This document shows, piece after piece, positions 1-64,000 of a stretch of 64,000 nucleotides of DNA. The number at the start of each line of letters is the position of its first letter. Positions within the stretch are counted from its first letter, which is position 1. Source of the DNA: Eubacteriales bacterium mix99 (lineage in GTDB: Bacteria; Bacillota; Clostridia; Caldicoprobacterales; DTU083); the NCBI GenBank assembly GCA_038396605.1, contig CP121690.1:62001-126000 (forward strand). Reading direction: 5' to 3'. A program made the translations under genes and the position numbers. The notes under the pieces are model-generated. The model was not told where the DNA came from and did no database searches. It was given only the letters and a program-made list of their open reading frames with translations.

Positions 1-461
1 TCAGAAGATGTCGCCATCGATTCGTACGCCTCTGCAGCAAGCTCAGAAGCCGTCTTCGCAATGTTCCCTGTGATCGTATCCATAACAACACCGGTACCCA
101 GTAAAACAGGCAGGAAAAACGCCACTCGGAACAATCCCTTGAACTTCAATTCCCGATTCAGCAATATGGCAATAAAAAGAGAAAATACGACGACGAGAGG
201 CGTTTTAATCAATACCTCCTTCAGCGTGTCCAGAAGCAGCGGAATAAAATCTGTATCCTGGAAAAATGCATTGGCATAATTCGTCCATCCCGCAAAGTCC
301 AGGGAATAAGAAACGATATCCCTGACCTTGCCGAAGGAAAGAATCAGCGAATACACCAACGGATAGGTAAAGAAGGCCAAGAACCCCAGCATCCATGGAG
401 CAGTGAAAAAATAGCCCCATTTGTTTTCCTTTGAAGTAAGCTTCGACTTTTTTATCTTCAT
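1..461 (-). CDS. Sugar ABC transporter permease, MalF-like (partial, 3' end beyond window)
   Basis: This is the N-terminal 153 codons of an integral membrane permease for carbohydrate import; the rest lies left of the window. The protein begins MKIKKSKLTSKENKWGYFF, followed by a membrane segment (about residues 20-42) with the APWMLGFLAFFTYPLVYSL pattern typical of MalF-type sugar permeases, an extracytoplasmic stretch with GWTNYANAF, and a second hydrophobic segment near residues 85-103. The ATG at 461 is the first in frame and has only a weak Shine-Dalgarno (GAGCGGG). A small GC-rich hairpin (CCTGCC/GGCAGG) separates it from the DUF5696 gene, whose stop is 51 bases upstream. It is probably the next gene of the 10255-to-1 operon and would pair with another permease outside the window. 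Confidence 0.8.
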   Translation of the reverse strand, partial: MKIKKSKLTSKENKWGYFFTAPWMLGFLAFFTYPLVYSLILSFGKVRDIVSYSLDFAGWTNYANAFFQDTDFIPLLLDTLKEVLIKTPLVVVFSLFIAILLNRELKFKGLFRVAFFLPVLLGTGVVMDTITGNIAKTASELAAEAYESMATSS

Positions 462-512
462 ATTGCAAACCCGCTCTCTGTCCAGGTACCTGCCTGCGCC
501 GGCAGGCCGGTT

Positions 513-3200
513 TTAATGTACAACATATCCTTTTGCCGGAACCACAATATCATCTGCCTTACCCTCTTTCCCGGAATAATTGATATATATTGTCCTGTTG
601 TTGCTGTATTTTACCACTGCAATGTCATCCGGCCGATATTCATGGGATATCATATAAGCATCGGTAAACCGGGAAAAGTTTTTTTCAAACTCCCGATAGG
701 TATCGATGATCTCCTTCTCTGCCAATGGGTAAGGAGTAGTGAATTCATCATAGATATCCGCATACCTGGCCGTTTCCTCCACCGTCAGCAAATAGAACGG
801 GACGCATCCGTATTCAATGGCCTTCAATTTTTCCAGTTCCTTATCAAAGAACGTGTTGAAAGGCTTTGCCGTATAGGGAATGGAGCCATGAACCACCATC
901 TGATAAAACGGCACGGATTGATCGGCAAAGACATAATCTGTGGAGCCGATGGGAATATCCAGAAGCCAGGAGCTGTTTTTCAGCACATACAGATTGCCGC
1001 CCATACTGGCAAGCTCGATCTGCCTGGCTGCCTGTTCATAGCTTTCCATCCATGTTTTCACCGTCCCTGCCCGGGTGGACCGGTATTTCTCATTGTAATC
1101 ATAATACATGAGATTCGGAATTGCAGAAACCATCATGCCGGGGTTGCCATATTCCTTATGAGCCGGCAGGGATTGTTTCAATAAGCTTTCCTTTACCACC
1201 AATGGTGAAAACAGCTTATCGGAATGGGTACCGAACTCAAAGATCCTCTGGTTCGTATCGTTTGCCAGCTTTTTCTTATTTATATTGCGGTCGGACGAAT
1301 CGGCATAAACATAATCCTCCGCCAGAAACAGGGCATTCTTTTGCCGTTTTGCTTCTTTTTCCAGATCCTTCAGCCCTTGTCCTCCCCCGAGGCCGGCTGC
1401 TGGTCGGAACCGGGTGGGCCTTTTGATCGGATCGGTCCAGCGATCCATTCCGATCATCATGTTTTCCACACCAGCCGTTTTCAGCTTCCCCATGATATCC
1501 TGTACCTGCCCGAAAGTGGAGAAGGGGATGAACCGGCTAAAGAACAGGACTGGCTTTTCCACGCCACCGACAAATTCCAGTCCTATGGGCACTTTCCCTT
1601 TCTGAAGCCGGTCGCTTTTGTTCAGAAGGGATCTTTTCTGAAGATAAGACCGGTAGGCGTTGGCCATGCCACTGTAGTTTGCCTGTTCCCCGTTCAGGAA
1701 TTGAAACCGGACTTCCGCATCAAAGCTGTTCTTCTCTTTTTCATAAACCTTGGCGGTTTTGGAGGAATAAGCACTGGAGGAGCTGATCTCCACCATATTC
1801 CGGTAAGTAAAATTTGCATTGATCCGATTCAGATTAACGGTATTTCCGCTGGGATAGAAGGATACAGACGCGTCCACGTCCCCTTTTTCAATTATGGCCA
1901 GAAAAGCGTCCTTTTCCTTTTTTGAACCGTAAACCGGCAGCATAGCCCGTTTCAGCCCTGCCAGATCCCGGTTGAATTCCCACCGGATATCCACACCCCG
2001 GTCGGAATAGATATCCTGTTCATAATGTCCGGTTACATTGCCATGATCCGGCTTATTGTAAGCGATGGCACCCGATCCGTTGGGAAAGAAAACATAGCCT
2101 TTTTCATCGTCCGAAGAGGCGCCAAAATTGGGAAGCAGCTGGATTTGTATTATCCCGCCGTATTTGATGGATTTCATCAGCCCAATGCAGTATACGGCAT
2201 AGTCCTCTTCTTTCTCCAGGTCGCTCCTCATCTTTGCAAAACGGTCCTTGTCCTTCTTTGAAACCTTGTCCGATTCCCTGATCTTATTGAAAAAGCCTTT
2301 TTCATCTTTCTGCCCGCCATAAATACAGTCGTCGAGAGATTGGATGTTTGAATGACTCCGTATGACGCCACTCGCCTTCTCCGCTATATATTGGATGCCT
2401 ACCGCACTCTTCACATCTTTAAAATAATCCTTGAGTTTGGCGATGCCTTTTCTGGCATTGGCAATCGTGGCTTTATTTTCACTGAGCTTCAGTTTATCCG
2501 CCTCATCGACGATTTTTTCCGTATGAGCAATAAACTCCCGGATGGTTTTGACATAGCCATCCAGTTTTTTCTTTGTCCCTTCCCCCTCCTGGATACGTTT
2601 TGACGGAACAGAGGCAATCAGGGACTTCCCGTCTATGGAAATGTCCACAGCCAGGGAAATATTTTCTTCCGGAAGATGATAGGAAAGCCTTACGCCATTC
2701 TTTATTTCCTTCATGCCAATCTCCGGTTCCAGAGTGTTTACGGGAGCGGTAATGATATCGGTTGAATTCATGCCCAGATCCGTATAGGACAATCCAAACA
2801 GCGAATTGTAGGTTTCCATGAAATACGCGTCCGGTTTCTCCCCTTCCGGCGTATATTTTGCAGGATCCACAGCTGAGCTCCATACATATCCCGTTTCTTT
2901 GTCCACTACATCGATGACGCCGGTTTCCTCCCTTACATAAAGGATGAGAAAATCATTTTCTGCAGCAAGCGTATACCCTTCCGGTTCCCTAACTTCCGAT
3001 GCCAAGCCCTGCGAAATCTGCTTTTCCGGTTTGATGTCCTGCGATCTTTGCTCATCCGTCTTCTGCTCTTCCATCTTCTGCGGTTCCTGCCCTGCCGTCC
3101 CATTTTCCCGGGCAGACACTTTTCCCGGATGAAACAGACCAGGGCATCCGAAAAACAGCAGAACTGCAAGGGCCATGGTACCTACTCTTTTTTTATTCAT
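513..3200 (-). CDS. Secreted DUF5696 domain protein
   Basis: Predicted 895-residue exported protein of the uncharacterised DUF5696 family. The start is the ATG at 3200, preceded by AAGGAGG at good spacing; an upstream in-frame start six codons earlier has no such site. An N-terminal signal peptide (positive MNKKR, hydrophobic stretch, likely cleavage after KVSA near residue 30) is followed by a polar Glu/Lys/Gln-rich linker and then a long globular region with patterns such as TGYVWSS and a C-terminal IYINYSGKEG segment. No catalytic motif was recognised with certainty. In Bacillota this family is, to my knowledge, found beside sugar ABC transporters; here it lies between an NHL/Yip1 membrane protein and a permease in one operon, so a role in extracellular carbohydrate handling is inferred. 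The family call is from recall, not a search. Confidence 0.75.
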   Translation of the reverse strand: MNKKRVGTMALAVLLFFGCPGLFHPGKVSARENGTAGQEPQKMEEQKTDEQRSQDIKPEKQISQGLASEVREPEGYTLAAENDFLILYVREETGVIDVVDKETGYVWSSAVDPAKYTPEGEKPDAYFMETYNSLFGLSYTDLGMNSTDIITAPVNTLEPEIGMKEIKNGVRLSYHLPEENISLAVDISIDGKSLIASVPSKRIQEGEGTKKKLDGYVKTIREFIAHTEKIVDEADKLKLSENKATIANARKGIAKLKDYFKDVKSAVGIQYIAEKASGVIRSHSNIQSLDDCIYGGQKDEKGFFNKIRESDKVSKKDKDRFAKMRSDLEKEEDYAVYCIGLMKSIKYGGIIQIQLLPNFGASSDDEKGYVFFPNGSGAIAYNKPDHGNVTGHYEQDIYSDRGVDIRWEFNRDLAGLKRAMLPVYGSKKEKDAFLAIIEKGDVDASVSFYPSGNTVNLNRINANFTYRNMVEISSSSAYSSKTAKVYEKEKNSFDAEVRFQFLNGEQANYSGMANAYRSYLQKRSLLNKSDRLQKGKVPIGLEFVGGVEKPVLFFSRFIPFSTFGQVQDIMGKLKTAGVENMMIGMDRWTDPIKRPTRFRPAAGLGGGQGLKDLEKEAKRQKNALFLAEDYVYADSSDRNINKKKLANDTNQRIFEFGTHSDKLFSPLVVKESLLKQSLPAHKEYGNPGMMVSAIPNLMYYDYNEKYRSTRAGTVKTWMESYEQAARQIELASMGGNLYVLKNSSWLLDIPIGSTDYVFADQSVPFYQMVVHGSIPYTAKPFNTFFDKELEKLKAIEYGCVPFYLLTVEETARYADIYDEFTTPYPLAEKEIIDTYREFEKNFSRFTDAYMISHEYRPDDIAVVKYSNNRTIYINYSGKEGKADDIVVPAKGYVVH

Positions 3201-3230
3201 GCTTTGCCTCCTTGTCATCCATCCACACCC

Positions 3231-5330
3231 TCAGTTCAACTGAAAATACATCCGATAGCTGCCCCATACTTCCTTTATGAAATCAACCAGTTCCTCTCCA
3301 AGCAGAAACACCAATCCCAGAATAATCCAGATAAACAGGATGCCCAGAAGGGTAATGAGAGCAACCTTCACCGTTTCCGTAAAACTATAGGAGTTCATGG
3401 ACATCACATTGATAAAAAACAGAACAAAGATCCATATCCACATGATATCATTGATGCCGTTATACAGGGAAAGGCTGGAAAGGGACAGCACGTTGGAGAA
3501 CAGCGCCAGCGGAACCGTGATCAGGATATAGGGTACCATGGAATAAGCGGATGCACTGAACACTTCGCTGATTTTCACTTCCCCGCTTCGTATCGTGGTA
3601 ACCAGATAATTACAGGTCACCCAGGACAATAACGGAATCATCAGGCTGAGCAGTTCCATTCCGATGTTCCGGTTATAAAGATCCTTCTGAAACGGGAAAT
3701 GAGTCAGATAAAGCGAAGCAACCCTGGAAGCCAGTACCAGCCCATACAGGATCAGCGGCAGGGTCACATCAAACTCGGATCTTTGCTCCCGGATGGTCCG
3801 AAATCCTTCCATGGGATCAAATACAGATCCGAGCAGGATCCGGAGACGGCTCCCTTTTCGGAACCACCTGCTTCGAACCGGCTTCTCAAAGGATCGCTTG
3901 TAAGCTCCGTGGAAATATTTGAAGAGCAGCATGATCAGGATTGCAATTGCCAGGATGCCAAACAGAACAAATGCAAAATGTTCCCTGACGTCGAGCAGGA
4001 GCTGTGCATCAAACGCTTCGGAATATCCCGGCAGATAAAACGAGATCCGATACTCCTGCATTGCTTTCCGATATTCCCCGTTCCGGAGATACGAGTCTCC
4101 CATCCCCTTGTGGGCCATGGGATAATTCGGGCTGATATCCATGACCTGCTGCCAGTATACCACTGCCTTGTCATACCTGCCGTTCTCATAGTTTTTCAGT
4201 GCTTTATGGATCAGCAAAGTAAATTCCGTGGGTTTCATCACGTGAAGAAGATTCTGCGTACTGTCCAGAACATAAATATTTCCTTTGCTGTTGATGGCAA
4301 TGCTGGAAGCACTTAGAAATTTACCTGCCCAGTTCCCGGTTCCTCCAAATACCATCAGATTGTTTCCGTTGCCGTCGTATTGATAGATTCTTCCGGATAC
4401 ATTGTCCACCATATTGATGATGCCATCCGAGTCCACACAAAGATCAGCAAATTCCGGATCCGAATTTTTCTTTCCATAGTGGAGAAGGACATAGTCAATG
4501 TATTTATCTCCAAAGCTTCCTCCATATGGATAAATATTCTTTCCTATGGTGGAAAACTTCTTCAGCTGCCCCTGCTTCGTATGTATCGTGGTGGTGTAGA
4601 TTGCATTCTTCTGATCGATCAGAAAATTGGAGTTTGTAGGGGGAATCCGTTTTGCAATCTTTTTCTTCTGGGATTCCGATGCAAACGCCTGAACCACATG
4701 ATCCGCAAAGCTGTACTGCAGTTTGGTGGAGGCCATGTATCCCCGGAACGTATTCTCTTCATCAATAATCGTCAGGCCATGATAATCATCCTTATTCAAT
4801 ATAAAGATCTGATCAATTGAATTGATGGAAACCTTGGTGGGCCGAAAGGCATAGGAACTGTCATATAAATCTGATTCCGGCTTGACAAATGTCTTCAGCA
4901 GCTTTCCTTCCGGGGACACCTTCAGGACCCTTCCGTTATCGGTATCTGCAATAAGCATGTTCCCATTATCGTATACATAGATCCCCTGCGGATTATTCAG
5001 TGTCTCCCCGCCAAAATTGTTCAGAGCCCGGACATGTTCCATGTTTTCATCCATCATGACAATCCGGTTATTTCCGCTGTCCACGATATAGATATGATCC
5101 TTCTGATCGATAAAGATATCCTCCGGCTTATTCAATTGCGCCACCTGACTGCCAAAATAGCCCTGCGCCCTGATCGCGTTATAGGTAACAGGAATATAGG
5201 AAAGCCCGACATTGGGATCAAAAACATAGTCCGCTTCGTTATAGGCATGACAGGGTGCATTTGTTTGATAAATGATAAACAGGGAAAGCAAAACCGCAAC
5301 GAATCCCTTTAAGAATTTGGATTTTTTCAT
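3231..5330 (-). CDS. NHL-propeller / TPR / Yip1 multi-domain membrane protein
   Basis: A 699-residue protein with four parts: a signal peptide (1-28, ending PCHA); a beta-propeller of NHL-like repeats (about 50-345) with recurring patterns such as IYIVDSGNNRIV and MLIADTDNGRVLKV; a TPR-like helical pair (about 360-430, YENGRYDKAVVYWQQVMDISPNYPMAHKGMGDSY broken into its halves); and, after one membrane helix near 455-478, a Yip1-like domain of about five membrane spans to the C-terminus. The ATG at 5330 has AAGGTGG upstream; earlier in-frame starts overlap the permease gene. It lies 13 bases after the MalG-type permease stop, so it is cotranscribed. The propeller is predicted outside the cell and the Yip1 part in the membrane. 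Function is unknown; a sensor or scaffold for the transporter is an inference. Confidence 0.8.
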   Translation of the reverse strand: MKKSKFLKGFVAVLLSLFIIYQTNAPCHAYNEADYVFDPNVGLSYIPVTYNAIRAQGYFGSQVAQLNKPEDIFIDQKDHIYIVDSGNNRIVMMDENMEHVRALNNFGGETLNNPQGIYVYDNGNMLIADTDNGRVLKVSPEGKLLKTFVKPESDLYDSSYAFRPTKVSINSIDQIFILNKDDYHGLTIIDEENTFRGYMASTKLQYSFADHVVQAFASESQKKKIAKRIPPTNSNFLIDQKNAIYTTTIHTKQGQLKKFSTIGKNIYPYGGSFGDKYIDYVLLHYGKKNSDPEFADLCVDSDGIINMVDNVSGRIYQYDGNGNNLMVFGGTGNWAGKFLSASSIAINSKGNIYVLDSTQNLLHVMKPTEFTLLIHKALKNYENGRYDKAVVYWQQVMDISPNYPMAHKGMGDSYLRNGEYRKAMQEYRISFYLPGYSEAFDAQLLLDVREHFAFVLFGILAIAILIMLLFKYFHGAYKRSFEKPVRSRWFRKGSRLRILLGSVFDPMEGFRTIREQRSEFDVTLPLILYGLVLASRVASLYLTHFPFQKDLYNRNIGMELLSLMIPLLSWVTCNYLVTTIRSGEVKISEVFSASAYSMVPYILITVPLALFSNVLSLSSLSLYNGINDIMWIWIFVLFFINVMSMNSYSFTETVKVALITLLGILFIWIILGLVFLLGEELVDFIKEVWGSYRMYFQLN

Positions 5331-5343
5331 GAACGATACCACC

Positions 5344-6213
5344 TTATCCTTTGATACCTGAATATTCCATCGTTTGCAACACCCTGGACTGCATAAACAC
5401 ATAGATCAGTATCACCGGTGCCGTCGTAAGGAACGTCGCAGCCGCAGCCGCTCCCATCCTGGCAATCCCTCCGTCAGCTATGCTCTGCAGCACAATGGGA
5501 AGCGTTTTTTTGGCCTGACTGGTGATATAGATCATGGGCCCGAAACTGTCATTCCAGTTTGCGATAAAGGAAAATACGACGATAGTGGAACTCGCCGATT
5601 TCGTCAGAGGCAGCACAATTTTCCGAAAGGTGGCAAACGTACCGCAACCATCCAGTTTGGCACTGTCCAGCAGCTCATCCGGGATCTGTGAAACAAATTG
5701 CTGATACAGGAAGAAATACATGGGAATCGCAAATTTCGGTATGATAAGGGACAAATAATTGTCCAGCAATCCGGCTTTGCTCACAATCAGATAGATAGGA
5801 ATCTGAGACGCCGGAGCGGAATACATCAGAGCATAAACCACAATTCTGGAAAATGTCTTCATGCCCCTCAGATGAAGCTTTTCAGCGGAATAAGCCCCCA
5901 TGGAGCAAACCAATACCGTGCCCACGACGCTGCATACCGTTGTAACTACACTGTTGAACAGATATCGGGTAAAGGGCACCACCTTGCTGTCCAGAGTCCC
6001 CAGCAAGCTGCTGAAGTTCTGCAGGGTGGGCTTTTTGACAAAAAACCGGGGTGGAAACAGCAGCAGCTCATCCAATGGTTTAAATGCAGTGACAACCAGA
6101 TAAATCAAAGGAAGCGCCATAAAGGCTGCCAACAAAATCATTACGATATACAGAAGCACCAGCCCCGGAGTGATCCTCCTGAAATATTTCCGTTTACGGT
6201 TCCGTATATGCAC
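5344..6213 (-). CDS. Carbohydrate ABC transporter permease, MalG-like
   Basis: Inner-membrane half of a sugar importer, about 289 residues with six predicted spans. The cytoplasmic EAA loop that docks the ATPase is visible as ELLDSAKLDGCGTFATFRKIVLPL, the usual form for the MalG family, and the C-terminus ends MQSRVLQTMEYSGIKG, close to the common GVTAGAVKG-type ending. A GTG start at 6213 is chosen because GGGAGG sits six bases upstream; an ATG at 6237 is in frame and would overlap the preceding gene, but its AAGG touches the codon. The gene follows the MalF-type permease at 6230 and precedes the NHL/Yip1 gene, so the two permeases probably form the heterodimer of this operon. Confidence 0.88.
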   Translation of the reverse strand: MHIRNRKRKYFRRITPGLVLLYIVMILLAAFMALPLIYLVVTAFKPLDELLLFPPRFFVKKPTLQNFSSLLGTLDSKVVPFTRYLFNSVVTTVCSVVGTVLVCSMGAYSAEKLHLRGMKTFSRIVVYALMYSAPASQIPIYLIVSKAGLLDNYLSLIIPKFAIPMYFFLYQQFVSQIPDELLDSAKLDGCGTFATFRKIVLPLTKSASSTIVVFSFIANWNDSFGPMIYITSQAKKTLPIVLQSIADGGIARMGAAAAATFLTTAPVILIYVFMQSRVLQTMEYSGIKG

Positions 6214-6229
6214 AATGTTCCTCCCTCTC

Positions 6230-7198
6230 CTATTCATCCTTGGATGAAAAAATCTTCATCAGAATCCGTCCCAATCCAAAATTCAGCAGAAACAGCAGAA
6301 AAGATATGGCAGACGCATAGCCCAGTTCAAACCGGAGAAATGCATAGTCATACATATGGCCCACCATGGTATGAGCCGCATAGTCCGGACTTGGAAATCC
6401 TGCAATTCCCACTGTAATATCAAAGACCCCCAAAGCTCCCACCATGGCCATAATGGAATTAAACAGAAGCTGAGGCTTGACGGAAGGCAGGGTAATATAC
6501 CACAGCTCCTGGAATTTATTTCGGATCCCGTCAATCTTCCCGGCTTCGTACATGTCCTTCGGAATATTATTGAGCCCCGCAAGATTGGTCAAAAAGCCGG
6601 TACCCATGCTGGTCCACAGTGATATGAAAATAATCAGCTTCATTATATATTGGGGATCCTTTGTCCATTGGACTGGCTCACTCAGGAATCCCAGCCGGAT
6701 CAGGATATCATTGACCAGTCCATACCGGTCGCTGGAAAACAGATACAGCCAAACCACCGACATGGCCAGACCACTGGTCAGGGACGGCGCATAAAAGGCC
6801 AGGGCAAAGGTATTGCGGAATTTCAGCTGGTTGATGATCCAGGCAAACAGAAAAGAGGCTATAAATCCCAGGGGACCGGCAACCACAGCATAGCTGAAGG
6901 TATTTTTCACCGCCTTGATAAACAAGTCGTCATTGGTAAACAGTTCCTTATAGTTCTCAAGCCCGATGAATTTCATGGGCTGGATGATGTTGTAACTCGT
7001 TAAGCTTAAGACCAGACTCCATATAACAGGTATGACAACAAAAACAGTAAACAGAATGACAAACGGAGTGGCCATGAGATATCCTTCCGCCGTATCCTTC
7101 CGGAATGGATTGAAAAAGCCGTGTTTCTTTTTCGGAACCCTGCCCGGAACCGTGCCTGCCCTGCCCGTTGCACCCGATGTATTCATTATATTCGTCAA
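6230..7198 (-). CDS. Sugar ABC transporter permease, MalF-like
   Basis: Membrane component of a carbohydrate importer, 322 residues, with a 35-residue cytoplasmic N-terminus and six predicted spans starting at the GYLMATPFVILFTVFVVIP segment. The EAA loop reads DMYEAGKIDGIRNKFQELWYITLPSV, typical for the MalF family. The start is uncertain: a TTG at 7198 lies just after GGGAAGG (spacing short), while an ATG four codons later (7186) has that motif 14 bases away. It sits 39 bases downstream of the large binding-protein gene and its stop lies 17 bases upstream of the chosen GTG start of the MalG-type gene. Together these three genes give the recognition and translocation parts of one importer; no ATPase is encoded with them. 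Confidence 0.88.
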   Translation of the reverse strand: MTNIMNTSGATGRAGTVPGRVPKKKHGFFNPFRKDTAEGYLMATPFVILFTVFVVIPVIWSLVLSLTSYNIIQPMKFIGLENYKELFTNDDLFIKAVKNTFSYAVVAGPLGFIASFLFAWIINQLKFRNTFALAFYAPSLTSGLAMSVVWLYLFSSDRYGLVNDILIRLGFLSEPVQWTKDPQYIMKLIIFISLWTSMGTGFLTNLAGLNNIPKDMYEAGKIDGIRNKFQELWYITLPSVKPQLLFNSIMAMVGALGVFDITVGIAGFPSPDYAAHTMVGHMYDYAFLRFELGYASAISFLLFLLNFGLGRILMKIFSSKDE

Positions 7199-7237
7199 AT
7201 CCTTCCCATTCCCCTCACATCTCCATTGATCGGTCCG

Positions 7238-10200
7238 TTATTCTTCCGGATCCTGACCGTCTTCCAGACCATACTCCACCTGTTTCCGTTTCATCTCAAT
7301 GTTTACGGCCTTGATGGCTTTCTCCAGCGATTCTCTCGGATTCATGCCGTCCATGACGACCCGGGTCCAGGCATTACTGATATGACGGGAAGTATAATAT
7401 CCTCCCAATGCATTGGGAACTCCCTTATACGAATCCCAGGCTTCCCGGAAAACCGGAAGATCTTCCTTTGGCCAGGGAAGGGACAAAAAGGCTTCCGTAT
7501 TGGCCGAATTCCACCTGGCTTCCAGACCGATGACTGCTTCCACCTCCATGGAAAACCGTTCCTGTATCTCCGCGCTGGACCACCATTTCGCAAACTCCCA
7601 GGCTTCCTCCTTTTTATCGGAATCCGAAAACATGCATATGGTACTGATGGCGCCGCTGTTGCTTCGGTCCATGGTCCCATCCTCCTGCAATATCCCGGGT
7701 ATATTGGTCACTCCCCATTTTCCATAGATATCCGGTGCAGCATAGGTGAGCTTGATGAAATCTCCATATCCTCCTATCACCAGCGGAACATCCCCAATCC
7801 GGAAATGATTGTAAACATCCACTGTTTTCGGAATATCATAAATCGTGTAATTCTCCGTCCACTGCAGAAAAGCCTTGTACGCAGCATCGGAATCCAAAGC
7901 CAGTGCAGACCGATCCGCATTATAGTATTCTCCGCCGTTTTGATACAGGAACGGCGAATAATCCGAAGGCATATAGAAATCCAGCGCATTCTGTTTCAGG
8001 ATCGGCAGGGCGGTATAATACAGATCATCCCATGTTTGCGGGACATCCATGCCAATCTCCTCCAGAATGTCCTTTCGATAAAACATCATGGAAAAATCCA
8101 TTGTTTCCGGAAGCGCGTAAACTCCACCGCGGTATTCCAGCGGAGTCAGAGCTTCCGGTAAAAACCTTTTCCGGATCTCATCAAAATCGCTGAATTTGGA
8201 CAAGTCCCGGGTAGCGCCCCGGATGGCAAGCTCCACCGGAGTGGATTGATCACTTCCCAGCGCGACATCCGGCGCATTTCCGGAAATAATGGAAAGCATC
8301 AACGGACTGACGCTTCCCACTGCGCCAACGGAACCGGCAGGCAGAATATTCACCTTTACTGCGATTCCGGTTTTTGTGGAAAAGTCTTCATTGGCAAGCC
8401 TCTGAATAATCTCGCCCATCTCTTTTGTCCTGGCAACCCATACATCCAGAACAACGGGCTTCTGCTCCTGCACTTCCACCTGATTCACAGCGGCTGCCGC
8501 TTCATTCCGGGAATAGAGCACGCTGTCATAATCCTTATAAAAGGAGGAAGCAAAGTTTACCATGGTGCCTGCAGCCCTTTCCCACAGGGTGCTTTTCCGC
8601 AGCTTGATTTCCTTTTCCGGTGTGGCAAACTGCAGAAAGTCAATTGTCGCGGGCTGCTCCTGTATTTCAAAGGCATAAGTGGACAGACTGGACTGGGTGG
8701 TCGTCAGCTCCCTCAGCTTTTTGGGGATCTTCTCCGGCTTCCGGATCAAATAATCCAGCTGGTCTGCTGCTGTATTCAGGCTGTTTGCCAGAGTAGGAGT
8801 CTTTCCCGATATTTTAATCAGATAATCCACCAGATGCCGGTATCGATCCCGGATATCCGCCATGGTATCCATGAGCTTCGGAACCTTCTCATCCAGTTCA
8901 TACTGAAAATTGGGATCCGGATCGCTGCCTGTCACTTTTGTAATATTTCGCAGAAGGGCGGACATGTCTTCATTGATCGAATAGATTTCCCGGGCTACAT
9001 AGCCGGATTTTCCCAGCTTGTTTTCCAGGGAAATCCGGTGCTTTCCCTCCGACAGATAAAACAGATAAGGCTTCCCCTTGCCATCCGAGACGGTTACGCT
9101 CTGCCATTTATCACTGTAGGAAAGGGGATATTCCTTTACCTCCTCAAAGGGAACGACACCGTCAATGGCAATCTGCCGGTAGACATTCAACCCTTCCCCG
9201 TGATTCTGAAAGACCTTTAGGTTCAGTTTATAAAGCGCGGATTCCGGGGCATAAAAATCCCATTCAATTTTCTGATTGGCATTCCTCCAGTTGTATCCGC
9301 CGATTGTATTCAATACTACCTGACCTTTTTGATAGGGCTGCGTGGCAGGATCCGAATTGTATTCCCTGCGCAGAATCTGTTCCGACCGATAGTCGGCATC
9401 TTCCCCCTGCAACACAACACTTTCCCCCTTGTATTCCGGAAAGTCTTTTTCCTTGTATTCCTTGAGGACTTCCCGGTATTTTGGGTAATCTTCCGCAGGA
9501 ATCAGCGAAATCTCCCCGATGGAAAGCTTTCCGCTTACGCTTACAAGGGTCAGGGTATGCTTCCCATTTTCTAGATAATACCGGAATGGCTCACTGGTGT
9601 ACCCGTCCACATCGGTTGCTTTTACGGTAAACCACTCATTCTGCTGCTTCAGAAGAGGGTTGACCTCATCCCCGTTGATATCCTTTGTTACCTTGGAAGC
9701 TTCATACCATCTTCGCGGAAAGGCGATATTCCCGCTTTCGGTAAAGGGAAGTTCATGATCAATCCATATCTCGCGCTGTACCTGCGAGCCTTCCTCCGCG
9801 TCGGTTAAATACTCGAACCCGATTTCGTACAGGCCTTCCCGATTCACTTCAAAATCCCAGGACACAGCCTCTGTCTTCTCATCCGTACAGACGGAAACCG
9901 AATCTCTCCCGGCTTCCTCCTTTTTAAAGACAGGTTTTCCGGAATCGGAAAATGCATTGGCAGCCTTCAGAACGATCCTGTCTTTCCCGGAAAGCTGATA
10001 ATTTGAGGGATCGTCATATTTCCCGGAAACGGCAGCATAGCTGTTCTCCGCTGACGCCGGCGCATTTGCTTCCCCTTTGATATTCTTTTCGGGTACATTC
10101 CCATCCGTTCCGGCATTTTCTCCGGCAGCGATCGCTTTCCGGCTTTCTGCAGGAACACCGAAAAAACTCCATCCCATTATACATAATATCAAAAGCAAGA

Positions 10201-10255
10201 GTATTGTAGTTTTGAAACCTGCTGATTGGTTCCCTTTTCGTCCTGCCGTTTTCAA
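7238..10255 (-). CDS. Giant extracellular solute-binding protein with carbohydrate-binding-like N-terminal modules
   Basis: A 1005-residue exported protein, over twice the usual 400-450 of a family 1 solute-binding protein. After a hydrophobic export segment (about 17-38) come two similar beta-rich modules (about 60-265 and 275-435), each with a WDF-Y/E pattern, a YRQIAIDG or QREIWIDH motif and a GKHRISLE or GKHTLTLV motif, resembling carbohydrate-binding modules. A helical linker (about 440-590) leads to a standard sugar-binding lobe pair (about 610-1000) with SGNAPDVALGSD, GVYALPETMDFSMMFYRKD and KKEEAWEFAKWWSS. No lipobox is seen, so it may be anchored by the uncleaved segment. The TTG start at 10255 has AAAGGGGA eight bases upstream. 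It heads the operon and presumably captures a polymeric or decorated glycan; the ligand is unknown. Confidence 0.85.
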   Translation of the reverse strand: MKTAGRKGNQSAGFKTTILLLLILCIMGWSFFGVPAESRKAIAAGENAGTDGNVPEKNIKGEANAPASAENSYAAVSGKYDDPSNYQLSGKDRIVLKAANAFSDSGKPVFKKEEAGRDSVSVCTDEKTEAVSWDFEVNREGLYEIGFEYLTDAEEGSQVQREIWIDHELPFTESGNIAFPRRWYEASKVTKDINGDEVNPLLKQQNEWFTVKATDVDGYTSEPFRYYLENGKHTLTLVSVSGKLSIGEISLIPAEDYPKYREVLKEYKEKDFPEYKGESVVLQGEDADYRSEQILRREYNSDPATQPYQKGQVVLNTIGGYNWRNANQKIEWDFYAPESALYKLNLKVFQNHGEGLNVYRQIAIDGVVPFEEVKEYPLSYSDKWQSVTVSDGKGKPYLFYLSEGKHRISLENKLGKSGYVAREIYSINEDMSALLRNITKVTGSDPDPNFQYELDEKVPKLMDTMADIRDRYRHLVDYLIKISGKTPTLANSLNTAADQLDYLIRKPEKIPKKLRELTTTQSSLSTYAFEIQEQPATIDFLQFATPEKEIKLRKSTLWERAAGTMVNFASSFYKDYDSVLYSRNEAAAAVNQVEVQEQKPVVLDVWVARTKEMGEIIQRLANEDFSTKTGIAVKVNILPAGSVGAVGSVSPLMLSIISGNAPDVALGSDQSTPVELAIRGATRDLSKFSDFDEIRKRFLPEALTPLEYRGGVYALPETMDFSMMFYRKDILEEIGMDVPQTWDDLYYTALPILKQNALDFYMPSDYSPFLYQNGGEYYNADRSALALDSDAAYKAFLQWTENYTIYDIPKTVDVYNHFRIGDVPLVIGGYGDFIKLTYAAPDIYGKWGVTNIPGILQEDGTMDRSNSGAISTICMFSDSDKKEEAWEFAKWWSSAEIQERFSMEVEAVIGLEARWNSANTEAFLSLPWPKEDLPVFREAWDSYKGVPNALGGYYTSRHISNAWTRVVMDGMNPRESLEKAIKAVNIEMKRKQVEYGLEDGQDPEE

Positions 10256-10292
10256 CTCGATTTCCCCTTTGAACAAAAATAAACATACAAGA

Positions 10293-10330
10293 GGTATCTA
10301 TGCCCGGATCACACCCGGTGCATAGATACC
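10293..10330 (-). other. Stable intergenic hairpin between binding-protein fragment and giant binding protein
   Basis: An 11-base perfect inverted repeat (GGTATCTATGC and its complement) flanks a 16-base loop that itself contains CCGG/CCGG. On the minus strand it is followed by TCTTGTATG, not a clear T-run, so it is either a weak terminator for the upstream fragment or an mRNA stability element at the 5' side of the large operon. Confidence 0.5.
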
Positions 10331-10363
10331 GTAATCATTGATTTTCAGAGCTATGAAAGGCCG

Positions 10364-11467
10364 TTATTTTTTCTCTTCCTCTTCGGGTTTTTCTCCCTCT
10401 TTGTCTTTCTCCTTTTTCTCAGCTTCCGCCTTTTCCTTGGCTATCCGCTCTTCTTCCTTCTTTGCCTCGTCCTTCAAATTGATCTTCCCGGACTGGTAAT
10501 CCTCATAGATCTGATCCGCCTGTTTCTGAAGGGCAGCGAGCTCATCCGTGACGGTAACTTCCCCGTTCAGCATTTTAAACATACCGTCTACCATAACACC
10601 GTTCCATTTTGCATTAATGATGGAATTTGTGGATCTTTTTATGTTGATTTTTTTATAAATCTCTTCCCGGTCCAAAACGCTCTGCTTGATGTCCGGCCTG
10701 GTGTTGTCCAGATATTTGTCAAAAAGGGCATTCTTCGCTGCCGGATCTGTCATAAAGACAGGCACCCAGGTCTCCGGATTATCTATGGCTTCGCCGTCCA
10801 TTACATTGCTGACGCCTCCGGTGACACAATATTTCAGAAGCAGCCAGGCACCATCCGGGTTTTTCGCTCCGGTCGGGATGCCATACCATTGATTGATAAA
10901 GCCAGTTACATATGGCTCATGATCTTTCAGCTCGTCCGGACGGGGCAATGGCGCAACCCCAACGGCAAAGTTCTTGTTTTTCATATTGTTTGAATAGCCA
11001 ATATCCGTATTGACCATGGCAATATTCCCCTTATCCCAGTTTATCGTATCCGGGATCTTGTCATCGCTGCCGTAGATATCGATGGTTTTCTTTAAAAACT
11101 CGAAGGTGTCCGCCACTTCCGGTGTATTGATGTCGACTTTACCGTCTTCTTCCTGATACTGTTTCCCGGTGGACAGAATCCATCCTTCAAATCCGCCCCC
11201 GCATTTATAGCCCAGCTGTTTGACCATTCCGTTGGAATCAAATGCCGTCAGCTTCTTTGCATAATCCAGAAATTCGCTGCGCGTTTGGGGTGGAGTATCC
11301 GGATCCAGACCGGCTTTCTTAAACAAATCCTTGTTCCATACCAAAGCCTCGGTGGAAACGTCCGTATACACGCCGTAGATTTTATCTTCATATGTAGTAT
11401 AGTCCGGATACCAGTCGGGCAGATCTTTCAGGTTATAATCCGGATCGCCGTTCAGATATTCATCCAT
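10364..11467 (-). pseudogene. 5'-truncated extracellular sugar-binding protein
   Basis: A 367-codon frame clearly homologous to family 1 solute-binding proteins: KIYGVYTDVSTEALVWNKDLFKKAGLDPDTPP, TRSEFLDYAKKLTAF (both common in the family) and GAWLLLKYCVTGG can be read. It begins abruptly inside the first lobe. There is no signal peptide or lipobox, and the frame is closed by a TGA 18 bases before the first ATG, with AT-rich non-coding sequence before it, so roughly the first 100-130 residues are missing. The C-terminus carries a Lys/Glu-rich tail (EEERIAKEKAEAEKKEKDKE), unusual for the family. Without an export signal it cannot act as a binding protein; it is probably a relic of a second binding protein of the adjacent operon. 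An intact short cytoplasmic product cannot be excluded. Confidence 0.65.
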
Positions 11468-11604
11468 ATGTTTGTATATATGTCAATAGTATATTGATAT
11501 ATTTATACAGAATGTGAGATGGAATCCTGTCAAATTGGCGAATTGCGCTTTCTTTCTTTGTGAAATCCTGCGGCACGGCAAAAATACATGGTTGCCCATA
11601 CCAG

Positions 11605-11904
11605 TCATTCACTACAACTTCTTCTCATATGATAAGAGCCGCAACCTTGCTCATACCTAAGGCTTACGGCTCCTTTTTCTTTTTTTGCTGTCAAACCCGG
11701 GAAGGGATCCATCAGGTGACAAGGCCTATATAGAACATCCGAATTCTGCAAGTAGGGTACTTCTTCTCCACTCCAATCAGATATTTCTCCTCCCGCTTCC
11801 GTTAAAATAATCGAACCGGCTGTATCATCCCATGGCTTTGAGCTTTTCTCAAGATATGCCTCTGCGCGGCCACATGCTATATAACAAACAACAGGATAAT
11901 TCCA
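11605..11904 (-). pseudogene. C-terminal fragment of an inositol monophosphatase-family protein
   Basis: Directly after the TAG stop of the GH51 gene the same reading frame stays open for 99 codons. It encodes CYIACGRAEAYLEKSSKPWDDTAG, then SIILTEAGGEISDWSGEE and LQNSDVLYR. This matches the second half of the inositol monophosphatase family: the GR-DAY segment, the metal-binding WD-AAG motif (here WDDTAG) and the EAGG-DW-G and NSD-L patterns. The part with the first metal site (DPIDGT motif) is absent, and no start codon or ribosome binding site precedes the fragment. After LYR the sequence loses resemblance until a TGA at 11605. It is a dead remnant, joined end to end with the arabinofuranosidase gene, marking a recombination or deletion point. 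Confidence 0.7.
11636..11687 (+). terminator. Terminator-like hairpin with T-run, plus strand
   Basis: GAGCCG and CGGCTC enclose a partly paired loop (CAACC with GGCTTA) and are followed on the plus strand by CTTTTTCTTTTTTT. It looks like an intrinsic terminator reading rightward, yet no plus-strand gene lies upstream of it in the window. It overlaps the tail of the inositol monophosphatase relic on the other strand, so it may be left over from a lost convergent neighbour. Confidence 0.4.
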
Positions 11905-14034
11905 CTATTCAAGTTCCAGCCATGTTATACTATGGGGACTAAGGTCGAACCTCATAACATTATTGTCGGCGTTATATTCCACATCTTTATTTACGAACTT
12001 CACTCTATGCGGCATGAATGGAGTATTGCCCTCAGCCAACCCTTCACTGGTCATTTCCTCTGACAGAATTAAATCCAATCCCTTTAATTCATCGGAAAAA
12101 ATTTTCAAAGGAATCTTTTCAAGGGGATGACGATTCACGATAGCCAGGGTAATTTTATCCTCTTTTTCGACGCATAAACTATCCACATAGGGAACATCTT
12201 CTACCTGCGGAGCCATGAAAATTCCTTCCTCCACGTCATAGCCTGATCCTTCACAGCTTATTGGAATCAGATGCCCCCCCGCAAGCCTGGAATACCTTTT
12301 GATCACTTCCACCTGTGGATCCAGGTATATAAATGGTCCTGCTTTTCTGATACAGCCTCCATGCAGAATAGCCGTGGCGTTGGCAACCCGTATATGCTCC
12401 TTCATCCGAATCAACATATTGAGGAAAAGTCCTGCATATACGGCACCCCCGATATTCTGAACCACGGGAAGATCGGGCCTTCCCAAAACGCCCCATTCCG
12501 TAATAGCCAGATCCACCTTTCCGCTCTTGCCCCTGCTGTCGATAAGTTGCAGCAGTTTGGGGATATCCACATCCTCCCATCTGGTTGTATGGGCCATGAT
12601 GGACCGCCAGATATTTTCAATCCTCTCATTGTCACCCAATTGGCTGTTGTTGTCTGGCAATGCATGCAAAGTGATACACTCCAGGTTCCTGCCCCCCTCA
12701 TCAAGAAGAGCCTCATGCCAATGATGATGGGATTCCACTGCGTCAAAAGGACTTCCCGTTGCCAGCAGTTCAATATTCGGGTCTGCAGCCTTCATAGCCC
12801 CGGACCATTCCTGAAACCGCCTTGCATTTTCCTCAGCGCCGCAATGACCAATCTGCCATTCGCCGTATATCTCATTGCCGACTTCCCATAACTTCACATT
12901 ATATGGATCGGAATGACCATTTTCCGCCCGCTTTTTCCCCCATGGAGAATCTTTCGGACCATTCACATATTCGACCCAGGCAGCGGCTTCCTCTGCAATA
13001 CCGCTCCCCATATTTACACAGATATGGGGCTCGGCCCCAATCAGCTCACAAAAGCGCAGAAATTCATCTATTCCAAAAAAATTGTCTTCCATACCACCCC
13101 ACGCCGGATTGGGTAATGTCTGCCGGTAATCAACATCCCCTATACCATTCCAGAAATGATATCCACTTGTGAAATTCCCCCCTGGGCCCCTTAAAACCGG
13201 TGGTGCCAAGGTCCTTGCCTCTTCAATGATATCCGGGTCAAACCCATGGATGTTGTCATCGGGAAGAAGTACCGCCCTGTCTATCCATACATATCCATTC
13301 CCTTCCGCTGTTATGGAAAAATCAATGGGTTCATATCTGTCTGCGGCCCCCTCAGGAACAACCAAATTAAAGTGGATCTTCTCCCAACGATCCTTTGGCC
13401 ACGGTAAATCTGTCCGCACTATCACACTATTTTCATCTGAATTCTGTTCATTCTTTCCTCTTCGCCGGAACTCTACGGAAAGATTTCCTTCCCCCACCGC
13501 CTTGATCCATATATGCCCACTATAGTTCTTTTCTCTATGAAGAGGAGCAAAAATTCCCTGCCTGAGGGAAACCTTTTCCTTCCCTGGATTCAATCTGACG
13601 GAAGTTCCAATCCGCCCTTTTTCGTTGCCTCTGCCCGCCCCATGCGGGACAACTTTCCAGGGGAGTGGGATCCCATCTTTCGTCTCATCATCCAGAATCA
13701 GCATACCAAATCCCGTACAACCAATCTGGGGAGACCACTCCCTGTATTTGTCGATATCTTCTTTCCGCAATCTGTGGATACCTTCGGCAACCCTGCCGTT
13801 ATCCAATAGATTGTTTTTTTGATCCGGTGTCAGATTATGGTCCGCAGCCATAGCCGGATTTCGAAGGAGCTGTGCCAAGATCCCTCCCTGAACAGTAAAG
13901 CCAAGATGCTCCAAAAAATTCCCAAATAATCTGCCGGGTATCGTTCCACCTTCCTTTTGAGAAGCGTGAATACTCAATATCGCCTGATTTTCCGACTTGC
14001 GAACAAAATGAAAACGTTTACTGGCTGGATTCAT
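11905..14034 (-). CDS. abfA: Alpha-L-arabinofuranosidase, GH51 family
   Basis: Glycosidase that removes terminal alpha-L-arabinofuranosyl groups from arabinoxylan or arabinan oligosaccharides. The 709-residue protein has no signal peptide, so it is cytoplasmic. Hallmarks are FGNFLEHLGF near the N-terminus, a beta-sandwich insertion (about 140-260), the barrel segment LRGPGGNFTSGYHFWNGIG, the acid/base motif EVGNEIYG (Glu near 388) and the nucleophile motif ITEWG (Glu near 513), then a C-terminal beta domain. It is longer than the usual 500 residues because of the inserted carbohydrate-binding-like domain. The ATG at 14034 has AAGGTG nine bases upstream; a GTG at 14046 is possible. It stands alone between three broken genes, which suggests it alone was kept under selection. 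A catabolite-repression-like site overlaps its first codons. Confidence 0.9.
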   Translation of the reverse strand: MNPASKRFHFVRKSENQAILSIHASQKEGGTIPGRLFGNFLEHLGFTVQGGILAQLLRNPAMAADHNLTPDQKNNLLDNGRVAEGIHRLRKEDIDKYREWSPQIGCTGFGMLILDDETKDGIPLPWKVVPHGAGRGNEKGRIGTSVRLNPGKEKVSLRQGIFAPLHREKNYSGHIWIKAVGEGNLSVEFRRRGKNEQNSDENSVIVRTDLPWPKDRWEKIHFNLVVPEGAADRYEPIDFSITAEGNGYVWIDRAVLLPDDNIHGFDPDIIEEARTLAPPVLRGPGGNFTSGYHFWNGIGDVDYRQTLPNPAWGGMEDNFFGIDEFLRFCELIGAEPHICVNMGSGIAEEAAAWVEYVNGPKDSPWGKKRAENGHSDPYNVKLWEVGNEIYGEWQIGHCGAEENARRFQEWSGAMKAADPNIELLATGSPFDAVESHHHWHEALLDEGGRNLECITLHALPDNNSQLGDNERIENIWRSIMAHTTRWEDVDIPKLLQLIDSRGKSGKVDLAITEWGVLGRPDLPVVQNIGGAVYAGLFLNMLIRMKEHIRVANATAILHGGCIRKAGPFIYLDPQVEVIKRYSRLAGGHLIPISCEGSGYDVEEGIFMAPQVEDVPYVDSLCVEKEDKITLAIVNRHPLEKIPLKIFSDELKGLDLILSEEMTSEGLAEGNTPFMPHRVKFVNKDVEYNADNNVMRFDLSPHSITWLELE
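14009..14022 (-). promoter_or_regulatory. Candidate cre (CcpA) site in the first codons of the GH51 gene
   Basis: TGAAAACGTTTACT on the plus strand matches the Bacillota catabolite-responsive consensus TGWAANCGNTNWCA at 13 of 14 positions (final base differs). It lies within codons 5-9 of the arabinofuranosidase gene, a position where CcpA can act as a roadblock. Single-site matches occur by chance, so this is tentative. Confidence 0.35.
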
Positions 14035-14122
14035 TTTTAACTTCACCTTACCTTTCGTGCAATTCCCTGCTGCCTGTCCGACAGCTTGTCTTTTCCCATA
14101 TTTTATAAAAGCTGTCCGCTAA

Positions 14123-15161
14123 TTATACTCCGGCCATGCTTCCGTGAATGACGGGGATTTCCCTTGGCCCGAAGGAAGCATTCCGGGAAGCGGATATCCT
14201 GATATCTTCCCCGTCAAAGCTGCAGCGCAAAGTAAAATAAAAGGGTGTTTCAATGAACCGGAGAGTAATCTGACAGACCACATCCTCCGTCCATACGCTG
14301 CTGGCCATGATTTTTCCCGGCAGCCAATCCGCGTGCTCCGGATTTTCCATCCAGTCCCCTGTGCCGCAATGAATCTCCACGATTCCTTTTCCCTTTTCCC
14401 GCAATCGCAGGTTGCACCGCTCCGCCAGGAATTCAAAGGAAATCCTCTCCCATCCCGGTTCGTTCTCCTCCAGAACATAGCTTTTCCCTGTCCGGTCCAA
14501 TGTCTGTGGGGAGGAATTCCTTCCCTTCGGAGGGAAAAGCGCAAGGCTGCGCAGGAATTTTTGAAGCGTTGCACAGACTGGCGGATTCTCCGGCAGCTCT
14601 GCGTCTCCCATGGCAGAAAGAAGATGCCTCCAGACCGACTCCAATACGGATTGCATATCGTCCAATCCGCTTGTAATGGCAATCACGGCATTCTGATCCG
14701 GCATAACGATGCAGAACTGGCCAAAGGCACCGTCTCCACGATAGGCGTTATGCCTGCAGCGCCAGAATTGATAGCCGTATCCCCGGCTCCAGTCGCTCCC
14801 GGGATCCTCTCCATTTGATATATGGGAGCGTGTGGCCTCCTGTACCCATCCTTCCGGTAAAACCCGGGCTCCTTTCCAGATTCCGTCCTGCAGATACAGC
14901 TGCCCGAATCTGGCGATGTCCTCTGTCCGTATGGAAAGGCCCCAGCCGCCGCAGTTGATGCCCATGGGACAGCATTCCCACGTGATGCGGCAGATCCGGC
15001 CGGTATGGATCCCACCACCCTTCCGAAACAACATGCCCGTTGCGAAGCATCATGAAACTGTGCAGCTCCAAGTTCTTCCCTGCGATATCCTCCAGAAACC
15101 CCCGAATGCTCGCCGATGGGATCCCCTGCTTTTCCGGTGTGGATCGTGGCAATTTACTCAT
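14123..15161 (-). pseudogene. Serine hydrolase (beta-lactamase-like), disrupted by internal deletion and frameshift
   Basis: The gene opens well: ATG at 15161 behind AAAGGAGG, encoding MSKLPRSTPEKQGIPSASI and LHSFMMLRNGHVVSEGWWDPYRPDLPHH, the usual start of cytoplasmic class-C beta-lactamase-related hydrolases. Near 14970 the frame shifts by one and the protein jumps to TWECCPMGINCGGWGLSIRTEDIARFGQLYL, which in relatives comes some 130-150 residues later. The missing part contains the SxxK nucleophile and the YxN motif, so no active enzyme can be made. The downstream frame then runs uninterrupted to a TAA at 14123 and still encodes recognisable family sequence (GYGYQFWRCRHNAYRGDGAFGQ), so the lesion looks recent. 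The likely event is one deletion with a junction around PHH/TWE. Confidence 0.8.
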
Positions 15162-15217
15162 GGGAAAGGTCCTCCTTTATTTTTCGAAACCCTTCATTAT
15201 AGATTGCGGTTAACAAT

Positions 15218-16396
15218 TTACTTCACCAGCTCCTGTATCTCATCCGCTGCCCGGTCAATATCCTCATAGCTCAGTGCATCCGATACCTGCAGGCGGATTC
15301 TTGCCTGACCTTCCGGCACGACCGGATAGCAGAAGCCCGTTACATAGATGCCATGCCCGAACAGCTGATTGGCAAGCCGGACAGCCTTCGGCGCATCATA
15401 GATCATAATGGGAATAATGGCACTGTCGCCCTCCAGAATATCAAGTCCCCTGTCCTTCAGCTGCTTTCGAAAATAACGGGTTTTCTCCCTCAGGGAACGT
15501 ACGATCTCCGGATGAACCTCCAGATACTCCAGGGCTGTTCCGGCGATGGCGGTCAACACCGGCGGAAGGGAATTGGAGAACAAATGTGGGCGCGAAGCCT
15601 GAACACACAAATCGATGAGAGATTTTCTTCCTGCCACAAAGCCGCCCCCGGCACCTCCCAGTGCCTTGCCGAATGTGCCGGTAATAATGTCCACCTGACC
15701 CTGCATATGATAGTATTCCGCCGTTCCCTTCCCCGTTTCACCGATTACCCCCGTGGCATGGGAATCATCCACCATCAGGACGGCATCGTATTTGCGTACC
15801 AATTCCACGATTTCCGGAAGCCTGGCAATGTCCCCCTCCATGGAAAACACGCCGTCGGTAAGGACCAGTCGGACCGAGCTGTCCTTCGCTTCCTTCAGCT
15901 TCTCCTCCAGATCCGACATGTCGGAATGTCTGTAAATCGCCTTGTTTACCCCTTTGGCAATCAGTCTGCATCCGTCCACAATGCTGGCATGGTTCAGGGC
16001 ATCGGAAATCACTGTATCACCAGGCTGCAGGAGAGCAGGTATCACCGCAGTATTGGCACTCCAGCAGGAAGAATAGGTAAGCGCCGCTTCCGTCCCCAGG
16101 AATCCGGCAACTTTGTTTTCCAGATCCCTGTGAATATCATAGGTACCGCAGATAAACCTTACACTGGCCCCGCCTGCGCCGTATTTCTGAAGCGCCTGGA
16201 TGCCGCTTTGGATCAGCTCTTCCTTGTCGGATAACCCCAAATAGTTATTGGAACATAGTACCAGAACATCTCCCTTATCTTCAATTCGGGTATGGGCACT
16301 CATCGGGGACTCCAAATACCGGTATTCCTTGTACGTCCCGTCATTTTTCATTTCCTTCAGCTGGGTCCGGATCCTCTCGTACAGTTTTTTGCTCAT
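15218..16396 (-). CDS. kbl: Glycine C-acetyltransferase (2-amino-3-ketobutyrate CoA ligase)
   Basis: PLP enzyme that cleaves 2-amino-3-oxobutyrate with CoA to glycine and acetyl-CoA, the second step of threonine degradation through threonine dehydrogenase. The 392-residue protein is full length for the alpha-oxoamine synthase family. Visible motifs are LCSNNYLGL near the N-terminus, GGASVRFICGTYDIHRDLE, SDALNHASIVDG, the cofactor-binding DDSHATGVIG (Asp-His pair) and TFGKALGGAGGG with the Schiff-base lysine at about 244. The ATG at 16396 follows GGAGGG by six bases. The gene lies 40 bases downstream of the threonine 3-dehydrogenase gene on the same strand, an arrangement known from many bacteria, which supports the glycine-forming role over related 8-amino-7-oxononanoate synthase. 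Confidence 0.93.
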   Translation of the reverse strand: MSKKLYERIRTQLKEMKNDGTYKEYRYLESPMSAHTRIEDKGDVLVLCSNNYLGLSDKEELIQSGIQALQKYGAGGASVRFICGTYDIHRDLENKVAGFLGTEAALTYSSCWSANTAVIPALLQPGDTVISDALNHASIVDGCRLIAKGVNKAIYRHSDMSDLEEKLKEAKDSSVRLVLTDGVFSMEGDIARLPEIVELVRKYDAVLMVDDSHATGVIGETGKGTAEYYHMQGQVDIITGTFGKALGGAGGGFVAGRKSLIDLCVQASRPHLFSNSLPPVLTAIAGTALEYLEVHPEIVRSLREKTRYFRKQLKDRGLDILEGDSAIIPIMIYDAPKAVRLANQLFGHGIYVTGFCYPVVPEGQARIRLQVSDALSYEDIDRAADEIQELVK

Positions 16397-16436
16397 GAAT
16401 ATCCCTCCGTTTTTACAATATATTCATTTTTCAAAG

Positions 16437-17522
16437 CTATATCTGTGTGGTATCAGATGGGACAGCAGATTCCCTCACCCAATTCATCACCACCTTGCCG
16501 GAAGAACCGGATGCCATTGTGTCAAAAGCCTCCTGATAATCGGTATAATCAAAGCGATGGGTAATCACCGGCGCGATATCAAGACCGGACTGAATCATGG
16601 ACTGCATCTTGTACCATGTCTCAAACATTTCCCGTCCATAGATTCCCCTGATGGTAAGGCCGCTGAAGACAACCTTATCCCAATCAATCGCGGTCTGTCC
16701 TTCCTGAATGCCCAGCAGCGCTATTTTGCCGCCGTGGCACATCACATCGATCATACTCCGGAACGCACTGTCATTGCCCGACATTTCCAGGCCCACATCA
16801 AATCCTTCCTTCATTCCCAGCCTGCCCATGCAGTCTTCAATGGAATCGGTACGGATATTCAATGCGGCTGTGACGCCCATTTTCTTTGCCAGTTCCAGAC
16901 GATAGGAGTTGATATCCGTTATGACGACATGTCTTGCCCCCGCATGTCGTACAACGGCTGCGGCCATAATACCGATGGGGCCCGCGCCGGTAATGAGGAC
17001 ATCCTCCCCCAGGACAGGAAAACTCAGAGCAGTATGTACGGCGTTGCCAAGAGGATCAAAACAACTGAACAATTCCTCAGGAATGGATTTGTCACAGTAC
17101 CACACATTGGTCTGCGGGATTACAACATATTCGGCAAAAGCGCCGGGACGGTTTACACCGACTCCGCTGGTATCCTTGCATAAATGCCTCCTTCCGGCAA
17201 GGCAATTGCGGCACCGGCCACAAACCACATGTCCCTCCCCGGAAACCAGATCGCCGGGTTTGAAATCCGATACATTGCTTCCCACTTCATCAATGACCCC
17301 GACAAATTCATGGCCGATGGTAAGGGGAGTCCGGATCGTTCTCTGAGCCCATTCATTCCATTTATAGATATGAATATCGGTACCGCAGATCGCTGTTTTC
17401 CGCACCTTTATCCGGACATCGTTGATTCCGGTTTCCGGAACAGGCACCTCGTCCAGCCAGATTCCGAGTCTGTCATACTTTTTTATTAATGCTTTCATCA
17501 TCCTGCCGGTGCTCATGTTCAT
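16437..17522 (-). CDS. tdh: L-threonine 3-dehydrogenase (zinc-dependent)
   Basis: Cytoplasmic NAD-dependent medium-chain dehydrogenase that oxidises L-threonine to 2-amino-3-oxobutyrate. About 361 residues. The catalytic zinc ligands are visible in [12 protein letters not shown] (Cys near 46) and GHEFVG (His 71, Glu 72); the structural zinc cysteines are in [15 protein letters not shown] (101-115). The Rossmann motif reads [11 protein letters not shown], and the KWNEWAQ segment is characteristic of threonine dehydrogenases rather than sorbitol dehydrogenases. The start is ambiguous: ATG codons at 17522 and 17516 both follow AAGGAAG, and a later MMKALIKKY start fits most relatives. It is the first gene of the tdh-kbl operon. 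The roughly 350 bases upstream show no recognisable riboswitch. Confidence 0.92.
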
Positions 17523-17875
17523 TCTTCCTTTCTATATTGAAATGGGTGAAATGTTGGACAGGTTGCTATTTACTTCCATTATATTGTACACGGCACCGTA
17601 AGTCAATCCTTACATTCCATGAGCGTATGCACTGCGTGTTTCTGATCCATCATAATCTGTTTTCTTTGTGCCAGGCCGACGGATAGAAAGCATCACAAAA
17701 AAATCTAAAAATTTTAAAAATGTCAAAAAGAAAAGAAGGATTTATGTAGGAAGTGTCGAATAATTTAAAATAAGAAAGAAATAAGATGAAGCAAAATGGA
17801 AGGACCATGCATGGTAGAATCCCACATCATCTTATCTCCTTAAAAAAGCCTTCCATTTCTGTATTTCGTTCGTAT
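17523..17875. other. Intergenic region upstream of tdh, no gene seen
   Basis: AT-rich non-coding stretch. It contains a long-spaced inverted repeat (AAATGGAAGG at 17794-17803 with its complement at 17849-17858) enclosing a perfect 12-base palindrome ACCATGCATGGT at 17804-17815. A TTGACA-like hexamer on the minus strand at 17721-17726 has no good -10 partner. Short open frames here have no ribosome binding site and one runs through the terminator, so none is called. Confidence 0.5.
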
Positions 17876-17917
17876 GAAAAAAGAGCAGTCCTCTCATATC
17901 TGTACTGCTCTTTTTTC
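17876..17917 (-). terminator. Bidirectional intrinsic terminator after the TIM-barrel gene
   Basis: A perfect 14-base stem (GAAAAAAGAGCAGT and its complement) around a 14-base loop. The A-rich and T-rich arms give a U-tract in either direction. It lies about 110 bases beyond the stop of the sugar isomerase-like gene at 18025 and probably ends that transcript. Confidence 0.85.
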
Positions 17918-18024
17918 ATATTCTCTTTCATATCTCCATTTTCCGCTACTATCTTCCTGCATGATCTCTTCCATGAATTTTCCAAAAAGGTTCGCTCGGC
18001 TCCGGACTTTCGACCTTTACGAAA

Positions 18025-18831
18025 TCAAATCAATGTTTTCATATAGGAAATAAAAGAGGGGACAGCAATTTCCGGCTCCGCAAGATCCGGATGCCATTTC
18101 TTTTCCCATTCCAGAGACAGGTACCCGTCATAATGATGCTGTTTCAGGATATCCAGACTCTCTCCAATGGGCAGATCCCCTTCGCCGACCAGACACAACT
18201 TCGCACGGGGCCCCTTCCCCCTGGAATCCTTGTAATGGGTATGTCGGATATATTTTCCTAATCGGTCATAGGTCACAGCCATAGGCTCACCGAAAGCCTT
18301 GTAAGGATGATTGACATCCCACAGCACCCCGACTGCCGGGCTGTGAGTATGGGAAAGGACAGCAGAAAGATCATCGGACGCTGCAAAATCCCCATGGGTC
18401 TCAATCAGGACGCAGACATTTTTTCCTTCTGCATACTCTCCCAGCTCCTCCAGACATTTGGCCACCCAGCGTATGGTATGCTGCTTTTCATCCGGATTCG
18501 GAATATTGTTTCCAAATACACGTATGTACGGGACTCCAAGCTCCTGTGCAAGATCGATGGTCGCCTTGCCTTCCTCCATGTTTGTCTGGTAGCCCGATTC
18601 GTCATGAAGACTGCATGAAGTATCCAGACAGATGATCTCCAGCCCCTGCTGTTTTAAATCCTTTTTGGTCTGCTCCAGGTTTTCCGGCAGAAAAGGTCTT
18701 GCTTTGGGGAGAAACATTTCCCCCTCTATCCCGCGGATCTCGATTCCGTCATAACCAAGACGACCCGCTTCTTCCAGGATTTTCTCCCAGGTCCATTCCG
18801 GACAGGACAACGTGGTAAACGAAAACTTCAT
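18025..18831 (-). CDS. Sugar phosphate isomerase/epimerase family protein (xylose isomerase-like TIM barrel)
   Basis: A 268-residue TIM-barrel protein of the AP endonuclease 2/xylose isomerase-like superfamily, which isomerises or epimerises sugars and inosose-type compounds. Typical segments are FSFTTLSCPEWTWEKIL, YDGIEIRG, YIRVFGNNIP, VLIETHGDFA, VGVLWDVNHPY and YLSLEWEKKWHPDL; Glu, Asp, His and Glu in the last ones form the metal site. The ATG at 18831 is preceded by GGAGGG, while the in-frame ATG nine codons earlier has no ribosome binding site. It appears to be a single-gene unit with its own terminator at 17876. The exact substrate cannot be read from the sequence; a second, distinct barrel of the same superfamily is at 29948. 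Confidence 0.85.
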   Translation of the reverse strand: MKFSFTTLSCPEWTWEKILEEAGRLGYDGIEIRGIEGEMFLPKARPFLPENLEQTKKDLKQQGLEIICLDTSCSLHDESGYQTNMEEGKATIDLAQELGVPYIRVFGNNIPNPDEKQHTIRWVAKCLEELGEYAEGKNVCVLIETHGDFAASDDLSAVLSHTHSPAVGVLWDVNHPYKAFGEPMAVTYDRLGKYIRHTHYKDSRGKGPRAKLCLVGEGDLPIGESLDILKQHHYDGYLSLEWEKKWHPDLAEPEIAVPSFISYMKTLI

Positions 18832-18929
18832 CTGGCACCCTCCTCTTGGCGTATACAATTCGTCCTGTGCATATTATAGCTTATTTTCCAGAATACCACA
18901 AGGTAAAATCCAGTTATGTCCAGTTCCCA

Positions 18930-19331
18930 TCAGGCAATACCGAGCTCATCCAGGCTTTTGTGAAGGCGCTCAAAAAGCAGGCCTGCCACAAACCATGCCG
19001 GTGCAAAGGAAAAATTGATATAGCCGTTCATCGCAAACTTTCCCGTATAATGCCAGGGACAGATCCCAAACAGGGAATCCATCAAAAAGCCACTGATGTA
19101 CTCAATGCAGTAAATCAGCAGGACCCAGATCAACCCCCGGATTCCCCATGGCAAATGAGCAATGCGGTCATGGATCCGCTCAAGGAATACGGCACATCCG
19201 TAAATAAAAAACATCCAGATACTGGTATACCCTGAAAGCTTGTAGTTGCCCTGGAGCAGGGAACCGAGACCCGTCCATATGATCTCAATTCCCCAGCCGG
19301 TAAAACCATATAAAATAAATCTTTTCAACAT
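18930..19331 (-). CDS. Small multi-span membrane protein, putative ABC-transporter type IV family
   Basis: A 133-residue integral membrane protein with about four hydrophobic segments. It opens LKRFILYGFTGWGIEIIWTG and carries LIYCIEYISGFLMDSLFGICPWHY and NGYINFSFAPAWFVAGLLFE. The E-Y-SG-L-D-W-Y and NGYI-F-PAW patterns match the Clostridia family annotated as putative ABC-transporter type IV (formerly DUF1113), whose function is unknown. No ATPase or other transporter gene is adjacent. The start codon at 19331 has no strong ribosome binding site. Its 3' end is about 100 bases from the TIM-barrel gene start, so it may be cotranscribed with that gene. Confidence 0.7.
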   Translation of the reverse strand: MLKRFILYGFTGWGIEIIWTGLGSLLQGNYKLSGYTSIWMFFIYGCAVFLERIHDRIAHLPWGIRGLIWVLLIYCIEYISGFLMDSLFGICPWHYTGKFAMNGYINFSFAPAWFVAGLLFERLHKSLDELGIA

Positions 19332-19452
19332 GCCGATATTTTACCCAAATATGAAAATATTAGGTATGGTTTATACTATGGAATATTCTTTCTTTCTCAA
19401 AAAGCCATAAATACAGAGTTGCCGGGTAACCGATCCTGTCCCATTTTCAAAA

Positions 19453-19486
19453 AAATAATCACCCTGCGGTAGCAGGATGATTATTT
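19453..19486 (-). terminator. Intrinsic terminator of the aldo/keto reductase gene
   Basis: Stem AAATAATCA-C-CCTG with complement CAGG-A-TGATTATTT and loop CGGTAG, about 75 bases after the stop at 19561. On the minus strand the descending arm ends GATTATTTTTTTG, a good U-tract. Confidence 0.85.
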
Positions 19487-19560
19487 CAAAATAGTCAGAT
19501 GGGGTGATAATCTTCTTCATCTCTCCATCTATAGAAGATGGAAAATTCTCAACACGTTTG

Positions 19561-20388
19561 TTAAAAATCAAAATGATCCGGATCGCTGCCGGTCCGGTAA
19601 TTTTGATTCAAATCGCTGATAACATCCATGTCCTCCTGCGATAATTCAAAATCAAATACCCTGGAATTCTCGATAATCCGATCCTTATGAACGGATTTCG
19701 GGATGGTAACGACTCCATTTTGCAGATCCCAGCGCAGTATGATCTGTGTCGGTGATTTTCCGTATTTTTCTCCCAGCTGCTTCAGAACAGGCTGATCCAG
19801 TTGTCCATGAAGCAACGGACTGTATGCTTCGAACTGTATTTTTTTATTCTTGCAGAACTTGCGCAAGTCTACCTGAGTCAGCAGCGGATGAAACTCCACC
19901 TGGTCCACCATGGGAATAACATGAGCGCTTTCCGTCAGATCATCCAGATGATGGGGATGGAAATTGCACACTCCGATTGCCCGTACCCGTCCGTCTTTAT
20001 ACAATTTTTCCATGGCGCGCCAGGAATCCTTGTATTTTCCCTTCACCGGCCAGTGAATCAGATACAAATCCAGATAATCCAGCTTCAGCTTTTCCATACT
20101 GCGGTCAAACGCCTTCAGGGCAGAATCATACCCCTGATCCCCGTTCCACAGTTTTGTCGTAATAAACAGCTCTTTCCGCGGCACTCCGCAGTCCCGGATC
20201 GCATTGCCGACTCCCTCTTCATTGCCATAGACCGCAGCTGTATCAATGGACCGATACCCGGCTTCCACGGCATATTTTACAGCGTTCTCCACCTCCTGGC
20301 CGTCTTTCGCCTGCCATACGCCAAGGCCCATGACGGGCATTTTCACGCCATTCTGCAATGTTACGGTACTGGTCAGACTGTTCAGCAT
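19561..20388 (-). CDS. Aldo/keto reductase
   Basis: NADPH-dependent oxidoreductase of the AKR superfamily, about 275 residues, cytoplasmic. The catalytic tetrad is visible: Asp and Tyr in RSIDTAAVYGNEEGVG, Lys in ITTKLWNGD and His in LYLIHWPVKGKYKDSW. The signature VRAIGVCNFHPHHL and the cofactor-binding TIPKSVHKDRIIEN near the C-terminus are complete. The frame is open for 32 codons upstream, but MLNSLTSTVTLQNG at 20388 fits the family start; AAAGGA lies about ten bases upstream. Relatives reduce 2,5-diketogluconate, methylglyoxal and various sugar aldehydes, so the substrate is left open. It is a single gene with its own terminator at 19453. Confidence 0.9.
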   Translation of the reverse strand: MLNSLTSTVTLQNGVKMPVMGLGVWQAKDGQEVENAVKYAVEAGYRSIDTAAVYGNEEGVGNAIRDCGVPRKELFITTKLWNGDQGYDSALKAFDRSMEKLKLDYLDLYLIHWPVKGKYKDSWRAMEKLYKDGRVRAIGVCNFHPHHLDDLTESAHVIPMVDQVEFHPLLTQVDLRKFCKNKKIQFEAYSPLLHGQLDQPVLKQLGEKYGKSPTQIILRWDLQNGVVTIPKSVHKDRIIENSRVFDFELSQEDMDVISDLNQNYRTGSDPDHFDF

Positions 20389-20584
20389 TCCCTGCACATC
20401 CTTTCTCTCATTTTGCAACTCTGTTTTCCGGTATGTTATCCTTTTGTTCTTTCCCTTATTCCTCTCATGGTTATGTAAGGGCACTGTTCCTTCTGCACCC
20501 TATTCCCATCGTCTCTTATTTCATTATTATATACCACATATTGCAGAGGCTGAAACAGAAACATGAAAATTTAGCCACTTTTTT

Positions 20585-23500
20585 CTATTTTTTCACCTTC
20601 AGCAAAAAAGTCCGGATTTCATACGGCCGGATTTCAAAGGAAAAACTGCTGCCCTTCAACGGAATCTCCGCCAGGGGCTTTTCCATCAGGTCACACTCGA
20701 TGACTTCCTCCAGGTCCCTGAAGAACGTCAGATTCACCTTACTTCTCCGGTTGTAGCATTCATACATCCGAACGACAATCGCCCCGCTGTCTTCTGCTTT
20801 TTTAACCGTATCAATGACCACATTGGGGCAGTCCACCTTGATCATGGAGAGGTTCCCCGGCAGCACTTCACTGCTGTCGCTGCCGTCTCCCCGGCCAATC
20901 GCCGTGTGCAGGGGCACATTCAAACGGTAAGCCATCGGTACGGTGCCTCCTTCTCTCCAGCTTTCCGCATGGGGATACAGGGAATAGGTAAATTCATGCT
21001 CGCCCCGGTCCGCCTTCGGATTCGGATCCATGCCGGATTTCAAAAGTGTCAGACGCATATTGCCGTCCCGGATATCATGACCATATTTGCAGTCATTCAG
21101 CAGACTGACACCGTAACCATCCTCCGACAGATCCGCCCATTTCTGCGCGCAAACTTCAAACCTTGCCGTATCCCAGGAGGTGTTCCAGTGCGTGGGCCTT
21201 TCCACGTTGCCAAACTGAATCTCATATGTTGCCTTATCAGAATGCACATCAACGGGAAAAGCCGCTTTCAACAGAATCCGATCCTCTTTCCAGTCCACAT
21301 GGGTTTGAAAATCGATCCTTGGAATATCCCGGTACAGGATCATATCCTGCACGATGGTGGAGTCCAGAAATTTCCTTGTAATGCGAAGTCTGCCCCGGAT
21401 CGGTCCTGTCTCCAGAACCTCCATTTCCTGCACATCGTCCACTTCCCACATTTTCTCCTGGTAGTAGATATCAATGTCCCAATTGTCAAAACTCATGGGC
21501 CGGTCCTCGAAAGCCTGGATCACATTGCCTCTTTCCTTTCCCGAAAGGACCTGCCGCCGATTCTTTTTGTCAAACAGGGAGATAATGGTTCCTTTCTCAT
21601 CCAGTTCCACACGGAAAAACGGATTTTCCATGCAGTTCTTTGTGATGCTCAGATCCCCCTGACAGAGGGATGCCTCCTCCGGCTTCCCGGTATCCGCCCC
21701 GGATGCCTCCCGAATCCGGTAGGCCCGGTATCCTTTCGCCGGAATATTTTTAATATAAACAAGTGCCCTGTCGGCATCCCCATCCTTTATGATCTGAAAC
21801 GGCACAACCGCATCGTCTTCGTCCCATATTTCAGGATCCTTCATGCCTTCGGGCAGTGCAAAGGATGCCATATCGTCCCGGGGAAAGGACAGGGTGTTGA
21901 ATATGACCAGCGTAAGGTCCTTCTGCGGATCCTTTTGGCGGATATGACCGGCAAGGAACTGAAGCGATGTATGCAGCAGCTCCCGGCCATTTGCCAAAAT
22001 CTTTTCATATTGCCTGTGGGAATCCTGGTACACTTCATAAATGGCGGATCCCGGTATAATGTCATGGAACTGATTCAAAAGGATTTTCTCCCAGCCCAGG
22101 TTGATCCGGTCCTGCGGATACTCCCTGCCAAAAGCACTGCAAAGGGAAGACAGCATCTCCACATCCTGATACAGCAATTCACTTTTGCGGTTGAACCGCT
22201 TGTTCTTTGCCATGGAAGTATAGGTTCCGCGGTGATATTCCAGATACAGCTCCCCTACCCATTTGGGAAGGTGCTTATTCCCACTCACTGTTTTCTCCAG
22301 TTTATGGAAATAGTCCCGGGCCGTCCCCATCTTTACCTTCGGACAGCCAGGGATTCCCTTTGCCATCCTTCTGGCATTTTCCAGCATATCAATGGTCGGA
22401 CCTCCGCCTCCGTCTCCATGGCCGAAGGAAATCAGAACGTCGTTGTTGATCTCCTTCTGCTGGTATCTCTGCCAGGCACCCATGACCTGGGACGGATTCA
22501 GATAGCCGTTATAAGTGGTAAAGTGGGATTTAATCTCCTTCTGGTAATCACATGTCGTGACAAAATGGGTCAGAATCTCCGTACCGTCGATACCTTTCCA
22601 TAGAAAGGTATCGTAGGGAAGCTTATTGAACTGGTTCCAGGCAATCTTGGTCGTTGTAAAGTACCGGATACCCGATTTTTTCATAATCTGGGGAAGAGCG
22701 GCACTGTAACCGAACACATCCGGAAGCCACAGGATTTCATTTGTTACGCCGAACTCCTTTTTAAAAAACCGGGTGCCGAAAAGAATCTGACGAACCAGGG
22801 ATTCCCCGGAAGTGAGATTGCAGTCCGCTTCCAGCCACATGGCGCCTTCCGGCTCCCACCGGCCTTCCCGGACCCGCTCTTTGACTTTTTCATAGACTTC
22901 CGGATGATCTTCCTTTAAGAATTGATACAACTGAGGCTGGCTGGACATAAACAGATATTCCGGATATTCCTTCATCAGCTTCAGCACGGTGGAAAAGCTC
23001 CGGGCCGTCTTTTCCCTGGTCCGGGCAAGGGTCCACAGCCAAGCTACATCAATATGGGTATGCCCGACGCAGGTGGCAATGACATCCTCCTGTCCGCACC
23101 TTTTCCCGTAAAACTCCGACTCCATAAACTTCCGTGCCCGTTCCACGGATTGATAAAAATCTGTGGAGCCGGGTTTGCGCAAATCCAGCAGATTTACCGT
23201 ATCGTTCAAGGCGTTCAGAATATCCACCCGGTTTTTATCATTCTCATCCAGCCGGTCGGCAATCTCCAGCGGCACGGAAAGATCAAACCACAGATCCTTT
23301 ACGTTTTCTTCCAATGCAGCGACAGTCAATTTCAAATCGTCTATCCCATCGGTATATGCAGAAAGATCAATCTGGACAGTAACCCCCTTCTCGGCAGAAT
23401 GATCCAGAATCACCACTTTGTGATTCCCGTCCACCCCCTGGACAACCTCATCGTTCACATACAGCAACAACTGAGGATTTCCTGCACCCCAGCCGCTGCC

Positions 23501-23767
23501 GCCCGTCTGGATCCGGATCACCACTGTACGTCCATCCAATGCATCCGGCATCTGAAAAACCGTCCGAAACCAGGCATGGACACCCCGGCCGCCCCAGCTG
23601 CCGCCGGTTTGGTAATCCTGCCACGGGGAAGGATCCTGCTCCGCATCCTGCAGAGTCCGAAAATCCCCTGTCTTCATTTGAAAGGATCGAATTTCCACTG
23701 CATCGGAAAACATCCGGCGCATCAGTTCCTCCATCACTTTTCTGGTGCGCTCCATTACAAAAAACAT
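20585..23767 (-). CDS. Alpha-mannosidase, GH38 family
   Basis: Large retaining exo-alpha-mannosidase, 1060 residues, cytoplasmic (no signal peptide). An N-terminal beta domain with GGSWGGRGVHAWFRTVFQ precedes the catalytic barrel. The zinc motif is GHTHIDVAWLW (His 236 or 238 and Asp 240), and the nucleophile Asp is near 350 in WLPDVFGYSAALPQI. The acid/base region SFGHGDGGGGPT and the C-terminal segments FDKKNRRQVLSG and YECYNRRSKVNLTF complete the family pattern. The ATG at 23767 follows AAGGGGGC by seven bases. Bacterial GH38 enzymes of this type degrade mannosyl oligosaccharides imported from N-glycans or mannans. It is followed by an aldo/keto reductase 196 bases away and preceded by the GH172 gene, which suggests a glycan-catabolic cluster. 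Confidence 0.93.
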   Translation of the reverse strand: MFFVMERTRKVMEELMRRMFSDAVEIRSFQMKTGDFRTLQDAEQDPSPWQDYQTGGSWGGRGVHAWFRTVFQMPDALDGRTVVIRIQTGGSGWGAGNPQLLLYVNDEVVQGVDGNHKVVILDHSAEKGVTVQIDLSAYTDGIDDLKLTVAALEENVKDLWFDLSVPLEIADRLDENDKNRVDILNALNDTVNLLDLRKPGSTDFYQSVERARKFMESEFYGKRCGQEDVIATCVGHTHIDVAWLWTLARTREKTARSFSTVLKLMKEYPEYLFMSSQPQLYQFLKEDHPEVYEKVKERVREGRWEPEGAMWLEADCNLTSGESLVRQILFGTRFFKKEFGVTNEILWLPDVFGYSAALPQIMKKSGIRYFTTTKIAWNQFNKLPYDTFLWKGIDGTEILTHFVTTCDYQKEIKSHFTTYNGYLNPSQVMGAWQRYQQKEINNDVLISFGHGDGGGGPTIDMLENARRMAKGIPGCPKVKMGTARDYFHKLEKTVSGNKHLPKWVGELYLEYHRGTYTSMAKNKRFNRKSELLYQDVEMLSSLCSAFGREYPQDRINLGWEKILLNQFHDIIPGSAIYEVYQDSHRQYEKILANGRELLHTSLQFLAGHIRQKDPQKDLTLVIFNTLSFPRDDMASFALPEGMKDPEIWDEDDAVVPFQIIKDGDADRALVYIKNIPAKGYRAYRIREASGADTGKPEEASLCQGDLSITKNCMENPFFRVELDEKGTIISLFDKKNRRQVLSGKERGNVIQAFEDRPMSFDNWDIDIYYQEKMWEVDDVQEMEVLETGPIRGRLRITRKFLDSTIVQDMILYRDIPRIDFQTHVDWKEDRILLKAAFPVDVHSDKATYEIQFGNVERPTHWNTSWDTARFEVCAQKWADLSEDGYGVSLLNDCKYGHDIRDGNMRLTLLKSGMDPNPKADRGEHEFTYSLYPHAESWREGGTVPMAYRLNVPLHTAIGRGDGSDSSEVLPGNLSMIKVDCPNVVIDTVKKAEDSGAIVVRMYECYNRRSKVNLTFFRDLEEVIECDLMEKPLAEIPLKGSSFSFEIRPYEIRTFLLKVKK

Positions 23768-24014
23768 GATCTGCCCCCTTCTTGTTTTGATCCCCGCTCC
23801 GCAGCAGGAACGGAGATCCTACGGATTGAATCAAATATATCATAACATAACAGGTATGGAATTACAATTTTTTTCGTCATATTTCCTTGAAGTAATGGTA
23901 CCCGATCCTAATATATCATGACATGACATATGAGCACGTGCAGGACCTATGTTGGTTCCTGATTTGCCTGCTGTCTGCCAAAACTCAGCAATTTTCTTCG
24001 GATACAAGCAGCCA

Positions 24015-25100
24015 TCAGATAATCTCCAGTGCATCATCGTCCGGCAAAGGCGGAAATTTCTCTGCCGGGAGGGTTTGATACCAATATGCCACAGAAGAAA
24101 TGTCATCCTGCAGGGGCAGATAACGGCCGCCGCTTCTCCAGCCCAATGCCTGAACCGTGACCCTGAGATCCGTTTCAAAACGAATGGGATCCGCAATATG
24201 CCAGCGGTACATGCCGAATCGGGTCTGGGAATTGTATACACCGTCCGGTCGGATCACCTGAGGCAATCCGGCATAGGCAGTCGAAAACTCTTCGTATTGA
24301 TGAGTTGCCTTGTTTTCAAAATTATAGGATCCGCAAAAATAATCCTCCGTGCCGGTGCCACAAATGGTGGGATACGCACGGTCTTCGTCCAGGTAGAATT
24401 TGACTTCCCCTTCTCCCCACCAGCCGTTATTGTTGGAGCCCCAGCACATATAGACGCCTACATACTGCCCTTTCCCGTGAACTCCATCCAGAATGGTATA
24501 GACTTCTCTGTAGGGCAGAGGATTTACCCTGCGGAACCGGGCATGAAAATACAGTGCATCTACCGGTACCTCCGTCAGGCAGTAGTCAATCTGATAATAA
24601 ATTGTGGATACCTCATCCGTCCGGTTCTCCAAAGTAATTCTGCATCCTTTCCGGAAGGGCATCTGCCAGTAGCAGTTGAAGGCACTGCCAGGATTTACAC
24701 AGACTGCCAGGGAATTCACAGGCGCATAAACGCCCCACCCGCAGGCAAAAAAATCACCAATGGGACACTCCACAGACGGATTGTCCTGCCCGTCCCAGTA
24801 TATGCGGAGAATCAAATGCCGTAAGTTTCCCACCGGAGTCAGCCAGATATGCTGAATACAGCCCGGTCCGTCTATCCCGGCCAGAGAAAAGGTACTGTGG
24901 GGCCTGATATGGATGAAAGGGTTTACCTTCCAACCCTTGCCCAGCTCCCGGGCCGGCGCTCCTGCCGTTCCGTCTGCCAGCTCACATCGGGCACCTCCGC
25001 CCTTTTCGCCGGTAAGGTTCTCCGGGCTGATGGACCTTGTTTTTGCGTTGGATGCCAGAAATAAATTGCTCATGTTGGTTCCGATTCCGTGAAACATCAT
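24015..25100 (-). CDS. GH172 (DUF2961) glycoside hydrolase-like protein
   Basis: A 361-residue protein of the DUF2961 family, part of which is now GH172 (alpha-D-fructofuranosidase, difructose anhydride and alpha-D-arabinofuranan-acting enzymes). Visible features are NLTGEKGGGA, ILRIYWDGQDNPSVECPIGDFF, the GEGEVKFYLDED acidic segment, CGTGTEDYFCGSYNF and the C-terminal YRWHIADPIRF. The Glu residues in GEGE and TGTEDYF lie about where the catalytic pair of GH172 is reported. There is no signal peptide. The ATG at 25100 follows AAGGAGG; earlier frame starts lack a site. It lies 247 bases upstream of the GH38 mannosidase gene on the same strand. Substrate specificity within GH172 cannot be assigned. 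Confidence 0.85.
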   Translation of the reverse strand: MMFHGIGTNMSNLFLASNAKTRSISPENLTGEKGGGARCELADGTAGAPARELGKGWKVNPFIHIRPHSTFSLAGIDGPGCIQHIWLTPVGNLRHLILRIYWDGQDNPSVECPIGDFFACGWGVYAPVNSLAVCVNPGSAFNCYWQMPFRKGCRITLENRTDEVSTIYYQIDYCLTEVPVDALYFHARFRRVNPLPYREVYTILDGVHGKGQYVGVYMCWGSNNNGWWGEGEVKFYLDEDRAYPTICGTGTEDYFCGSYNFENKATHQYEEFSTAYAGLPQVIRPDGVYNSQTRFGMYRWHIADPIRFETDLRVTVQALGWRSGGRYLPLQDDISSVAYWYQTLPAEKFPPLPDDDALEII

Positions 25101-25165
25101 GCGACTCCTCCTTATCCATACGAACACACGATTACAAATAAATTATAAAGGAATCGCCCGGAAAG

Positions 25166-25651
25166 TCAATGATATTCGGCACGCCGCCTGCCCCTCGCCA
25201 GATAAAACGCACAGCAGAGCAGAACGGCCAGCAGTACACCGCAGCTGTCGATCAGCATATCCCGAACCTGGCAGCTTCGCCCGGGAACAAACAACTGATG
25301 CAGTTCATCTGTTGCCGCATAGGCCATGCCGGCCGCCTGTGCCCTGAGACCTGTCCGCAAGCCGCTCCGGGGAGACGGTCTTCTGGAAGCCGGGCGGAAT
25401 GCTGCAAAAAACAAAGCCCCCAAAACGGCAAATTCCAGAAAGTGTGCTGATTTTCTTACAAACAAATGCAAATCAAAACGATCCGTATTGATATTTAAAA
25501 ATCCTGCCATTGATTCGATGATCTGTGTGATTCCCCCGCTCATCCGGGAAGAATCGTTCCCCGGCTGATGGGAGAAGGCAAAAATGATGCACATCCACAG
25601 AACAGGGAGAGTCCATACATACCTGGTGTTTTTCCTATCCGTTTGTTTCAT
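25166..25651 (-). CDS. VanZ family membrane protein
   Basis: A 161-residue integral membrane protein of the VanZ family. Four hydrophobic segments are visible: the first with WTLPVLWMCIIFAFSHQPG, then KSAHFLEFAVLGALFFAAF, then GMAYAATDELHQLFVPGRSCQVRDMLID, then a C-terminal LLAVLLCCAFYLA. The FSHQ, RKSAHF-EF and DE-HQ-F-PGR motifs define the family. VanZ was named from the teicoplanin-resistance cluster, but most members, like this one, stand alone, and the general function is not known. Weak AAAGGA lies about 15 bases before the ATG at 25651. It is separated from agrD by a terminator at 25681, so it is either read through at low level or has its own promoter. Confidence 0.9.
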   Translation of the reverse strand: MKQTDRKNTRYVWTLPVLWMCIIFAFSHQPGNDSSRMSGGITQIIESMAGFLNINTDRFDLHLFVRKSAHFLEFAVLGALFFAAFRPASRRPSPRSGLRTGLRAQAAGMAYAATDELHQLFVPGRSCQVRDMLIDSCGVLLAVLLCCAFYLARGRRRAEYH

Positions 25652-25680
25652 TCCGTTTTTTTGATTTTCCTTTCAACTTA

Positions 25681-25725
25681 AAAAAAGGGCCTGCACTGTT
25701 GAAGATATCAACAGTGCATGTCCCA
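25681..25725 (-). terminator. Intrinsic terminator after agrD
   Basis: Stem with perfect 10-base arms TGCACTGTTG and CAACAGTGCA, extended by GGGaCA/TGcaGGCCC-type outer pairs, followed on the minus strand by CCCTTTTTTTAAG. It separates the agrBD unit from the VanZ gene. Confidence 0.9.
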
Positions 25726-25745
25726 TTGGCCCGATTGGATTGGAG

Positions 25746-25880
25746 TTACTCCCTGCGCAGGACTTTGGGCTCTTCCGGTTGATAGAACCAGATCCAGCAT
25801 GCAGAAGCAGATGCCATGGTAGCAAGGAATGTCAGGAAACCAGCACATACGGTTGCGGCCTTCACGATGGACTTTTTCAC
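25746..25880 (-). CDS. agrD: AgrD-like cyclic peptide autoinducer precursor
   Basis: A 44-residue peptide too short for most gene finders. It has an amphipathic, positively charged N-terminus (MKKSIVKAATVC), a hydrophobic middle (GFLTFLATMASASA), a core ACWIWFY and an acidic recognition tail QPEEPKVLRRE. This is the layout of clostridial AgrD precursors, whose tail also carries a QPEEP-type motif. By position the mature signal should be a thiolactone ring of Cys-Trp-Ile-Trp-Phe with an optional short N-terminal tail. The GTG start at 25880 overlaps the TGA stop of agrB as GTGA, so translation is coupled, and AAAGGAGG lies nine bases upstream inside agrB. A terminator follows at 25681. No agrC or agrA is present in the window. 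Confidence 0.85.
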   Translation of the reverse strand: MKKSIVKAATVCAGFLTFLATMASASACWIWFYQPEEPKVLRRE

Positions 25881-26548
25881 GCTCTAACGCCTCCTTTCCA
25901 CGGATTAAATTTTATTAAGAGAGAATCCATCCAGCAGATGACCCGGTGCATCACCGGGGTAATGCTGAGCGCCTGCCAAAGCATTCCCAGCTGTATGCAG
26001 ACAAGGAACTGAAGTGCCATTTCCGAATCCGCTTTCAGATGAACCTCCCATAATATCGCAGTAAGCAGCTCTGCTGCCATTACAAAGAAGAAGGATGATT
26101 TTTTCAGCCGATACCGGGTATCCGGATTTTTGATCCTTTTGTTCGGACTGTCCGCCGGTGCATACCGATACAGGAAAACGAGAATCAAAGCAAGGGCTCC
26201 TCCTTGAAAAAGAAGAGCAGGCATCCGTGATGAAAAAAGCAGCACATACTTCACAAGAAGGGAAAGTCCTCCAAAGATCAGAACACTGAGTACCGCACAG
26301 CGATAGGGGGAAGTGGCGTGCACCCCTCCGGAAAATTGACGCAACAGGGCAGCTGTCAGTGACAGGACGAGAACCTCCGGCAACGATCCGGCCAGAATAC
26401 CAAACAGAACAATCAGAAGAATGGTAAACAGGGTTTGCAAAAAATTCAGGGCACCATATTCCAGAACTTCCCGATGGTCCTGGTCCAGATTCAGAATAGC
26501 AGCTGTCTTCGATGCAATCGCCTTGCTGGTCTTTTCAATGATGGACAT
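25877..26548 (-). CDS. agrB: AgrB membrane endopeptidase, autoinducer processing
   Basis: Membrane cysteine protease that trims the AgrD C-terminal tail and forms the thiolactone. The 223-residue protein has a basic amphipathic N-terminus and about five to six membrane spans. The active-site segment reads LLRQFSGGVHATSPYRC, placing His at 77 and Cys at 84, the same numbers and spacing as the catalytic pair of Staphylococcus aureus AgrB. A KRIKNPDTRYRLKKSS loop lies between the later spans. The ATG at 26548 has AGGAGAAGG about nine bases away. It overlaps agrD by four bases. A terminator at 26648 insulates it from the UDP-glucose dehydrogenase gene upstream, so agrBD is its own unit. Somewhat longer than typical AgrB (about 190-200). 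Confidence 0.93.
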   Translation of the reverse strand: MSIIEKTSKAIASKTAAILNLDQDHREVLEYGALNFLQTLFTILLIVLFGILAGSLPEVLVLSLTAALLRQFSGGVHATSPYRCAVLSVLIFGGLSLLVKYVLLFSSRMPALLFQGGALALILVFLYRYAPADSPNKRIKNPDTRYRLKKSSFFFVMAAELLTAILWEVHLKADSEMALQFLVCIQLGMLWQALSITPVMHRVICWMDSLLIKFNPWKGGVRA

Positions 26549-26647
26549 TTCAAACCGCCTTCTCCTGCAATTCCCTTATTTACTTATTTATATTTACATA
26601 TATTCTCTTCGACACCGCTCATGAAATTCCTTCCACATAAAAGAAAA

Positions 26648-26687
26648 AACTATAAAAAATGATGAATTCTCACCATTTTTTATAGTT
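26648..26687 (-). terminator. Intrinsic terminator of the UDP-glucose dehydrogenase gene
   Basis: A perfect 14-base inverted repeat (AACTATAAAAAATG and complement) with a 12-base loop, followed on the minus strand by TTTTTCTTTT. It lies 36 bases after the stop at 26723. Confidence 0.85.
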
Positions 26688-26722
26688 CCTCCTGCAAAAT
26701 AAGGCCATCTTCCATCCGGCAA

Positions 26723-28033
26723 TCATTTTTTGTACTTGCCGACAACCCGTCTGCCGATGGAATCATATAGAACCGGTGCCTTTTCCGCATCCTCCAGACG
26801 GTAACAGTTTCTGCCGTCCAGGATAATGGGAGTGCGCATCCGCTCCGCATACCCGGACAGACTGAAGTCTGCGATCTCCGGCCATTCCGTAAAGATGAAG
26901 CAGATATCCGTATCGTTCAGTGCTTCTTCCATGGATTCGCAATAGGTGATCCCGTCGGGGTAAAGCCTGCGGAAGGAGTCCATGCCGATGGGATCCCAGG
27001 CCCGGATATCCATGCCGTCCTCCAGCAGGATCGGTATATTGGAAAGAGAGGGAGCCTCCCGCAAATCATCCGTGCCCGGCTTGAACGTCAGGCCCAGAGC
27101 CGCTGCCTTCAGCCCGTTAAAATCTTCATAATACTGTCTGGCCTTCTTGATCAGCTTGATCTTCTGATTTTCATTGACCTCAATGGCTGCCTTCACCGTT
27201 TTCAATTCATAATCATGAAAACTGGCCAACCAGTGAAGGGCCCTGGTATCCTTTGGAAAGCAGGAACCGCCGTATCCGATACCGGGTTTCAGGAATCGGC
27301 TTCCGATCCGGGGATCCATGCCCATGCCGGTGACCACATCATCCACGTTGGCACCGATCACGTCACAGACATTGGCGATTTCATTGATATAGGACACCTT
27401 CAGGGCAAGGAAATCATTGGATGCGTATTTTATCATTTCCGCACTCCTGCGGTCCGTGACAACCAGAGGCCGGTCAAAGTTCCGATAAACATCCCGCAGA
27501 ACCTTTTCTGCCTGTGGGGATTCCACTCCAATCACAATCCGGGAAGCGTGCAAGGTATCCCTCACTGCCGTACCCTGGGCCAGAAACTCCGGATTGGAAG
27601 CCACTTCAATATTCAGGCCGTCCCTGACGCGTTCCTTCAGAAGTCTCTCAATCCGATCATTGGTTCCTATGGGAACAGTGGATTTGATCACAACCAGGGA
27701 ATCCTGCTCCACGCTTTTCGCAATCTGCCCTGCCACTTCATAGACATATTTCAGGTTGGCGGAACCGTCCTTTTTCTCCGGAGTGCCGACACCGATGAAG
27801 ATGACCTTCGCAATCCGGTAGGCATTTTGATAATCTGTGGTAAAGGTCAGCCGTTCCCGGTTCTTTTTCATCAATTCCTCCAGTCCCGGCTCATAGATAG
27901 GGGATTTCCCGGATTCCATTTTCCGGACTTTTTCCTCATCAATATCAACGCATACCACGTCATGTCCCATCTCTGCCAGGCATACACCGGTAACCAGCCC
28001 GACATATCCGGTTCCTGCAACTGCAATTTTCAT
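26723..28033 (-). CDS. ugd: UDP-glucose 6-dehydrogenase
   Basis: NAD-dependent four-electron oxidation of UDP-glucose to UDP-glucuronate, a precursor for acidic capsule or teichuronic-type polymers. The 436-residue protein is full length: Rossmann motif MKIAVAGTGYVGL at the start, STVPIGT, ASNPEFLAQGTA, the central-domain KYASNDFLALKVSYINEIAN, the catalytic GGSCFPKD (Cys near 258) and a C-terminal UDP-binding domain with GLTFKPGTDDLREAPS. The ATG at 28033 gives the classic MKIAV start with GAAGG nine bases upstream; an ATG three codons earlier is also possible. It forms a single-gene unit, with no exopolysaccharide genes next to it in the window. It could also act on UDP-ManNAc-like substrates, but the sequence favours UDP-glucose. 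Confidence 0.92.
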   Translation of the reverse strand: MKIAVAGTGYVGLVTGVCLAEMGHDVVCVDIDEEKVRKMESGKSPIYEPGLEELMKKNRERLTFTTDYQNAYRIAKVIFIGVGTPEKKDGSANLKYVYEVAGQIAKSVEQDSLVVIKSTVPIGTNDRIERLLKERVRDGLNIEVASNPEFLAQGTAVRDTLHASRIVIGVESPQAEKVLRDVYRNFDRPLVVTDRRSAEMIKYASNDFLALKVSYINEIANVCDVIGANVDDVVTGMGMDPRIGSRFLKPGIGYGGSCFPKDTRALHWLASFHDYELKTVKAAIEVNENQKIKLIKKARQYYEDFNGLKAAALGLTFKPGTDDLREAPSLSNIPILLEDGMDIRAWDPIGMDSFRRLYPDGITYCESMEEALNDTDICFIFTEWPEIADFSLSGYAERMRTPIILDGRNCYRLEDAEKAPVLYDSIGRRVVGKYKK

Positions 28034-28240
28034 AAGCATCATCCTTCGTTTCCCTTAAATTTGGACTGCTGCCGTCCGGAACCCTGTCCCGGCCCAAACC
28101 GGTCATCAAAACAGAACCGAAGTTCCTGCAAAGCAGCCATTCCCGCAAAATACGACATATTGTTCCCGTATGTACTAGGATATCAGATTCCGGACGTTTT
28201 ATGAAGTACAATATTTTACATTTGTTATTCAAATACGGCA

Positions 28241-28269
28241 TTGATAAGACGGATTGGGATTGGTATAAT
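28241..28269 (+). promoter_or_regulatory. Sigma-A-type promoter for the methyltransferase gene
   Basis: TTGATA at 28241-28246 and a perfect TATAAT at 28264-28269 with a 17-base spacer. The expected start of transcription is near 28276, a few bases before the ACAGGAGG ribosome binding site of the gene at 28288, so the 5' leader is very short. Confidence 0.8.
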
Positions 28270-28287
28270 AAGGCGAACAGGAGGAAC

Positions 28288-29172
28288 ATGAAATTGTTTT
28301 TAGCAGAGAACTGGAAAGATTATGAACTGATCGATACCGGAGACGGGGAAAAGCTGGAGCGTTGGGGAAGGTTTGTATTGCGGCGCCCGGATCCCCAGGT
28401 GATCTGGCCCAGGGCATCCGATGACAAGTTCTGGAACATTGCCCATGCCCGCTATCACAGAAGCAATACGGGCGGCGGTTCCTGGGAGTATTTTTCGAAA
28501 CTCCCGGAGCAATGGGGGATTTCCTGGGAAAATCTGACCTTTCATGTAAAGCCCATGGGGTTCAAGCATACCGGAGTGTTTCCGGAACAGGCCGTTAACT
28601 GGGAATGGATCATGAAAAAAATAAAGCACAGCAGCCGCCCTGTCCGGGTGCTGAATCTGTTTGCCTATACGGGCTGCGCCAGCGCTGCCGCAGCCTGCGC
28701 CGGCGCGGAAGAGGTCTGTCATGTGGATGCGGCAAAGGGAATGGTCACCTGGGCAAAGGAAAATCTTCGGTTGTCCGGACTGGCAAACCGGAGAGTCCGC
28801 TTCCTTGTGGATGACGCTGTAAAGTTCGTACAGCGGGAAATACGCAGGGGCCGACAGTATGACGCAGTGATCATGGATCCTCCTTCCTATGGAAGAGGTC
28901 CCGGGGGAGAAGTCTGGAAAATCGAAAACAAACTGTATGGTCTGATCGAGCTTTGCAGAAAGGTGCTCTCCCCCCACCCTCTGTTCTTTCTGATTAACTC
29001 CTATACCACTGGCCTGGCGCCTACCGTTCTGTACAACCTCCTGACCCTTTCCATGAAAAAGGAATATGGAGGAGCCGTCACATCCGATGAGGTGGGACTG
29101 CCCATTACCCGTTCGGGACTGATCCTGCCATGCGGAGCGTCCGGACGCTGGGAAGCGGAGGCGGAAAAATGA
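28288..29172 (+). CDS. Class I SAM-dependent methyltransferase, probable 23S rRNA cytosine-C5 methyltransferase (RlmI/RlmK-like)
   Basis: A 294-residue SAM-dependent methyltransferase of the COG1092 group. It lacks the N-terminal PUA domain of RlmI and begins MKLFLAENWKDYELIDTGDGEKLERWG. The SAM-binding motif is VLNLFAYTGCASAAAACAGA, followed by VDAAKGMVTWAKENLRLSGL and the catalytic-type motif MDPPSYGRGPGGEVWKIE. Residues 1-75 contain WGRFVLRRPDPQVIWPR, typical of the short clostridial members. The ATG at 28288 follows AGGAGG; the longer upstream frame has none and includes the promoter. The gene ends ATGA-overlapping with the pseudouridine synthase gene, so the two RNA-modification genes are translationally coupled. 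The exact target base is inferred only from the family. Confidence 0.82.
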   Translation: MKLFLAENWKDYELIDTGDGEKLERWGRFVLRRPDPQVIWPRASDDKFWNIAHARYHRSNTGGGSWEYFSKLPEQWGISWENLTFHVKPMGFKHTGVFPEQAVNWEWIMKKIKHSSRPVRVLNLFAYTGCASAAAACAGAEEVCHVDAAKGMVTWAKENLRLSGLANRRVRFLVDDAVKFVQREIRRGRQYDAVIMDPPSYGRGPGGEVWKIENKLYGLIELCRKVLSPHPLFFLINSYTTGLAPTVLYNLLTLSMKKEYGGAVTSDEVGLPITRSGLILPCGASGRWEAEAEK

Positions 29173-29906
29173 GCCAAACCGTCTTCTCTCCCCCGATCCC
29201 TGTATTATACGAGGACAATCATCTTCTGGTCGTGGAAAAGCCGGTGAATATGCCATCACAGGGAGACGCATCCGGCGATCCGGATCTTTTGTCCCTTCTG
29301 AAGCAGGATATCAAAATCCGGTATCAGAAGCCGGGCAATGTCTATCTGGGGCTGGTGCATCGTCTGGACCGGCCGGCAGGCGGAGTCATGGTCTTTGCCA
29401 GAACCTCCAAGGCCGCCGCCCGCCTTTCGGACCAGATCCGGACCCGTGCATTCGGGAAAGTCTACCTGGCAGTGGTCCGTGGTACACCAGGGGACAAAAA
29501 AGGGCGGCTGGAACATTGTCTGCAAAAAGACAGGACAACCAACATCGTGCGGACGGTATCCCCGTCCGTTTCCGGAAGCAAACGGGCCGTTCTGGACTAT
29601 CAGGTGCAGGACAGCAAGGGGATTCAAACAGGGGATTCCTGCAATCCGGGTTCCCTTGCCCTGGTCCGCATCCGCCTTTGGACCGGACGCTCTCACCAGA
29701 TACGGGTTCAGTTTGCTGCCATCGGACACCCCCTTTACGGGGATCAGAAATATGGCGCTGATGTGAACTCTCCCGGGCAGCAAATGGCACTCTGGTCCCA
29801 TCAGCTTGTTTTCCGGCATCCGACAACAAAAAGGGAGATGGTATTTACCTCCCATCCCCCGGATGTTTTCCCATGGAATTTATTTGATCCCCGCAAGTCC
29901 CAATGA
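29169..29906 (+). CDS. RluA-family RNA pseudouridine synthase
   Basis: A 245-residue RNA-modifying enzyme that isomerises uridine to pseudouridine. It begins MSQTVFSPPIPVLYEDNHLLVVEKP, the standard opening of RluA-family members without an S4 domain. The catalytic motif is VHRLDRPAGG with Asp near 67, followed by ARTSKAAARLSDQIR, FGKVYLAVV, and the C-terminal TGRSHQIRVQFAAIGHPLYGD. The start ATG shares ATGA with the stop of the upstream methyltransferase gene and has GGAGG at eight bases. Length and lack of an S4 domain fit the RluA/RluC-like catalytic core. No terminator is seen in the 41 bases before the convergent gene at 29948. Confidence 0.9.
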   Translation: MSQTVFSPPIPVLYEDNHLLVVEKPVNMPSQGDASGDPDLLSLLKQDIKIRYQKPGNVYLGLVHRLDRPAGGVMVFARTSKAAARLSDQIRTRAFGKVYLAVVRGTPGDKKGRLEHCLQKDRTTNIVRTVSPSVSGSKRAVLDYQVQDSKGIQTGDSCNPGSLALVRIRLWTGRSHQIRVQFAAIGHPLYGDQKYGADVNSPGQQMALWSHQLVFRHPTTKREMVFTSHPPDVFPWNLFDPRKSQ

Positions 29907-29947
29907 ACCGGGATCCCAAGCCACAAAAGATCGGAATCAGATGGAAT

Positions 29948-30796
29948 TCAGATTTCCTTCAGAAGCTTCTTCAGGGAATCATAAGCCAGGGTAAACGCTT
30001 CTTCCCCCGTCAATTTCTTTCCGATCTTTCCTCCCTGTTCCAGATCGGAAAAGCCGACAAAATTGGTTAAATGAGGTTCCAGCGACAAATATCCATGATA
30101 TCCGCTTTCCTTCAGCTGCTTCAGGATCTCTTTCACATGACCGTCTCCGTAGCCTGCCGGAACCACAGTTCCGTCGCTCCATCGGGCGTCCTTGATATGA
30201 ACATACTCCACATAGGGCTTCAGCATCTCATATGCTTCCAGGGTATCCTGCCTGACCTGAACAAAATTGGCAAAGTCAAACACTGCCTTAAAATGATCGC
30301 CGTAAAAATTCTTCATGATTTCCAGACATTCCGGGGCCTTTTCCCCGTAAATATTCTTTTCATTCTCATGAAGCAGGATAACATCATTGGAAGCCGCATA
30401 ATCCACAAACTGCCCCAATCGCTCCAGAACCGCTTCCCTGTATGCAGTCCGCTCCTCTCCCTCCGGGATAAAGAAGCTGAATATCCGGATATAGGGAGTC
30501 TCCATCTCATGGGCAATCTCCACCGTGTGCTTAAACTGCTCCATATGCGGTGCAAAATCGTCCGCAATCCCAATTTTGCCGATCGGCGATCCCACCGCCG
30601 AAAGGCGAATCCCGCCTGCATCCAGACGTGACTTAATTTGTTTTACCTCTTTTATCGGATAGTCCACCAAATTTTTGGCGTCCGCCCTGCGCATTTCCAC
30701 ATGAGAAATTCCAAGCTTTTTCAGGACCTCCATCTGTTTGTCCAGCATCGGATCAATTTCATCTGCAAATCCGGTAATTGTAACACAATCTGCCAT
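29948..30796 (-). CDS. Sugar phosphate isomerase/epimerase family protein
   Basis: A 282-residue TIM barrel of the xylose isomerase-like superfamily. Visible segments are TITGFADEIDPMLDKQMEVLKKL, HVEMRRADAKNLVDYP, PYIRIFSFFIPEGE, ILLHENEKNIYG, KAVFDFANFVQ, YVHIKDARWSDG and GYLSLEPHL. Glu in HENE, Asp in FDFANF, His in VHIKDA and Glu in LSLEPH would hold the divalent metal. The ATG at 30796 follows GGAGGGG; the 18 upstream codons are unlikely to be translated. It is the second gene after a GHMP-family sugar kinase, with 43 bases between, so they are probably cotranscribed and act on the same sugar. The sugar cannot be named from sequence. It is only distantly similar to the barrel at 18025. 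Confidence 0.85.
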   Translation of the reverse strand: MADCVTITGFADEIDPMLDKQMEVLKKLGISHVEMRRADAKNLVDYPIKEVKQIKSRLDAGGIRLSAVGSPIGKIGIADDFAPHMEQFKHTVEIAHEMETPYIRIFSFFIPEGEERTAYREAVLERLGQFVDYAASNDVILLHENEKNIYGEKAPECLEIMKNFYGDHFKAVFDFANFVQVRQDTLEAYEMLKPYVEYVHIKDARWSDGTVVPAGYGDGHVKEILKQLKESGYHGYLSLEPHLTNFVGFSDLEQGGKIGKKLTGEEAFTLAYDSLKKLLKEI

Positions 30797-30839
30797 TTCC
30801 ACCCCTCCATCTGTTGTTCCCTTTATCTTTTTGTTTCCT

Positions 30840-31976
30840 TTATCTTTCATCTCTTTCCGGACTTGTTATCCCGGATCCGTCTTGTTCATCTGTGCCCCGG
30901 AGTACTTTTCCCGTTTTCTGTCTTTCTTCCTTTCGTGCCCCGCCGGTCTGCTCCTGCCAGATGGAAAGTCCCTGACGGGCAAGGATAATGGGAACAACCT
31001 GATAGCCTTTCCCCTCCAGGGCCCGGATCAGTCTGCGTTTTTTTACCATATCCCCATCGGTCAATGCGGTGACGGTCCCACCGTCTCCTCCCGCTCCGTT
31101 TACCTTACAGCCCAGCACATCAAATTCCCTGCAGACAGCTATCACTTCCTCAAAGGAATCGCACACCAGCTCCCGATGCATCCGGCGCTGAATCTCCGTA
31201 TTCTCATCCATGGTCCGGCCCAGTGCGGAAAGGTCTCCCGCAATCACCGCATTTCTTGCTTCCCGGGCCAGAATCCGCATGGCACAAAACAGCGGATCCT
31301 CCGAAGCATCCTGCCCCATTCTCCGGATGACTTTCTGATGTACTTTATCCGAATTGTGAGGCGCACCGATATAAATCAGCAAAAGGCATTGTCCCAGCTC
31401 CCACCATATCTGCTCCGGAAGGGACACAGGGGAAACAGATGCATAGGGATACCTTGGTATTTCAATATAACGGATCCCTCCATAGGCAGACGCCAGCTGA
31501 TCCTGTATGCCGCTTTGCTGCTTTAACTTTACCGTCTCCGCCTGATGAGCCAGCCTGGCCGCCTCTCCCGCAGACAAATGTCCTTCGTTCAAAGCATCCA
31601 GCCCGCCGATCAGGGCAACGGAAATGGCACTGGAAGTCCCCACCGAGGCTCCCGGAGGCATGGCAGAATAGACATTGATCTCCAAGGACATCTTTTCCGG
31701 TATGGGAATGCTTTCAATGGATGCATCAATCAACGGGTGTATCCCATATTGAATCCTGTTTGGAAATTGAGTATAACGGTAATCAAAATTCTCAAGATAA
31801 ACCCTGATTTCCGGTTCCCCGACTGTGGGGAAACACTTGATCTGAACCTCCGCACCGGGATACACGGCGATGCTGAAAACATTGCCGTACCTTGCAAACC
31901 AGGTATCCGTCCAGCCCCCGATATCACAGATTCGGGTCGGAGCATAAGAATGAATCGTTTTTATGGGATTTTCCAT
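30840..31976 (-). CDS. GHMP-family sugar kinase
   Basis: ATP-dependent small-molecule kinase of the GHMP superfamily, 378 residues. The N-terminal substrate strand reads APTRICDIGGWTDTWFARYGNVFSIAVYPG, the ATP motif is MPPGASVGTSSAISVAL (106-122) and the third motif is GCKVNGAGGDGGTVTALT (Gly-rich). The IGGWTDT opening resembles L-fucose, galactose and D-glycero-D-manno-heptose 7-phosphate kinases rather than mevalonate kinases, so phosphorylation of a sugar at C1 or C7 is likely. The C-terminal 30 residues are charged and low complexity (KEERQKTGKVLRG), unlike relatives. The ATG at 31976 follows GAGAGG. It is followed by the isomerase gene at 30796 and is divergent from the acyl-CoA synthetase unit. 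Confidence 0.85.
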   Translation of the reverse strand: MENPIKTIHSYAPTRICDIGGWTDTWFARYGNVFSIAVYPGAEVQIKCFPTVGEPEIRVYLENFDYRYTQFPNRIQYGIHPLIDASIESIPIPEKMSLEINVYSAMPPGASVGTSSAISVALIGGLDALNEGHLSAGEAARLAHQAETVKLKQQSGIQDQLASAYGGIRYIEIPRYPYASVSPVSLPEQIWWELGQCLLLIYIGAPHNSDKVHQKVIRRMGQDASEDPLFCAMRILAREARNAVIAGDLSALGRTMDENTEIQRRMHRELVCDSFEEVIAVCREFDVLGCKVNGAGGDGGTVTALTDGDMVKKRRLIRALEGKGYQVVPIILARQGLSIWQEQTGGARKEERQKTGKVLRGTDEQDGSGITSPERDER

Positions 31977-32144
31977 CTCTTTTGCCTCTCATATTAATAT
32001 TTGAATCATACCATGTTTCCCATGGAAAATCAAGGATTTCCCCTTCGTTTTCCCCTTCCGAAACCAGCCGGAAAGCGAAAATCATTTACCGGCGACTTTA
32101 CACCAGGCAAAAAATTTGTTAAAATGGTTGAAAATTGATTTATG

Positions 32145-32340
32145 GCCTGACAGGAAAACACGTCAAAAGCCGGATTCAGATTACCGGCTGCGGCAAACAG
32201 GCCTTTTGCCGCAATCACGGGAGGACATTCGTCTTGAAAGGATGTCGGAAAGCGGGTAGTGCTTGTATACCCATGAAGTGATGCCACGTAAGGGAACGCT
32301 TTCGTCTCTTGCAGGAGTGCAGTCAGACGAAAGCTTTTTT
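32145..32340 (+). ncRNA. Structured leader or small RNA upstream of the acyl-CoA synthetase gene, class not recognised
   Basis: The 443 bases between the GHMP kinase start and the acyl-CoA synthetase start hold no gene but show consecutive complementary segments on the plus strand: AGCCGG/CCGGCT (32168-32189 region), TGCGGCAAA/TTTGCCGCA (32189-32212 region), GACAT/ATGTC (32223-32245), GGGTA/TACCC (32255-32272 region), and then a strong terminator at 32298-32340. A weak promoter (TTGTTA, 17 bases, TTTATG) is at 32116-32144. Conserved-looking single-stranded links such as CGGAAAGCGGG lie between the stems. The layout is that of a transcription-attenuating leader (riboswitch-like) or a short terminated RNA. 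I compared it by memory with T-box, SAM, TPP, lysine, cobalamin, ZTP and guanidine leaders and found no match. Confidence 0.5.
32298..32340 (+). terminator. Intrinsic terminator in the acyl-CoA synthetase leader
   Basis: Perfect 10-base arms GCTTTCGTCT and AGACGAAAGC with a 17-base loop, followed by TTTTTTG. It lies about 80 bases before the start codon at 32420, so transcription of the gene from an upstream promoter must pass it. Three ATATATCA repeats (32372-32400) follow it. Confidence 0.85.
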
Positions 32341-32419
32341 GTTTTTCGAAGAAGCCTCTCCGGGATTCCGCAATATATCAGCATATATCAACAATATATC
32401 AAAAGTGAGGAGAATGATA

Positions 32420-34168
32420 ATGAGCCATTATATGGAAACGGAAACCGTCCAGGACAGTCCTCTGTATGACAACGCCGCCGGGACCGGAAAATACATATGG
32501 AAGCACGATATCCTGATCGATCTTACCTTTCCGCAGGTATTGGACCGTGTCACAGAGGAGTTTCCGGACCAATACGCCTTCCGTTATTCCACCCTGGACT
32601 ATATCAGGACCTATTCCGAATTCCGGGACGATGTGCATACTTTTGCCCGTTCCCTGATTGCTTTGGGTGTGGAACCGGGGGATCAGGTTGCCATCTGGGC
32701 CACCAATGTACCTCAATGGTTTATCACATTCTGGGCAACCACCATGATCGGAGCCAATCTTGTTACCGTCAATACCTCCTATAAAATCCGTGAAACCGAA
32801 TTTCTGCTCCGGCAGTCGGATACCCATACCTTGGTGATGATGGATGGCTTCAAGGACTCTGATTATATCAGCATCATGAAGGAGATCTGCCCCGAGCTGG
32901 AGACCGCGCCTTCCAGAGAACCTCTGCATACCAAACGCCTTCCCCGCCTTCGCAATATCATTACGGTGGAGTCCAGTCAGCCGGGATGCATCACCTGGGA
33001 GGAAGCCGTCTCCCTGGCAGAAAAGGTACCGGAGGAAGAGGCGGAACGCCGGGCAGACGCCATGGACAAGGATGATATCTGCAACATACAGTACACTTCC
33101 GGTACCACAGGCTTCCCCAAAGGCGTCATGCTTACTCACTATAATGTGGTAAACAACGGAAAATGCATCGGGGACTGTATGGATCTGTCCACAGCCGACC
33201 GCATGATGATACATGTACCGATGTTTCATTGTTTCGGGATGGTATTGGCCATGGTGGCTGCCATGACCCACGGCACAACCCTGTGTCCAATGCCCTATTT
33301 CTCGCCAAGAAGATCCCTGGCATGCATCAACAAGGAAAAAATTACCTGCTTTCACGGAGTCCCCACCATGTTCATCACCATGCTGGAGCATGAGAATTTT
33401 CCAAAAACCGATTTTTCCCATATGCGGACCGGCATCATGGCCGGCAGTCCCTGTCCCGCCAGGGTCATGCAGGACGTGGTGGATAAGATGAACATGAAGC
33501 AGATCACCATTGTATACGGTCAGACCGAATCCTCCCCCGGGTGCACGCAAAGCCGCGTGGACGATCCCCTGGATGTCCGGATCAATACGGTGGGGCGTCC
33601 GCTTCCCCAGGTGGAATGCAAAATTGTGGATACGAAAACCGGTGAAGACCTGCCGGACAATGTAGACGGGGAATTCGTCGCAAAAGGTTACAATATCATG
33701 AAGGGATATTACAACATGCCGGAAGCCACGGCTGCCGCAATTGACGAAAATGGATGGCTCCATACCGGGGACCTGGCCAGGCGGGACTCCAACGGGAATT
33801 ACATCATCACCGGAAGAATCAAGGATATGATCATTCGTGGCGGAGAAAACATTTACCCCAAGGAAATTGAGGACTTCATCTATACCCATCCCAAGATAAA
33901 GGACGTGCAGGTCATCGGCGTACCGGACAAGACATACGGCGAGGCAATCATGGCCTTTGTCATCCTGAAAAAGGGCGAGGAAATGACAGCAGAGGAAGTC
34001 AGGGAGTATGTCCGCTCCCATATGGCCAGGCAGAAAACGCCCAGGTACGTCAGCTTCGTAACGGAATTTCCAATGAATGCAGCAGGAAAAATACTGAAAT
34101 ATCAGATGCGGGAAGATGCCGCCAAAAAGCTGGGACTCCAATCCGATGACCAGATCATAATGGCATGA
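32420..34168 (+). CDS. Acyl-CoA synthetase (AMP-forming), FadD/medium-chain type
   Basis: Adenylate-forming ligase that activates fatty or other carboxylic acids to acyl-CoA through an acyl-AMP. The 582-residue protein is complete: P-loop-like YTSGTTGFPKGVMLTH at 225-240, MFHCFGMVLAMVAAMTHGTT, IVYGQTESSPGCTQS, the hinge GWLHTGDLARRDSNGNYIITGRIKDMIIRGGENIYPKEIE and the C-terminal catalytic lysine in MNAAGKILKYQMRE. The pattern fits the acyl-CoA synthetases of the FadD/YngI type rather than acetyl-CoA synthetase. The ATG at 32420 has GAGGAG seven bases upstream; MIM at 32414 is too close to it. A structured leader with a terminator precedes the gene, suggesting control by premature termination. 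Confidence 0.9.
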   Translation: MSHYMETETVQDSPLYDNAAGTGKYIWKHDILIDLTFPQVLDRVTEEFPDQYAFRYSTLDYIRTYSEFRDDVHTFARSLIALGVEPGDQVAIWATNVPQWFITFWATTMIGANLVTVNTSYKIRETEFLLRQSDTHTLVMMDGFKDSDYISIMKEICPELETAPSREPLHTKRLPRLRNIITVESSQPGCITWEEAVSLAEKVPEEEAERRADAMDKDDICNIQYTSGTTGFPKGVMLTHYNVVNNGKCIGDCMDLSTADRMMIHVPMFHCFGMVLAMVAAMTHGTTLCPMPYFSPRRSLACINKEKITCFHGVPTMFITMLEHENFPKTDFSHMRTGIMAGSPCPARVMQDVVDKMNMKQITIVYGQTESSPGCTQSRVDDPLDVRINTVGRPLPQVECKIVDTKTGEDLPDNVDGEFVAKGYNIMKGYYNMPEATAAAIDENGWLHTGDLARRDSNGNYIITGRIKDMIIRGGENIYPKEIEDFIYTHPKIKDVQVIGVPDKTYGEAIMAFVILKKGEEMTAEEVREYVRSHMARQKTPRYVSFVTEFPMNAAGKILKYQMREDAAKKLGLQSDDQIIMA

Positions 34169-34305
34169 TATTCCGGTACAGCCGGTATGGTATGATATTT
34201 CCGGCGGGTTCTTTGTCTCCTGTCTCCCCGCTGTCTCCCTTCTTGCATTGGGAGGGACATTGTGGTATTGTTTTCATGGCCGGCGACACAGAATAGGAGA
34301 ATATT

Positions 34306-35811
34306 ATGAGCAGTAATAATGATTTCAGGGAATTGGGCCTTTCGGAGCCTATTTTAAAAGCTTTGAACGGGATGGGTTTCGAAGAGCCCACGGAGGTACA
34401 GAAGAAAGCGATCCCCCATATATTGAGCGGGGAGGATGTGATTGTCATGTCCAAGACCGGCAGCGGAAAAACGGCTGTTTTTGGGGTATCCCTTCTGCAA
34501 ATGACCGATCCGGAAAAGCCGGGGCCCCAATGTCTTATATTGGAACCGACAAGGGAACTGGCGGTTCAGGTGGACAACGACCTGAAAAAAATGGCAAGCC
34601 ATCTTCCGCACCGTACCACGGCAGTATACGGCCAGCACAACATGAATAAGGAAATTCAGGCTCTTAAAAGTCCCATTTCCATGGTTACCGGCACTCCCGG
34701 CAGAATTTATGATCACATCCAGCATAAAAACCTGATCACAAAAAACATTCGCTTTTTGGTATTGGATGAAGTGGACCGGATGATGGACATGGGCTTTATT
34801 GGTCAGGTTCGCAGGATCATCCGCACCCTTCCCCCAAATCGCACCACCCTTCTTTTCTCCGCCACCATCCCCGGGGAAATCCGCAGACTGTGCAGTGCAT
34901 ACATGAATCATCCGGCTACCATCGAAATCGAATCCAAAACCATGACAGTGGACACCATCGAACAGAAACATTACCGGGTCCGGAGAAACGAAAAGCGAAC
35001 CCAGTTAAACCGGATTCTCCTGATGGAACGTCCGGAAACGTGCATGATTTTCTGCAATACCCGTGCAGCAGTGGACCGGGTGCAAAACTTTCTGATCCGA
35101 AAGGGTTATGACTGCCGCTCCCTCCACGGGGATATCCCCCAGGCAAAACGTATGAGAAACATTCAGCAGTTCAAGAGAAGGGAATACAATATCCTGGTTG
35201 CCACGGACGTGGCTGCCCGCGGCATCGACATTGACAATCTGTCCCTGGTCATCAACTATGATGTTCCCGAAGAACTGGACGGTTACGTCCATCGGATCGG
35301 CCGGACGGGGCGGGCAGGACATGACGGCCATGCCATCAGCCTGGTAACCGGTGAGGATATTATGACCCTGTATGAAATAGAGGAACATATCGGCACCCTG
35401 ATTCCGGAAGCGGACCTGCCGACGGATCAGGATCTCGCAAAATGCAGGGAAGAATCCCACCGTTGGATTCAGCACAATCGGATAAAAAGCCGTCCTGTGC
35501 CGGTCTCCAGGTCCAAAGGCGGGAGAAAAAAATCATCCCGCAATCCGTCTCCTCAAAGACCTCAAAGACCTCAAAGACCGAAATCCCGACAGGGGCAAGT
35601 TCACAAAGCAAAAGAGACAGTGCCGGAAAAAAAGCCCATCGAAAATCCCGGGCAGGGAAAAAGCCATCCGCCTGCTCCTGATAAAGTTTCCGAAGCCAAA
35701 AAACCTCAGGAAAAACCTTCCGGAACATTGAAAAATTCTGCCAAAACACAGCAAAAGACTGCCGAGAAATCTCTTCTGCATCGTATTACCGGACGGCTCT
35801 TCGGAAAATAA
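34306..35811 (+). CDS. DEAD-box RNA helicase
   Basis: ATP-dependent RNA helicase, 501 residues. The core shows the Q motif (FRELGLSEPILKALNGMGFEEPTEVQ), Walker A SKTGSGKT (49-56), PTRELA, TPGR, a DEVD box in place of DEAD (154-157), SAT in LLFSATIP, and in the second domain CMIFCNTRAAVDRV, ATDVAARGIDI and HRIGRTGRAG. From about residue 395 the tail is basic, Pro/Lys/Arg-rich and of low complexity (RPQRPQRPK, KKPQEKPSG), as in CshA-type helicases, and probably binds RNA or ribosomes. The ATG at 34306 has AGGAGA seven bases upstream. The gene stands alone, 137 bases after the acyl-CoA synthetase gene. DEVD is seen in a minority of Bacillota members and still keeps the catalytic acidic residues. 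Confidence 0.92.
   Translation: MSSNNDFRELGLSEPILKALNGMGFEEPTEVQKKAIPHILSGEDVIVMSKTGSGKTAVFGVSLLQMTDPEKPGPQCLILEPTRELAVQVDNDLKKMASHLPHRTTAVYGQHNMNKEIQALKSPISMVTGTPGRIYDHIQHKNLITKNIRFLVLDEVDRMMDMGFIGQVRRIIRTLPPNRTTLLFSATIPGEIRRLCSAYMNHPATIEIESKTMTVDTIEQKHYRVRRNEKRTQLNRILLMERPETCMIFCNTRAAVDRVQNFLIRKGYDCRSLHGDIPQAKRMRNIQQFKRREYNILVATDVAARGIDIDNLSLVINYDVPEELDGYVHRIGRTGRAGHDGHAISLVTGEDIMTLYEIEEHIGTLIPEADLPTDQDLAKCREESHRWIQHNRIKSRPVPVSRSKGGRKKSSRNPSPQRPQRPQRPKSRQGQVHKAKETVPEKKPIENPGQGKSHPPAPDKVSEAKKPQEKPSGTLKNSAKTQQKTAEKSLLHRITGRLFGK
35552..35578 (+). repeat. Three tandem copies of a 9-base unit in the helicase tail
   Basis: CTCAAAGAC occurs three times in a row and encodes the PQR repeat of the basic tail. 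Because the unit is a multiple of three, copy-number change would keep the frame. Confidence 0.9.
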
Positions 35812-35844
35812 GCAGACTCCATGGCAGGCTTCGAATTTTCATGA

Positions 35845-35871
35845 TATAATATATTGGGTTAATTTTTTAAC
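35845..35871 (+). promoter_or_regulatory. Candidate promoter -10 with Rex-like operator upstream of pckG
   Basis: TATAAT at 35845-35850 is followed at 35858-35871 by GTTAATTTTTTAAC, which matches the 14-base core GTTAAN4TTAAC of the Rex consensus (TTGTTAAN4TTAACAA) exactly, although the outer bases differ. The site would cover the transcription start. No good -35 is seen for this -10. A second possible promoter (TTGAAA at 35893, 17 bases, TAGGAT at 35916) lies nearer the gene. Confidence 0.4.
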
Positions 35872-35977
35872 GAAAAAAGTCGGTTAAATGTTTTGAAAGA
35901 TGGGTAAAGATGTTTTAGGATTATACAATGGTGCATTACCATTCTATAAAATACTTATTCAGCAAAGGAGTAATCAG

Positions 35978-37780
35978 ATGAGTGACAAGATGACCACGAA
36001 TCAGAAGCTGTTGGATTGGGTACAAGAGATGAAAGACATGTGTCAACCTGATAAAGTTGAATGGTGCGATGGTTCCCAGGAGGAAAATGACCGCCTGTTG
36101 CAGGAACTGGTAGATAAAGGCACAGCAATCAAGCTGAATCCGGATAAAAAGCCGGGCTGCTATCTGTTCCGCAGCGACCCTTCCGATGTTGCACGTGTGG
36201 AAGACAGAACGTTTATTGCCTCCAGGAAAAAGGAAGATGCGGGTCCGACAAACAACTGGATTGATCCGGATGAATTGAAGGATACCATGAAGGGTCTGTA
36301 CAAAGGCTGCATGAAAGGCAGAACCATGTATGTCATTCCTTTCTCAATGGGACCGGTTGGCTCCCCTGCCTCCAAAATCGGTGTAGAATTGACCGACAGC
36401 GCATACGTTGTTGTAAACATGCGCATTATGACCCGTATTGGAAAGAAAGTACTGGATGTCCTGGGAGACGGTGAATTTGTTCCCTGCCTGCATTCCGTAG
36501 GCGCTCCGCTGAAGGAAGGGGAAAAGGATTCCACCTGGCCCTGTGCCCCCATGGAGAAAAAATATATCAGCCAGTTCCCGGAAGAAAGGACAATCTGGTC
36601 CTATGGTTCCGGCTATGGCGGAAATGCACTGCTGGGCAAAAAATGTTTCGCCCTCCGCATTGCTTCCGTTCAGGCTAGAGATGAAGGCTGGCTGGCGGAG
36701 CATATGCTGATTCTGAAGCTTACCAACCCGGAAGGCGAAGTAAAGTATATAACCGGAGCATTCCCAAGTGCCTGCGGGAAAACCAATCTGGCCATGTTGA
36801 TTCCTACCATTCCGGGCTGGAAAGTGGAAACCGTCGGAGACGACATTGCCTGGATGAAATTCGGAAAAGACGGACGCCTGTATGCCATCAATCCTGAAGC
36901 AGGGTTCTTTGGAGTGGCACCGGGAACCTCCTACAAATCCAACCCCAATGCCATGCACAGTGCAGCAAAGAACACCATTTATACCAACGTTGCATTGACG
37001 GATGACGGAGACGTCTGGTGGGAAGGAATTGACCAGGACGCACCGGATCATCTGGTTGACTGGCAAGGCAACGACTGGACTCCGGACAGCAGAAAACCTG
37101 CTGCTCATCCCAATGCCCGGTTTACCGCACCTGCGAAGCAATGCCCCGTAATCGCCCCGGAATGGGAAGATCCTGCCGGAGTTCCCATCTCTGCCATACT
37201 GGTCGGCGGACGCCGCCCCACAACCATCCCCCTGGTTCATGAGAGCTTTAACTGGGAGCATGGCATCTTCATGGGATCCATTATGGGCTCCGAGATTACA
37301 GCAGCAACCATCTCCAAAAACATCGGTCAGGTACGCCGTGATCCATTTGCCATGCTTCCTTTCTGCGGATACAATATGGGCGACTACCTGAATCATTGGC
37401 TGGACATCGGAAAGAAAGCAGATCCCGACAAACTGCCCAGGATCTATTATGTCAACTGGTTCCGTAAAGACGATGACGGCAAATTCCTGTGGCCCGGATT
37501 CGGCGAGAACAGCCGTGTACTGAAATGGATCTTTGAAAGATCTTCCGGCAAAGGCAAAGCTGTAAAATCCCCCATTGGAAACATTCCTGGCCCGGGCGCC
37601 ATCAATACAGAGGGACTGGATGTCAGTGAAGAGGACATGCAGGAGTTGCTCCATGTGGATAAGCAGGAGTGGCTGAAAGAAGTGGATTCCATAAAGGAAT
37701 ATTACAGGATCTATGGGGATAAATTACCAAAAGAGCTGGCTCACCAGCTGGCAAACCTGGAAGAACGTCTCCACAACTGA
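35978..37780 (+). CDS. pckG: Phosphoenolpyruvate carboxykinase (GTP)
   Basis: Interconverts oxaloacetate + GTP and PEP + CO2 + GDP. The 600-residue length and motifs identify the GTP-dependent, not the ATP-dependent, enzyme: the hyper-reactive cysteine and P-loop in [12 protein letters not shown] (Cys 266, Lys 268), [31 protein letters not shown] with the metal-binding Asp pair, [26 protein letters not shown], and [14 protein letters not shown]. The ATG at 35978 has AAAGGAG seven bases upstream, so an upstream 26-codon extension is not used. In clostridia the GTP enzyme often runs toward oxaloacetate, linking glycolysis to malate or succinate formation. It is a single-gene unit with a terminator at 37814 and a possible redox-responsive Rex site upstream. 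Confidence 0.95.
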
Positions 37781-37813
37781 TTTCCGCTTTGTAAATCGAT
37801 GAAACAAAAATAG

Positions 37814-37843
37814 ATAAGTGGCTGGGTTGTCCCAGTCACTTAT
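37814..37843. terminator. Bidirectional intrinsic terminator between pckG and the AraC gene
   Basis: Stem ATAAGTG-G-CTGGG with CCCAG-T-CACTTAT and a TTGT loop. It is followed by TTTTATAG on the plus strand and CTATTTTTG on the minus strand, so it can end both convergent transcripts (pckG and the AraC-type gene). Confidence 0.88.
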
Positions 37844-37862
37844 TTTATAGTCTCATGCAGTT

Positions 37863-40217
37863 CTACCGATTCATTTCCCGATACTTTCCGGGAGTCAGCC
37901 CTTCGTATTTCTTGAAAATACGGATCAAGCCGTTGCTGTTACAGTATCCGACTTTCTTTGCTGTCCGGTCCAGGTTCCAACGTTCTTCGATTAACAGTAC
38001 TTTTGCCCGCCGGATCCGTACCTTGTTGATATAATCCTGTATTCCTTCCCCCGTCTGATCCTTGAAGATCTTCGAGATATAAGGGCCGGTCAGTCCAAAC
38101 TCCTCTGCAATACCGGCAATGCATAAATTGGTGTCCGTATAGTTCTGATCAACAAGAAAACGGATCTGATCCGCTATCTTCTGATTCCGGTCTTTTTTAT
38201 TGCACACAATGTAATCGCAGATTTTTTTCAGGATATTCATGATCTCATATTTCATTTCCATTACCGTATTGGATCCGGACAATCTCGTTATAGGATTCAA
38301 TTCTTCCACAAAAGCGCTGGTATCCGGCATATCGATGTCATTCAATGCTTTGATCATCGTGCTCATCAGATCAAAAAGGAGGCATTTTGTCATTTCCACA
38401 GAAATCATCTCTCCGGAGAAATGTTGTTGAAACACATTATTGATAATGTTTTGGGCCGCCTGAAAATCTCCCGTTTTGATTGCGTTGATCAGCTGTTGTT
38501 CCTTTTCTATGGGGTAGTCATAGTTGTTTTTTGGATTGACGATCTCATAGTATCCAATAATCCGTTCGCTCCCCATGATCATCCGATATTGCATCGCCTC
38601 CTTTGCCTCCTGGAAGGATTGTGGAATCCCGGCCATTTTGAAGTGAATATTGCCTATGGATATGGTCATGTGAATAAAGAAGTTCTCCCGGATAAAGTGC
38701 TGGATTTCCCCGGCGATTGTATTCAGATCATTTTTGGCCCCGGCTTGCCGATCCTCCCTGATGTTTACCAGACATGCCGTCAAATCATCCACTTCCAGTA
38801 CAAATCCCCTGTATTTTCTGTTGATCAATTCCTCCGTCACATTTGCAATAATAAACCGAACCAGTTTTAATTGTTCGACGGAATCTGAAGATTCTCCGGC
38901 AAACAACTGCCTGAAGTCTTCAATGTAAAACAGTATCACACAAAAGCTGTCTCCCGGCCACTCAATGCCATATGAGGAGAGAGCTTCATCAATCGGCACA
39001 GAGCGCTCCGGAATGCCCTTGATCAGGCGAACCAGAAAGTCGGAGCGCAGTGTAATCTTTTGCCGCTCCAGCTTCTGCTCCATCTTTTCCTTTGCATCCA
39101 GGGTATTGGTGATTGCTTTTCGGATAAAACGATATTCATTCCAACCAGGATTCAATTCGATACCGGCAGTATCTGCGAGCGCATGAACAATTTCCTGAAC
39201 CGGATTATAATTTCTCCTGGTAAACAGGTAGGATACGATTCCTCCGATGATCAGGCATAACAAAATGCTGTATCCGGTAAGCCGTTTGATATACTTTACT
39301 TTTTCCAGAAATACACCGGACGGAAGAATAAATAGATACTTCCAGTCATTGACCTGGGAATGGATGCTGGACAGTACATACTCCTTCCCGTCTATGGTCT
39401 GATGGGATAAGCTGTTATCCTGAAACTTCCCATATTGAATCCCGGAATAGGAGTGTGCGGAGTCGGTGGAAGCAACCACCTGGCTTTTCTCATCCAGAAT
39501 CACCACATTCCCCTGCTGGAGGCCTTCCAGACTGGATATCTCATCCAGGAATGCATCATAATCCAGTAATATCAGCATGGTTGCCTGGGCTGTGTAATGT
39601 ACTCCGTAAGGCAGGGACTGGATACAGGCAATGGTGGATTTCCTTGTCTTCCCCTGCCATATTTCCATATTGGTAAACTGATTCATATATTCCCTGCCTG
39701 ATAACTTCTTAAATTGCCCGGCTGAAATCTTCTCATGATCTGCCAGCACCCCCTTCAGCAAATCCATGCTGTATGAGGTCCGCGAATTTATAAACATATC
39801 AGTATCATGCAAATAGATATAGATCTCGTCAATATAGCTGTTGGCCACCCGATACAAAAAAACATCTTTTTTTACCTCACTGATCACATACCTCCCGTGG
39901 GAATCCATAGGCGCGCGGGAATATACAAGAGACTTTATCTTTGGATCCCAGGCAATCTGGAGACTCAGGCGCTGTACATCCGACATCTTTTTATCAATGA
40001 TCCTCTGAATCTGTTTCAGCATTACAAAATTATTGTTGTTGATTTCCTTTTCAACAATCCGTGCGGATTCCATGTAGAAAAATCCGCTGATAGTAATGGG
40101 AATCAGGAGTATGGACAGATAGGAGATCAGCCAGGAGATCAATATACTCTTGTTATTCCAGGATCTCTTTTTTAATCCATTCCATATAGCCGTCCGTATT
40201 TTTTTGGTACATGCCAC
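37863..40217 (-). CDS. Transmembrane AraC-family regulator with extracellular sensor domain
   Basis: A 784-residue one-component regulator. A membrane helix (about 28-50, SWLISYLSILLIPITISGFF) is followed by an extracytoplasmic Cache-like sensor (about 55-300), a second helix (about 305-328), a HAMP-like linker, a central cytoplasmic region with an AraC-associated degenerate GGDEF-like fold (about 400-560) and a C-terminal AraC DNA-binding domain (about 680-784) with IAGIAEEFGLTGPYISKIFKDQTGEGIQDYINKVRIRRAKVLL. It probably senses an extracellular sugar or a binding protein and activates the adjacent ABC cassette (45765 to 40316), which precedes it on the same strand by 98 bases. A GTG at 40217 with AGGAG eight bases upstream is chosen; an upstream GTG at 40226 has the site too close. 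Confidence 0.88.
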   Translation of the reverse strand: MACTKKIRTAIWNGLKKRSWNNKSILISWLISYLSILLIPITISGFFYMESARIVEKEINNNNFVMLKQIQRIIDKKMSDVQRLSLQIAWDPKIKSLVYSRAPMDSHGRYVISEVKKDVFLYRVANSYIDEIYIYLHDTDMFINSRTSYSMDLLKGVLADHEKISAGQFKKLSGREYMNQFTNMEIWQGKTRKSTIACIQSLPYGVHYTAQATMLILLDYDAFLDEISSLEGLQQGNVVILDEKSQVVASTDSAHSYSGIQYGKFQDNSLSHQTIDGKEYVLSSIHSQVNDWKYLFILPSGVFLEKVKYIKRLTGYSILLCLIIGGIVSYLFTRRNYNPVQEIVHALADTAGIELNPGWNEYRFIRKAITNTLDAKEKMEQKLERQKITLRSDFLVRLIKGIPERSVPIDEALSSYGIEWPGDSFCVILFYIEDFRQLFAGESSDSVEQLKLVRFIIANVTEELINRKYRGFVLEVDDLTACLVNIREDRQAGAKNDLNTIAGEIQHFIRENFFIHMTISIGNIHFKMAGIPQSFQEAKEAMQYRMIMGSERIIGYYEIVNPKNNYDYPIEKEQQLINAIKTGDFQAAQNIINNVFQQHFSGEMISVEMTKCLLFDLMSTMIKALNDIDMPDTSAFVEELNPITRLSGSNTVMEMKYEIMNILKKICDYIVCNKKDRNQKIADQIRFLVDQNYTDTNLCIAGIAEEFGLTGPYISKIFKDQTGEGIQDYINKVRIRRAKVLLIEERWNLDRTAKKVGYCNSNGLIRIFKKYEGLTPGKYREMNR

Positions 40218-40315
40218 TGGAATCACTCCTGATTCAAAGCTCTTTCATGATGAATGGTTTCCCATTTTCATCTCATCTGTTGTCTGTGCTGCAAAAACAT
40301 GCTTTCACAGCTGCT

Positions 40316-41197
40316 CTACCCTTTCAGTGCTCCGATCATAACCCCTTTCACGAAATACTTCTGCAAAAACGGATATACACACAGAATGGGCAAAGTTGCA
40401 ACCATTATTGTAGCATATTTCACCGTCTGTGCAACGGGTTCCCTGTCCACCACAGCCGTTTCCGTCATCATGTTATCCAGACTGCTGGCAATCAGAATTT
40501 CCCGCAATATCAGCTGCAGCGGATACAAGTCACGATTTCTCAGGTAAATCATGGCATTGAACCAGGCATTCCAATGTCCTACTCCATAAAATAGTATCAT
40601 AACCGAGATCACCGGCATGGACAGCGGTAAAATAATCTTAAACAAAATCGTAAAATCCTTTGCCCCGTCGATTCTGGCCGATTCTTCCAGACTTGCGGGA
40701 ATCGACATAAAAGAAGTCCTCATAATAATCATATTATAGGTGCTTAAGGCGTTCGGTATGATAAGGGACCACAGGGTATTGGTCAGATGCAGCTGCTTTA
40801 CCAGCAAATAAGTCGGGATCATTCCTCCTCCGAAGAACATGGTGAGCACAATCAGGAACATGAAGACTTTTTTCCAGTATAGATCCTTACGGGATAACAC
40901 ATATGCCCCAAGCGATGTCATCACAATATTGACGGTCGTTCCGACCACGACAATAAACAGCGTATTGATATAACCCCGGGATATCATGGGATTATCAAAG
41001 ACTGCCTGATATGCCCCGGTTTCAAACCCCAGAGGAACCAGCAAAATACCCCGATGCTGCATGAGCAGGGATGGGCTGCTGATGGATGCAAATGCGACAT
41101 ACAACAACGGATACAGTGTCACAATGATTAATAATATCATGAATATTACATTGATCCCGTCAAAGGTTCTTTCTCCAATGCTTCTTTTAATTTTCAC
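40316..41197 (-). CDS. Carbohydrate ABC transporter permease, YtcP-like
   Basis: A 293-residue permease with six spans, starting MKIKRSIGERTFDGINVIFMILLIIVTLYPLLYVAFASIS. The EAA loop is SLEESARIDGAKDFTILFKIILPLSMP, and the C-terminus reads FLQKYFVKGVMIGALKG, the hallmark of YtcP-type subunits. A GTG start at 41197 follows AAGGAGG by eight bases; the 21-codon upstream extension overlaps the preceding gene's stop region and is unlikely. It lies 13 bases after the LplB-type gene and is the last gene of the cassette. The two permeases form the membrane channel of an oligosaccharide importer served by the binding proteins at 42299 and 44101. Confidence 0.9.
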   Translation of the reverse strand: MKIKRSIGERTFDGINVIFMILLIIVTLYPLLYVAFASISSPSLLMQHRGILLVPLGFETGAYQAVFDNPMISRGYINTLFIVVVGTTVNIVMTSLGAYVLSRKDLYWKKVFMFLIVLTMFFGGGMIPTYLLVKQLHLTNTLWSLIIPNALSTYNMIIMRTSFMSIPASLEESARIDGAKDFTILFKIILPLSMPVISVMILFYGVGHWNAWFNAMIYLRNRDLYPLQLILREILIASSLDNMMTETAVVDREPVAQTVKYATIMVATLPILCVYPFLQKYFVKGVMIGALKG

Positions 41198-41210
41198 ACT
41201 CTTCTCCTCC

Positions 41211-42176
41211 TTACCAAAGGCTGGTTTCCGTAGCTTTGCGGCTGAACCAGTTCGCTGCAATCACCAGTATCAGATTGATTATGGAATTAAACAGCCCCAC
41301 TGCCGCGCTATAGCTGTAATTTGCCTCCAACAGACCCTTTCGGTATACAAAGGAGGATATGACATCTGCCGTCTCATAGGTACTGGGATTATACAGCAGA
41401 ATAATTTTCTCATGCCCAACGCTCATCATGGAGCCGATTCTCATAATCAGCAAAATCACGATAGTGGGCAGAATACCAGGAAGTGTGATATGCCAGATCT
41501 GGTTCCAACGATTTGCTCCGTCGATAACGGAAGCCTGATAGAGCTCCGGATCGATCCCGGACAATGCCGCCAGATAGATAATGGAGCCCCAGCCAATGCC
41601 CTGCCAGATACCGGAAATGATATAAATCGATTTGAACAGCTGTGGTTCCAACAACATTGTGCTCCGCTTTCCACCAAGCAGGACAACCAAATCATTGATA
41701 ATCCCGTCCCTTGCCGTAAAGTCATGAATCATACCACATATGACTACCAGCGATATGAAATGCGGCATATAGGTAATCGTCTGCACGGTTCGCTTAAACT
41801 TCTCCTTTCGCAGTTCATTCAAAAGGAGCGCCAGAATAATGGGAGCAGGAAAAGAAAAAAGCAGGCTGAATAAATTAATCAGCAATGTATTCTTCAGCAG
41901 CCTTTCAAAATAATAACTGTTAAAAAACTCCTGAAACCATTGAAATCCCACCCATGGACTTCCCAGAATTCCTTTTGCGGGAGTAAAATTTTTAAATGCG
42001 ATTGTAAGGCCATACATAGGGCCGTATTGAAAAATAATATAATACGCCAGAACAGGCAAAGCCATCAAATAGATCAGCCGATTTTTTCGGAAATCCCTGG
42101 CAAGCATGGACCGATAGCTGCTTTTTTCCGAAACACCGTACTTTGCATTCTGCATCTTTTGCCTTTCCATCGTCAC
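41211..42176 (-). CDS. Sugar ABC transporter permease, LplB-like
   Basis: Membrane permease of about 321 residues. Family marks are LPVLAYYIIFQYGPMYGLTIAFKNFTPAKGILGSPWVGF after the first span, the EAA loop DPELYQASVIDGANRWNQIWHITLPGILP, and the C-terminus NWFSRKATETSLW. This is the LplB type that pairs with YtcP. The start is uncertain: GTG at 42176 has AGAGG seven bases upstream; ATG codons at 42170 and 42155 are alternatives, the last with GGAAAGG six bases upstream. A 14-base-stem hairpin lies between this gene and the upstream binding-protein gene. It is 13 bases upstream of the YtcP-type gene. Confidence 0.9.
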   Translation of the reverse strand: MTMERQKMQNAKYGVSEKSSYRSMLARDFRKNRLIYLMALPVLAYYIIFQYGPMYGLTIAFKNFTPAKGILGSPWVGFQWFQEFFNSYYFERLLKNTLLINLFSLLFSFPAPIILALLLNELRKEKFKRTVQTITYMPHFISLVVICGMIHDFTARDGIINDLVVLLGGKRSTMLLEPQLFKSIYIISGIWQGIGWGSIIYLAALSGIDPELYQASVIDGANRWNQIWHITLPGILPTIVILLIMRIGSMMSVGHEKIILLYNPSTYETADVISSFVYRKGLLEANYSYSAAVGLFNSIINLILVIAANWFSRKATETSLW

Positions 42177-42230
42177 AAAGACACCTCTTTCTCTGATTCC
42201 CAAAATATGCTCATTTACTTCTGAAACATA

Positions 42231-42265
42231 TTACTGAAGGGATGTTAGCGGCATCCCTTCAGTAA
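42231..42265 (-). other. Intercistronic hairpin between binding-protein and permease genes
   Basis: A perfect 14-base inverted repeat (TTACTGAAGGGATG and complement) with a 7-base loop lies between the stop of the binding-protein gene at 42299 and the LplB-type start. No T-run follows on the minus strand, so it looks like an mRNA-stabilising or partial-termination element rather than a full terminator. Confidence 0.75.
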
Positions 42266-42298
42266 TACTTGTGCCATCAGATATCGTTCTATCCTGCC

Positions 42299-43948
42299 CT
42301 ATCTCGCATTGTATCGATCCAATGCATCCTGACGTATCTTCAGAGCTTCGTCCCCTTTCATTTTCTTTATCTGCTTTACAAATGAATCAAACTTGTCCGG
42401 AGACTCCTCTCCCATGATAAATTTGGTCGTCATCTCATCCACATAGGTATTGATTTCAGACATGATATTGGTAGACTTCTGGCTTTCCTCCGTAGTTAAG
42501 GTAACGGGGGGCATGTTCAATGAAATATCATCACTGTCTTCAATCCATGTCTTTAATGCCTGCTGCTGTTCCGGATAAATCAGAACCTGATCAAAATATC
42601 TGACATCCTGTACAAACGGGCCAATGGCTATGGATAAAGCGTAGCGTATCAGGGAATTTGCCACTGGAAGATCCGGATTGTTCAGTACCATTTCCGTATA
42701 CTTCGGTTCGCCGTTTTCCATTGTATAGCTTTCTCCTTCAATTCCAAAATTAAACAGCATCTTTCCTTTTTCCCCATAGGCATAATCCAGATATTCCGCT
42801 GCCTTGTCTGCATTTTTACATGCTGTGGTAATGGCCGTTCCCGAGCTTTGAACGGAAGGCTCCAGGTAACCGAATGATTTTCCGGCATCGCCAATTGGAA
42901 AGGGAGCGCCCGCCAACTCAAATTCCGGCTGTTTTGCTCTTACGGATTGGGTAAATCTGCCCATATTGCCCAGTATCATACCATAAAACGCCCCCGCAAG
43001 GGAACCGGTTACCTTGGCATCAAAGCTGGTGGCGTCCGTAGCTGCAAAATCCGGATCAATCAGGCCTTCTTTATACCATTTTGCCATCGTCTTCAGAAAG
43101 TCCTTATACTCCGGCTGCACCGGGCCATATTCCACGGTGTCTCCATTCCTGTAAAACCCTTTCAATATACCCCAGGCCCTTGTAAAAGTCGCAATATTTC
43201 CAAGACCTGTGCTGACATAAGGCAGTTCATCTGTCTTATCCCCGTTTTGATTCATATCATTTTCCCTGAACGCTGTTAAGACCGTATGCCAGTCCTCCAT
43301 CGTTTTCGGTACTTCCATATTCAAACGATCCAGCCAATCCTTTCGGATCTGAAAGCCCTGGCTTATCCGCAGTTTTTCATTACCACGGATAAACGGGAAC
43401 ATATATAGGGTGCCATCATCCAGCACTGCTTCCTTTTTCCAGTCCGGATTGGCTTCCAGTATTGCTTGATAGTTTGGCGCATGTTCTGCAATCACGTCAT
43501 TCAGTTTTATAATGGAATCGTCAGCTATGGCTTTTGCGGGCCCCCCTGATACATCGCGCCAACCCCAGTAAATAAGATCCGGAAGCTCCTGTGAACCCAG
43601 CATCAGATTAAATTGTTCGGTGCCCTGCCCAGCCGGTGGATGCATCCACTCAATATTCACTCCGGTATCTTTTTCTGCTTCCTTAAGGCAGGCGATCTCG
43701 TCATAGCTTTTCATACTCATGGAAGCCTTGGAGTCCATGTCCCAGAAATAGGTTAATGTAATGTTCCCGTTTTTCTCCGATTTTTCGGATTTTTGCCCCG
43801 AATCGTTTGAGCCTGGATTTCCTTTTCCATTGGCAGGCCCATCGGATTGATCGGCATCTCTGGTGGCACAACCGGCAATGAATGTGCCTGAAACAAGTAT
43901 CATGGCAATCAGAAGCGCCAACATTTTAATGTGAAATCTTTTTTTCAA
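42299..43948 (-). CDS. Extracellular sugar-binding lipoprotein, LplA-like (copy 1)
   Basis: A 549-residue ABC-transporter lipoprotein that captures an oligosaccharide outside the cell. The signal peptide ends in the lipobox FIAGC (Cys near 27), followed by a polar Gly/Asn/Ser linker. The mature part shows LTYFWDMDSKASMSMKSYDEIACLKEAEKDTGVNIEWMHPPAG, LPDLIYWGW and FAATDATSFDAKVTGSLAGAFYGM. A TTG start at 43948 is preceded by GGGGAGG nine bases away; an upstream ATG at 43966 lacks a site. The protein is highly similar along its length to the product at 44101, and the last 190 bases are nearly identical. It is nearest the permeases, with a hairpin between them. Confidence 0.9.
   Translation of the reverse strand: MKKRFHIKMLALLIAMILVSGTFIAGCATRDADQSDGPANGKGNPGSNDSGQKSEKSEKNGNITLTYFWDMDSKASMSMKSYDEIACLKEAEKDTGVNIEWMHPPAGQGTEQFNLMLGSQELPDLIYWGWRDVSGGPAKAIADDSIIKLNDVIAEHAPNYQAILEANPDWKKEAVLDDGTLYMFPFIRGNEKLRISQGFQIRKDWLDRLNMEVPKTMEDWHTVLTAFRENDMNQNGDKTDELPYVSTGLGNIATFTRAWGILKGFYRNGDTVEYGPVQPEYKDFLKTMAKWYKEGLIDPDFAATDATSFDAKVTGSLAGAFYGMILGNMGRFTQSVRAKQPEFELAGAPFPIGDAGKSFGYLEPSVQSSGTAITTACKNADKAAEYLDYAYGEKGKMLFNFGIEGESYTMENGEPKYTEMVLNNPDLPVANSLIRYALSIAIGPFVQDVRYFDQVLIYPEQQQALKTWIEDSDDISLNMPPVTLTTEESQKSTNIMSEINTYVDEMTTKFIMGEESPDKFDSFVKQIKKMKGDEALKIRQDALDRYNAR
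42301..42490 (-). repeat. Near-identical 3' segment of binding-protein gene, copy 1
   Basis: Aligned by eye to 44103-44292, this segment differs at about ten positions, far fewer than the rest of the two genes. It encodes the C-terminal helix region MSEINTYVDEMTTKFIMGEE and following residues. Recent duplication or gene conversion is likely. Confidence 0.85.
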
Positions 43949-44073
43949 GAAAATAATCCTCCCCATCTTCTTCTAAGAGCACTCTTTACCCCTTTATGAT
44001 GACATCTCCGATTGTGTCTGTAAATATCAAATAATGCGAAAGCATCATCAAAGCCCGGAATCCTGCCCTATCT
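43949..44073 (-). repeat. Duplicated 5' region of binding-protein gene, copy 1
   Basis: Shares with 45766-45890 the segments TCTGTAAATAT, ATGCGAAA, CATCATCAAAG and CCGGAAT in the same order, a palindromic element TAAGAGCACTCTTTA (43974-43988) and the GGAG(G)-ATTATTTTC-TTG start context. The duplication therefore includes the regulatory region as well as the gene. Confidence 0.7.
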
Positions 44074-44100
44074 TCCACAGATTCAAGGTAATTTGAGCTC

Positions 44101-45765
44101 TTACCTTGCATGGTATCGATCCAATGCATCCTGTTGTATCTTCAGAGCTTCGTCCCCTTTCATTTTCTTTATCTGCTTTACAAACGAATCAAACTTGTCC
44201 GGAGACTCCTCCCCCATAATAAATTTGGTTGTCATCTCATCCACATAGGTATTGATTTCAGACATGATATTGGTAAACTTCTGGCTTTCCTCTGCGGTCA
44301 GCGTAATGGGAGGCATATTCAGGGGGACACTGCTTTCATGCCAGGTTTTCACTGCTTCCTTCTGTTCAGGGTAAATCAGATTTTGCCAATGGTATCTTAC
44401 ATCCTGTACAAATGGCCCGTCCGCTATGGCCATGGCATATTGAATCAAGGCATTTGTCATCGGAAGCTTGGGGTTCTTCGTTATTGTGTCGGTATAAACC
44501 GGTTCGCCGTCCTCCAAGGTATAGCTTTCCCCTTCAATTCCAAAATTGAATGCCATATGTCCTTCTTCACCGTATCCATAGTCCAGATATCCGGCAGCCT
44601 CTTCGATATGTTTACAGCCTGACATTATGGCGGTTCCACTGTTCATTACTGCAGGATCCATATAACCATAGGACTTTCCGGCCGGACCAATGGGAAACGG
44701 CGCTCCTGCCAGCTCAAAATCCGGTTGATTCGACCTTACGGATTGTGTAAACCTTCCCATATTGCCAAAAATGGCGCCGTAATAGGATCCCCCAAGGGAA
44801 CCGCTCACTTTCGCATCAAAATTGGTGCCGTCCGTAGCAGCAAAGTCCGGATCCATCAGGCCTTCTTTATACCATTTCGCCATGGTTTTCAGAAAATCTT
44901 CATACTCCGGCTGAACCGGCCCGTATTTCACTTGATCCCCGCTTTTATAAAACCCATTTGTAATTCCCCAGGCCTTTGCGAAATTTGCAATATTGCCAAG
45001 ACCTGCACTGACAAAGGGCAGTTCATCATTGGAATTTCCATTATGATTCATATCGTTTTTTCTGAATGCGGTCAAAACCGTATACCAATCATCAATGGTT
45101 TTCGGAATTTCCAGCTGTAATTCATCCAGCCAATCTTTCCGTATCTGAAATCCGCCTGGTATTCTCAAATTCTCATCACCCCGGATAAACGGGAACATAT
45201 ATAAGGTACCGTCATCCAGAATTGCATCTTTTTTCCAATCCGGATTTGCTTCCAGTACGGCTTTGTAATTTGGCGCATAATCATCAATTATATCATTCAG
45301 TTTCAGAATGGAACCATCTTCTATTGCCTTCACAGGTCCTCCGGAAACAGTACGCCAGTCCCAGTAAACAAGATCCGGAAATTCCTGCGAGCCCATCATC
45401 AGATTGAATTGTTCCGTCGCTTGTCCGGCCGGCGGATGCATCCATTTGATATTTACCCCTGCTGCTTTTTCCGCTTCCTTAAAGCAGGCAATTTCCTTAT
45501 AGCTTTTCATGCTCATGGAAGCTTTCGCATCCATATTCCAGAAACATGTCAGAGTAACCGGCCCGTCCTTTTTGGTCTCTCCTTTTGCCTCCTTTGAATC
45601 CGCATTGTCCTTTCCATCCTTCTCAGAAACTTTTTCATCAGGAGATCCGTTAGACGAATCGACATTGTTGGTACATCCAACGGCAAACATACCCAAAATA
45701 AGGATTGCTGTCATAAATGCCAGCATTTTAAAATGAAACGTCTTACTGTAAAACGTTTTCTTCAA
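44101..45765 (-). CDS. Extracellular sugar-binding lipoprotein, LplA-like (copy 2)
   Basis: A 554-residue lipoprotein with signal peptide and lipobox FAVGC, then an acidic/lysine-rich linker (EKVSEKDGKDNADSKEAKG). The mature part parallels the product at 42299: LTCFWNMDAKASMSMKSYKEIACFKEAEKAAGVNIKWMHPPAG. Differences cluster in the linker and the middle of the protein, which could alter ligand range. A TTG start at 45765 with AGGAG eight bases upstream matches the start context of copy 1. It is the first gene of the cassette (two binding proteins, LplB-type and YtcP-type permeases). The regulatory region upstream is also duplicated before copy 1. The AraC-type regulator at 37863 is the likely controller. 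Confidence 0.9.
   Translation of the reverse strand: MKKTFYSKTFHFKMLAFMTAILILGMFAVGCTNNVDSSNGSPDEKVSEKDGKDNADSKEAKGETKKDGPVTLTCFWNMDAKASMSMKSYKEIACFKEAEKAAGVNIKWMHPPAGQATEQFNLMMGSQEFPDLVYWDWRTVSGGPVKAIEDGSILKLNDIIDDYAPNYKAVLEANPDWKKDAILDDGTLYMFPFIRGDENLRIPGGFQIRKDWLDELQLEIPKTIDDWYTVLTAFRKNDMNHNGNSNDELPFVSAGLGNIANFAKAWGITNGFYKSGDQVKYGPVQPEYEDFLKTMAKWYKEGLMDPDFAATDGTNFDAKVSGSLGGSYYGAIFGNMGRFTQSVRSNQPDFELAGAPFPIGPAGKSYGYMDPAVMNSGTAIMSGCKHIEEAAGYLDYGYGEEGHMAFNFGIEGESYTLEDGEPVYTDTITKNPKLPMTNALIQYAMAIADGPFVQDVRYHWQNLIYPEQKEAVKTWHESSVPLNMPPITLTAEESQKFTNIMSEINTYVDEMTTKFIMGEESPDKFDSFVKQIKKMKGDEALKIQQDALDRYHAR
44103..44292 (-). repeat. Near-identical 3' segment of binding-protein gene, copy 2
   Basis: Partner of 42301-42490 in the duplicated binding-protein genes, about ten differences by eye over 190 bases. 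Confidence 0.85.
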
Positions 45766-45890
45766 GAAAATAACTCCTCTCTTCTTTGCATTCTTTGTAA
45801 GAGCACTCTTTATCGGTACCATTATGACGGCTTCGCCTCTTTCTGTAAATATTCAAAAATGCGAAACCATCATCAAAGTCCGGAATTCCA
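45766..45890 (-). repeat. Duplicated 5' region of binding-protein gene, copy 2
   Basis: Partner of 43949-44073. It contains the same ordered segments and the palindromic element TAAGAGCACTCTTTA at 45798-45812. A promoter is expected here as it starts the cassette; no strong -35/-10 pair could be fixed. Confidence 0.7.
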
Positions 45891-45960
45891 TTTTATATTC
45901 CAAAATTAAAGAAATGTGTAATACGGATAGATTCGGTTACTATTAAATACTACAAAAAGA

Positions 45961-45998
45961 AACAGACCGAAAGTGCTGCCGCACCTTCGGTCTGTTTG
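45961..45998 (-). terminator. Intrinsic terminator of the Gfo/Idh/MocA operon
   Basis: Twelve-base arms AAACAGACCGAA and complement, an inner GTGC/GCAC pair and a short loop, followed on the minus strand by CTTTTTGTAG. It lies 57 bases after the stop at 46056 and separates this operon from the ABC cassette. Confidence 0.88.
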
Positions 45999-46055
45999 AG
46001 TTATCTGTTATCGAATATCCGATATTGGATGTCGGATTTGGATTGACACTGTTTT

Positions 46056-47090
46056 TTATGACAGGAATATCTCTTTTCCCGTTTTGGCAGATTCATAGAT
46101 TGCCAGGATCAGATCCACCGCTTTTCGGGCGGACTCCCCGGTAATCATGGGATCCCGATCCTCCAGAACAGCTGAAATCATATCATCAATCAATGCGTAA
46201 TGTCCTGAACCGGATATCGCTTTCGGGTCCGAGGAACCGCCGACTTTTTCATTTTTGATATCCGGGAAGGTATCCTGTTCCTCTCCAACCTTTCTCCATT
46301 GCCGGAATCCCGAATCGCTGAAGATCACACTTCCGTTCTCTCCATGTATCTCAAAACGGGTCTCCTGTGCCGGATACACGGATGTTGTCCCTTCAATCAC
46401 TCCCACGGCTCCGCTTTTGAACTTCAGCACCGCCAAAGCCGTATCTTCCACCTGGATCTCCCTTGCCAGAGTCTCGCATCTGGCAAAAACACTTTTCACA
46501 TCGCCGGCCAGCCAAAGGATCATATCAATTCCATGAACCCCCTGGTTCATCAATGCTCCGCCGCCGTCCAGATCCCATGTTCCGCGCCACCCGGCGGAAT
46601 TATAATATTCCTGGCTCCTGTAATATTTCAAATAGGCGTCTGCGAGGACAATCTTCCCGAACTCCCCGTTTTCAAATGCTTCCTTTGTCGCAATGGCTTC
46701 TTTCATCAGCCTTCTTTGAAAGACGCACCCCAGCTTTACATGATTCTCCCGGCAGGCATCGATCATCTGCGTCATTTTCTCCGAATGAATATCCAAAGGC
46801 TTTTCACAGAATACGTGTTTCCCCGCCCTGGCAGCATCGATCGTCATATCCCCATGCATCCCGCTTGGCGTGCAGATACATACGACATCCACATCCTCCC
46901 GCTTCAGCAGTTCATGATAATCCTTATGGAAATAAGGAGCCGCGTATTTCTGCTGAAAGGCCTTTCCCTTCGTCTCATCAATATCGCAGACGGCAACCAG
47001 CTGCGCCCTGTCATTGTTTACAATGGCATTGGCATGATTCGGAGCAATTACCCCGCAGCCAATGATTCCAAAACGAACTTTTTTATCCAT
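46056..47090 (-). CDS. Gfo/Idh/MocA family oxidoreductase
   Basis: A 344-residue NAD(P)-dependent sugar or inositol-type oxidoreductase. The N-terminal Rossmann fold shows RFGIIGCGVIAPNHANAI, then DVVCICTPSGMHGDM and the EKP motif in HVFCEKPLDIHSEKM, whose Lys is catalytic in the family. The C-terminal domain carries GWRGTWDLDGGGALMNQGVHGIDMILWLAGD with the GG-DxG-H-D pattern. ATG at 47090 has GAGGAG ten bases upstream; the 32-codon upstream extension is GC-rich repeat sequence and unlikely to be coding. It is the third of three family members in a row, 163 bases after the second, with a terminator at 45961. Substrate is unknown; the trio probably acts on related sugar intermediates. Confidence 0.9.
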   Translation of the reverse strand: MDKKVRFGIIGCGVIAPNHANAIVNNDRAQLVAVCDIDETKGKAFQQKYAAPYFHKDYHELLKREDVDVVCICTPSGMHGDMTIDAARAGKHVFCEKPLDIHSEKMTQMIDACRENHVKLGCVFQRRLMKEAIATKEAFENGEFGKIVLADAYLKYYRSQEYYNSAGWRGTWDLDGGGALMNQGVHGIDMILWLAGDVKSVFARCETLAREIQVEDTALAVLKFKSGAVGVIEGTTSVYPAQETRFEIHGENGSVIFSDSGFRQWRKVGEEQDTFPDIKNEKVGGSSDPKAISGSGHYALIDDMISAVLEDRDPMITGESARKAVDLILAIYESAKTGKEIFLS

Positions 47091-47253
47091 TATCGTTTCT
47101 CTCCTCAATGTCCGGTATTCTAACAGGAATTGCCGGAATTGCACCGGATATTCCCCCGAATTTCCATCCGGCATTCCCCCGGGCATTTCCCGGAACCTTT
47201 GCCGGACATTTTAATAAGATTTCGATCTGTCTTTTCTTTCTTACGGTATCCTT

Positions 47254-48249
47254 TTAAGGCATTGTTATTTTTTCCATGCTTTCATCCATTTGTATTGCCG
47301 CGCGGCTGGTCCGAAGCACCTCCTGATTGGTAATAAGTGTCCCAGGCTTCCCCTCAATCCGATTCAGAAAGTCCCGGGTCAGGGTGGTGGGAGCAGGAAC
47401 TTCCTCCCATCTTTTATACTCCCCGGAATCCCGGACCCACAGCCCATAAGGCGACCCATTGGTTTTCCTGTCTCCGGTTGTCCGTATCTCCGCTCTCCCT
47501 TTGGTGCCGACACAGAAGATCCTTCCGTCTCCGTATGCAAAGTAGGAATCCGGCATCCGCCAATCTGCTTCCAGAGTTGCCACGACGCCGTTTTCCATTT
47601 TTATCAGGGCGTTTGCACTGTCATAAAAGGTTTCATACTGAGGATAACCAACTTTTTTCAGATATCCGCTGCAGGCAGCCATTTCACTTCCGGTGAACCA
47701 TCGCAGCAGGTCGATATCATGAACCAGAAGATCCACTGCAATCCCGCCGTTCTCCTCTTTGGAAAAATGCCAGGCGGCCCGGGTTTTCGCCAGCAATTTA
47801 TGGGGCTTCATGATCGTAAAGCTCACCAGGTCGCCCAATTTGCCTTCCTGTATCATTTTCCAAAGGGTGTAAATGGGTGGATTAAGCCGCTCTGTCAGCA
47901 TCATTCCCACCTGGATGCGCCCTTCCTCCACAATCCTTTCCAACCGCCCCATGTCCTTGCCGGAAGTAACAACTGGCTTATCCGCCACAACATGGATTCC
48001 TTCCTGATTGCACATCTCCAGGATATCCATCTTTTGATTGTTTACTGCAGAAGTTCCCAGAATATCGGGATGCGTCGCAAGAAGATCTTCCCCCCTGTCA
48101 AAAAGAGGTACGCCGTATCTTACCGCCAGATCTCCCGCAATATCCGGCTCTGTCTCATAGATGCCTGTAAACTCATGTCCCAGCGTCAGCATCTCCCCGA
48201 TGAATTCCCCTATATGCCCATGCCGGCATCCATATATGCCAAATCTCAT
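47254..48249 (-). CDS. Gfo/Idh/MocA family oxidoreductase, divergent
   Basis: A 331-residue member of the family with an unusual N-terminus MRFGIYGCRHGHIGEFIGEML, in which the usual GxGxxG is altered to YGCRHGH. The catalytic motif is DKP instead of EKP (HVVADKPVVTSG). A C-terminal region has GGIAVDLLVHDIDLLRWFTGSE, VVATLEADWRMPDSYFAYGDG and RIEGKPG. The ATG at 48249 has GGAGG seven bases upstream. It lies 37 bases after the gene at 48287, so these two are closely coupled. The deviating dinucleotide-binding loop suggests a changed cofactor mode, but the remaining fold appears intact. Relatives are found in sugar catabolic clusters of Bacillota. Confidence 0.85.
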   Translation of the reverse strand: MRFGIYGCRHGHIGEFIGEMLTLGHEFTGIYETEPDIAGDLAVRYGVPLFDRGEDLLATHPDILGTSAVNNQKMDILEMCNQEGIHVVADKPVVTSGKDMGRLERIVEEGRIQVGMMLTERLNPPIYTLWKMIQEGKLGDLVSFTIMKPHKLLAKTRAAWHFSKEENGGIAVDLLVHDIDLLRWFTGSEMAACSGYLKKVGYPQYETFYDSANALIKMENGVVATLEADWRMPDSYFAYGDGRIFCVGTKGRAEIRTTGDRKTNGSPYGLWVRDSGEYKRWEEVPAPTTLTRDFLNRIEGKPGTLITNQEVLRTSRAAIQMDESMEKITMP

Positions 48250-48286
48250 ATCATTTCCTCCGCCTGTTGGACTCCCTTACCGGTAG

Positions 48287-49180
48287 TTAATCCTGCAGCT
48301 TTTCGGGCTTGCCGCTCTCATAGGACTTTGCCGCGGCATCCAGCAAATTCATTACTTCCAGGGCGTCATCCAGACACAGGTCCGCTTTTCCGGTGCGGAA
48401 GAAACGTTCAATCACTTTCAGCTCCTCAGCATAGTATACAGGGCTGTCCACGGAATAGGAAGGATTCGACTTGCCGTCCCTCAAAGTACCGCCGTAAGTA
48501 TAGGCGCCCTCTGTCAGCTCGACAACTCCTCTTCTTTTGTCCGGATATTCCACAATGGCCACGGCACCGGCATGATCTTTCCGGGTATCCACACAAATGG
48601 CGCCCCGGCCCATGGCTCTTTCCAGCATCTCAAAGCAATGCACGCCGTACCATATCACACCGCTTCCTACCGGCGGAATTCCCAAAGGTCCGTAGCAATA
48701 GGTCTGCATGGGCTTCGAGACCATGCGGCAGGCATCGGTCAACCCCTGTACATATCGCAGCGGAGAGGAAGAAAGCACCTGAACATTATTTTCCTTCGCA
48801 AGATCATAGATCGCTTTTCCATTTTCATAATGATCCGCCAAAGGCTTATCCAGGAAAATGGGTTTGTTGCATTTCATACATTTCTTGAAATACTCCAGAT
48901 GGTAAGCAGGATCATTGATCTCAATCATAATGGCATCGCAATCGGAAACTGCGTCGTTGAAATCCTCCGTTACCCGGACACCCCAGGCTTCCAGCTGCTG
49001 CTGTCTCTCATCCAGTACCTGCCTGTTGGTAAAAGGCGTCTCAAAGCGCATGCAGGTAACAGCTCTCAGGCCTTCCACCCTGCTTTCCTCAGGGCAGTCG
49101 GGAGCCTGCATCCTCCGCGGAAGTTCCACCGAATGACTCGTGTCCAGTCCGATAACAGCAACTCTGATCTCTTTGTTCAC
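48287..49180 (-). CDS. Gfo/Idh/MocA family oxidoreductase, short form
   Basis: A 297-residue family member with the start NKEIRVAVIGLDTSHSVELPRRM (the GLDTSHS loop replaces the classic GxGxxG), DCDAIMIEINDPAYHLEYFKKC and a DKP motif in PIFLDKPLADHYENG. The C-terminal domain is shorter than usual, with GSGVIWYGVHCFEMLERAMGRG and RRGVVELTEGAYTYGG. A GTG start at 49180 follows AAAGGAG by eight bases. It is the first gene of the three-oxidoreductase operon; a perfect 22-base palindrome, the likely LacI operator, lies 129 bases upstream. It shares the altered loop style with the next gene, so the two may form a functional pair. Confidence 0.85.
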   Translation of the reverse strand: MNKEIRVAVIGLDTSHSVELPRRMQAPDCPEESRVEGLRAVTCMRFETPFTNRQVLDERQQQLEAWGVRVTEDFNDAVSDCDAIMIEINDPAYHLEYFKKCMKCNKPIFLDKPLADHYENGKAIYDLAKENNVQVLSSSPLRYVQGLTDACRMVSKPMQTYCYGPLGIPPVGSGVIWYGVHCFEMLERAMGRGAICVDTRKDHAGAVAIVEYPDKRRGVVELTEGAYTYGGTLRDGKSNPSYSVDSPVYYAEELKVIERFFRTGKADLCLDDALEVMNLLDAAAKSYESGKPEKLQD

Positions 49181-49308
49181 AACAATCGCTCCTTTAATGT
49201 TTTTGTGGATTTTGTGATGATACCTGTAAATACCTTTTTGCCTGCTTCTTTTCCCCTGAACCGTTTTTTGTCTTTCATGAAAATATAATGTATGTTCCGC
49301 TTAAAGCC

Positions 49309-49330
49309 ATATAGAAATCGATTTCTATAT
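49309..49330 (-). promoter_or_regulatory. Perfect 22-base palindromic operator upstream of the Gfo/Idh operon
   Basis: Half-site ATATAGAAATC joined to its exact reverse complement. On the minus strand a -10-like TAATAT lies directly before it, so a bound repressor would block the promoter. The core TAGAAATCGATT recurs at 52364-52380 upstream of the M55 gene. The CG-centred palindrome is typical of LacI-family operators, and a LacI-type gene lies just upstream at 49380. Confidence 0.75.
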
Positions 49331-49379
49331 ATTATTTGGGTTCTACACTTATCCCTGAAATCCTTCTGAAATTCAAAAA

Positions 49380-50429
49380 TCAAGTTGATTTTTTCAATGG
49401 CCTTACCGACCCCCGGGCAATCAGCTCCGGAAGAAGATTGATGACCCGATTGGATTCCGACCGGCCGTCCAGCTTTTCAAGCAACAGCTTGGCTGCGGAC
49501 TTTCCGACTTCATATCCGGGATATCGGATCGTGGTCAATGGAGGAGAAAACATCCCGGCAAAGGAAATATCATCAAAGCCGATCACCGATAGATCCTGCG
49601 GAACCCTTTTCCCATGCACGTTCATCCTTTGGATGAACCCAAAGGCGGTCATATCATTAACCGTCAGCACGGCGGTGGCATCCAGTTTTCGTTTTGTAAA
49701 TTCATCCGCCATCCGTTTGCCGTTCTGAAATTCAAAACCTTCCTCTTCTTCTTTTTCAAAGGTTCCAATCAGGATAGATTCTTCATTTTGCGGGATGCCA
49801 TAATCCGAAAGGGCCGTCCGGTATCCCTTGTACATCTCCTTTCGGGTCCATTTGGTAAGAGGGGAACTGATAAATGCAATCTTTCGGTGTCCGTTCCGGA
49901 TCAGATATTCCACTGCAAGGTAGGCTCCCCGGAAGCAATCAAAACTGACCATACTGAAATCGTTGTTTTCGATTTTTTGATCCATCAACACGAACTGCAT
50001 TCCCTTTTCCGCATATTCTCCGATGTTTTCATATCCCAGGGAGGAGATCAAAACTCCACGGATCTGTTTCTCATAAAGAGACTGCAGATATCGCTTTTCT
50101 TTTCCGATATCCCGAAAGGTATTGCATAACAGCAGATAACAGCCGTTCTGATTGACTTCCTCTTCAATCCCGAGAATCACAGAGGAATAAAACGGATTGG
50201 ATACCGTTGGAATAATCACTCCGATATCGGGACTGATATTGCTCTTCAGGCTTCTTGCCACCCGATTGGGAGAATAGTTCAGCCTTTCCGCGATTTTAAA
50301 AATCTTTTGTTTCAGCGGCGGGCTGACGGGATAACCGGATCCGCTTAATACCCGTGAAACCGTCGCCACGGAAGTATCCGCCAATTTTGCAATATCATAT
50401 ATGGTTGTTCTGTTCTTTCGTTCGGTCAT
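49380..50429 (-). CDS. LacI-family transcriptional repressor
   Basis: A 349-residue regulator. The N-terminal helix-turn-helix reads TTIYDIAKLADTSVATVSRVLSGSGYPVSPPLKQKIFKIAERLNYSPNRVARSLKS, with the hinge helix NRVARSL; the rest is a periplasmic-binding-like sugar sensor with DIGVIIPTVSNPFYSSVILGIEEE, VLMDQKIE, GHRKIAFIS and DLSVIGFDDISFAGMFSPPLTTI. The ATG at 50429 follows GGAGG by eight bases. It is the last gene of an M55 peptidase, hydroxyacid dehydrogenase and LacI operon. Its probable operators are the palindrome at 49309 and the related site at 52364, implying autoregulation and control of the Gfo/Idh operon. The effector is not evident. Confidence 0.93.
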   Translation of the reverse strand: MTERKNRTTIYDIAKLADTSVATVSRVLSGSGYPVSPPLKQKIFKIAERLNYSPNRVARSLKSNISPDIGVIIPTVSNPFYSSVILGIEEEVNQNGCYLLLCNTFRDIGKEKRYLQSLYEKQIRGVLISSLGYENIGEYAEKGMQFVLMDQKIENNDFSMVSFDCFRGAYLAVEYLIRNGHRKIAFISSPLTKWTRKEMYKGYRTALSDYGIPQNEESILIGTFEKEEEEGFEFQNGKRMADEFTKRKLDATAVLTVNDMTAFGFIQRMNVHGKRVPQDLSVIGFDDISFAGMFSPPLTTIRYPGYEVGKSAAKLLLEKLDGRSESNRVINLLPELIARGSVRPLKKST

Positions 50430-50479
50430 GATAAAAGCCTCCAGAGATGCAAGCAATGTCCGCCAGGACGGCAATCCTG

Positions 50480-51472
50480 CTATTTTGTCATGCGGGAAGC
50501 CCGTTCTGCCGTGATTTCATGCACAAGCGGTTCATTATCCAGAAAGCGATCCATATCATCCAGCACAGCCAGGGTCGCATACTTTCTCCTGTCCACTGTC
50601 GGTCCTGCCATATGCGGAATAAGAAGCGCATTCTCCATTTTCCGGAGAGGGCTGTCCTCCGGCAGTGGTTCCTTTTCATATACGTCCAGCACAGCCTGGA
50701 ACCGGTTTTGTTTCAGTTCCTCAATCACTGCTTCCTCATCGATGACCCTCCCCCGGGAAGTATTCACCAATACAGCATGATCCTGAATCCGCTTCAGCAG
50801 AGGTTGGTCAATCATATGGTACGTTTCTTCCGTTGCCGACAGATGAACGGAAATAAGAGGACAGGAAGAAAAAAGCTCCTCCAGCTCCACCTTTTCCACG
50901 CCATATTCCGCCATGGTCTGTGCATCCACATATTTATCGAATGCCTTGATGGTGACGCGAAACGGCTTCAGCATGGAAACCAGATACCTGGGGATTTCCC
51001 CGAAGCCAACCAGACCAATGGTTTGATCCAACAATCCCCTGTTCCAATAGTCTGCGGATTTCCAGCCGCCTGATTTCATATGATTTACATAGTACGGGAT
51101 ATCCCGAAGAGCCGCAAGCAGGTAACCGATGACGCTTTCCGCCACGGACTCGGCAAACACTTTATTGGCGCTGATCACCCGAATCCCCCTGGCATAGAGA
51201 TCATCGGAAACGAGATTTGCCACGGAACCTGCCGTATGGGCAACCAGTTTCAAACGGCCGGCATTTTTCAAAACCCGTGAAGTGAACCTGGGGATCCCCC
51301 AGCCTGTCATACACATATCCATGTCCCGGAGTTTCTCACTCAGTTCCTCTTCTGTATAGTTTGTACCTTTTTCATTCCAGGTAACGTTGCCCATCTGCCC
51401 GATCCTCCGGGCCACTTCCTCCGGAATAAATGTTTTTCTCACATCTTCCGGCAATGCTACAAGTATATTCAT
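50480..51472 (-). CDS. D-isomer-specific 2-hydroxyacid dehydrogenase
   Basis: A 330-residue NAD(P)-dependent oxidoreductase acting on 2-hydroxy- or 2-ketoacids. The catalytic triad can be placed in LVNTSRGRVID (Arg 240), LDVYEKEPL (Glu 268) and LIPHMAGPT (His 287). The NAD-binding loop is GLVGFGEIPRYL, with proline at the last glycine of GxGxxG, an unusual change. The N-terminal lobe shows the substrate-binding VAHTAGSVANLVSDD. ATG at 51472 has GGGAGG about eleven bases upstream. It lies between the M55 peptidase gene (42 bases upstream) and the LacI gene (50 bases downstream). The family includes phosphoglycerate, glyoxylate and lactate dehydrogenases; the context favours a sugar-acid-derived ketoacid, but this is only inference. 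Confidence 0.88.
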   Translation of the reverse strand: MNILVALPEDVRKTFIPEEVARRIGQMGNVTWNEKGTNYTEEELSEKLRDMDMCMTGWGIPRFTSRVLKNAGRLKLVAHTAGSVANLVSDDLYARGIRVISANKVFAESVAESVIGYLLAALRDIPYYVNHMKSGGWKSADYWNRGLLDQTIGLVGFGEIPRYLVSMLKPFRVTIKAFDKYVDAQTMAEYGVEKVELEELFSSCPLISVHLSATEETYHMIDQPLLKRIQDHAVLVNTSRGRVIDEEAVIEELKQNRFQAVLDVYEKEPLPEDSPLRKMENALLIPHMAGPTVDRRKYATLAVLDDMDRFLDNEPLVHEITAERASRMTK

Positions 51473-51513
51473 CTGAATGCTTTCCTCCCTTTAGGCCATC
51501 GGACTATCCATCA

Positions 51514-52314
51514 TTAAAATAAATTACGGATGGATCTTACTGTTCCCGCCCTCGTATAGGCATCCTTAAAACCAAATCGTTCCCCATTCCTGTCGAAAAG
51601 CCTGGCACTGTTGGCGGCGTCCAGTCTCTTATATCGGATTTCCACTTTCAGCGGCTCAGCAAAGGTATAGGGCTTCATTTCCTCCAAATGCGCAGCAGCC
51701 TGTTTTACACTCTCATATATTTCCTGACATACTGTTTTCGGATGCTTGCTGATCACCGAGTTCCAGGACAGGCTTTGCTTGGTAATAACCGTCTCGATCC
51801 AGGGAAAAGATTCCTTCGCCTGGGCAATGCACTTGTCATCAGAAGAAGCAAAGATGACCGGAACATTTGCCAATCCCGCAAAGGCCCCATCAATCTCCAT
51901 CTCGCCGACCTCTTTCCCGTTTATTTTACAATACTGATAGGCGAGAGAGCTGTAAGTATGGGCCAGTGTGGCTTCCCGGACATTATCCCGGCTGTGATAG
52001 CCTATAAATAAAACACCATCAAAAGACTCATCGATGGTCGGAAATCTGCCCTGATGGCCGCTGCCCAACAGAATCTTACATCTGGAATCAAGCTCATCGT
52101 AATGCAGGTTTACCCCAGAATGGTGATTATCCCAGACAATCACTTCCTCTGCTCCCATATCAAACAATGCGATAGCTGCCGCGTTGGCTTCGGCAGTCGC
52201 CTGTTTTTGTGCCCAGGCAAAGTTTTCACTGTCGCTCAGGCTACCTCCCGGTCTGCCGACAGCACAGGATACGCCTTCGCAATCCACACCAATATAAAAT
52301 TTTCCCCGTTTCAT
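51514..52314 (-). CDS. M55-family (DppA-like) metallopeptidase
   Basis: A 266-residue cytoplasmic zinc enzyme related to D-aminopeptidase DppA. Metal ligands are visible as DCEG (Asp 11, Glu 13), WDNHHSG (His 64 or 65), GYHSRD (His 107) and VGEMEIDG (Glu 138). The DppA consensus NDGH is replaced by DNHH. Members form a ring-shaped decamer and release D-Ala from D-alanyl peptides, but several related genes are found in sugar clusters with unknown substrates. ATG at 52314 has AAGGAGG eight bases upstream. It is the first gene of the operon with a hydroxyacid dehydrogenase and a LacI repressor, and the operator at 52364 lies 50 bases upstream. A D-amino acid-containing or amide substrate is suggested. 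Confidence 0.85.
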   Translation of the reverse strand: MKRGKFYIGVDCEGVSCAVGRPGGSLSDSENFAWAQKQATAEANAAAIALFDMGAEEVIVWDNHHSGVNLHYDELDSRCKILLGSGHQGRFPTIDESFDGVLFIGYHSRDNVREATLAHTYSSLAYQYCKINGKEVGEMEIDGAFAGLANVPVIFASSDDKCIAQAKESFPWIETVITKQSLSWNSVISKHPKTVCQEIYESVKQAAAHLEEMKPYTFAEPLKVEIRYKRLDAANSARLFDRNGERFGFKDAYTRAGTVRSIRNLF

Positions 52315-52363
52315 TTATTTAGCCTCCTTCGAAGCAGCAAGCTTCATTGGGCTGTCATCAAAG

Positions 52364-52385
52364 AGTAATCGATTTCTACATTATA
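52364..52385 (-). promoter_or_regulatory. Promoter -10 and LacI operator of the M55-dehydrogenase-LacI operon
   Basis: On the minus strand TATAAT (52385-52380) is followed directly by TGTAGAAATCGATTACT (52380-52364). TAGAAATCGATT is shared with the perfect palindrome at 49309. A second partial copy, ATGTAGAATC (52412-52403), lies about 20 bases upstream of the -10 and a similar TGTAGAACC precedes the site at 49309, so both promoters have the same layout. Confidence 0.7.
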
Positions 52386-52438
52386 TTTACTTTGATTCTA
52401 CATATTTTACCGAACTCCTTCCTCTCAGCAAAAGAATT

Positions 52439-52465
52439 GTCGTGATCCCCCATAGAAACCACGAC
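52439..52465 (-). terminator. Intrinsic terminator of the ABC cassette ending at 52490
   Basis: GTCGTG and CACGAC arms with a 15-base loop, followed on the minus strand by AATTCTTTTGC. The T-run is short, so strength is moderate. It lies 25 bases after the binding-protein stop. Confidence 0.6.
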
Positions 52466-52489
52466 TTGTGTAAAATTCTCTCTAATCTT

Positions 52490-54154
52490 TTATTTGGCGG
52501 CCTTCGCCCATCTGTCATATGCCTTCTGTTTCAAATCCAGTAACTCGGGCAGCCCTATTTCATCCAATGTCTTAATATATTTGTCAAAGTTCTTAAGAGA
52601 CTCTTCCCCATTAATGAATTTTGATACGATTTCTTCCATATAGTTTTTAATGTCGGTTTCCAATAATGATATCCGCTCCGTTTCTTCCGCGGTATATCTC
52701 ACTGTCAATGGGAACTCGTCTGTCAGATACGGCTCCTGCCTTGTCTGAACCGCCTTTACTTTCATTTCCATAAGTGGAAAGTCAGCTGGATATGGCATAA
52801 AATTCAGATATTGAGGCAGTCCGGTATTCAATGTAATCCTGGCATCCTCCCGAAGGGTTTGAAAGTCCTTCACCGGTTCAATCCAACGGTAAGTCTCTCT
52901 CTTATCATCTGCATACTCCCACTGCTTCCCTTCAAAACCAAGAAACATGGAAACGCCATTCAAATCCTTTGCTTCACTATCCCCCTCCTCCAAATCAGCA
53001 TACCACATATCAAACCAACGCATGACTGCTTCCGGAGATTTGCATTTATCTGTAATCACGGCCTTTCCTGTGCCGACCGGCTGGTAAGCAGGAGCCACTT
53101 TCTTATCGTTAAATTCCGATGTCAGAGGCTCCAGAGAATCCTGAGGCGTTTTGACATCCGGAGGCAAGTTGGTAGGAGAAATGTTATATATCCCGATAAT
53201 CCCACTTCTTACTTTTGCAATATGCTGTTGGCTGGTCTGAACAAACAGCTCTGGATCAATCAGGCCTTCCGAGTATAGCTTGTTTGTATATTTCAGAAAC
53301 TCCTCAAATACCGGCAATGACGGAGTATATACCACTGTTCCGTTTTCCTGGACATCAAAATCCATTCCTCCAGACAAGCCGGTAAAGGCAGCACAGATAA
53401 AATCAAGGGTGTGCAGTCCGGCACCGCCCCATGGGATTTCATCATTGAGATCGCCGTTTCCATTGGGATCCCCTTCTCTATATGCCTTCAGCAGTTCATA
53501 CAGATCTTCAACAGTTTGCGGCATATCTTTTCCAACTGCTTCCATCCACCCGGCGTCCATAAAGTTGATCCATGGATTTTGTGTACTGGTCCTTATATAG
53601 TTCGGCAAGCCGTATATACTGCCGTTCAGGGAAGTGATGGCGGACTTGATATCCGGATACTCTTCCATTCGCTTCTTGAGATTCGGTGCATAATCGTCAA
53701 TGAGCGAAGTCAAATCAATGAATATCCCCTGTGCTCCATATTTTTCCTCATCATTGATGCCCATATCACGCAGAAACACATCGGGGTATTCCCCTCCATT
53801 TAGGGCCAGGTTCTTTTTTTCCTGATAGGTGGATTCCTCTGCCAGTTCAAACTCAAAATGAATGTTGGTAACTTCTTCAGCCTTCTGTATGATATCGAGA
53901 TCTTTCCATTCCACTCCGCCAGGATCCTTCTTGCCCATGGCGGTAATCGTCAATTTTTCCTTCGTAATGGGATAACCCGTAGGATTCAGATAATCCGGTA
54001 CATCAGGCTTGCCGCCTTCCGCCGTTTCGGTATGATTCCCGCCGGATGAATCTGTTTTCTTATCAGCGACATCTTTCCCTCCACTGCCGCAACCTACCAG
54101 GAGAGATACCACAAAAACAAAAACCAGAAATACATTTAAGATTCTTTTTTTCAT
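52490..54154 (-). CDS. Extracellular sugar-binding lipoprotein, LplA-like
   Basis: A 554-residue lipoprotein. The signal peptide MKKRILNVFLVFVFVVSLLVGC ends in lipobox LVGC (Cys 22) and is followed by a GSGGKD/SSGGNH linker. The mature part shows GYPITKEKLTITAMGKKDPGG, AEEVTNIHFEFELAEES, GEYPDVFLRDMGI and GAGLHTLDFICAAFTGLSGGMDFDVQENGTVVYTPSLPVFEEFLKY (motif split over the lobe hinge). ATG at 54154 has AGGAGG ten bases upstream. It is the last gene of its cassette: LplB-type permease (56233), YtcP-type permease (55187), binding protein. Sequence similarity to the pair at 42299/44101 is limited to family motifs, so the ligand is probably different. Confidence 0.9.
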   Translation of the reverse strand: MKKRILNVFLVFVFVVSLLVGCGSGGKDVADKKTDSSGGNHTETAEGGKPDVPDYLNPTGYPITKEKLTITAMGKKDPGGVEWKDLDIIQKAEEVTNIHFEFELAEESTYQEKKNLALNGGEYPDVFLRDMGINDEEKYGAQGIFIDLTSLIDDYAPNLKKRMEEYPDIKSAITSLNGSIYGLPNYIRTSTQNPWINFMDAGWMEAVGKDMPQTVEDLYELLKAYREGDPNGNGDLNDEIPWGGAGLHTLDFICAAFTGLSGGMDFDVQENGTVVYTPSLPVFEEFLKYTNKLYSEGLIDPELFVQTSQQHIAKVRSGIIGIYNISPTNLPPDVKTPQDSLEPLTSEFNDKKVAPAYQPVGTGKAVITDKCKSPEAVMRWFDMWYADLEEGDSEAKDLNGVSMFLGFEGKQWEYADDKRETYRWIEPVKDFQTLREDARITLNTGLPQYLNFMPYPADFPLMEMKVKAVQTRQEPYLTDEFPLTVRYTAEETERISLLETDIKNYMEEIVSKFINGEESLKNFDKYIKTLDEIGLPELLDLKQKAYDRWAKAAK

Positions 54155-54234
54155 ATAACTGTCTCCTCCTAAAATTGTGTTTTGAGCTTTTTATATATCT
54201 GTCCTTTAGACTTGTCAGGCTGCTTTGCAGCCCT

Positions 54235-54276
54235 CCTTGCAGGATGTTATAGTCTGGCAGAGATAGCCCTGCAAGG
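54235..54276 (-). other. Intercistronic hairpin between permease and binding-protein genes
   Basis: Perfect 9-base arms CCTTGCAGG and CCTGCAAGG around a 24-base loop, adjacent to a smaller GGCTGC/GCAGCC hairpin at 54218-54232. No T-run follows. It resembles the elements at 42231 and 62975 in the other two cassettes and may tune the permease to binding-protein ratio. Confidence 0.65.
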
Positions 54277-54290
54277 ATAAAGCGCAAGGG

Positions 54291-55187
54291 CTAACCCTTC
54301 AATGCTCCTATCATGACCCCCTTTACAAAAAATTTCTGGACAAAAGGATATACCATCATAATTGGCAAAGTGCTGACAATGATCAATCCGTATTTTATCT
54401 GCTCTGCTATTTTCAACTGATCGTTCATCGTTGCCATATCTCCGGTCAATATCATTTGTGCATCAAACTCGCTTTTGATCAGCATTTCACGAAGAATCAA
54501 CTGTAGCGGGAAAAGCTTTTCTCTCCTTAAATAAACAAGAGCTTTAAAATAGTTGTTCCAATGGGCCACTGCAAAAAACAACGCCAGAACTGCAATAATA
54601 GCAGAAGACAACGGCAAAATAATGGTGAAGAACAGCCGAAAGTCAGAACAGCCATCTATTTTGGCCGCTTCCTGCAGTTCCCATGGTATCGTAGATTGAA
54701 AAAAGGTCCGTGCAATGACGATATTCGTCATGTTTGTTGCTCCAAGCAGTAAAATAGCCCACTGCGTATCCAGCAGATGAAGCCCCTTCATCAACAGGAA
54801 AGTCGGAATCAGGCCGCCACTGAAAAACATGGTGATGATAAACACAATGGTAATTGCACTTCTCCCTACAAGATCTTTTCTGGATAGCGCATATGCTGCC
54901 GGGATTGTTACCACAAGATTGATCAGTGTCCCAAACACTGTATAAAAGATCGTATTGAAATATCCGCTTGCAATTCTGGGATCATCAAAGATATGGCGAT
55001 AACCGGCAAAGGAAATCCCTTTCGGTAACAGGATCACTTTTCCCGAGTTGATCAGATTAGGATCACTGATCGAAGCGATTACAACAAAATACAGCGGATA
55101 AAACGTTATAATAAGAATAAAGAATAATAAAATATAGTTGATACAGTTGGCAATCTTATCCCCTCTGGTTTCTTCTATAGCAGCCAT
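54291..55187 (-). CDS. Carbohydrate ABC transporter permease, YtcP-like
   Basis: A 298-residue six-span permease beginning MAAIEETRGDKIANCINYIL. The EAA loop is ELQEAAKIDGCSDFRLFFTIILPLSSA, and the C-terminus ends FVQKFFVKGVMIGALKG, as in YtcP-type subunits. ATG at 55187 has AGGAGG nine bases upstream. It lies 74 bases after the LplB-type gene and 136 bases before the binding-protein gene, with two hairpins in the latter gap. The protein pairs with the product at 55262 to form the channel; the AraC-type regulator at 56461 is the probable activator. Confidence 0.9.
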   Translation of the reverse strand: MAAIEETRGDKIANCINYILLFFILIITFYPLYFVVIASISDPNLINSGKVILLPKGISFAGYRHIFDDPRIASGYFNTIFYTVFGTLINLVVTIPAAYALSRKDLVGRSAITIVFIITMFFSGGLIPTFLLMKGLHLLDTQWAILLLGATNMTNIVIARTFFQSTIPWELQEAAKIDGCSDFRLFFTIILPLSSAIIAVLALFFAVAHWNNYFKALVYLRREKLFPLQLILREMLIKSEFDAQMILTGDMATMNDQLKIAEQIKYGLIIVSTLPIMMVYPFVQKFFVKGVMIGALKG

Positions 55188-55261
55188 GATTAAACTCCTC
55201 CTTTTTCAGGTAAATGATTTTGAGTATATTCCCATCAATACCGTCTTGTTCAAATCATTCT

Positions 55262-56233
55262 TTACCACAAATAAACATCGCTCACATCTTTGGAAATCTT
55301 ATTGACGATAACCAGCAGGATGAGATTGATTACTGTATTGAACAGATCAACTGCTGCAGAGAAACTATAATTGGCATTCACCAGTCCTGTCTTATACACA
55401 TAAGTCGAAATGATCTCTGCGTATTTCAGGTTCAGCGTATTCTGCATCAGAAACGCCTTTTCAAATCCTACGTTCATGACACTGCCGACATTTAAAATAA
55501 GCATGATAATGATGGTAGGCAGTATTCCCGGGATATTGATATGCCAGATCCTTTGAAACCGGGATGCACCATCTACAATAGCTGCCTCGCTTAACTGCGG
55601 ATCAATCCCTGACAATGCTGCAAGATAGATAATAGATCCCCAGCCCATACTCTGCCAAACATTGGTCCATACATATAAGTGACGGAATAAATAATCTTTT
55701 CCCAGAAACATGGTGGGCTTCACACCAATTAGTTTCCCCAGTTGGTTTACAATCCCGGTAGGACTGAAAAATATCAAAATAATCCCTACCATTACCACCG
55801 TAGAAATAAAATGCGGAGCATAGGTGACATTCTGCACGAGCTTTTTAAAGTGGGTATTCTTTACCTCATTTAGCATCAATGCCAATAGAATCGGCATGGG
55901 AAATCCCGCTGCAAGAGAATACAGAGACAGGCTTAGTGTATTCCCAATCACTCTTCTGGAGGAATAAGTCTGAAAGAAATTCCGGAAATGCTTCAGCCCT
56001 GCCCAGGGACTGCCCCATATTCCCTTGTTCGCGATAAAATCCTTGAAAGCAATTTGAACTCCATACATGGGAACGTAACTGAATAGGATGAAGTAAAGAA
56101 AAGCAGGCAAAATCAATATATAAAGCTGCCAATTCCGCATGATTTTATTCCAGTTGCTGGTTTTCCCTATATTCGTCCCACTTGCCCTGAGGATGCTGCT
56201 TCCATCCTCGCTTTTTTTGCTTACCAACTTCAT
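55262..56233 (-). CDS. Sugar ABC transporter permease, LplB-like
   Basis: A 323-residue permease with a 30-residue cytoplasmic N-terminus and six spans. Marks of the family are LYFILFSYVPMYGVQIAFKDF, NKGIWGSPWAGLKHFRNFF, the EAA loop DPQLSEAAIVDGASRFQRIWHINIPGILP, and the C-terminal NKISKDVSDVYLW. ATG at 56233 follows GGGAGGG by nine bases. It is the first gene of its ABC cassette; 227 bases separate it from the AraC-type regulator upstream, enough for its own promoter. A site related to the LacI operators of this region (GTGATCGATTAC) lies in that gap. Confidence 0.9.
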   Translation of the reverse strand: MKLVSKKSEDGSSILRASGTNIGKTSNWNKIMRNWQLYILILPAFLYFILFSYVPMYGVQIAFKDFIANKGIWGSPWAGLKHFRNFFQTYSSRRVIGNTLSLSLYSLAAGFPMPILLALMLNEVKNTHFKKLVQNVTYAPHFISTVVMVGIILIFFSPTGIVNQLGKLIGVKPTMFLGKDYLFRHLYVWTNVWQSMGWGSIIYLAALSGIDPQLSEAAIVDGASRFQRIWHINIPGILPTIIIMLILNVGSVMNVGFEKAFLMQNTLNLKYAEIISTYVYKTGLVNANYSFSAAVDLFNTVINLILLVIVNKISKDVSDVYLW

Positions 56234-56301
56234 GTAGATGGTCCCTCCCTGTCCCTGAGTCTTCTAAGTGCATGCAATGAAATGCCATGCAACTCTCTGC
56301 G

Positions 56302-56316
56302 GTGATCGATTACTGC
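56302..56316 (-). promoter_or_regulatory. Possible LacI-type operator upstream of the ABC cassette
   Basis: On the minus strand CAGTAATCGATCAC shares AGTAATCGAT with one strand of the operator at 52364. The palindrome is imperfect and no -10 was placed next to it. It may link this transporter to the same LacI regulon, or be a chance match. Confidence 0.3.
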
Positions 56317-56460
56317 TGAGAACTTCAAACCACATCCATTATAAAGACAGGGATCCGTCCGGTAAACCAACAGAATTTAATATGAGCCTTATTTTTTTAA
56401 TCACAGCTCCTTACAAGTCATTTATACCAAGCTTTTTATATGCTCCGAAAGGAAAAAGCC

Positions 56461-58821
56461 TCAGAATCGGTTTTGCTCCCGGTACACACCCGGTGTGATG
56501 CCTTCCAGTTTTTTAAATACCCGTGTTATTCCCATCTCATTTGCATAGCCCAGCTGATCACTGATTTCCGCGATCGTAATATCCGTGGAAACCAAAAGTT
56601 CCTTTGCTTTTTTTACCCTGCACTCCGCAATAAAATCCGTTATGTTTTTTCCTCTTTGCTTCTTGAATAACCCGGATAAATACGGAGAAGTCACTCCAAA
56701 ATAATCAGCTATGGAAGACAGGCCCAATCCGTTTTCACAATAATTTGCATTGATATATTTCTCCACATTCCGAATTAATTTTTCGCCGGGGCCTGTGTAT
56801 TGCTTTCGTACAGAACTACAGATATCATCTGCCATCCGGAGAATTTCCTTTCGAATGGTATCAATGTTCTTGTCTTTCACAGCAAGATCCGCTGGCAGAT
56901 TCATATACAGATACGTTTTATCATTTTGAGAATGCATGGCATTCTTTACTTTTAAAATAGTAGCATAAACATCCAGAATAAAATAATGTCCGGCATCCAG
57001 ACTGGTTTCCCTGGACTTGAAATTGATCTCAAAAAGAGTATTGAGGATCTCCCTTGAACCGGCATCATCCCCGGCACGAAGCTTGTTCGTGAGTTGAACC
57101 TCCATTTCGATGGGATAGTAATAATAATCATGTTTTACGGCAAGATCGTTAAAAAGCATACTGTCCTGTACTCCAATCAGTAATGCATAGTCCAAAGCCT
57201 TTCCTGCTTCATCGTAACATTCCCTCAGTTCAATCATCCTGCTGTGCGTATCGCTGATGCCGAAAACAACATTCAATTCACATAATTCCGACAGTGCGGA
57301 TCGAAACTCCATCACCTCATTTTTGATATCATTCCGGGAAATATCTCCTTCCTTATCCGGCAGAAGATTTAAAATAATTGCCATCCGGTCCGATTCTATC
57401 TCCACGAAATACAGTACCCCACGATTCGACAAAATCTCCATTCCTACATTCTGAACAACAAATCTGGCCAATGCCCATTCCTTTTCATGATCCCCTTCCA
57501 GAAAACTGCTGCTGACATCAATCTTTGCCACAATAGCAATAAAATCATCCGATACCATGTTTACTTTCATGAATTTCAGCGTTTCTTTGTCAATATCCGA
57601 AGGCTTCCCGTAACCTTTCAAGAGCTTCATCAGATAATCCGAACGCATTGTCGGCAAGTGCTCCGCTATCCTACTGGTTAATTGATTACGGTCATTCAAA
57701 ACATTTACTATGGAAGATTTGATATAGTCAAATTCATTCCGGCATGGCCTGGATTTCTCCGTGTCAATCTTCTTTGCCACCATATCCCTGATCTCCCTTA
57801 TCGGTTGATAACTATGATAGGCAAACGTATACGAAAGCACAATGCCTGCCAGGCAACAAGCCAACATCAACAGGAATGTAAACAACTTATCCCGGTTAAT
57901 ATCAGCCAGGTATACACTTTTTAGCATGTAAATGGCATAGGTCCAACCGGTATCTTCCGATACATCATATAATATGACTGCCTCATTTTCCCCTTCGTGG
58001 CAGGAAATGATATCGGCAGACGAAGCCATCCCCGATTTCATATCGGCAGTTAATTCCGGCGCATCCTTTTTTGCTGTAATGACCTCTTTATTCTTATCCA
58101 ACAGATAGACAAAACCTTCCGTAGCCCAATTGATTTTGTCCATTGCTTCCTCTATTTTTGATTGATCCATTAAGATAACAGCCTGTCCCAGAACATTTCC
58201 ACCGGCGGCAACCGGTATGGACTGAAGAAAGGTAATAACCTCCTTCTTTTGTGTCCCTGCATAGGTGTTCAGCTGTCTGCCAGGCAGACAGGTCTTGAAA
58301 TGATATCCGGATAATGTGTTTTTCCATGCATGATAATCCATGCCCTGATAGCTGTAAATCATACGATAGAATGGTTCGGATTCGAGACAAATGGTAGAGC
58401 CTATAATTTCGTCATTTCCCATGTCGTAAATATAGTAGTCATAAATGAAATCATATTTTGGCTGCGCTTTCATATCATCCATAATATCCCGGTAAGAGTA
58501 GAGAGAATAACTGCCTTTCAGCATCATCTCGACTTTTTTATCAAATACAATCTTATTGCTGATATCGTTCACAACTTCCAATCTGTTATCAATATCAATC
58601 TTCAGCTGATTCAGCATGGCGAAACTCGTTCGTTTGACATTCTCAAGCATCTTGTCTTCCATTCGGGCATAATACACCATATTGGATAACATGGAAATAA
58701 ACAGCATAACAAGATAGGAAACAAGAAAAAGGAGAAATACACTGCCCTTCTCCTTTCTGTCTCCCCTTTGATGGGCACTGAAAAATTTCAAAAAATGCTT
58801 CGGTATTCTGCCAGAATCCAT
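56461..58821 (-). CDS. Transmembrane AraC-family regulator with extracellular sensor domain
   Basis: A 786-residue one-component regulator of the same architecture as the product at 37863: membrane helix (about 28-50, SVFLLFLVSYLVMLFISML), extracytoplasmic Cache-like sensor (about 55-310), second helix (about 312-335, TFLLMLACCLAGIVLSYTF), linker, central cytoplasmic region with FGISDTHSRMIELRECYDEAGKALDYAL, and C-terminal AraC DNA-binding domain with LSSIADYFGVTSPYLSGLFKKQRGKNITDFIAECRVKKAKELL. The ATG at 58821 has GAGGG eight bases upstream; GTG at 58848 lacks a site. It precedes the LplB/YtcP/binding-protein cassette at 56233-52490 on the same strand and probably activates it in response to the sugar outside. 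Confidence 0.9.
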   Translation of the reverse strand: MDSGRIPKHFLKFFSAHQRGDRKEKGSVFLLFLVSYLVMLFISMLSNMVYYARMEDKMLENVKRTSFAMLNQLKIDIDNRLEVVNDISNKIVFDKKVEMMLKGSYSLYSYRDIMDDMKAQPKYDFIYDYYIYDMGNDEIIGSTICLESEPFYRMIYSYQGMDYHAWKNTLSGYHFKTCLPGRQLNTYAGTQKKEVITFLQSIPVAAGGNVLGQAVILMDQSKIEEAMDKINWATEGFVYLLDKNKEVITAKKDAPELTADMKSGMASSADIISCHEGENEAVILYDVSEDTGWTYAIYMLKSVYLADINRDKLFTFLLMLACCLAGIVLSYTFAYHSYQPIREIRDMVAKKIDTEKSRPCRNEFDYIKSSIVNVLNDRNQLTSRIAEHLPTMRSDYLMKLLKGYGKPSDIDKETLKFMKVNMVSDDFIAIVAKIDVSSSFLEGDHEKEWALARFVVQNVGMEILSNRGVLYFVEIESDRMAIILNLLPDKEGDISRNDIKNEVMEFRSALSELCELNVVFGISDTHSRMIELRECYDEAGKALDYALLIGVQDSMLFNDLAVKHDYYYYPIEMEVQLTNKLRAGDDAGSREILNTLFEINFKSRETSLDAGHYFILDVYATILKVKNAMHSQNDKTYLYMNLPADLAVKDKNIDTIRKEILRMADDICSSVRKQYTGPGEKLIRNVEKYINANYCENGLGLSSIADYFGVTSPYLSGLFKKQRGKNITDFIAECRVKKAKELLVSTDITIAEISDQLGYANEMGITRVFKKLEGITPGVYREQNRF

Positions 58822-58925
58822 GTTTCTTTCCCTCATCGGTGATCTCACACGCTTAAAGTATAGCAGCGTCAGTTGGATCTCGTCCGAACAATGGACGGCA
58901 TAGTCAACCGCCGCAAAGCTCTCCG

Positions 58926-60971
58926 TTATTCTAGTATAATCACCTCATATTCCTTTACCACGGGAATGGTCAGCTGTACCGTTCCATCCTGACAGGAGAA
59001 TTCACAGCGATCCGAATCCTCCACGGCGGTAATCCAATTTGCCCCATGAACCGTTTTGTCAAGGTGCAGCGTCACATGAATATCCTGCACCGGAAGAATA
59101 CGCTCAATGGGCCTTGCCATTTCACCGGTCATGTTGATGACGTGCAGAATATAACGGCCTTTGTCCTCCTGATGTCTCAGAACCATTTCCACGCTTCCGG
59201 GGGCATCGGTTTTCAGTATTTCAGAAGAAAACCGGTTCACAATATTTGCAACCAGGCACCGATAATCGGGATTGGTTGAGCTATAGTAAAACTCCCCTGC
59301 AGTACCGCCGATATAAACCCCAGCCCCTTTGCCGTACCGGTGTACTGCAATGGCAGGAAAACCGTCCGTCGGCAGTGCAACATATCTGCTTTCCATCGGC
59401 CTCAGGTAAACTCCGGGAATCTGCGTCCCACTGGATGGGGTGAACCGCACCGCAAGACTTGGAGAGGGGATCAGATCTGCGCTGAGGCCATGGGCCATCC
59501 AGCTGTCTTTCCGAATTCTGTGGAATCCTGTTCCGGGAGTCCCATACTCAATCGTTCCGTCCGTCTTTTGTATTCCAAGTACATCCTCAAGCCCGGATTT
59601 ACCCAGGTACCGGCCCTTTTCATCATAAAAACCGGTATCAAATGTGGCAAGGATCCTGCCTCCATTCTCAACAAAACTCCGTATGTTTGCTGCGGTCTCC
59701 CTGCTCATGCATGCGCATGTCGGCAGGATCAAAACATCGTATTTTGAAATGGTACCATCCTGGACATTGCATTCATCCACCACCTCGAACGGAATATGGG
59801 ATCGGACAAGCATTTCGTAGAAGCCCATAAAGGATTCATAATGGTTCCCCTGTTTTGCTTTCGGACCCAGCTGCTGGGACTGTGTGAAGTCCGTGGCGGC
59901 CACGCTGGAGGAATAATGATTGGCACTGTCCATGGACCACATCAGAGCCACTTTGGATACCGGCTTCGTATTTCGGTAACAGGATTCGTTCTGTTCCAGA
60001 AAGGCATTGAATTCCACTGCGGCCTTCCCACCGGGAGTATCCATAATGTAGGTAGGGGCATGGATGCCATACCAGACATTGGCGCCGTTGGCCACGGACT
60101 GCGCATAAAGGATCTTCGTTTCCGCCGCGGTATGCATATAATAGGAATACGGTTTATGATCCCCGGCAATAAAGATTACCGTCGATTTCCCCCTGGCCTG
60201 GGTTTCAATATAGCGGGCCATAGAATCTGCCTGCCACAGGGTCAGATCCCTGTTCACCCAGGCAAATCCGCCTTCCGCTCCCAACATGTCCACGTAAGGT
60301 TCCACTTTTCGGGTATTGCTGCCGGTAACATCGGCGCGAAGCGCAGAATTATTCAGATACAGGAGAATATCCGGATTGATGCCCTTTACGATATCATGTG
60401 TCTTCTTTATAAACTCTGTGACGGAATCCACCTTAAACTCCATAAGCTCTGCAGAAGAGGCGTCATGGATGGACTTTCCATAATGCCGGCGAAACTTATC
60501 GCAGCATGCCGGACAAAAACATCCCTGCTGGGTCAGAACAGGTCCATCCAGAAAAATACCATCGATCTCATGGCGGCAAAGCCCGGACAGATTGTCTGCG
60601 AAGTATGCAAACCACCCGCTGTTGATACAGGCAAAATAATCCACACCATAAGCCAGTATTTCCTTTCCGTCCCGATCTCTCTGCACCCATTCGGGATGAG
60701 CATCCCGAATGCGCTTCACAAAGCAGTGTACATTGAGATAGATAATTTCACGGATATGATTCCTGTGAGCCTCCGCAAGATACGAATCCAGCAGCACTCC
60801 ATGGCGTTCTTCCTCATAGAAGGCCATATGGCCTTCCGCAGTCAGATGCAAAAGCTGCTCCGTATTGAAGTGCCGCGGCACCACATGCTTTTTCAGAATA
60901 TCCATACTGTCTTCATCATATTTGCATTGTACGGCAGAAATCCTTAAAAATTCATTCTCCCACCATTTCAT
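58926..60971 (-). CDS. GHL6-type glycoside hydrolase-like protein with beta-galactosidase trimerisation domain
   Basis: A 681-residue cytoplasmic protein. The N-terminal TIM barrel (about 1-370) resembles the hypothetical glycosyl hydrolase 6 family: CKYDEDSMDILKKHVVPRHFNTEQLLHL, IREIIYLNVHCF, EIDGIFLDGPVLTQQGCFCPACCDKFRRHYGK with a CxCxxCC cluster, and LLYLNNSALRADV. The middle (about 370-560) is a GH42-like trimerisation domain with PVSKVALMWSMDSANHY, YDVLILPTCACMS and FVENGGRILATFDTG. The C-terminus is beta-rich. GIFLDGP holds the likely nucleophile. ATG at 60971 has GTGAGG six bases upstream. It precedes the AraC-type gene at 58821 and follows the ABC cassette at 64000-61052, which may supply its substrate. 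Activity is unproven. Confidence 0.75.
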   Translation of the reverse strand: MKWWENEFLRISAVQCKYDEDSMDILKKHVVPRHFNTEQLLHLTAEGHMAFYEEERHGVLLDSYLAEAHRNHIREIIYLNVHCFVKRIRDAHPEWVQRDRDGKEILAYGVDYFACINSGWFAYFADNLSGLCRHEIDGIFLDGPVLTQQGCFCPACCDKFRRHYGKSIHDASSAELMEFKVDSVTEFIKKTHDIVKGINPDILLYLNNSALRADVTGSNTRKVEPYVDMLGAEGGFAWVNRDLTLWQADSMARYIETQARGKSTVIFIAGDHKPYSYYMHTAAETKILYAQSVANGANVWYGIHAPTYIMDTPGGKAAVEFNAFLEQNESCYRNTKPVSKVALMWSMDSANHYSSSVAATDFTQSQQLGPKAKQGNHYESFMGFYEMLVRSHIPFEVVDECNVQDGTISKYDVLILPTCACMSRETAANIRSFVENGGRILATFDTGFYDEKGRYLGKSGLEDVLGIQKTDGTIEYGTPGTGFHRIRKDSWMAHGLSADLIPSPSLAVRFTPSSGTQIPGVYLRPMESRYVALPTDGFPAIAVHRYGKGAGVYIGGTAGEFYYSSTNPDYRCLVANIVNRFSSEILKTDAPGSVEMVLRHQEDKGRYILHVINMTGEMARPIERILPVQDIHVTLHLDKTVHGANWITAVEDSDRCEFSCQDGTVQLTIPVVKEYEVIILE

Positions 60972-60999
60972 AAGTATCCTCACCTTTCAGACTGTTTCT

Positions 61000-61008
61000 A
61001 TTATACCA
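61000..61008 (-). promoter_or_regulatory. Extended -10 promoter for the GHL6-type gene
   Basis: On the minus strand TGGTATAAT, an extended -10 (TGN followed by perfect TATAAT), about 35 bases before the start codon at 60971. The -35 position (GGGAAA) is poor, as is common for extended -10 promoters. So the gene can be transcribed apart from the ABC cassette before it. Confidence 0.65.
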
Positions 61009-61051
61009 TATTTCCAGGCATCTTTCCCCCGCAATAACATTTCCTCCGCAT

Positions 61052-61933
61052 TTAGCCTTTGATTGCTCCGATGAGCACTCCCTTGACAAAGTACTTCTGA
61101 ATGAACGGATACACCAGGAGAATAGGAACGGTTGCCACAATGATCAATGCATACCTGATACTTTCTCCGACAATCTGCTGATCCGCGGCGGGTCCTTCCA
61201 CATTGCCGGAGCTGATATTCTGCAAAAGGATTTCCCTCAGGATAAGCTGAAGCGGAAACTTGTCCCTGTCGCTGAGATACAGCATGGCTCCGAAAAAGGA
61301 GTTCCAGTGATCCACACCATAGAACAAGGTCATGATGGCGATAATCGGCATCGACAGCGGCAAAGCAATCTTCAGGAATATGACAAGATCATTGCACCCG
61401 TCTATGATGGCGGCCTCCTGCAGTTCCATAGGAACATTTGATTGAAAAAAGGTACGCATAATGATCATATTCCATGCACTGATCGCACCAGGAAGGATCA
61501 TCACCCAAAAAGTATCATACAGATTCAGCTGCTTAATGAGCAAATACATCGGTATAATTCCCCCACTGAAGAACATAGTAAAGGTGATATAGAAAGTCCA
61601 GAAATTCCTGCCTTTGAAATCCTTTCTGGATAAGGCAAACGCACCGGTGGATGTCAGAATAACGTTCAGTGCCGTACCGACGATGGTATATACGATTGTA
61701 TTTTTGTAACTGTTCCATACATCCGGATTGCTGAACACTTTCTCATAACCGATAAGGGTAAATCCCTTTGGCAGCAGTACCACCTCGTTTTTCATTACGG
61801 AAAGGGGATTGCTGAAGGATGCACTGATGACAAAGATTACCGGGTACAGGACGATGACACAAAAGAAGAGAAGGATCACATTCCTGATCAGCCGGAACAG
61901 TTTATCTCCCAATGTTTCATGTTGAAAAATCAT
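61052..61933 (-). CDS. Carbohydrate ABC transporter permease, YtcP-like
   Basis: A 293-residue six-span permease beginning MIFQHETLGDKLFRLIRNVILLFFCVIVLYPVIFVISASF (one hydrophobic span after the first 15 residues). EAA loop: ELQEAAIIDGCNDLVIFLKIALPLSMP. C-terminus: FIQKYFVKGVLIGAIKG. ATG at 61933 follows AGAGGTG by five bases. It is 12 bases after the LplB-type gene at 61946, so the two are translated together. It is the last gene of this cassette; the GHL6-type gene follows with its own promoter in the short gap. Confidence 0.9.
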   Translation of the reverse strand: MIFQHETLGDKLFRLIRNVILLFFCVIVLYPVIFVISASFSNPLSVMKNEVVLLPKGFTLIGYEKVFSNPDVWNSYKNTIVYTIVGTALNVILTSTGAFALSRKDFKGRNFWTFYITFTMFFSGGIIPMYLLIKQLNLYDTFWVMILPGAISAWNMIIMRTFFQSNVPMELQEAAIIDGCNDLVIFLKIALPLSMPIIAIMTLFYGVDHWNSFFGAMLYLSDRDKFPLQLILREILLQNISSGNVEGPAADQQIVGESIRYALIIVATVPILLVYPFIQKYFVKGVLIGAIKG

Positions 61934-61945
61934 TTTTACACCTCT

Positions 61946-62902
61946 TTACCAGAGACTGGTTTCACTTATTTTTCTGCTGAACTGATTGAACAGCACCAGC
62001 ATGGCAAAATTGATCAGCGAATTGAACAGCCCGATTGCAGTGGAATAGCTGAAGTCCGCATCCTGTATGCCTCGCCTGTAAACATAGGTTGAAATGACAT
62101 CCGCAGTTTTATAGGTAAGAGGATTATAAAGAAGGATAATCTTTTCGAAACCCACGGAAAACAGGGATCCAATCCGAAGAATCAGCATGATAATGATGGT
62201 TGGCAGAATACCGGGTATGGTAATATATATGAGCTGTTTCCAGTTATTTGCGCCATCAATAGTAGCCGATTCATATAATTGGGCATCAATTCCTGCCAGG
62301 GCAGCGATGTATATAATGGAATTCCAACCTGCATTCTGCCATACCCCTGACAGAACATAAATGCTTTTAAACCATCCGGGTTCTGCCAGAAAATGTACCG
62401 CTTTTCCTCCCAGAGTCTTGATCAGGTAGTTAATGATGCCGGAGCTGGGGGAAAGGAAGGAAACCAGCATACCGGAAACAACAATTACGGATATGAAGTG
62501 GGGCAGATACACGATGGTCTGGACGCTTCGCTTCATGAAATTGTTTTTTACAGAATTGATCATCAACGCAAGGATAACAGGCAGGGGAAACCCCACGAGA
62601 AGATCATAGATATTGATCGTAATGGTATTGTAAATAAGACGCCAGAAATAAACCGAGTGGAGAAAGTCCCTGATGTGCCGCAATCCGGCCCATGGACTTC
62701 CCCATATTCCCTGGTATGGATTATAGTCCTTGAACGCAATCAACAATCCGTACAGGGGCATATAAGCAAAAACGAAGAAATAAACAATTGTGGGCAGAAA
62801 CAGGAGATACAGATATTTTGATCGGGACATATCTCTTGCAAATGTGCCGGATCTTCCAATCCTCCGTTGATTTTTCACATTTTTTACTGTGTTTTGTGCC
62901 AT
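61946..62902 (-). CDS. Sugar ABC transporter permease, LplB-like
   Basis: A 318-residue permease. Family marks: YLYLLFLPTIVYFFVFAYMPLYGLLIAFKDYNPYQGIWGSPWAGL, EAA loop DAQLYESATIDGANNWKQLIYITIPGILP and C-terminus NQFSRKISETSLW, close to that of the product at 41211. ATG at 62902 follows GGAGG by five bases. It lies 124 bases after the binding-protein gene; a strong hairpin is in that gap. With the YtcP-type gene downstream it forms the channel of the third right-hand cassette, in the order binding protein, LplB-type, YtcP-type. Confidence 0.9.
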   Translation of the reverse strand: MAQNTVKNVKNQRRIGRSGTFARDMSRSKYLYLLFLPTIVYFFVFAYMPLYGLLIAFKDYNPYQGIWGSPWAGLRHIRDFLHSVYFWRLIYNTITINIYDLLVGFPLPVILALMINSVKNNFMKRSVQTIVYLPHFISVIVVSGMLVSFLSPSSGIINYLIKTLGGKAVHFLAEPGWFKSIYVLSGVWQNAGWNSIIYIAALAGIDAQLYESATIDGANNWKQLIYITIPGILPTIIIMLILRIGSLFSVGFEKIILLYNPLTYKTADVISTYVYRRGIQDADFSYSTAIGLFNSLINFAMLVLFNQFSRKISETSLW

Positions 62903-62974
62903 TGCAGCCTCCGTTCCACCGCTTTTGCGCGGCTAATCTATATCAGATAAATAAATCCTTCATGCTTTTTATTT

Positions 62975-63012
62975 CTGCAAAGGCTCCCAGAGCCTGCCGG
63001 AAGCCTTTGCAG
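62975..63012 (-). other. Intercistronic hairpin between binding-protein and permease genes
   Basis: Perfect 11-base arms CTGCAAAGGCT and AGCCTTTGCAG with a 16-base loop, 15 bases after the binding-protein stop. Followed by AAATAAAAAGC on the minus strand, so it lacks a U-tract. Same position as the hairpin at 42231 in the cassette at 42176-45765. Confidence 0.75.
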
Positions 63013-63026
63013 TGCGAATTATATTT

Positions 63027-64000
63027 TCACTTTGCATTCCAATCATTCATGGCTTTCTGATATATCTTAATGACTTCATCAATTCCCATCTTCTGAACCT
63101 TTTCCACGTATTTGTCCCAATCAGATATCGGCTGCTTCCCTACGATAAAGTTGGTGACAGATTCATTGACATAGGTGTTGATATCGGTCATAAGCTGCTT
63201 TCTTCTGTCATTGTCCTTCTGTGAGAAAGAAAGTCTTGGCGGCAGGGGTTCCACCAAAGTTTCCGATGTCAGAATATCGGTCTTGGCAGTTCTGACTTCC
63301 TCCGAATCCCTCTGCAGGGTAAGATCAGAAGGCAGCCAGACAGTAGGCCATATGCTCCTTCCGGGCGTCAGGGAGCCCCAGGCTTCATCCACCGTCCTGC
63401 CGTCCGGATTTTTCAGAATAAAGTCTGTCCATTGAGGCTTTCCGTCCACCATGGTATAGCTTTTGCCTTCCTCGCCCCACATCTTTGCCTGACCTTCTTC
63501 ACTGTACCAGTAATCCGCCCATTTCACGGTTTCGACAGGATGCTTATTGTCCCTTGTAACAACAAATCCCTGCGGAAGGGCACTGGGGTCCGTTATCGTA
63601 TGGAACTGGTCGCCATGCGGGCCTTTTGCCACCGGCGCAACGTTTAAGTGAAATTCAGAATCGCCGTTCATTTTTGCGGTATCGTTCATGGTGATCAGAT
63701 CGCCGCCAAATACTCCTCTGGTAGCGCCCACAAGATTCTGCGTCATCTTTGCCTGAAAAGCCTTATTGTCATTTGTTACGATTTCCGGATCAATCAAGTC
63801 CTCCTGATAGAGTTTGTTCAGCCACTCCACCATTTCCTTATAACGGGGCTCTATAGGCGAATAATGTACCTTTCCATCCTGGGGATAAAGCTTTTCAGCA
63901 GAATAGAATTTCCCTTCAAATGTCTCGCTGTTTCCGTTATCGTGCATCCCCCATGTCATGGCAAACTTCATCAGGTCACCGATCCCATCCCCGCTGAAAG
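63027..64000 (-). CDS. Extracellular sugar-binding protein, LplA-like (partial, 5' end beyond window)
   Basis: The C-terminal 323 codons of a binding protein; the frame is open to the right edge, so signal peptide and N-lobe are outside the window. Visible: GIGDLMKFAMTWGMHDNG, VHYSPIEPRYKEMVEWLNKLYQEDLIDPEIVTND, KMTQNLVGATRGVFGGDL, KWADYWYSEEGQAKMWGEEGKSYTM and a C-terminal ITDINTYVNESVTNFIVGKQP-like helix region (read as LMTDINTYVNESVTNFIVGK). The last motif parallels EINTYVDEMTTKFIMGEE of the products at 42299 and 44101, so these belong to one subfamily. It is the first visible gene of the cassette with the permeases at 61946 and 61052. Confidence 0.9.
   Translation of the reverse strand, partial: FSGDGIGDLMKFAMTWGMHDNGNSETFEGKFYSAEKLYPQDGKVHYSPIEPRYKEMVEWLNKLYQEDLIDPEIVTNDNKAFQAKMTQNLVGATRGVFGGDLITMNDTAKMNGDSEFHLNVAPVAKGPHGDQFHTITDPSALPQGFVVTRDNKHPVETVKWADYWYSEEGQAKMWGEEGKSYTMVDGKPQWTDFILKNPDGRTVDEAWGSLTPGRSIWPTVWLPSDLTLQRDSEEVRTAKTDILTSETLVEPLPPRLSFSQKDNDRRKQLMTDINTYVNESVTNFIVGKQPISDWDKYVEKVQKMGIDEVIKIYQKAMNDWNAK

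Follow-up and report, generated by a model that had tools for sequence, protein, structure and literature searches.

What reads a cyclic peptide signal when no receptor gene lies beside the genes that make it? The question is raised by an agrBD pair in the window, by which we mean the whole 64,000-nucleotide stretch of DNA analysed here (C1:62001-126000, C1 being the one 3.13-Mb contig of its genome, G000). An initial annotation had described the pair as an orphan with an aromatic thiolactone product, whose signal might act through a distant or different sensor or on other species. The features of the locus are listed in Table 1.

Table 1. Features of the agrBD locus, in window coordinates
Feature	Position	Strand	Match or basis
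vanZ-family gene, directly 3' of agrD	25166..25651	-	PF04892, E 1.1e-23
Intrinsic terminator 3' of agrD (11-bp stem, 5-nt loop, T-run)	25692..25718	-	
agrD, cyclic peptide precursor, 44 aa, GTG start	25746..25880	-	TIGR04223
agrD codons for predicted ring Cys-Trp-Ile-Trp-Phe, residues 28-32	25785..25799	-	sequence
agrB, membrane cysteine peptidase, 223 aa	25877..26548	-	PF04647
AgrB Cys84 codon	26297-26299	-	
AgrB His77 codon	26318-26320	-	
Putative sigma-H-type promoter element AGGAATT-N10-TGTCGAA, 83 nt 5' of the agrB ATG	26608..26631	-	
Terminator-like hairpin between ugd and agrB	26645..26690	-	

Family profiles confirmed the pair, and its interval (25746-26548) was exactly as annotated. 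AgrB matched PF04647 with 127.1 bits (E 6.4e-37; cut-off, 23), and AgrD matched NCBIfam model TIGR04223 with 51.3 bits (cut-off, 19). The staphylococcal AgrD Pfam model scored the window AgrD at 14.4, below its cut-off of 22.7. As expected of the AgrD family, agrD lies next to agrB and encodes a Cys core followed by a conserved, charged P-E-x-P C-terminal tail in the five sequences compared. The GTGA overlap of the two genes (25877-25880) and the catalytic residues His77 and Cys84 of AgrB were likewise as described, and both residues are unchanged across an alignment of 12 AgrB relatives. A genome search for further copies returned this one AgrB. Between G000 and its congener G001 (Firmicutes bacterium UBA4874), dN/dS was 0.24 for agrB and 0.11 for agrD, and 0.07 to 0.32 for the genes neighbouring them. 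Because of the family matches, the invariant His77 and Cys84, and these low dN/dS values, we conclude that the agrBD pair is real and is maintained under purifying selection. From its family membership and conserved residues, AgrB is predicted to cleave AgrD and to form the ring.

The core of AgrD reads ASASA-CWIWF-YQPEEPKVLRRE, with CWIWF at residues 28 to 32; the annotated core and tail (ACWIWF-YQPEEPK) were thus read correctly. The AgrD of Clostridium perfringens has the register ...ACLWFT/HQPEEP. Judged by where the conserved QPEEP tail lies, in a register that we take to be that of C. perfringens, the ring presumably has five residues and closes at Phe32; an aromatic ring of this size agrees with the conserved site of C-terminal processing. 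Among orthologues, CWIWF is identical in G001, CLIWF takes its place in G012, and CWIWM occurs in G004 and G006. An alignment of five family sequences showed that these core variants are conservative across genera, the rest of the AgrD frame being fixed. Cleavage of the leader at ASASA/C would leave a tail-less ring. Five-residue thiolactones of this tail-less kind turn into homodetic cyclopeptides, in the Listeria case within minutes at pH 7 (PMC11297923). By analogy, without an N-terminal tail the predicted thiolactone may not last and may likewise become a homodetic cyclopeptide.

We examined how the pair is likely to be transcribed. A terminator with a T-run follows agrD, as annotated, and a second hairpin separates ugd from agrB; G001 also has a hairpin 5' of agrB. 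Because of the hairpins on both sides, agrBD appears to form its own transcription unit. The element preceding agrB in the window has the general form AGGAWTT-N10-TGTMGAA. Searched with at most two mismatches, this form occurs 5' of the first agr-cluster gene in all six agrB-bearing family genomes, with its exact spacing kept, and in 12 of 27 clade loci, compared with 0.17 expected by shuffling; neighbouring spacings were found at zero or one loci. The published SigH pattern is AGGA, 17 to 18 nt, and GAAT (PMC12456013). The window element conserves AGGA-N17-GAA and has G as the fourth -10 base, where the SigH pattern has T. From this match, the agrB promoter may be of the sigma-H type, and its conservation suggests growth-phase control of agrBD. 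Under such control, signal output would depend on growth phase, AgrA would not be required, and feedback through AgrA would be unnecessary.

The TGTCGAA half of the element was also considered as a Spo0A box. We rejected this reading, since the fixed AGGAWTT-N10-TGTMGAA spacing suits sigma-H -35 and -10 sites better. TGNCGAA sites were nevertheless seen 10 times in 37 upstream regions, compared with 1.06 expected, and the promoter element may overlap Spo0A binding. Two more perfect copies of AGGATTT-N10-TGTMGAA lie in the window, at 17737-17760 (+) and 49341-49364 (-), and ten shuffles yielded none. One copy precedes a gene for a Gfo/Idh-type oxidoreductase (48287-49180, -), and no clear gene follows the other. 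These copies suggest that the sigma-H-type element is general in the G000 genome.

The 64-kb window contains no match to LytTR or to HATPase_c_5, in agreement with the annotated absence of agrC and agrA nearby; the nearest HATPase_c_5 matches outside it are at C1:230129 and C1:257769. The initial annotation had also named an adjacent agrCA pair in close relatives as evidence against itself. None was found, and no GHKL kinase gene adjoins agrBD within the sequence available for G001, G004, G006, G007, and G012. On the other side of the vanZ-family gene, carbohydrate-use genes occupy 11905-25127; by inspection and Pfam they include alpha-L-arabinofuranosidase-like, alpha-mannosidase-like, and sugar-isomerase-like genes and one for a DUF2961 protein.

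The usual cluster of the clade has the order X, agrB, agrD, and a gene for a six-helix membrane sensor fused either to GGDEF and HD-GYP domains or to a PAS-histidine kinase. X is a five-helix membrane protein, about 157 aa long. It is encoded directly 5' of agrB in G004, G006, G007, and G012, where the G007 contig stops inside agrB and shows X alone. In G004 and G006 a six-helix membrane protein with a GGDEF domain is encoded 3' of agrD, its HD-GYP domain being recognized by Pfam in G004 and by motif in G006; in G012 the start of the sensor is seen at the contig end. Genome searches at E 0.01 detected neither X nor the sensor in G000 and G001. In the AgrB tree, the window AgrB lies inside the X/sensor clade as sister to that of G012 (support 100/99 and 99/95). 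The gene order in the window is agrB-agrD-vanZ, the last two genes being approximately 95 bp apart; in G004 (L026) vanZ comes after the sensor-GGDEF-HD-GYP gene. For this reason, vanZ would mark the site at which the sensor was lost, and the AgrB tree together with the vanZ synteny with G004 argues that the window locus descends from an X-agrB-agrD-sensor cluster. The simplest account of these sequence comparisons is a loss of X and of the sensor in the window's genus, seen in two genomes, one of them a draft. The orphan reading is thus right in that a real pair stands without a local agrCA, but the pair does not appear to be primitively solitary; it looks like the remnant of a larger cluster.

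The X-agrB-agrD-sensor order also occurs in Clostridium tetanomorphum (where the ORF list did not pick out agrD), C. drakei, Clostridium sp. OS1-26, Clostridium sp. KNHs214, and a contig labelled "Lutibacter sp. B2" (L056). By its name the last belongs to Bacteroidota; its agr cluster is clostridial, its AgrB groups with those of Clostridium, and the label is probably wrong. To survey the class, we searched 391 evenly drawn genomes and counted sensor matches with E<1e-20 as strong. There were 20 strong matches, of which 17, one in each of 17 genomes, adjoin agrB or agrD, most of these genomes having X as well; all 17 genomes with a strong match carry one beside agrB/agrD, a linkage to be read with the fact that the sensor and X alignments were seeded from agr-linked proteins and so are biased towards matches of that kind. 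Conversely, the AgrBs nearest to that of the window come nearly all from the 17 sensor genomes, apart from those of the window's genus, of G220, and of G022, the contig of which breaks off early.

The output domains attached to the sensor vary. GGDEF and/or HD-GYP motifs were present at about 11 loci and PAS-histidine-kinase-like sequence at at least five; Pfam confirmed PAS-HisKA-HATPase in C. tetanomorphum and GGDEF plus HD in G004 and L056. At one locus (L103:86-2641) the agr cluster has two X genes and a sensor domain alone (201 aa), with no output domain. A receptor for the agrD product would be expected to show this pattern, in which the sensor beside agrD stays constant while its outputs are exchanged. 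From gene order, the likeliest receptor in the clade is therefore the sensor and/or X. Linkage need not identify the receptor, because the C. perfringens agrBD peptide is received by the unlinked VirS (PMC10602386).

Profile and fold comparisons were less informative. A first profile comparison gave no match for X as a stand-alone AgrC sensor domain. An X profile built from 11 sequences aligned with the N terminus of a solitary kinase of G000, discussed below, over 115 columns at E 7.6e-4, with only 25% probability; the resemblance of X to an AgrC sensor domain is suggestive only. The model of X (pLDDT 87) had no convincing match in the PDB, the best being rhodopsin helices at Z 5.4. The model of the sensor, a weak one (pLDDT 70), had no significant match either; its best, nonsignificant matches were ImcA (a membrane protein, in a GTP-analogue structure) and membrane domains of adenylyl cyclases. 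At two further loci (L116:1-2121 and L121:1474-3564), agrB and agrD are followed by genes for an X-like membrane protein and then a short two-helix GHKL kinase. This arrangement looks like an AgrC split into a sensor gene and a kinase gene, and the gene order fits a split receptor.

We consider it fairly probable that the window agrBD is a functional signal generator orphaned from its local receptor. The pair would be transcribed as its own unit at a growth transition and not via AgrA feedback, given the putative sigma-H-type promoter. AgrB would then cut AgrD after Phe32 and close a Cys28-Phe32 thiolactone, as its family and conserved residues suggest, and removal of the leader, plausibly after ASASA, would leave a tail-less five-residue ring that may become a head-to-tail cyclopeptide. 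Comparison among genomes shows that the cluster of the ancestor, like that of the sister genera, was X-agrB-agrD and a membrane sensor with GGDEF and HD-GYP output, and that X and the sensor have since gone from the window's genus. In relatives, the peptide would be read by the membrane sensor and/or X, leading to changes in c-di-GMP level or in phosphorylation. In G000 another reader would be needed, the most plausible being a solitary AgrC-like GHKL kinase, or else a neighbour species that keeps the sensor. A wider claim we hold to be somewhat less likely than not: that this whole clostridial agr clade swapped AgrC/AgrA for a free-standing X and a six-helix sensor with interchangeable GGDEF/HD-GYP or PAS-histidine kinase output, the peptide directly setting c-di-GMP, and that the signal half outlived the receiving half in the window's genus.

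The producer probably reads its peptide, if at all, through an unlinked sensor, and the solitary AgrC-like kinase (458 aa; C1:1723666-1725042, L012:4667-6043) is the first candidate. It lies 1.6 Mb from agrBD, 5' of mrnC and of a gene for a sigma factor, by its context sigH, and no response regulator adjoins it. Several hydrophobic segments precede its phosphoacceptor His, which is invariant in eight aligned sequences. Orthologues are present in 9 of 13 family genomes, namely in all six that bear agrB and in three of the seven that do not (G002, G003, and G005). Because it is found also in these three agrB-less genomes, the kinase may be unrelated to agrBD; 6/6 versus 3/7, in one small tree, is a weak association. 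The marker that the initial annotation proposed for AgrC-like receptors, HATPase_c_5, was rejected as unspecific after matching in 13 of 14 control genomes.

It seems unlikely that the peptide is directed at other species, whether to serve them or to act against them, its producer having stopped reading it. The genome has neither X, nor the sensor, nor an intact agrCA pair, and relatives with close cores (CWIWM and CLIWF) retain the sensor cluster, as such a role would lead one to expect; however, the solitary kinase could be the receptor, and a producer that gains nothing from a costly signal would need some particular reason to keep it.

We regard as quite unlikely a split classical Agr system, in which the peptide is sensed by a distant, genus-specific REC+LytTR regulator and short two-helix GHKL kinase acting as an orphan AgrCA. 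The regulator is the sole LytTR gene of each genus member. In G001 the pair is intact (L017:5577-7143): a 268-aa GHKL kinase is encoded next after a 255-aa REC+LytTR protein (PF00072, PF04397); the C-terminal part of the regulator has a dN/dS of 0.16, and a weaker sigma-H-type element with the same spacing precedes the regulator gene in both genomes. In G000, however, the AgrA-like gene (L011:4714-5760 = C1:1110713-1111759; LytTR at C1:1111157, about 1.02 Mb from agrBD) is frameshifted in a T-run, so that no functional AgrA was found in this genome, and a GHKL kinase remnant lies behind it, yet agrBD is intact. The frameshift may be an assembly error; the adjacent kinase is also a remnant. Moreover, the kinase of the pair has two predicted membrane helices and no AgrC-type sensor, and the agrB-bearing G004 and G007 have no LytTR. 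The initial annotation lacked the clade's neighbouring candidate receptor, which is a six-helix sensor and not AgrC, the decay of the sole AgrA-like gene and its partner kinase in G000, and the conserved sigma-H-type element. A vestigial locus heading for loss after its receptor module went is very unlikely. The decay of X, of the sensor, and, in G000, of the LytTR pair speaks for it; against it, the dN/dS values of agrB and agrD are low, and ring, promoter element, terminator, and catalytic residues are intact in both species.

With agrBD read as a signal generator that has lost its local receptor, the window locus falls into the known category of orphan agrBD pairs and is a natural case of signal genes outliving receptor genes. 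The X/sensor agr architecture with its non-AgrC candidate receptors is provisionally new: in a literature search of incomplete coverage, we found no paper describing it or tying agrBD to a diguanylate cyclase gene, and earlier notice is possible. Which protein receives the peptides of orphan clostridial AgrBD pairs has yet to be established, as noted for C. difficile AgrD1 (PMC10602386). A conserved neighbour that is a membrane sensor with two kinds of output is a direct receptor candidate, and offers a testable route from cyclic peptide to c-di-GMP.

Among known systems, Staphylococcus aureus agrBDCA shares with the window the His77/Cys84 peptidase AgrB and a five-residue ring derived from AgrD (predicted in the window); unlike it, the window locus has neither agrC/agrA nor AgrA feedback, and its AgrD is too distant for the staphylococcal Pfam model. 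The predicted tail-less five-residue ring resembles the tail-less AIPs of Listeria monocytogenes and Ruminiclostridium cellulolyticum; in the window, the sequence is CWIWF and the chemistry is predicted only, whereas Listeria keeps agrCA. C. perfringens, like the window, has agrBD without adjacent agrCA and what we take to be the same precursor register. Its ring sequence differs, and two hypothetical genes are co-transcribed 5' of its agrB (CPE1563-CPE1562-agrB-agrD; PMC2706048), whereas agrB in the window has no such partner on its 5' side. C. perfringens reads its agrBD peptide through VirS/VirR (PMC10602386), to which G000 has no intact LytTR counterpart. The agr1 locus of Clostridioides difficile (agrB1D1), like the window pair, is an orphan agrBD with no cognate agrCA; its receptor is unidentified, and it is linked to a sporulation stage (PMC10602386). 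It is switched on by an intact RgaS-RgaR, whereas in the window's genome the LytTR gene is frameshifted and a candidate sigma-H-type promoter is present.
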